A DNA stretch of 21,875 nt from the IMG/VR virus record IMGVR_UViG_3300027759_000476, positions 1-21,875 of that record; one strand, 5' to 3'. This DNA comes from a virus. Shown piece after piece: positions 1 through 21,875 of this stretch. How positions within the stretch are numbered: the stretch's first letter is position 1; the number at the start of each line of letters is the position of its first letter. Both the position numbers and the translations under genes were made by a program. The notes below the pieces were generated by a model. That model was not told the DNA's origin and made no database searches. It worked only from the letters and a program-made list of their open reading frames with translations.

Positions 1-167
1 ATTTGTAATGCGTCTTGAAACGATTTTGATAAAGGAATCCACGTTTGATCTTTGAATTTTATAGACGTAGAAGATAAATTCTTTGACTTCTTAAAGTTGT
101 CCAAGTTGAATTCTGTCTTGATAGCTTTTGATATGGAGCTATTTAACCCTTCTTTAGCCTTTGCCAT
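1..167 (-). CDS. uvsX: Probable UvsX/RecA-like recombinase, N-terminal fragment
   Basis: Only the first 55 codons are in the window; the reading frame stays open to base 1. The fragment starts MAKAKEGLNSS and contains KFKDQTWIPLSKSFQDAL at about residues 38-55. I recognise this as like the segment that precedes the Walker A region in phage UvsX/RecA-type recombinases, but the ATPase motifs lie outside the window, so this rests on resemblance alone. UvsX proteins coat single-stranded DNA and drive strand exchange in recombination-dependent replication. They work with the gp32 single-strand binding protein, which is encoded directly upstream here. The start at 165-167 lies about 10 bases past the gp32 terminator. 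No separate promoter is visible between them, so expression may depend on read-through. An unrelated replication protein is the alternative. Confidence 0.5.
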   Translation of the reverse strand, partial: MAKAKEGLNSSISKAIKTEFNLDNFKKSKNLSSTSIKFKDQTWIPLSKSFQDALQ

Positions 168-178
168 TAGTGAGGTTT

Positions 179-207
179 AAAAAGCCCTCGTTTTTAGGTG
201 AGGGCTT
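179..207 (-). terminator. Intrinsic terminator after the gp32-like gene
   Basis: On the minus strand AAGCCCTC (207-200) pairs perfectly with GAGGGCTT (189-182) around a 10-base loop, followed by a short T stretch. It sits 9 bases past the gp32 stop codon. The T tract is short, so termination may be partial, allowing transcription into the recombinase gene just downstream. Confidence 0.8.
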
Positions 208-215
208 ATATGAAT

Positions 216-1028
216 TTAGAAGTTAAAAAGGTCATCGATTTTGCTATCGATCTCTGTCTTACTGGTGTTCAAAGTGAAAGCTGGTTTTGTCGCTTCTTCT
301 TTTGATTCCCAAGGTAAATCTCCTACTTGTGCAGTTTTTTCAACTACTACGTCTGCGTTTTGTTTGATCTCTTCTTCAGGGTTCAAATGAGCGCCTAAAG
401 CAGATTTCATCTCATCGTAAGACCAACGCTTAAATAGAGTGTTAGGCTCTGGTTGAGTTGTTAACCATAACTTTACTTTGTCAGCATCTTCTGATAACGG
501 AGTAACTTTTGTTCTAACTCTTACTGTACTTGTGTTGTACATTAATCCAGTGGTTTCTTTACCAGCTGTGTCGACTGTAATGTCGTGACCTTGAATAGGA
601 TCTGTAAAATCTCCTACGTCTTCGTCCTCTAAGATTGCTAACAAATCCATGTAGACTTGCTTGCCGAATTCCCATAATCTTACGCCTTTGTCTTCTTCAC
701 CTCTTACGATGACTGGAACAAATACACGTAATTTTGGTTCGAACTTCTTAGCTGACTGCCAATCGTCGCTCTTTCTTAAACCTTGAGCGAATTCAACGAT
801 TGGATCTTTTTCGCCGAAAGAAGTCGGAGAAATCATCGTCTTGTTGTTGATGCCGTAGTGGAAAAATAATTCCTTGAATGGGTTCGATTTGTCGTACGCT
901 GATGGTACAATACGAACTAAGTGTTTACCTACAGTAGGTTTCCAGACTGTTAAACTGAAATCCTTTTTCTGTCCGCCTCTTGGATTTTGTAGGGAAGCGA
1001 GCCTAGACTTTAATTGGGAAATGTCCAT
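216..1028 (-). CDS. gp32: gp32-like single-stranded DNA-binding protein
   Basis: This 270-residue protein has the pattern of T4 gp32-type proteins, which bind single-stranded DNA cooperatively at replication forks and in recombination. Visible landmarks are VWKPTVGKHLVRIVPS (28-43), PFKELFFHYG (50-59), SPTSFGEKDPI (67-77), PVIVRGEEDKGVRLWEFGKQVY (two adjoining blocks, 105-126) and DVGDFTDPIQGHDI (137-150). The C-terminus is acidic and ends SKIDDLFNF, like the acidic tail through which gp32 recruits partners. T4 gp32 holds a zinc ion with one His and three Cys. This protein has no cysteine at all, so it must fold without that zinc site. The gene has its own 79-base leader and a terminator right after it, followed by the probable uvsX gene. 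Confidence 0.9.
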   Translation of the reverse strand: MDISQLKSRLASLQNPRGGQKKDFSLTVWKPTVGKHLVRIVPSAYDKSNPFKELFFHYGINNKTMISPTSFGEKDPIVEFAQGLRKSDDWQSAKKFEPKLRVFVPVIVRGEEDKGVRLWEFGKQVYMDLLAILEDEDVGDFTDPIQGHDITVDTAGKETTGLMYNTSTVRVRTKVTPLSEDADKVKLWLTTQPEPNTLFKRWSYDEMKSALGAHLNPEEEIKQNADVVVEKTAQVGDLPWESKEEATKPAFTLNTSKTEIDSKIDDLFNF

Positions 1029-1106
1029 AACTGTTGTTTAATAATTTATTATATAGCTAATATACTAAATAAATTCGAAAGAAAAAAATTTATTTTTCAG
1101 TGAGAG

Positions 1107-1535
1107 CTATACGGCAACTATCTTGTGGATAGAGGTGTTTAGCTTTCTTAGATCTTCGCCTTGGGTCAATAGGATAGAATTCCTATAGTCAGGCCAGTTC
1201 ACCATAAACTTGCTGTCCAATACTCCGTTATTCAAAGTTTTGATTAGGGTATTAAGGGCGTTAATGGTGTATAGTGTGTTTGAGTCCTTCTTTCTGTGCA
1301 ATAAAATAGTATTCGGTAGGATCTTGGTGTTAGGGCCTTCTATCTCGATGTTATATGTGCACATGTACTCGTCAGACTCTGGGGAAGCCAATACGAATAT
1401 CTTATTGTAAAGTATCTTGTATTCTTTATTTATTTCTTGCAACCTTTCGTCTAATAACTCTTTTTTAGCGAATGTGCAAAACAGCTTGTTCATAAGCGAT
1501 TCTGGTGTTAATTCTAATGTGTTTGTTTCTGTCAT
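1107..1535 (-). CDS. Conserved-looking phage protein of unknown function
   Basis: I do not recognise this 142-residue protein. The N-terminal part (about 10-50) is helical and charged. The C-terminal part has the ordered blocks LLHRKKDSNTLYTINALN (79-96) and NSILLTQGEDLRKLNTSIHKI (split by position, about 119-139), which look like a folded domain. Two cysteines are present and no catalytic motif is visible. It lies between the polymerase and gp32 genes. In T4 the genes next to gp32 encode the helicase loader gp59 and the late-transcription factor gp33, so a replication or late-transcription accessory role is possible, but no sequence feature supports either. The start is preceded by an ATATTTATT element and the string AACAAGGTT. 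Confidence 0.8.
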   Translation of the reverse strand: MTETNTLELTPESLMNKLFCTFAKKELLDERLQEINKEYKILYNKIFVLASPESDEYMCTYNIEIEGPNTKILPNTILLHRKKDSNTLYTINALNTLIKTLNNGVLDSKFMVNWPDYRNSILLTQGEDLRKLNTSIHKIVAV

Positions 1536-1545
1536 AACCTTGTTT

Positions 1546-1556
1546 AATAAATATTT
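1546..1556 (-). promoter_or_regulatory. ATATTTATT element upstream of the 142-residue gene
   Basis: The coding strand reads AAATATTTATT, ending 10 bases before the start codon at 1535. It matches the element found before several other genes here (core ATATTTAT). If it is a promoter -7/-10 element, the transcript would have an extremely short leader. Confidence 0.4.
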
Positions 1557-1565
1557 GTAATTAGT

Positions 1566-2867
1566 TTAGAATGCATAGCTTGTTCCATGTTTGTGTTTTA
1601 CCTTCATTTCGCCTGTTTCCAATACGATTTTGATCTCCTCTAGTGTCTTTTTGCCGTCCTTTTTGCTGAAATCAAATAGAAATGAGTCGTAAGTGATCAG
1701 AATTAGCTTGGTCTTGGCGCCTGTCGTTTTAAGATATGTCTGAATCTCTTGTATCTTATAAATATTTTCCTTAGTCTCTAGATTTTGCACCACGTAGTTA
1801 AATAGCTTGTACTTGGTCATGGAATCTTCCTTCTTGATTATTCTGCCCGTTGGTAGCTTATAACCGCCTTGCTTACTGTATTGCTTCCACATCTCGTCTA
1901 CGTAAGAACCCATTTGAGCGAAGAAGTCTACGTGTTTGTACTTTTTATCCACTCCGCCGTAAAGCTGTTTGAATGTAATAGTTTTTGACTCTTTGTACTC
2001 GTCTTCCGTAAGCTCATCTTTGTTGAAATAGCTTTTACCAAGATATTCGTGAAAAGACTCTTGTGGACATTCAAAATTTATAAGTTTAGCTATTAGCCTC
2101 AAGTGATAAGCGTCGAAGTCGAATTCAACAAGAAAGTCATTCGAAGGTAAAAAGCAGCTTCTAAAATCGTTCTCTTTTGGAATTGCCAAGAAGTTAATGC
2201 CGTTAAAGGAATTTGTTGGTCTCCCAGTTAAATTGTATAAGTTGTAGCAAGAGTACATCTTGTCCCCTTTAATAGAGTAGCTCTGATCGTGAATCTGGTA
2301 CTTATCTGTCAAACATTTAACGTCTACCTTTATTGGATTCTCCTCGACTGATTTGTACGCGTTGATGAAGTCCTCTTGAGTCTGCAGATCTGTTTCTAAA
2401 CCGAAGTAGCCTTTAACGTAATCGTACAAACATTGACATCTTTCGTAGTGCTTCGATATCGGTATTAATTCGTTCGTAATGGGAAGGTACCCATAACGTG
2501 AGTAAAAATCGTGGTGTAAATTGGTATCGCAATCGAACTGGTTAAATTCGTTTGTTTGGTCGAGATTAACGAAGTGTAGATCTATAGCGTTAGGTAAATC
2601 TAAGAAGTAAGAGTGAAACTTCTTGTCTAATAGGTATACTTTTTTGTGAAGCTTTAAAAACTCTTGAACCATTTTAAAATCCAAGTAAAAGCTTTCTGAG
2701 TGTTTGAAAGGGAATATGTAGCCCTTTTCACCATCGTTGTAATATAGTAAACTTGGGTACGTCAACTTCGGATGAACTCTATCGTTGCCCGCTATTAGTT
2801 GTACGAAACACTCGTCTTTAATATCAAGGTTGCCGAATTGCGACAAACTTTCTACAATGAAATACAT
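1566..2867 (-). CDS. Short, divergent family A (PolA-like) DNA polymerase
   Basis: The C-terminal half of this 433-residue protein carries the family A polymerase motifs in order. Residues 209-232 (NLYNLTGRPTNSFNGINFLAIP, read in two blocks) match the TGR...NLQNIP region. Motif A is EFDFDAYHLRLIA (248-260), against the usual DYSQIELRILA; D250 would be the metal-binding Asp. Motif B is KESKTITFKQLYG (292-304), keeping the Lys, Phe and Tyr-Gly of RxxxKxxxFxxxYG but with Lys for the Arg. Motif C is ILITYDSFLF (389-398), with YDS where HDE is usual; D394 would be the second metal ligand. The N-terminal 180 residues sit where a 3'-5' exonuclease would be, but I see no DxE exonuclease motif. It is much shorter than bacterial Pol I or T7 polymerase. 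It probably replicates the phage genome with gp32. T4 itself uses a family B enzyme. Confidence 0.8.
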   Translation of the reverse strand: MYFIVESLSQFGNLDIKDECFVQLIAGNDRVHPKLTYPSLLYYNDGEKGYIFPFKHSESFYLDFKMVQEFLKLHKKVYLLDKKFHSYFLDLPNAIDLHFVNLDQTNEFNQFDCDTNLHHDFYSRYGYLPITNELIPISKHYERCQCLYDYVKGYFGLETDLQTQEDFINAYKSVEENPIKVDVKCLTDKYQIHDQSYSIKGDKMYSCYNLYNLTGRPTNSFNGINFLAIPKENDFRSCFLPSNDFLVEFDFDAYHLRLIAKLINFECPQESFHEYLGKSYFNKDELTEDEYKESKTITFKQLYGGVDKKYKHVDFFAQMGSYVDEMWKQYSKQGGYKLPTGRIIKKEDSMTKYKLFNYVVQNLETKENIYKIQEIQTYLKTTGAKTKLILITYDSFLFDFSKKDGKKTLEEIKIVLETGEMKVKHKHGTSYAF

Positions 2868-2883
2868 AACCTTTTAATTTGAA

Positions 2884-2893
2884 CTAAATATAA
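2884..2893 (-). promoter_or_regulatory. TATATTTAG element upstream of the polymerase gene
   Basis: The coding strand reads GGTTATATTTAGTTC, with the element about 16 bases before the start at 2867. It is a variant of the ATATTTAT element and also fits the Bacteroidota -7 pattern TAnnTTTG except for the last base. The gap from 2868 to 2921 holds nothing else I can name. Confidence 0.35.
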
Positions 2894-2921
2894 CCAATCC
2901 AATCGATTGTATTCAATTAAT

Positions 2922-3548
2922 CTATGTAGTGGGTCTTGAGAACTTTGCGTACTCACCACCGATAAACTCTATAAGACCCAAGAAGTTTTTACCCGCGTCA
3001 TCGGTATTCTTTTTGTTTACTTCTATAATGCCTAATCGTATATCGTACTGAGAATATCTTTTTGTGTTTAAATCTCCTGTAAGCTTCCAAAAGATCTGTG
3101 TCACCAAGTAAAAAGACACATCATATCTAACTGTTCCATTCACAAACTCGTTGTACTCTTCGGGAGCAATTTCTGTAACAAAACCTTTGCTGTTGATTTT
3201 CTTGATAAAATATCTAATAAAATAGCCTCTAGTGTAATCGTCTTGCGTAGGTTTTGGATAATAAGAAAGAGGTTCCAATGCTTGAGTTTTAGCAACATTA
3301 GTTTGTCTTAAGAATTGGTTCTTTACTGAAGATGGTAAATTGGAATCGTTTAAAAAATTTGAATTGCCAAAATTTTGAAAAGGCTTTAGCTCTTCGCTAG
3401 GTCCTACTATGGGGTTAGGCCCACTATAGAATTTATTATCGTACGTTTGATAGTAATCACCTGAGTAAGGAACGCCATCTAATAAAAGTGCATTGCCTGT
3501 TGTCTTCTGATCTGTTTTGACTCTAAATGATGGATAGTATTTTAACAT
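2922..3548 (-). CDS. Probable virion (baseplate-associated) structural protein
   Basis: This 208-residue protein has no enzyme motif. The N-terminal half is rich in Tyr, Gly, Asn and Pro, with a GVPYSGDYYQTYDNKFYSG segment (25-43) like short beta-strand repeats. The C-terminal half has YTRGYFIRYFIKKINSKGF (about 106-124) and SFYLVTQIFWKLTGDLNTK (about 145-163), an alternating aromatic/charged pattern expected of a beta-rich structural protein. It begins 3 bases after the stop codon of the hub gene, so it is probably translated as part of the same message. Its position at the end of the baseplate run suggests it is in the virion or helps build the hub. I recall similar proteins beside hub genes in environmental myoviruses, but I cannot name the family. 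Confidence 0.7.
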   Translation of the reverse strand: MLKYYPSFRVKTDQKTTGNALLLDGVPYSGDYYQTYDNKFYSGPNPIVGPSEELKPFQNFGNSNFLNDSNLPSSVKNQFLRQTNVAKTQALEPLSYYPKPTQDDYTRGYFIRYFIKKINSKGFVTEIAPEEYNEFVNGTVRYDVSFYLVTQIFWKLTGDLNTKRYSQYDIRLGIIEVNKKNTDDAGKNFLGLIEFIGGEYAKFSRPTT

Positions 3549-3551
3549 AAA

Positions 3552-6500
3552 CTAGGCTTGAGAATTTGAAACGTGAACGTGATTATCGTGATTCTTAAAT
3601 CCAAAAGTTAAAACAGCTTTGTTATTTCCTATTTCAGAATTCTTTACATATGATAGATTTTCTACTAATACTTTAACAAATTTATCTGCATCTGCTCTAT
3701 TTTGTAATGATACAGGGTTACCATTTATTACAGCGATATCTACTGCGTTTCCAGAAGGATGTCTACTTGGAGTTGATGTGTGTCCGCTTACTGCTGTTGT
3801 AACTTCCACAGTCACCTTAGCGATTACTGCGGCTCTATTTACCTCCTCTAAGAGTTTAGGATTAATTTTATCTGCCGCAGGATTTCCTAGATTTATATTA
3901 CTGAATTTTATATTTGAATATCCCGCTGCTTGAACGCTTGGATAGTTGTTTGGAATAGATCCTAATGCTTGATCAGGAGAAGTTTCTTGAGGATTAAAAG
4001 TAGCTGGCTGTCCTTTTCTTAAACTAGTATTCAAAGATCCTGAGAATTCTCCTCGCTCTTTTAAATAGGTCATATTGGCTTTGATGGCTGTAGTCCACTC
4101 GTTGTTCTCTATTGTGTGAACGTTTCCTGTGACCATGAATCCAACTTTTTGAGTACTTTTTGGAATTTGTGAATTTCCATTAGCGGATGTATTTCTAAGG
4201 TTGTAAGTGTATGGAAGAAACTTTTCAGATATTGTAAAGCCCTGCATCATATTAAATCCTGATATACCGTCTAATGTAAAGTTAACAGATACTGGAATCA
4301 TGGCTGCCGCTCTAGTTGGTCCGTCTAATTTATTCTTACTTAATTTTTCAATAAAGTAGTTCATCGCGTGTGCTACATTTTCTGTAGATGGGTTGTATGT
4401 ACTATAAAAATCTTTGACGTTTTTATTAAATTTCAAAGCGGAAGATATTATAGCGTCGTTTTTAGCAGTGGCCAATTTTATCTTATCTTCACTTACTTGT
4501 ATATCAGAATTTTCCGTTCTGTTTGGAATATATCTATCGCTATAGTTTTCATTGATAAAACCGTATGGAGTTCCGTCTGTAGAATTGGCAGATTTTTTTT
4601 GCACTTCAGCATTAGCGCTGATTGCTAAAACGTTGGCCATTTTTGAAGATATATCAGTTCTTAGATCCAAACTTCTGGCTATGGAATCTCTACCGTATAT
4701 TGGAATATCGTATTCTGAATTCTTAGGAACAATGTTTTCGCCTTCTAATCCAGGAACCAATTGATCGTCTATTATTTGAAGGCAATTAGAAGCATCATCG
4801 TAAGAAAATCTAAATATATTAAAATTACCCAGAGTTTTATTCGCATCAGATAGTATCTGTTCTACGAAAGCTTTTAAAAATACGCTATTCGTTTGATCTT
4901 GGGAAAAGAACTGTTTGATTACATCAAAAATATAATCTATATTTACCAAAATATTCATTATTTTTCCTCTATGAGCATCTATTTTTGTTTCGTCTTTGAA
5001 TTTAGGAATATCTCCAGAAATGGTGTCTTCTTTTTCAGGATTAAATAAAGGCGTTGTAGCTGTATTTCCTGAGGTGCCTAGTATACTATCTCCGGATAAA
5101 ACGTTCTCATAAAACAATTTTTTATAATCGCTAAAAAAGCCTTGAAACGGAATCATAAACGTCATACCATTGGTAGTCATATGACATGGATGACTCAAAC
5201 AAAAATTAGTTTTCGGATTATAGTCTATGTATAATAGTGGAGTAGTTGCGGTGTTTGTTTTTTTGTCGTATAAATTGCAACAGTGATTCAATATGAACAT
5301 TAATAAACCTAGCTGAATGTATACCGGATGCGCCAATCTGCTACCTTCGTTAGTGTCTTGATTCACATCGTAAGGAAGCACATAAGATTTTAGTAGGCTA
5401 GCATAATCTACTTCAGGAATAGCGGTACCTTTGTTTGATAATAGGGCGGCGTTAAATCCGTACTTTATATTTTTTTGAAATGGATCGCTTTCATTAAGCG
5501 TTTTGCCTATAATATTGTCTATGTAAGGACTTTTAAATATTCCGTCAGAAAATACAGGAATGGCAAATTTTGGATCCGCTAAATTTATTTCCGCTACTTT
5601 TCTGTTTTCGTCTATGTTTTTAGAAGTAGGTTTAATTGCTTCTATCAAAGATTGTATTTGTATGCTTCTTAAAGTTGCCTCTAAAGAGGATTGGTACTGT
5701 ACAGCAGGTTTGGTTTGGTTCGTACTTGTATTTGAAGCTGGGTTTGTGTTCTCTGTTGGAGAAGTGCCTTGATTTTGACCTGTTAAACCGTCTCTATATA
5801 TTTGATACTCTCTAGTGGTTTGATCTGCAGCGGTGGCTAATTCTATACCGTATATTAAATTGCTATCTGTTATTTTTACAGTTACAGGTATTTGTAATGA
5901 AGTTGATACTTTATTTTTTTCTTGTACATAACTTCCGTCAGCTTGTCGCTTTGATTCGTCTTTATAGAATTCTATCGGTAATTCGTAATTGTATTTTATC
6001 TGTAATACGTAAAATCCTCCAGTAGATAAAACTACGTCTTCGGAACTAAATCTATCGGCCGTAAGAAAACCGGCTGCGAACTGTCCATCATTTTGTTTTA
6101 AAGACTTTGATAATACAGTAGCATTACCGCCTGATGGAAGAATCACACCGAATTTTGTTAGGTTTGTATTAAAAATTTTTGGTTCTGCTGTGAAAAAAGA
6201 AACAATATCTTGTAGCATTTCTTGTTTTGACTGTTTGTAACCAATAGTATTTCCAGTTTTATCGTTCTTAGTAGGAAATTCTACGTCTATTGTAAAATTG
6301 TACGGAGTTAATCCTGAATACCCATTTTGAGTTACGTAGTTGGAATCCGCAAAATACTGAGTTTGTATAGAATACTTTTTATCAGTATCTACCACGATCG
6401 CTAAACTTGCTGCTTCTTGCGCATTTTTATCTAGTAAAGCTCGTCTAACACTTGAAGCAGATAACTGGATAGTCTTTACTATCCTACTTAAGTTTTCACG

Positions 6501-7703
6501 ACCATTTAAAATTAGTCCGAACTTTTTTATGTATAACTTATTTCCTGAAGAATAATAGTAATCGTAATCTAATCTGCTGTTATAGTCTTTTGTTCTATTA
6601 TTAGTAGTGCTTAAATTACTAGAACCTATCGCGTAATCTCTAAAAAAATCAGTAGTTACTGTAGCGGGTACCGAGGCTAAATTCTCTACAGCTTTATTAT
6701 CGCCTAATAGAAAATCATAATAGCTTTTAAAGTTTTTATCTAATGCTTCCTGTCTTGCACTAGCTGCCGCTTGTTTTTCTTTCGCGACTTTTGCTGCTTT
6801 CTCAGCTTGTTCTTTGGCTTCTTTTTGTTTTTGTATATCTCTATAGATGCTATTTAGTTCCTCTATTTTATGGTCTAATTCCTCTCCTAGAGTTGCTGAT
6901 TGATTTATCTTTATGCTATCTGCTAAAGCGCCTAAACCAACTAGCTTTAAAACGCAATCGTATCCGCCTTCTTGATTGTAAGAGAAAGAGAAATTGCTAA
7001 CCATACCCAGCATACCATCGTAGTTGCCTTTGGACTGTCTTCTTTTTAAACCTAGATCAAGAGATATCTCTTCTTTTGTTAATTTATCTTTAAAAGGATC
7101 TAGACTAAAAAAATCTGTAGGTTTTAAATTTGAGGATTGAGATTCGTAGTAGAACGTATTTCCCCATTCCAAAAACATCGTGTATCCCAATTTAAAATAC
7201 AATGCGTCTATTACGTCCAATTGACTTTTATCCCAAACTTTGAACTCTATCGTTGCGCTTCTAATAGATCCCAATCGACCTTGAGTTTCTATAACAACTC
7301 TGCTTAGTCCTGGCATTGGGCGATAACCGAAATCTCTTACCTCTTGATCTCCCAATAAAGAGTAGGTTTCTTTAAATCCTTTTCTTAGTGTATAGTTAGT
7401 TTTGTCGCCTTGCTTATTGTACTTAGAAACTCCACCGTACAGCACAAAGTTTTTTGCTAAATCCTCTGCTTTCGTTAAAGTTAAACCGGTTAATTTACTA
7501 AAATAGTTTATATCGTCAGACTTGATATTAATAGAAGACACCAATCTAACCCAACCAGTTTTGTTACCAAGATACTGTAGGTTTTCGTTGTCTCTATTGG
7601 TTTGAGTTCCTTTTTTGCTTCTAGTTTGTAACTGTTCTAAAAGCCAAAGCGGAATGTGTGTACCAATGACGTTAGATATTTTATTATCGTTTTGCGGTTC
7701 CAT
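3552..7703 (-). CDS. Giant baseplate hub protein with C-terminal M15-like peptidase domain
   Basis: At 1383 residues this is the largest protein here. Residues about 120-180 (FGYRPMPGLSRVVIETQG, then a conserved stretch ending in LGYTMFLEWGN) look like the tube-like core of a baseplate hub, the role of T4 gp27. Residues 280-322 form a charged, Ala/Lys/Glu-rich coiled coil. The middle is long and Asn/Ser/Thr-rich. The last about 105 residues resemble zinc peptidases of family M15 (D-Ala-D-Ala or L-Ala-D-Glu cutting). SRHPSGNAVDIAV (1313-1325) supplies H1315 and D1322, and HDNHVHVSN (1372-1380) supplies H1375 or H1377 as third zinc ligand. The domain would open peptidoglycan during injection, the task done in T4 by the gp5 lysozyme. 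The gene starts 1 base after the stop of the LysM gene, so translation is likely coupled. The hub assignment rests on position and fold-like pattern; the peptidase call is stronger. Confidence 0.82.
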   Translation of the reverse strand: MEPQNDNKISNVIGTHIPLWLLEQLQTRSKKGTQTNRDNENLQYLGNKTGWVRLVSSINIKSDDINYFSKLTGLTLTKAEDLAKNFVLYGGVSKYNKQGDKTNYTLRKGFKETYSLLGDQEVRDFGYRPMPGLSRVVIETQGRLGSIRSATIEFKVWDKSQLDVIDALYFKLGYTMFLEWGNTFYYESQSSNLKPTDFFSLDPFKDKLTKEEISLDLGLKRRQSKGNYDGMLGMVSNFSFSYNQEGGYDCVLKLVGLGALADSIKINQSATLGEELDHKIEELNSIYRDIQKQKEAKEQAEKAAKVAKEKQAAASARQEALDKNFKSYYDFLLGDNKAVENLASVPATVTTDFFRDYAIGSSNLSTTNNRTKDYNSRLDYDYYYSSGNKLYIKKFGLILNGRENLSRIVKTIQLSASSVRRALLDKNAQEAASLAIVVDTDKKYSIQTQYFADSNYVTQNGYSGLTPYNFTIDVEFPTKNDKTGNTIGYKQSKQEMLQDIVSFFTAEPKIFNTNLTKFGVILPSGGNATVLSKSLKQNDGQFAAGFLTADRFSSEDVVLSTGGFYVLQIKYNYELPIEFYKDESKRQADGSYVQEKNKVSTSLQIPVTVKITDSNLIYGIELATAADQTTREYQIYRDGLTGQNQGTSPTENTNPASNTSTNQTKPAVQYQSSLEATLRSIQIQSLIEAIKPTSKNIDENRKVAEINLADPKFAIPVFSDGIFKSPYIDNIIGKTLNESDPFQKNIKYGFNAALLSNKGTAIPEVDYASLLKSYVLPYDVNQDTNEGSRLAHPVYIQLGLLMFILNHCCNLYDKKTNTATTPLLYIDYNPKTNFCLSHPCHMTTNGMTFMIPFQGFFSDYKKLFYENVLSGDSILGTSGNTATTPLFNPEKEDTISGDIPKFKDETKIDAHRGKIMNILVNIDYIFDVIKQFFSQDQTNSVFLKAFVEQILSDANKTLGNFNIFRFSYDDASNCLQIIDDQLVPGLEGENIVPKNSEYDIPIYGRDSIARSLDLRTDISSKMANVLAISANAEVQKKSANSTDGTPYGFINENYSDRYIPNRTENSDIQVSEDKIKLATAKNDAIISSALKFNKNVKDFYSTYNPSTENVAHAMNYFIEKLSKNKLDGPTRAAAMIPVSVNFTLDGISGFNMMQGFTISEKFLPYTYNLRNTSANGNSQIPKSTQKVGFMVTGNVHTIENNEWTTAIKANMTYLKERGEFSGSLNTSLRKGQPATFNPQETSPDQALGSIPNNYPSVQAAGYSNIKFSNINLGNPAADKINPKLLEEVNRAAVIAKVTVEVTTAVSGHTSTPSRHPSGNAVDIAVINGNPVSLQNRADADKFVKVLVENLSYVKNSEIGNNKAVLTFGFKNHDNHVHVSNSQA

Positions 7704-7704
7704 G

Positions 7705-8016
7705 CTATCTTAATGAGTTAGCGTTTCTGTATTGATTGACGACAGACTGAATATCTGAAGGAATTCTTAGTTGAGCGCCTGGAGGTGGATACAAAGAATC
7801 TCCTGGTAAAGCGTTAGCGGATGCTATAATCCACCAAAAGCTAGTGTCTCCATAAAAATCGTAAGCCATTAAATCTAATCGATCTCCTAATACGGTAATT
7901 ACATAAGTGTCTTCGTCTGAAACTGGAATTTCTGGATAAACGTTGTTGACATAGTATTGGCTACCTGTTGCTTGGTATTTTATTACATCTATATTTTGGT
8001 ATCTGTTAAAGCTCAT
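7705..8016 (-). CDS. LysM-domain baseplate wedge protein (gp53-like)
   Basis: This protein has 103 residues. From about residue 36 it carries a LysM-like module: DTYVITVLGDRLDLMAYDF, then YGDTSFWWIIASAN, then a closing PPGAQLRIP. This matches the pattern in which a short beta strand, GD, a helix and YG are followed by WxxIAxAN and then PGxxLxIP. In contractile tails, small LysM proteins (T4 gp53, and counterparts in phage-like injection machines) bind the hub or tube base and join it to the wedges; they do not bind glycans there. The gene starts 1 base after the stop of the 614-residue gene and ends 1 base before the hub gene, so the three are probably translated together. The pre-start sequence ACAGGATAAC contains AGGA, one of the few Shine-Dalgarno-like strings in the window. 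Confidence 0.85.
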   Translation of the reverse strand: MSFNRYQNIDVIKYQATGSQYYVNNVYPEIPVSDEDTYVITVLGDRLDLMAYDFYGDTSFWWIIASANALPGDSLYPPPGAQLRIPSDIQSVVNQYRNANSLR

Positions 8017-8017
8017 G

Positions 8018-9862
8018 TTATCCTGTAGTTGGTAAAAAACTTGTGTCTATAATTCCGTCTGGTATAATTGGAGGATTCTCTATTATATTTCTAAGTATCT
8101 GTTCGTTTATATTCTCTGCTAAAAATTGTTCGTTGATTCTACGTAATCCGTCGGTTAGTAAAACTCTAGTATCCGCTTGAGCTTTTGCTTCACTATCGAT
8201 TATCATATTTCTATTCGCTAATAGTGCAGGTATATCGTTAAGCTCTTGTGCTCGTCTTGGTAAAATGTCCATGATAGGTTTGAAACTAACAGCAACGTTT
8301 AAGTAGTGCGGTAATTCTCCTACAGCTCTGCTTTCCTTCTCTCCGGCTAAAGACGCTATTTCCCAAGACGTATTGTCTTCTATTGAAATGTTGATGCTTT
8401 CTAAAACTCCTGGAGTTCTGTATAAATAATCGCCAATGGTTAATTTAATAATTGGCGCTCTCATTGCAGAAGTAGTCGGACTGTAATCTGGGTAAACTTG
8501 ACTGGTTAGATAGTTAAGCTTCTCATACATTGGTCTCAATTCAGGTCTTGACTGAGCAAATATTTTGAAAGAGAAAGAAACTGTACGATCGAACCCTTGA
8601 TATGTTCTAAAGTTTTCGCCTCTACCCAAATATCTAAATGTGTTGTATTCTCCAGAGTGATTATCTGATATGCCAGATAAAAATGCTCTAAACACTAAAG
8701 CTGTTGTTTTGGTAGGATTATCGTTAGATATTGCCTCGAAAGCAAATTTAATTATGTCTTTAGCATCTGGATTATCGAATGGTGAGCCTCCTTCGTTAAC
8801 ATTAAACGGCATCAATGTATTTAATCTGTCTATACCCAAGTCTGTGCCTCTAACGTAAGAAGTAAAAGTACGATTTAATCTACTAATTCTAGGATCTCCA
8901 GGATTTCCAGTTTTCATTTTATTTTGAATGCTATCTTCAGCAAAATTCCAAGCTTTAGATCGCTGAGCTGGACTTGCTACTTGACTTCTGAAATCTTGTA
9001 TGTTTGAAACGTTTTGAAATAGCGCATTAGATCTATTAGTTTGTTGCTTCTTTATCTGATCGTATGTAAGAGTGAGTATATTCGAAACTAGTGTTGTATC
9101 TGTAGCTCTTCTTATTACTGTTTTTCCAACTCCGTAAGTAGATCCAGGGCCTTGTGCGTAATCGAATAGGATACTTTTATTCAAAGACATCCCCAAAGTA
9201 TTGTACAAAGTAGGATCAGAGAAAACGACTTCTCTGCTACTATTAAACATTTTTGTTTGATAGAAAGCGTATAGTCTATTTCTATCTTTTCCGTTTACTG
9301 TACTGAATTGCTTTTGAATGGTAGCAGCGTAAAAGTTTTGAAACTGAAAGCCGTTGATACCAATTCTATCTGGTCTGTATCCTGTGCCAGAAGTTAGTAC
9401 TGCGTTTAGTAAATTTTTTCCGCTTGGATCGTATATCCACGTATTTGGAATAGAGCCAAAAGAAGTGGATTGGTAACCTTGTGTGGTTTCCATTCTAGGA
9501 TTTGTTTTCTGTAATTCAACTTGCTTCTTTAAAAAAGCTGGTCCTTTCGCTGCGTCTTTAAGAAATTTTGATATTCTTAATTGATCTATCTCACCGGTTA
9601 AAGTTCTTCTAGCAGTTCCAGTTCCTGGGTCTAACTCTGATCCTCCTCTTATTGGATAATCTAAACCGTTTCTATTCTTTTGATAGTATTGTAAAATAGC
9701 ATTTGTAACTGGTCCAGCATCTTGCATCGGAAATTTAACGTAAGGTAAACCAGAATTTCCGCCTTGTGGTTGATCCATTCCGTATTTCAACATGGTAAAG
9801 TCGGTCTTCTGATTTAAGAAAACTGAATCTGATAGGTTGGAAGAGTTATAGTTTAGCGGCAT
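8018..9862 (-). CDS. Baseplate/tail-tube-type structural protein
   Basis: The clearest part of this 614-residue protein is about 420-550: GRGENFRTYQGFDRTVSFSF, then a stretch with IYxK-like spacing (RPMYEKLNYLTSQVYPDYSP), then KLTIGDYLYRTPGVLESINI, and finally PHYLNVAVSFKPI. This succession resembles the tube-fold domains of proteins that start or cap tail tubes at the baseplate, a role filled by gp48 and gp54 in T4. The N-terminal part is Asn/Gln/Ser-rich with no recognisable motif. It lies between the tape measure and LysM genes, and its start codon overlaps the tape measure stop (TAATG), which suggests coupled translation. The structural role is fairly secure from context. Which T4 protein it corresponds to is not. 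Confidence 0.7.
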   Translation of the reverse strand: MPLNYNSSNLSDSVFLNQKTDFTMLKYGMDQPQGGNSGLPYVKFPMQDAGPVTNAILQYYQKNRNGLDYPIRGGSELDPGTGTARRTLTGEIDQLRISKFLKDAAKGPAFLKKQVELQKTNPRMETTQGYQSTSFGSIPNTWIYDPSGKNLLNAVLTSGTGYRPDRIGINGFQFQNFYAATIQKQFSTVNGKDRNRLYAFYQTKMFNSSREVVFSDPTLYNTLGMSLNKSILFDYAQGPGSTYGVGKTVIRRATDTTLVSNILTLTYDQIKKQQTNRSNALFQNVSNIQDFRSQVASPAQRSKAWNFAEDSIQNKMKTGNPGDPRISRLNRTFTSYVRGTDLGIDRLNTLMPFNVNEGGSPFDNPDAKDIIKFAFEAISNDNPTKTTALVFRAFLSGISDNHSGEYNTFRYLGRGENFRTYQGFDRTVSFSFKIFAQSRPELRPMYEKLNYLTSQVYPDYSPTTSAMRAPIIKLTIGDYLYRTPGVLESINISIEDNTSWEIASLAGEKESRAVGELPHYLNVAVSFKPIMDILPRRAQELNDIPALLANRNMIIDSEAKAQADTRVLLTDGLRRINEQFLAENINEQILRNIIENPPIIPDGIIDTSFLPTTG

Positions 9863-12800
9863 TACGAATTGTATCTAGTTGTGTCGAAATTTGTGTAAGA
9901 GTTATTTTCGAAACTGTTTAACATTAATTTACCGGTTGGAACTCCGTCCAATACAACGTTTCCTGTAATGAATCGCACTTGATCTTTGGATACGTCTGAT
10001 TTTTGAGTCACCAATTTTGCCAATAACTCTACTGTCTTTCTTGAATTTTCTGTGGTCATTTTTATGAACTGTAAACTGCTAGCTCCCAAATAGGTTTCTC
10101 CTGAATGTACTTCTGCAATTCCAGATGTTTGAACGTATCCGCCTTCGTCTAGTTTACTTAAGCTTTTATTTTTTGGATTTTTAACGGATTCTTCTGCGTC
10201 TAGTTTACTTAAGCTTTTATTTTTTGGATTTTTAACGGATTCTTCTGCGTCTAGTACACTTACATCTTTGCCTTTAGAAATTTTATTGGCTTCGTTTTGT
10301 TGTAATTGCCCCAAACTTTGACTTCTTAAATTTTGGCCAAAGCCTTTAATTATGTCTCCGTAGTCTTCTGCTATTTCGTCCTTTCCGAATAAAAATAAAT
10401 TTGCTATCTTAGAAGCTCCATTAACGAAGGTTCCTATGCCTTCTAAAACAGTTGCAAAGAAATCTTTTAAACCGTTTACAAATCCTTGAATTTTACTTGG
10501 ATTAGACATAAAGTCTATTGCTTTGTCTATGAATTCGCTAACGCCTGAATTTGAGATAAGATCTGTGAAGCCTTGTTTTATTTTTTCTATCAATGCAGCC
10601 AATCTTTCGTTAGCGGCGCCTGAAGCCAGTGCTTGGTATTGTTGCCTTTCTTGTTCAGTAGTAATATCCTTCATCGTAGCAAACTTCTTCTTTGCTAATT
10701 CGTACTGCTCTTTAGCTGACTGGCCGTCTTTTGCTCCTATCTTAGATAAGAACTCTTGCTTCTTTAACATGTCAGCCATCGTGTCCCTAGTCATACCAAA
10801 GCTAGATGCTAATGACTCTGCTGCAATTCTATTTAAACCTAAGAACTGTTCTGAATTTCCAACTTGTTTTGTTATTTCTTGAGCCGCTGTAACTAAATCG
10901 TTGTTTAAGAAAGCCTCTCTTGCTTTATTTAAGTTGATATCTTTGCCCGTCAACAACTGAGCTTCCATTTCTTTGCTAATAGAAGACTCGTAATCCAAGA
11001 AAGAATCTGCTAACGCGTCTACCTGTTTTAATTCTAGACCCATTGCTTTTGTTTGCAATACGGCCTTTGTAATTTTTTCTGGATACTTGGCGAATGTTAA
11101 TCCTAAATAGCCTCCTAAATTACTAACCTCTTTTAATACTGCTTTGTAGTCTTGCGTAGCTAATCCGGCTTTTTTAAGATTTTCTACTTGTTGTAGTACG
11201 TTTCCAACAATGTCTTTTGATTCTTTTCCAGTAATTACGGAAGTTTGAGCAATACTAGCTTGTATGTCTTCTTCTAATCCTAAAACGTCTTTTAATCTTA
11301 TGTTAGTGCTTAGTATCTCGTTAGATAGAATCGAAGTAGTGCCCAATTGTTTACTAAGACCAATTTGAGCTTCGTAAAGTTTTTTAGTGTTTACGAAAAC
11401 ATCGTTGGTGCTATTCGCAACGTTACTAAAGTTGTTTGCTAGCTTTTGAGCTTCTGCCGCATCCAAACCAAGTTCGCGACCCATTTTTACGAACTGAGAA
11501 TTGGCATTCATAGCGTAATCCATGAATGTCGACATTACATCGACTAAGCCTCCCAATAATCCACCAACTAAAGGTATCTTTTCTAAGAATCCGCTAATTG
11601 GCTTCGTAAGATTTTGAATAGGTCCGTCCGCTAATTCTCCACCAATGGCTTTCATTCCACCGATCATTCCGTCTCTGAACATTTTTATTGTTCCCTGTAA
11701 AGCAGAGTTTAGCGCTTTAGCAGCGCCTAAGAATAATCCTGCTTTGAATAGAGGATCGTTTTTCCAAGAGTCAGCAAAAGAGGTTTTAAACGCTTTAAAT
11801 CCTGCGGTGAATACTCCGGACTTTGGAACTTCTATTAAAGCGATTGGTTTTTTGCCTTGAGCCTTTCTAACTTCATTTATAGCCGCTATTCTATCGTTCT
11901 TTCTTTTTATGTCTTCTTTGAATTCTGCGGTGTTCTGTACTTGAAGCTCTCTAGATCGTCTTACCATTGCCTCGTAGACTTCATTACCCATTCCCAACTT
12001 TTTAGAAAAGTTTTCGAATGCTTTTCCAGTAAGACCAATAGAACTCTGTATTTGTTTTTCTTTTTCTAATTGAGTTTGTAGATCTTTTACTGTTAAAGAC
12101 AGTACGTCTTTACTTTTTGATCTAGCTATGTACTCTGCTTGAAGCGGTGTTAAATTATTTTTTATTGCTTCGTAATTCTGCTCTTCAAGATCTATTAGAT
12201 TTCTGGCCTCTTTTTGTCTTTGTGTTAAATCGTCTAATTGTGATTTTTGTAATAACTCCTCTTGATTTTTTATTGACTCTATTGACGAATACCTTTGTTT
12301 GGCTTCGTTTAATCTAGCGATCGCTATAGCTTCTTCTTGAGCTCTTAATCGTGAGTTTTGTATATTTTGAGTGCCAATCAAGTCCATTTCTGCATCTTCT
12401 TGTTCTTTTTTTGCAGATAGTATTGAATTGTTTAATTCCTCAAAAAGATCTTTGTTGGCATTTATAACCTCTTCTTGCTTTTGGTTTAAACTCAATAATT
12501 CTTTCTCTGAGTTTATCTTCCTTTTTTGCGATTGTGCAAGTCTTGATTCGTATGTTAACGCTTCTCTATATTGATTTCCCTCTAATAGGCCTAACGCTCT
12601 TTCTGTCTCTCTTAATTTAGCAGCATTTATAAATTGCTTAGACATCTGATCGTTAATATCAGATTGTATTTTTTTTACGTCTAAAGAGTTTGATCTAAAT
12701 CCCTCAATAGAAGACCTAACCTTATCGTATCCAGTTTGAAGCTTTTTTAGTTCGTTTACTTGATCTTTTATAATATCGTTAAAATCAGCTCCGTCTCTTA

Positions 12801-12912
12801 CAAGCTGTTTAAATGCTCTTTGTATGTCTTTTAATTCTGACGCACTTTGAGCACTAGCCGGGTTAGGGGCGCTTTGTCCTGTATTTTGATTATTTTGATT
12901 TTCGTTGGCCAT
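9862..12912 (-). CDS. Tail tape measure protein
   Basis: This 1016-residue protein begins with about 350 residues of charged, Gln/Glu/Lys-rich coiled coil. A hydrophobic Gly/Ala/Leu-rich stretch (about 390-470, including GFLEKIPLVGGLLGGLVDVM) follows, then more helices, and the C-terminus is mixed. This is the usual build of a tape measure, which sets tail length, fills the tube before injection, and may enter the host membrane. Its place after the tail chaperone pair and before baseplate genes is the standard order. At about 0.15 nm per helical residue the length would allow a tail of up to roughly 150 nm, longer than T4's; this is an estimate only. Residues 888-922 hold a perfect 17-residue tandem repeat. 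The start is preceded by ATATTTATT only a few bases away, overlapping the stop of the preceding ORF. Confidence 0.85.
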   Translation of the reverse strand: MANENQNNQNTGQSAPNPASAQSASELKDIQRAFKQLVRDGADFNDIIKDQVNELKKLQTGYDKVRSSIEGFRSNSLDVKKIQSDINDQMSKQFINAAKLRETERALGLLEGNQYREALTYESRLAQSQKRKINSEKELLSLNQKQEEVINANKDLFEELNNSILSAKKEQEDAEMDLIGTQNIQNSRLRAQEEAIAIARLNEAKQRYSSIESIKNQEELLQKSQLDDLTQRQKEARNLIDLEEQNYEAIKNNLTPLQAEYIARSKSKDVLSLTVKDLQTQLEKEKQIQSSIGLTGKAFENFSKKLGMGNEVYEAMVRRSRELQVQNTAEFKEDIKRKNDRIAAINEVRKAQGKKPIALIEVPKSGVFTAGFKAFKTSFADSWKNDPLFKAGLFLGAAKALNSALQGTIKMFRDGMIGGMKAIGGELADGPIQNLTKPISGFLEKIPLVGGLLGGLVDVMSTFMDYAMNANSQFVKMGRELGLDAAEAQKLANNFSNVANSTNDVFVNTKKLYEAQIGLSKQLGTTSILSNEILSTNIRLKDVLGLEEDIQASIAQTSVITGKESKDIVGNVLQQVENLKKAGLATQDYKAVLKEVSNLGGYLGLTFAKYPEKITKAVLQTKAMGLELKQVDALADSFLDYESSISKEMEAQLLTGKDINLNKAREAFLNNDLVTAAQEITKQVGNSEQFLGLNRIAAESLASSFGMTRDTMADMLKKQEFLSKIGAKDGQSAKEQYELAKKKFATMKDITTEQERQQYQALASGAANERLAALIEKIKQGFTDLISNSGVSEFIDKAIDFMSNPSKIQGFVNGLKDFFATVLEGIGTFVNGASKIANLFLFGKDEIAEDYGDIIKGFGQNLRSQSLGQLQQNEANKISKGKDVSVLDAEESVKNPKNKSLSKLDAEESVKNPKNKSLSKLDEGGYVQTSGIAEVHSGETYLGASSLQFIKMTTENSRKTVELLAKLVTQKSDVSKDQVRFITGNVVLDGVPTGKLMLNSFENNSYTNFDTTRYNS
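10148..10249 (-). repeat. Two perfect 51-bp tandem copies in the tape measure gene
   Basis: Bases 10148-10198 and 10199-10249 are identical. Each encodes the 17 residues DAEESVKNPKNKSLSKL in frame, with a degenerate partial copy starting at 10250. Complete identity at synonymous sites points to a recent duplication. Confidence 0.95.
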
Positions 12913-12918
12913 GGCTAC

Positions 12919-12930
12919 AAATAAATATTT
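12919..12930 (-). promoter_or_regulatory. ATATTTATT element upstream of the tape measure gene
   Basis: The coding strand reads AAATATTTATTT, ending 6 bases before the tape measure start and overlapping the stop codon of the upstream small ORF. If this is a promoter -7/-10 element, the transcript would be almost leaderless. It may instead act in translation, or be a chance AT-rich match. Confidence 0.35.
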
Positions 12931-13192
12931 AAGCCTTTGGTTTTGCCTTGCTTGTTACGTAAGAAGGTTTAGATTGGATATTTTGCTTCACTGCATCAGG
13001 TATTTGCATCTTGGATTTATCAGAATTCTCAGTAAGAACCTTATCGTTCTCATTTTGAGCCTCTTGCAGCCTTTCCAAATGTTCTTTTATCTTTTTTATG
13101 TTGAACTTTCTCTTTGAGATGTCCATGTTCCAGACCTCAGTATAATTGAAGCCTCCTCCGCCGTGATAAACAAGGTCGAAGACTTCAGTCAT
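12929..13192 (-). CDS. Tail chaperone frameshift extension (T-like ORF)
   Basis: Read alone, this ORF encodes 87 residues from an ATG at 13192, but no ribosome binding site precedes that ATG. The frame stays open upstream through the end of the chaperone gene to the slippery site at 13218-13229. It encodes a short N-terminal Gly-rich segment (YHGGGGFNYTEVWNMD, 9-24), then a charged helix and a Lys/Ser-rich tail ending KPKA. In long-tailed phages the gene before the tape measure is very often made as two products, a short chaperone (G) and a frameshifted G-T fusion whose extra domain contacts the tube protein. The gene order and the open +1 frame fit that scheme: a shift after the second TTT would give a fusion of about 347 residues. 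Independent translation from 13192 is the alternative. Confidence 0.7.
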   Translation of the reverse strand: MTEVFDLVYHGGGGFNYTEVWNMDISKRKFNIKKIKEHLERLQEAQNENDKVLTENSDKSKMQIPDAVKQNIQSKPSYVTSKAKPKA

Positions 13193-13202
13193 GAATACAG
13201 AT

Positions 13203-13973
13203 CTATATTCCGCTCCCGGGAAAAAAGAACTCGGCTGTCATTGGCAGCTCGTCGATGACCTCCTCACCATCTTTAGTCTTGAACGTGATTTTAGTATCGA
13301 TATCTGGAATAACGCTCTCAATGTACTTTCTTAAAGGCAAAGAGTCTTGAGAAAGTAAAGCGCCTGAATCAATAAAGTCTCTTACTGTCTTTGTAGAGTA
13401 ATCTCCGTTAACAGAAGTGATCTGATGTTTTAACTTTGTTGTCAATAAACCGGGTGCTGCTTCTCCTAAGTTTTTTCTTAGACCTTTAATCTCTTCGTCT
13501 ATTTTTCTGTCTTCGGCAATCGTTAAGGCTTTGAAAGTAACCGTGTTTTTAGTAAAAGGCAATTCGAAGCTAAATTCGTTCTTTTCGTTGAATAGAGTGG
13601 TATTTACCGTTTTGTACTTAACTGATTGTAAGTCGCCCTTTACAACTTCGGATTCCATAGTGCTTGGATTGAAGTAGTTAAATGAGTAGTCTTTACCGTA
13701 AGCTAATATTCTAGCTGCGATAAGAATAGCATTCCTGTCGCCCAGGATCAGATCCTCGTAGTTTATTGGAGTTTTAATGATAGACTTAAGCATCTTTTCA
13801 ATGGCTAAGCCCTGACGTAACAGATTCGCATTGGTGAGAATGTCCTCTTCTCTTGCGGTCATGTATTTGATTTCGATTTGCCCTGCAGCAAGCGGGGAAT
13901 CTTTTGGGTATAATAAACCCTTTGAAGGAAGGTCTACCATTTCGGTAGGTACTGTAAACTTTGGTTCTGACAT
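13203..13973 (-). CDS. Tail assembly chaperone, T4 gp26/gp51 baseplate family
   Basis: This 256-residue protein starts with VDLPSKGLLYPKDSPLAAGQ (18-37). Next comes IEIKYMTAREEDILTNANLL (38-57), then LAIEKMLKSII, DLILGDRNAILIAARILAYG and a C-terminal helical part (EDRKIDEEIKGLRKNLGE, about 157-174). These are the hallmarks of the T4 gp26-type baseplate family, whose members act as tail assembly chaperones rather than main virion parts. It is encoded after the sheath and tube genes and before the tape measure, the usual chaperone position. The last codons (TTC TTT TTT CCC) form a shift-prone run from which the frame can move into the next ORF. The gene has its own leader, with an ATATTTATT element just after the tube gene's terminator. 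Confidence 0.8.
   Translation of the reverse strand: MSEPKFTVPTEMVDLPSKGLLYPKDSPLAAGQIEIKYMTAREEDILTNANLLRQGLAIEKMLKSIIKTPINYEDLILGDRNAILIAARILAYGKDYSFNYFNPSTMESEVVKGDLQSVKYKTVNTTLFNEKNEFSFELPFTKNTVTFKALTIAEDRKIDEEIKGLRKNLGEAAPGLLTTKLKHQITSVNGDYSTKTVRDFIDSGALLSQDSLPLRKYIESVIPDIDTKITFKTKDGEEVIDELPMTAEFFFPGSGI
13218..13229 (-). promoter_or_regulatory. Candidate +1 (or -2) ribosomal frameshift site
   Basis: The coding strand reads TTC TTT TTT CCC, five codons before the end of the chaperone sense codons. One tRNA-Phe can pair with TTT or, one base on, with TTC, so a +1 slip keeps pairing in both sites. The following CCC Pro codon is likely rare in this AT-rich genome and could cause a pause. 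After the slip the frame reads CCG GGA GCG GAA with no stop through to 12929. Confidence 0.6.
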
Positions 13974-13987
13974 GTAATAACTATTTT

Positions 13988-14000
13988 AAATAAATATAAA
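13988..14000 (-). promoter_or_regulatory. ATATTTATT element upstream of the tail chaperone gene
   Basis: The coding strand reads TTTATATTTATTT, 14 bases before the start at 13973 and about 20 bases past the tube gene's terminator. A terminator followed at once by this element suggests a transcription boundary and restart. Confidence 0.5.
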
Positions 14001-14020
14001 CTATTAAAATTTACGGAAAC

Positions 14021-14046
14021 AAAAAAAGACCGCGGTGAGGCGGCCT
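14021..14046 (-). terminator. Intrinsic terminator after the tail tube gene
   Basis: On the minus strand AGGCCGC (14046-14040) pairs with GCGGTCT (14033-14027), with one G-U pair and a 6-base loop, followed by six T. It lies 25 bases past the tube stop codon. Its GC-rich stem stands out from the AT-rich surroundings. Confidence 0.85.
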
Positions 14047-14071
14047 TTCTTTTATATTCGTTGTTTCTTTC

Positions 14072-14557
14072 TTAGAAGTTCAAGATAGCGTAGTCCATAC
14101 CCAAAGTCATTGTTAACTCTGTAGGATCTGAAGTAGACCAGTCGTAAGTTCCGAAGTTTGTTTCTTTGATGAAAGCGCCCTTGCAGATCCACTCTGATAC
14201 GATATCTCCAACTGGTCCAAGGATTGACAAGTTAATGTCTTTCTTGTAGAAGTCAGAATAACCGTTTCTACCTGTTACAGACTCATGATGTAAACGTACC
14301 CATTCCATAATAGCTTCTTGGCCTGATGGACTAATTGGATTGTACAAAGACAATGTGATGTCTCTCCACTCAGCTTTTCCTTTAATCTTACGGTAAACGT
14401 TGATATGATCTAATTTGATCTCGTTTAAAGTAAGACCTGGCGCATCGGCTTTTTTAATCATATATGAAGGAATACCGTCGATGTACATTACAAATCTATT
14501 CGATACTGTAGGTTCGAACGCGGTAAACATTATTTCATTTGGGTCTAATACTGGCAT
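14072..14557 (-). CDS. gp19: Tail tube protein (gp19-like)
   Basis: This 161-residue protein is the same length class as T4 gp19 (163 residues). Visible landmarks are FEPTVSNRFVMYIDGIPSYM (14-33), ADAPGLTLNEIKLDHINVYR (about 37-56), WRDITLSLYNPISPSGQEAI (about 64-83), and a C-terminal block with YDWSTSDPTELTMTLGMDYA (about 138-157). This is the standard pattern of contractile-tail inner tube proteins: hexamers stack into the tube that the sheath drives through the envelope. It is encoded after the sheath and a small Lys-rich gene and is followed by a strong terminator. Its own ATATTTAT element lies upstream. Tube protein is needed in large amounts, so a separate promoter and terminator make sense. 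Confidence 0.93.
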   Translation of the reverse strand: MPVLDPNEIMFTAFEPTVSNRFVMYIDGIPSYMIKKADAPGLTLNEIKLDHINVYRKIKGKAEWRDITLSLYNPISPSGQEAIMEWVRLHHESVTGRNGYSDFYKKDINLSILGPVGDIVSEWICKGAFIKETNFGTYDWSTSDPTELTMTLGMDYAILNF

Positions 14558-14571
14558 TTTTAGTTGTATTT

Positions 14572-14585
14572 AGTATAAATATTAC
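14572..14585 (-). promoter_or_regulatory. ATATTTATA element upstream of the tail tube gene
   Basis: The coding strand reads GTAATATTTATACT, ending 14 bases before the tube start, in the short gap after the 93-residue gene. The plus strand reads TATAAATA here, the T4 late-promoter core, but pointing away from the tube gene. Confidence 0.45.
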
Positions 14586-14591
14586 TTTTAC

Positions 14592-14873
14592 TTATTTTTT
14601 CTTCTCGTCTGCTTTTTTCTTATCTGCAGCTTTTTTGTCAGCAACCTTCTTAGCTTCCGCTTCTTTCTTTTTCTTCTCGTCAGCTTTTTTCTTATCTTCA
14701 GCAGCTTTTTTAGGGTCTACTTTTTTAGCTTCAGAGATCAATTTTTCGATCTTAGCTTTTGCTTCTTCTAATTTTTGCAATTGAGAAGTTTCTTCTTTTA
14801 CCATTAATTTAGCCTTTACACTCTCGTATAAATGCGCTGGTACTTTAATTCTAATGATTGTGTTATCGTTCAT
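14592..14873 (-). CDS. Small Lys/Ala-rich protein between sheath and tube genes
   Basis: The protein has 93 residues. Residues 5-25 (TIIRIKVPAHLYESVKAKLMV) may form a strand followed by a helix. Residues 26-50 are a charged coiled coil. From 51 to the end the sequence is almost only Lys, Ala, Glu and Asp in repeats of the KKADEKKK type. I do not recognise the family. The basic tail could bind nucleic acid or acidic protein surfaces. The position inside the sheath-tube pair suggests a tail-linked role. The start lies 18 bases past the sheath stop, with no ATATTTAT element, so it is probably on the sheath message. Confidence 0.75.
   Translation of the reverse strand: MNDNTIIRIKVPAHLYESVKAKLMVKEETSQLQKLEEAKAKIEKLISEAKKVDPKKAAEDKKKADEKKKKEAEAKKVADKKAADKKKADEKKK
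14601..14702 (-). repeat. Imperfect direct repeat in the Lys/Ala-rich tail
   Basis: Segments at 14601-14630 and 14673-14702 are nearly identical, 72 bases apart, both encoding the ADEKKK/DKKKADEKKK type of sequence. The pattern suggests growth of the low-complexity tail by slippage or unequal exchange. Confidence 0.7.
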
Positions 14874-14891
14874 TTGATGTTCTATTTGTTA

Positions 14892-16664
14892 TTATTGGCC
14901 AAATGTTGCTCCTGTAGGTAAAACGTTGAAGTCTAATTGGATAAACTCTGCAGTTTTAGTTGGTTGTAAGTAGATAGATCCAACTAATTGGTTTCTATCG
15001 ATCACATCAGGAGTGTTATTGCTGTCGTCCATTACTACTTGGAATGCATATAAACCTTGTCTTTGTTGTACTGACTCTAAATAAGGGTTAACTTGACTTA
15101 AGAATCTGTTACGAGTAACTTGTGTGTTAGGCTCGAATACAAGAGTTTCTGCAACTTGACCAATGTAGTCTTTAAGAGCAATCAACAATCTTCTAACGTT
15201 AACTCTGTCTAATGCAGAAGCTTTTTGTTGAAGTGTCTTTTGACCGTAGATAACCGTACCAACTCCAGGGAATGTAGCGATTGGGTTAACAGATCCTTGA
15301 TAAATTCTATCTCTATCGTTTGAAGTTAGCTTTCTTTCAGGTTGTAAAACTGTCGGTAAACCACCTCTGTTTAAACCAGCTGGTGCGAACCATTCTGCTC
15401 CAACTCTATCGTTGTACTCGTAAGCAGCAGGAACGATTGTAGATGCAGGGATAAAGTTTAATTTACCAGTCTCTCTTGATCTAACTTGAACCCAAGGCCA
15501 ATAAGTAGCTGCGTAAGAAGAATCGAATGCAGTTACTTGAGTAAGCAATACAGGGATAGATTGACCGTAACCAACCATATCAACTACTGCAATACTGTCG
15601 CCTCTTGTTTGAGCTGTATTAACTAAACTAGTAACTTGACTAGGAGCGTTAACGTAAGTTAAACCTGGAGCGTATACTATATTGAATTTATAAGCGTCTT
15701 TGTTACCTAATAGGTTGATAGCTGTGTTATAGTCTGTGCTTCTTAGGCCTTGAACGTTTCTACCAGCTACTGAACCATCTGCTAAACCGTTAGGAATGTT
15801 TTCGAATAAGTTTACTGCTTCTACTCCGAATGAACCGAATATTGCGCCGGCTGCACTACCGAAAGATCCGTTATAAGAACCGGATCCTACGTTAGGAAGA
15901 GATGAAGTGTATTGGTTTTGAGCTTGACCGTAAGTGTTGAAATATCCAGGAGTTGGAGTATTTACAGTTTTAACTCTTACATATCTACTGTTGTTTTGGT
16001 AAGAACCAGTAGTTTGTAAGTAGATGTTACCCAAATCGTCTGTAGCGACTGTTTGAGTTTGATCACCAATTACGTAAGCTACATAATTGCTTTGGTTAGG
16101 ATCTAATGACAAAGCGTTCCATGTTTCAAGAACAGTCTTGTTATTTTGATAGTCGTCACCGCGTCTTATGATTAGGTTAAATTCTCCAGATCCGCTATTG
16201 AAAGCTGTTACTTCCCAGCGTACGTTAGCTGAAGAACCTGAAACTAAAGAACCAAAAGGTGCTGCGCCGCTACCTGAAGTAGCTTCGTTGTTATTCATTA
16301 CTGTACCAACTGATAAAGTTTCAAGAACGAAAGCAGGAGTTCCCGCTAAGTTGTTGATACTTGCTGTTGCTGGTGTGTAAGATCCAGATACTACTCTTGT
16401 TACCAATAAAGAAGTTCCACCTTGCTCAAAGTAATTCAATGCAGCCATGCTTGTTAAGTATTCGTATGCAGCACCTCCAGAAACGAAGGGAGCTCCAAAT
16501 ACAGACTTGTATTGAGAGTAAGTTGTTACTAGTGTTGGGATGTTAACTGGACCAGTTACTGTAGGGCCTACAATTGCGGCGCCTGCTGTTATTGGACCTG
16601 AAGTGATCTGAGATAAGTCATTCTCTTGTAAGAATACTCCTGGGCTAATTAGTGTTTCGGCCAT
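14892..16664 (-). CDS. gp18: Tail sheath protein (gp18-like)
   Basis: The N-terminus of this 590-residue protein, LISPGVFLQENDLSQI (5-20), is the classic sheath start that forms the strand linking neighbouring subunits. GAAIVGPTVTGPVNIPTLVT (about 28-47) and SQYKSVFGAPF follow. The middle (about 95-290) is Ser/Gly/Asn/Thr-rich and is probably the variable outer domain. The C-terminal part has the conserved sheath block: LDRVNVRRLLIALKDYIGQ, then VFEPNTQVTRNRFLSQVNPY, then IYLQPTKTAEFIQLDF near the end. The sheath contracts on binding and pushes the tube inward. T4 gp18 is 659 residues, so this is slightly shorter. The gene has an upstream ATATTTATT element, and the Lys-rich and tube genes follow it. 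Confidence 0.95.
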   Translation of the reverse strand: MAETLISPGVFLQENDLSQITSGPITAGAAIVGPTVTGPVNIPTLVTTYSQYKSVFGAPFVSGGAAYEYLTSMAALNYFEQGGTSLLVTRVVSGSYTPATASINNLAGTPAFVLETLSVGTVMNNNEATSGSGAAPFGSLVSGSSANVRWEVTAFNSGSGEFNLIIRRGDDYQNNKTVLETWNALSLDPNQSNYVAYVIGDQTQTVATDDLGNIYLQTTGSYQNNSRYVRVKTVNTPTPGYFNTYGQAQNQYTSSLPNVGSGSYNGSFGSAAGAIFGSFGVEAVNLFENIPNGLADGSVAGRNVQGLRSTDYNTAINLLGNKDAYKFNIVYAPGLTYVNAPSQVTSLVNTAQTRGDSIAVVDMVGYGQSIPVLLTQVTAFDSSYAATYWPWVQVRSRETGKLNFIPASTIVPAAYEYNDRVGAEWFAPAGLNRGGLPTVLQPERKLTSNDRDRIYQGSVNPIATFPGVGTVIYGQKTLQQKASALDRVNVRRLLIALKDYIGQVAETLVFEPNTQVTRNRFLSQVNPYLESVQQRQGLYAFQVVMDDSNNTPDVIDRNQLVGSIYLQPTKTAEFIQLDFNVLPTGATFGQ

Positions 16665-16682
16665 TTATGTCGTTTTTTTTCT

Positions 16683-16695
16683 AATAATAAATATC
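16683..16695 (-). promoter_or_regulatory. ATATTTATT element upstream of the tail sheath gene
   Basis: The coding strand reads CGATATTTATTATT, about 20 bases before the sheath start, followed by an eight-A run. A-rich sequence just before the start codon is typical of Bacteroidota translation starts. Confidence 0.5.
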
Positions 16696-16715
16696 GATAC
16701 TTGATTCAAAACACT

Positions 16716-16955
16716 TTAGCTAATTTCTCCGGTCTCAGTATTTATCGAGACAGGGCCGTATTTAGATCTAATTTCTTCGAAGACTTGCTTTTCTTTTACT
16801 CTAATCTCTTTAATTTTCTTCTTCTGTTCTTCCATATCAAGTTCGATGCTCATCTTTTGGTATTCTAGTTCTCCAAGTAAAGCAGCGACTTCAAGGGCGT
16901 CAGATTTAATAAGATTGATTTGTTGTAACTCTTCTGGCGTAAGCTTTTGTTCCAT
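16716..16955 (-). CDS. Small coiled-coil protein of unknown function
   Basis: From the start I chose the protein has 79 residues. An upstream in-frame ATG at 16994 would add 15 codons, but that ATG lies inside the preceding gene's terminator stem and the extension would be encoded by the ATATTTATA element, so the ATG at 16953-16955 is better. The sequence is KLTPEELQQINLIKSDALEV (4-23), then a long Glu/Lys-rich coiled coil to about residue 62, then YGPVSINTETGEIS at the end. I recall similar short proteins, with a long helix followed by a YGxxSINxETGE-type tail, in environmental phages, without a known function. It sits between the sheath and the 153-residue gene and has its own promoter-like element. 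Confidence 0.78.
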   Translation of the reverse strand: MEQKLTPEELQQINLIKSDALEVAALLGELEYQKMSIELDMEEQKKKIKEIRVKEKQVFEEIRSKYGPVSINTETGEIS

Positions 16956-16967
16956 AACTCTATTTGC

Positions 16968-16976
16968 TATAAATAT
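16968..16976 (-). promoter_or_regulatory. ATATTTATA element upstream of the 79-residue gene
   Basis: The coding strand reads ATATTTATA, 12 bases before the start at 16955 and 5 bases past the T tract of the preceding terminator. This is the second place where a terminator is followed at once by the element. Confidence 0.5.
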
Positions 16977-16981
16977 GTAAG

Positions 16982-17009
16982 AAAAACGGCCCACTTTTTG
17001 GGTGAGCCG
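16982..17009 (-). terminator. Intrinsic terminator after the 153-residue gene
   Basis: On the minus strand CGGCTCAC (17009-17002) pairs with GTGGGCCG (16994-16987), with one U-G pair and a 7-base loop, then TTTTT. It lies 22 bases past the stop at 17032. Confidence 0.85.
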
Positions 17010-17031
17010 ATTGTCGTTTATCTTTTTGTGA

Positions 17032-17493
17032 TTATTCTGGTACTTTTACTAACTTCAAGAAAGTAACGTAAGCGCCCTCGGTCTCAACGTTCTCGAAATC
17101 TTCCAATTGGAACTCTTTGTGTTCGATTTCTTTTTCTTCGTTTAAAAGAGCGTTGAACTCGTTTTGAAACTCTACGAACTTGGGGTTAATGTCTCTTGAA
17201 ACTGTTTGGCCGTCTTCGTCCGTTACAACGTTGATATACATTGGAATCGATACGTTGCCTTGATCGTCAGCTTCTCCGTGCTTCTTGATTAGGTCCTGCT
17301 TGATGGCTTCAACCGCTTCTTTTTCTGCTGTAGCTTTCTTGGCCAAATCGCCGATCCAATACTTTGTTGTTAGCTTTAACTTTTCTGCCAAAAGTCCCTT
17401 TGAGGTAACTTCTCCATTTTGTTGATTCGTAACTCCGTTTAGTTCTGCTTCAAGGTTATAAAACTCGTAAAGCTTTAACGTGATTTTTTCCAT
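17032..17493 (-). CDS. Phage protein of unknown function, 153 residues
   Basis: I do not recognise a named family. The protein is acidic and mostly helical. KLYEFYNLEAELNG (7-20) opens it. KLKLTTKYWIGDLAKKATAEKE (two blocks, about 38-59) and DLIKKHGEADDQGNVSI (about 67-83) lie in the middle. FVEFQNEFNALLNEEKEIEH (about 106-125) is a long helix, and YVTFLKLVKVPE closes it. No membrane segment, cysteine or catalytic motif is visible. It starts 3 bases after the stop of the membrane-anchored gene and ends at a clear terminator, so those two genes form a short transcription unit. Proteins of this layout occur in environmental phages; a structural or assembly role is only a guess. Confidence 0.75.
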   Translation of the reverse strand: MEKITLKLYEFYNLEAELNGVTNQQNGEVTSKGLLAEKLKLTTKYWIGDLAKKATAEKEAVEAIKQDLIKKHGEADDQGNVSIPMYINVVTDEDGQTVSRDINPKFVEFQNEFNALLNEEKEIEHKEFQLEDFENVETEGAYVTFLKLVKVPE

Positions 17494-17496
17494 ATA

Positions 17497-17733
17497 TTAT
17501 TTAGATTTTTTTGCTGATTTCTTAGCAGGAGCTTTTTTAGCTACCTCTTTTGCTTTTTTGATAGTCTCGTTTTTAGGAGCTACTGCAGCGGCTTTTTCAA
17601 CCACTTCTTTCGCTTCTTCGATTGCTGGAGCTACTGCTTCTTCAACTTGATTAACTAATTTATTTAATTTTGCTTTGTTTAATAGGATAGCAACTGCTAC
17701 TGCTACTAATACGATAATGATTCCGAATAACAT
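17497..17733 (-). CDS. Small single-pass membrane protein with basic tail
   Basis: This 78-residue protein begins with a hydrophobic segment, LFGIIIVLVAVAVAILL (2-18), directly after the initiator Met, which reads as a single membrane span. Lys residues follow, then a Glu/Ala/Val helix (about 28-50), and the end is Lys/Ala/Pro-rich (KKAPAKKSAKKSK). The tail resembles histone H1 tails in composition, a feature also seen in many unrelated low-complexity proteins. A holin-like or membrane-tethered role is possible, but the single span and lack of lysis neighbours argue against a firm call. The gene has its own ATATTTATA element and its stop is 3 bases before the next start. Confidence 0.72.
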   Translation of the reverse strand: MLFGIIIVLVAVAVAILLNKAKLNKLVNQVEEAVAPAIEEAKEVVEKAAAVAPKNETIKKAKEVAKKAPAKKSAKKSK

Positions 17734-17756
17734 AAGTTTTAAATTTTTGTTTGTTG

Positions 17757-17772
17757 TATATAAATATATAAG
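17757..17772 (-). promoter_or_regulatory. ATATTTATA element upstream of the membrane protein gene
   Basis: The coding strand reads CTTATATATTTATATA, about 23 bases before the start at 17733. It contains TATATTTA, close to the Bacteroidota -7 pattern TAnnTTTG. An A-rich leader follows. Confidence 0.5.
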
Positions 17773-17797
17773 AATTTACTAAAAAATGTTTTTAGTG

Positions 17798-18820
17798 TTA
17801 GAAGCTTCTTATTGCTCTAATATAACTTGTAAAAGTCTTATCGTAGTAAATTTGATATCCAGTATCAAAAGCTTGACCCATTGCCGTAATACCATCTCCA
17901 GTCTCTGTAGAAGATCTATAAAATTTATCCCCTTCTAATCCACCGATTGCAACTCTATTAATGTATAATTTATTAAGTTCATCTTGACTAGGTAAATACC
18001 AATCAGAATATCCTCCTTCTACTAAATCATAACAAAGTCTAGCTGCTATTCCAGATTCTAAACATCCTGCAACAATTGTATTAGTATTTGCGTTTCCTGT
18101 GCCTATTGCTATTCCATATGCGCCTAAAAGTGTACCATAGCAACCAAATGGTGCTCCTGTCGAAATATCAGCTGCTGTTGCTACTAAACCATGTTGTACA
18201 CTAGCGTTATATCCTGGATCTCCTGATTGTAGAATATATGCGATAGTTCCGCCTAATGCGGATTGTCCTATGGTATAAGTAGGAGCAGGGGTTGCTGATA
18301 CACTTGGAGTTCTTGTTGGAGTTATAGTAGGCGTTATCGTTGGAGCCGGAGTAGCTGATACGCTTGGAGTTCTTGTTGGAGTTACAGTTGGAGCTGGCGT
18401 TGTGGATACGCTTGGAGTTACAGTTACAGCAGGAGTAGCTGATGCACTTGGAGTTCTTGTCGGTGTTACCGTTGGAGCTGGTGTTACGGATACGCTTGTG
18501 CTTGGGGTAACTGAAATACTGGGTGTAGCAGAAACAGTTGTGCTTGGCGTAATTGAAACCGAAGGCGTAACTGATATGCTTACCGAAGGAGTGATAGAAA
18601 TGGGAGGCGTTGATGACACTGTAACCGAAGGCGTAACTGATATGCTTACAGAAGGAGTAATAGAAACCGTAACTGATGGAGTAACAGATACGCTTGGAGT
18701 TACGCTTGCGCCTGGCGGTACGTACGCGCTAACCTGTATTATATTGAGGCCTCCGCCGTTACCATTTTTAGTTAGAGTAAAGCCTCCTTGATTTGTCCTT
18801 TTTTGAAATTCTATTGGCAT
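17798..18820 (-). CDS. Adhesin-like protein: Ser/Thr/Pro repeat stalk plus DUF1566 domain
   Basis: The protein has 340 residues. Residues 1-37 contain a Gly-rich segment. Residues 38-181 are nearly pure repeats of the TPSVSVTPS, SVSATPAPT and TPTRTPS types, which would form an extended stalk. Residues 183-340 match the DUF1566 family, also called the Lcl C-terminal domain after a Legionella adhesin: GGTIAYIL (190-197), SDWYLPSQDELNKLY (272-286), YRSSTE (301-306) and YIRAIRSF (333-340). In Legionella this domain takes part in sticking to host polysaccharides, so a receptor-binding role on the phage is likely. It follows the two fibre genes. No ATATTTAT element precedes it, so it is probably on the fibre message. 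No signal peptide is visible. Confidence 0.8.
   Translation of the reverse strand: MPIEFQKRTNQGGFTLTKNGNGGGLNIIQVSAYVPPGASVTPSVSVTPSVTVSITPSVSISVTPSVTVSSTPPISITPSVSISVTPSVSITPSTTVSATPSISVTPSTSVSVTPAPTVTPTRTPSASATPAVTVTPSVSTTPAPTVTPTRTPSVSATPAPTITPTITPTRTPSVSATPAPTYTIGQSALGGTIAYILQSGDPGYNASVQHGLVATAADISTGAPFGCYGTLLGAYGIAIGTGNANTNTIVAGCLESGIAARLCYDLVEGGYSDWYLPSQDELNKLYINRVAIGGLEGDKFYRSSTETGDGITAMGQAFDTGYQIYYDKTFTSYIRAIRSF
18278..18709 (-). repeat. Degenerate tandem repeats encoding Ser/Thr/Pro/Val stalk
   Basis: This stretch encodes residues 38-181 of the DUF1566 protein as short repeats built on TPSV, TPAPT and TPTRTP. Near-identical DNA units such as GATACGCTTGGAGTT (plus strand) recur, so the array probably grows and shrinks by recombination. 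Confidence 0.85.
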
Positions 18821-18886
18821 GCTACTTTAATAGTACAACTGTTTGTGTTAATTTACGAAAAAATCTTTGAAGTGGACTAGTTAGTT

Positions 18887-21058
18887 TTATCCCAATAGGT
18901 ATCCATAAAAATAGGTATAGTTTGTATTACCGTGTACATCTAATGCACGATTATTTCTTATTGATACGGTATCACTTGCAGCTAAATTTAATAAAATATT
19001 TGCATGATCAACATAATATCCAGCATTTCCTGTATATCCAGCTTCATATTCGGCTCTTCTAAATGAATAGGCTACTAATGATGAATTTTTATAGATGTAA
19101 AATGCATCATCCATTGCTTGTCCTGCTGCCATACTTTGATAAATAATTATTGTGCTAAATATATATCTTCCTGCAACAGGCGCTGTAAATAAACCGGTTG
19201 AAGTACTATAATGTCCTCCAATATTAAAATGGTTACCGCTTGTGTCATTGAATATAATAGTACTATTAGCTCCGACTGAAGTACTTGTATTAAGTCCGGC
19301 CTTAAATGCTGGTTGATATGGCATTGTAACTCTGCCTGAGGCATCTATACCCATTCTTTCAACCCCGGTAGCAACACCGCTAGCTGCACCCGTGCCCCAA
19401 GTTGCAAAAGAATGAGCGCCAGTTGATGTTGACAAAACAATAGATGTACCATATCCTGCTACTTTAAATCTATAAGTACTTCCATCATAATAAATATTTT
19501 CATAAATACCAGCATAACTTGAGCCTAAGCAAGCAGCAGTAAAAGTACTTGAAATATCTAATGCAGTAAATGGAGATTGCCAATAATTAGTTGTATTTCC
19601 TATTAATACATTACCTCCTCCTGTTATACGCATTGCTGTAGAGATTCCTGATACGTTGTTAGTAGAACCGTCAGTTGACGTTCCTGCATTAACTGAGAAA
19701 TCTATTTTATTATTGCCGCCTCCATTATCAGTAGCAATAATTAATCTATCACCACCAGTATCATATCCAAAATAGCCTAGACCATATCCTGATGAATGCA
19801 CTAAAAATAAAGGAGTTGAACCACCAATACCAATGTATGGAGATGTACCTGCAAAGTTAGTAGCGTTATCTATATTACCTGCTCTAATATTACCTTTAAC
19901 GTGCAATAATTCAGTTGGTACCGTTGTTCCTATTCCAACATAACCAGATGAATTAATTGTAAGTCTATGCGACGAAGCTGCAGCATCATATATATAAAAG
20001 TTATTAACTGTTGAAGCATCAGCACCACTACCTCCTGTTCCCATTCTGTATTCTCTTGAACCTGACAAATGAAGCTCTGCATAACTTGTTGTAGATGAAT
20101 TATGTATTAAAATTCCACGAGTATCATCAGTAGATAGGATGTGTAATTTTCTTGAAGGATTAGTCGTTCCAATACCAACATTACCATCTGTTGTTAATGC
20201 AAAGAAATTACCAACGCTACCCTTATCACTATTATAATATAACTTATCAGTATTTGCATAAAATGTAAATGTATTGTTTGCAACAGGAAGTTTCATCAAT
20301 TCAATTGCAGTATTGGCATTATAAAAGTTAATTTGAGCCGATGTGTGAATTGATCCAGGTAAAATTAAACCTGATCCATTGTTACTAATTTTTATAGAAC
20401 CAGATGCCACTTCTAATTTTTGAGAAGGATTTGTTAATCCTATTCCTACATTTCCAAAAATACTATGCGTAGATCCAGTAACATTCAAACTTCCAGTAAA
20501 AGTCTGCGTATTGCTCAATGCACTTCCAAATAGGTTACTACCAGAACTATAAACGATACTAGAAGTAACAGTCTGAACCACCAAAGTCTGTGCAGTAATA
20601 GTAGAAGATACAACAAGAGAACCCGTAATGCTTTGATTTGCCCTAAAACTATTGGAGCCCGTAGTGGCGTAGGTATTCTCTATCTGCGTAACTCTTGTAG
20701 AAGCGGACCCAGAAAATGTGTTGTAAGAGGCACTAAGAGCGATATAGCTAGAGCTCAAAGCGGTATAGGAAGCAGTAAGGGTTAGAAGGCTTGCGCTGAT
20801 CTGCTGTTGAGAACTAGAAACCGCCAACAAAGAAGCGGTAGTTGAGAATCCAACAGAGCCAGTGCCTTGAAGCAGATTTGAGTTGGCCGACAAACTAGCA
20901 GAAGTGGCAACACCGCCCGACATGGTATTCGTTAAGGTCACTGCGCCCGAACTGCTTACAGACATTAGAGTGGTCGACCCGGATACAAAGGAGATGTTTC
21001 CACTGTTATCGTAGCTTATTATATTGGTTATACCGGACGCTTTCTGATTCTTGCTCAT
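18887..21058 (-). CDS. Tail fibre protein with VGIG repeats and C1q-like tip
   Basis: The protein has 723 residues. Residues 1-200 are Ser/Ala/Thr/Leu-rich with short repeats (TASYTALSSSYIALSASYN), a likely shaft. Three copies of a GNVGIGTTNPSxKLHV-type repeat occur at 202-217, 292-307 and 372-387, with a degenerate fourth at 481-502. These are typical of trimeric beta fibres. Residues about 581-723 look like a C1q/TNF-type domain: PAFKAGLNTSTS, then GLFTAPVAGRYIFSTII (44-60 of the domain), ILLNLAASDTVSIRNN and a closing YFYGYLLG. Such domains form trimeric tips that bind ligands, so this may be a receptor-binding protein. The start overlaps the stop of the preceding fibre gene (TAATG). The 5' part is visibly richer in G and C than the rest. 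Confidence 0.85.
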   Translation of the reverse strand: MSKNQKASGITNIISYDNSGNISFVSGSTTLMSVSSSGAVTLTNTMSGGVATSASLSANSNLLQGTGSVGFSTTASLLAVSSSQQQISASLLTLTASYTALSSSYIALSASYNTFSGSASTRVTQIENTYATTGSNSFRANQSITGSLVVSSTITAQTLVVQTVTSSIVYSSGSNLFGSALSNTQTFTGSLNVTGSTHSIFGNVGIGLTNPSQKLEVASGSIKISNNGSGLILPGSIHTSAQINFYNANTAIELMKLPVANNTFTFYANTDKLYYNSDKGSVGNFFALTTDGNVGIGTTNPSRKLHILSTDDTRGILIHNSSTTSYAELHLSGSREYRMGTGGSGADASTVNNFYIYDAAASSHRLTINSSGYVGIGTTVPTELLHVKGNIRAGNIDNATNFAGTSPYIGIGGSTPLFLVHSSGYGLGYFGYDTGGDRLIIATDNGGGNNKIDFSVNAGTSTDGSTNNVSGISTAMRITGGGNVLIGNTTNYWQSPFTALDISSTFTAACLGSSYAGIYENIYYDGSTYRFKVAGYGTSIVLSTSTGAHSFATWGTGAASGVATGVERMGIDASGRVTMPYQPAFKAGLNTSTSVGANSTIIFNDTSGNHFNIGGHYSTSTGLFTAPVAGRYIFSTIIIYQSMAAGQAMDDAFYIYKNSSLVAYSFRRAEYEAGYTGNAGYYVDHANILLNLAASDTVSIRNNRALDVHGNTNYTYFYGYLLG

Positions 21059-21875
21059 TAGTTTATATTGTTTTCTTCTGGTATTAATGGTTCTACTATT
21101 ACTTTACCGTTGCTGTCTGTCCAATCGGTATCCATCATGTGTTCGTCTTGTCTTTCTCCTATTACCAACCAGCTAATTTCGTCTGTTGATTCTGTATTTT
21201 GACATTCTATAGTTAAAATGTTGCCTTCTACTTTACCTCTAACAGTATCCCATCCAGTTTCGTTTGATGTAAAGCATTGAACTTCTCTACATAAGGCTTC
21301 GAATGTGCCTTCTGTCATTGTAGCAGCTTCGTCTATATTGATTATAGCTCTACCAGCCGTAAGTCTAATTTTTCCTCTATAAATAAGATCAGCTTGTGGA
21401 CCTTCAATAAACGAGTGCACTAATTCGTGCGTACTCTTTTTAGACAGTAAAGGATGCTTGATTCTAAACGAACCTGATCCCTTTGATAATGCGCCGGCTA
21501 CCGCTACATTACCACTACCGAACATGGTACATGCTAAAGTTTGAGCATTTGAACCATTTGTTATATAAAATTTTAACCAGTGTAGTGTTTCATTGGTACT
21601 ACTACCACTAGCCGACCAAATAGAGCTATAATATGCGTTAAGAATATCGGCTCTTCCAATACGAATTGCTTCGTTGTTATTAGCAGTCCAGTTATTTTCA
21701 TCTCCTCCTCCATAGAAACTAGCTTTTCCTCCACTACCAATGCTTGCACCTTTTACAACGAAAGATACTTCTGGGTTCGTTACTCCAATTCCTACATTAC
21801 CAGCTCCTGTTATACCAAGTTTGTGACTTCCATCTATCATCCATCTATAACCTAAAGTATTTGCATTATGGAAAA
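21058..21875 (-). CDS. Tail fibre protein, C-terminal part (runs off the window)
   Basis: The frame is open to the last base, so the true start is outside. The Met at 21840 is preceded in frame by HNANTLGYRW and is probably internal. The visible part (271 residues) has one VGIG repeat (GNVGIGVTNPEVSFVVKG) and a Gly/Ser/Asn-rich beta region. The C-terminal domain of about 143 residues starts near 21489 with GSFRIKHPLLSKK, then HELVHSFIEGPQADLIYRGK, a GTFEALCREVQCF block and ISWLVIGERQD. This closing domain resembles one I recall at the ends of many environmental phage fibre proteins, of unknown exact job; trimer folding or receptor contact are likely. Its stop overlaps the start of the next fibre gene. 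Confidence 0.82.
   Translation of the reverse strand, partial: FHNANTLGYRWMIDGSHKLGITGAGNVGIGVTNPEVSFVVKGASIGSGGKASFYGGGDENNWTANNNEAIRIGRADILNAYYSSIWSASGSSTNETLHWLKFYITNGSNAQTLACTMFGSGNVAVAGALSKGSGSFRIKHPLLSKKSTHELVHSFIEGPQADLIYRGKIRLTAGRAIINIDEAATMTEGTFEALCREVQCFTSNETGWDTVRGKVEGNILTIECQNTESTDEISWLVIGERQDEHMMDTDWTDSNGKVIVEPLIPEENNIN

What the first reader, a model, noticed from the sequence alone, without database searches (positions are those of the whole stretch)
12929..13973. Candidate +1 programmed frameshift in a T4-type tail chaperone gene
Seen: the gp26-like ORF ends with TTC TTT TTT CCC GGG AGC GGA ATA TAG, and the +1 frame from TTT TTT C is open through 12929, taking in the whole 87-residue ORF, whose own ATG lacks a ribosome site. 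Known: in many long-tailed phages the chaperone gene before the tape measure makes a short and a frameshifted product (lambda G and G-T). Inferred: the same occurs here by +1 slippage on Phe codons before a Pro CCC codon, giving a fusion of about 347 residues. A -2 shift gives the same frame but pairs less well. T4 uses separate genes 26 and 51, so a frameshifted version in this family would be instructive.
Basis: partly seen in the sequence, partly recalled or inferred. Interest (0 to 1): 0.75.

Follow-up and report, generated by a model that had tools for sequence, protein, structure and literature searches.

The report
+1 frameshift in phage tail chaperone
This phage gene very probably makes a short and a long version of a tail-building helper protein from one message, because some ribosomes slip forward by one letter near its end; the trick is known, but the forward direction in this family, and its flip to backward slipping in close relatives, is an unusual and easily tested variant.

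Summary
On the minus strand, between tail tube and tape measure, a T4 gp26-type gene (256 aa, PF12322) ends TTC TTT TTT CCC GGG AGC GGA ATA TAG, and the +1 frame stays open to 12929. Of 334 relatives, 329 carry the second ORF directly after gp26 and out of frame: +1 in 305, -1 in 24. All 214 distinct +1 contexts have TTT or CTT followed by T or C; 19 of 21 distinct -1 contexts have T TTT TTY. Eight +1 contexts forbid -2 at the slip codon. ORF2 is under purifying selection and usually has no ATG upstream of its conserved part. Fused products align end to end with gp26+"gp51" of S-PM2 and KVP40, and those with T4 gp51; T4 gp26 matches only the short part. So these are tail assembly chaperones, short and long form. 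T4's two-gene version and -1 sites in T4-like phages are already published (Vladimirov 2022, known to me only through citing papers). Apparently new: +1 in this family, avoidance of the -1 heptamer, and a clade that flipped from +1 to -1. No protein evidence exists.

The parts
13203..13973 (-). gp26-like ORF, short form of the tail assembly chaperone (256 aa, 28.7 kDa)
   Evidence: PF12322 T4_baseplate E 2e-7, phrog_150 E 3e-12; AlphaFold2 pLDDT 89
13221..13229 (-). TTC TTT TTT, Phe codons 249-251; the last TTT (13223-13221) is the proposed P-site codon that slips +1 to TTC
   Evidence: YTT followed by T or C in all 214 distinct +1 contexts of relatives
13218..13220 (-). CCC, proposed slow A-site codon; base 13220 is passed over in the shift
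   Evidence: rarest Pro codon of the window, 1.6 per 1000; kept in most of the window's clade
13203..13205 (-). TAG stop of the short form, six codons after the slip codon
12929..13219 (-). +1-frame extension (96 codons plus stop); the fusion 13973..13221 + 13219..12929 is 347 aa, 39.3 kDa
   Evidence: open frame, median dN/dS 0.08, homologues in 305 +1 and 24 -1 loci
12929..13192 (-). 87-codon ORF with internal ATG, part of the extension; its ATG falls inside a predicted helix
   Evidence: 84 of 103 +1 loci have no ATG in the first 19 codons after the site
9862..12912 (-). 1016-aa ORF directly downstream, probable tape measure protein
   Evidence: position and length; its counterpart is annotated as tape measure in Flavobacterium phage immuto; no family hit of its own
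14072..14557 (-). tail tube gene directly upstream
   Evidence: phrog_4542 tail tube protein E 1.5e-23

Best explanation
The locus encodes the tail assembly chaperone of a T4-type contractile phage. Most ribosomes stop at TAG 13205-13203 and make the 256-residue short form. A minority pause with tRNA-Phe on TTT (13223-13221) while the rare codon CCC waits in the A site; the tRNA re-pairs one base forward on TTC and translation goes on in the +1 frame to 12929, giving a 347-residue long form. By analogy with lambda G and GT, the short form would coat the tape measure protein and the extension of the long form would bring in tail tube subunits. Shown from sequence: both frames, the conserved slip motif, selection on the extension, homology of the long form to T4 gp51. 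Inferred: that slippage happens and how often, the pause on CCC, and the chaperone role.
For: ORF2 directly follows gp26 out of frame in 329 of 334 relatives; all 214 distinct +1 contexts hold YTT followed by T or C; eight contexts exclude -2 at the slip codon. ORF2 dN/dS 0.08, mostly no ATG before its conserved part. 0-frame Pro after the TGG/TAC codon is CCT in all 86 proline cases against mixed use elsewhere, as expected if both frames are read there. Fusions align end to end across +1 and -1 lineages and, via the latter, with T4 gp51. Position between tube and tape measure. T4 gp26 and gp51 are listed as hub assembly chaperones (PMC3004832).
Against: No protein or reporter data. CCC is not the usual next codon (TGG in 176 of 214), so a rare-codon pause is not general. 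No stimulatory RNA structure was found. In the window itself -2 re-pairing is possible. Counts come from related contigs and are not independent; the ORF2 profile was built from the same loci. Direct hhalign of the +1 fusions against the single T4 gp51 sequence was not significant.
Confidence: 0.9

Rival explanations
1. -2 frameshifting as in phage Mu: the tRNA slips back two bases on the T run, giving the same frame with one extra Phe.
For: Same frame; -2 re-pairing is possible at the window site and at most TTT TTT sites. -2 is used by phage Mu (PMC5009743).
Against: L027, L074, L075, L084, L087, L088, L091 and L283 keep +1 re-pairing and forbid -2 at the slip codon; no context was found the other way round.
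Confidence: 0.05
2. ORF2 is a separate gene started at its own ATG, with no fusion made.
For: The window ORF2 has an ATG at 13192, and databases annotate a separate small gene in several phages. L285 has an insertion and an ATG after AAGGA there.
Against: 84 of 103 +1 loci have no ATG and 53 no ATG/GTG/TTG in the first 19 codons after the site; both frames are constrained at the site; the window ATG falls inside a predicted helix; T4 gp51 carries the same extension in frame.
Confidence: 0.04
3. Transcriptional slippage on the T run makes a second mRNA one base shorter.
For: Most +1 sites have six or seven T.
Against: 22 distinct +1 contexts have no T run longer than three near the site; what is conserved is the codon-phased YTT followed by T or C.
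Confidence: 0.02
4. The open second frame is an assembly or sequencing error in a single in-frame gene.
For: A one-base error in a T run would look like this in one contig.
Against: Hundreds of independent contigs and several isolate genomes show it, none of the 334 loci has ORF2 in the same frame as gp26, and the direction differs by lineage.
Confidence: 0.005

Closest known systems
T4 gp26 and gp51 (described as tail assembly chaperones of T4-like phages by Vladimirov et al. 2022, PMID 34826709, seen here only as cited in PMC10885494 and PMC12846349)
   Same: Short form like gp26, long form like gp51; same Pfam and PHROG family.
   Different: T4 has two separate, divergently transcribed genes; here one gene with overlapping frames.
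gp26 plus annotated 'gp51' of Synechococcus phage S-PM2, Vibrio phage KVP40, HTVC008M, phiM12
   Same: Overlapping short gene and extension before a large tail gene; fusions align end to end with those of the window's family.
   Different: Extension in the -1 frame with canonical T TTT TTC/T.
Lambda G / GT tail chaperone frameshift
   Same: Short and extended chaperone from one gene before the tape measure gene (PMC5009743).
   Different: Lambda shifts -1; no sequence relation to the window gene was found.
+1 frameshifts at YUU sites: prfB CUU UGA, influenza PA-X UUU CGU (from memory)
   Same: P-site YUU re-pairs one base forward; CTT T occurs in 18 contexts, and GXN1 has TTC TTT CGT C.
   Different: No stop codon in the A site in the window and no Shine-Dalgarno stimulator as in prfB.
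Other phages with +1 tail chaperone shift (HSTV-2, 'very likely +1', PMC5009743)
   Same: +1 direction to make the long form.
   Different: Family relation to HSTV-2 not tested; its paper is not held.

Membership tests
T4 gp26/gp51-type tail assembly chaperone | Short form belongs to PF12322 / phrog_150 | tested here: met
   E 2e-7 above the curated cut-off, and E 3e-12
T4 gp26/gp51-type tail assembly chaperone | Long form is co-linear with gp51 | tested here: met
   By two steps: +1 fusions to -1 fusions E 1.7e-17, -1 fusions to gp51 E 1.5e-7; the direct comparison was not significant
T4 gp26/gp51-type tail assembly chaperone | Gene lies between tail tube and tape measure | tested here: met
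   Window gene order; same order annotated in immuto, SP-15 and LIS04
T4 gp26/gp51-type tail assembly chaperone | Protein binds the tape measure and is absent from the virion | not testable with these tools
   needs experiment
T4 gp26/gp51-type tail assembly chaperone | Fold like solved tail assembly chaperones | tested here: inconclusive
   Best re-aligned chain is YqbN, 3klu, Z 5.5, rmsd 4.7, 89 residues; Z under 8 may mean only a common arrangement; family of YqbN is from memory
Programmed +1 ribosomal frameshift | P-site codon that can re-pair one base forward, conserved in relatives | tested here: met
   214 of 214 distinct +1 contexts
Programmed +1 ribosomal frameshift | Slow A-site codon | tested here: inconclusive
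   CCC is rare in the window, but most relatives have TGG
Programmed +1 ribosomal frameshift | Both products made in measurable ratio | not testable with these tools
   needs reporter assay or mass spectrometry
Canonical -1 frameshift (X XXY YYZ) | Extension in the -1 frame, canonical heptamer | tested here: not met
   Window extension is in the +1 frame; met in 19 of 21 -1 contexts of relatives
Mu-type -2 frameshift | P-site tRNA can re-pair two bases back at homologous sites | tested here: not met
   Possible in the window but impossible at the slip codon of eight homologous contexts

The most novel reading that the evidence does not exclude
In gp26-type tail chaperones the direction of the programmed shift is an evolvable trait set by a few mostly synonymous bases: any base but T before TTT TTT gives +1, a T before TTT TT(C/T) gives -1. 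At least one clade (L080, L199, L200, L203-L205, L207, L219, L224) flipped from +1 to -1 while keeping the ending of the short product, and +1 phages are under selection against the -1 heptamer.
Probability: 0.7. Interest if true: 0.68.

Novelty: new variant of a known kind. Interest (0 to 1): 0.55.

Why it matters
A standard review names T4 as the exception to the conserved tail-gene frameshift (PMC5009743). These data show the T4-type chaperone gene to be frameshifted across a very wide range of phages, in two directions, with T4 itself using two full genes instead. Sister phages with the same short peptide but opposite shifts (L208 +1, L207 -1) are a ready natural experiment on what sets frameshift direction. 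It also corrects annotation: the small 'gp51' of cyanophages and small 'hypothetical proteins' before the tape measure are the C-terminal parts of a fused chaperone.

Tried and rejected
RNA structure downstream of the site: no better than shuffles; the clade's consensus fold is not convincing. Foldseek against the PDB gave no significant match. Alignment A1 misplaced the ORF2 fragments and was not used. Direct hhalign of +1 fusions against single-sequence T4 gp51 or gp26 was not significant. Pfam and PHROG scans of ORF2 gave nothing firm. One search used a consensus-like probe written by hand, only to find phage records. PF08890 (Phage_TAC_5) does not match the immuto or Mel-JY01 genomes. Vladimirov 2022 and the HSTV-2 paper are not held. 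A SD-based argument against ORF2 initiation was dropped because the neighbouring genes lack SD too. L089 and Vi01 (L105) have ORF2 in the -1 frame without a clear heptamer; unexplained.

Full report
WHAT IS THERE. The window is a 21.9 kb viral contig with tail genes on the minus strand. Between the tail tube gene (14557-14072, phrog_4542) and a 1016-residue probable tape measure gene (12912-9862) lies a 256-codon ORF (13973-13203) of the T4 gp26 family (PF12322, phrog_150). It ends TTC TTT TTT CCC GGG AGC GGA ATA TAG, and the +1 frame is open from just upstream of the site to 12929. A +1 step on TTT TTT C gives a 347-residue, 39.3 kDa fusion. TTT TTT C occurs in frame nowhere else in the window genes scanned, and CCC is the rarest proline codon there.

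CONSERVATION. Four scans of IMG/VR and tblastn searches of phage records, plus six T4-like genomes, gave 341 loci with the window, of which 334 include the end of gp26. A profile of the second ORF finds it directly after gp26 in 329: in the +1 frame in 305, in the -1 frame in 24, never in the same frame. Of the five others, two are cut by the contig end (L245, L294), one has a stop inside ORF2 (L233), one has another reading frame in its place (L288), and one is Salmonella phage Vi01, where a PHROG model finds ORF2 weakly in the -1 frame. The ORF2 profile was built from these loci, so the count shows position and frame rather than independent homology.

THE SLIP SITE. All 214 distinct +1 contexts contain TTT or CTT followed by T or C within the last 12 codons and where both frames are open: TTT T 174, TTT C 22, CTT T 18. 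The usual form is TTT TTT TGG CCT; the window's clade has TTC TTT TTT CCC. Of 21 distinct -1 contexts, 19 contain the classic T TTT TTC or T TTT TTT. In +1 sites with TTT TTT, the preceding codon ends in T in 4 of 184 cases, while each gene's own synonymous usage predicts about 103 among the 172 that could. That base is read only in the 0 frame, so the bias points to avoidance of the -1 heptamer, or of longer T runs. The proline after TGG or TAC is CCT in all 86 proline cases, against a preference for CCA elsewhere, as expected if the +1 codon CTN is read too. These counts include related contigs and are not independent events.

+1 RATHER THAN -2 OR TRANSCRIPTIONAL SLIPPAGE. -2 gives the same frame and could re-pair in the window. 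But L027, L074, L075, L084, L087, L088, L091 and L283 allow +1 and forbid -2 at the slip codon, and 22 distinct +1 contexts have no T run longer than three, which speaks against polymerase slippage.

THE EXTENSION IS READ AS A FUSION. ORF2 is under purifying selection in the window's clade (median dN/dS 0.08 over 43 pairs; variable columns fall mostly on third positions). 84 of 103 +1 loci have no ATG in the first 19 codons after the site, and 53 have no ATG, GTG or TTG. The window's ATG lies about ten codons into the extension, inside a predicted helix. An additional, separately started product is not excluded. The lack of a Shine-Dalgarno sequence says little, since the neighbouring genes lack one too.

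WHAT THE PROTEIN IS. Reconstructed +1 fusions align end to end with fusions of S-PM2, KVP40, HTVC008M and phiM12 (E 1.7e-17); in S-PM2 and KVP40 the second ORF is annotated as gp51 or hub assembly catalyst and follows in the -1 frame. Those fusions align nearly end to end with T4 gp51 (E 1.5e-7), while T4 gp26 aligns only with their N-terminal part (E 8.6e-14). Both T4 proteins hit PF12322 and phrog_150, gp51 to the profile's end, gp26 without it. So T4 gp26 corresponds to the short form and gp51 to the long form, encoded in T4 by separate, divergently transcribed genes. A T4 review lists both as hub assembly chaperones and calls gp51 essential with unknown function (PMC3004832). The gp26 model (pLDDT 89) matches predicted baseplate hub proteins of other phages; its best re-aligned solved chain is YqbN, 3klu, Z 5.5 over 89 residues. 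From memory YqbN is an XkdN-type tail assembly chaperone, but that Z can be a common arrangement and I did not check the chain's family.

SWITCH OF DIRECTION. On trees of gp26 without its last eight codons, direction needs at least three changes. In one fully supported clade of 28 rows, 19 are +1 and nine are -1. Compare L208 (+1) ATT AGT CTT AAC TTT TTT TGG CCT GAC CTC TGA with L207 (-1) ATT TCT CTA AAT TTT TTC TGG CCG GAT CTC TAA: the same short ending ISLNFFWPDL, opposite shift. These are quick trees with several long branches outside this clade.

WHAT IS KNOWN. The review PMC5009743 says the frameshift is conserved in long-tailed phages except T4, and that -1, -2 or +1 are used in different phages. 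Later papers cite Vladimirov, Gautam and Davidson 2022 for separate short and fused chaperone genes in some T4-like phages and for poly-T -1 signals in T4-like phages (PMC10885494; PMC12846349). I could not read that paper, so I cannot say whether it reports +1 members. No other held paper found describes +1 shifting in this family.

VERDICT. A new variant of a known kind: a +1 programmed frameshift in a T4-type tail assembly chaperone, strongly supported by comparison and unproven by experiment. The most interesting part is the base-level rule and the natural flip between +1 and -1.

Noticed in passing
L288 after 1965: In this relative of the window gene an unrelated reading frame that looks like a GIY-YIG homing endonuclease follows the gp26 stop where ORF2 should be; family by eye only.
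   Followed up: partly
L285 1924-2100: About 50 extra bases separate the slip site from ORF2, with an ATG after AAGGA and a second FPGPEYR-like start; either a separately started ORF2 or another way of joining the two.
   Followed up: partly
L105 (Salmonella phage Vi01) around 2290-2470: ORF2 in the -1 frame but the site is GAA ATT TTC ATT TAA, without a canonical heptamer.
   Followed up: partly
L082 3851-3961, L086 2330-2449, L117 1691-1864, L118 1613-1780: Small genes annotated as hypothetical protein or gp51 in immuto, SP-15, S-PM2 and KVP40 fall within the out-of-frame extension.
   Followed up: yes
L087 2224-2250 (Streptococcus phage GXN1): The +1 site reads TTC TTT CGT C, like the influenza PA-X site as I remember it.
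   Followed up: no
window 17798-18820: 340-aa ORF with a long run of SVTPSVS/TPTRTPS-like repeats; not analysed.
   Followed up: no
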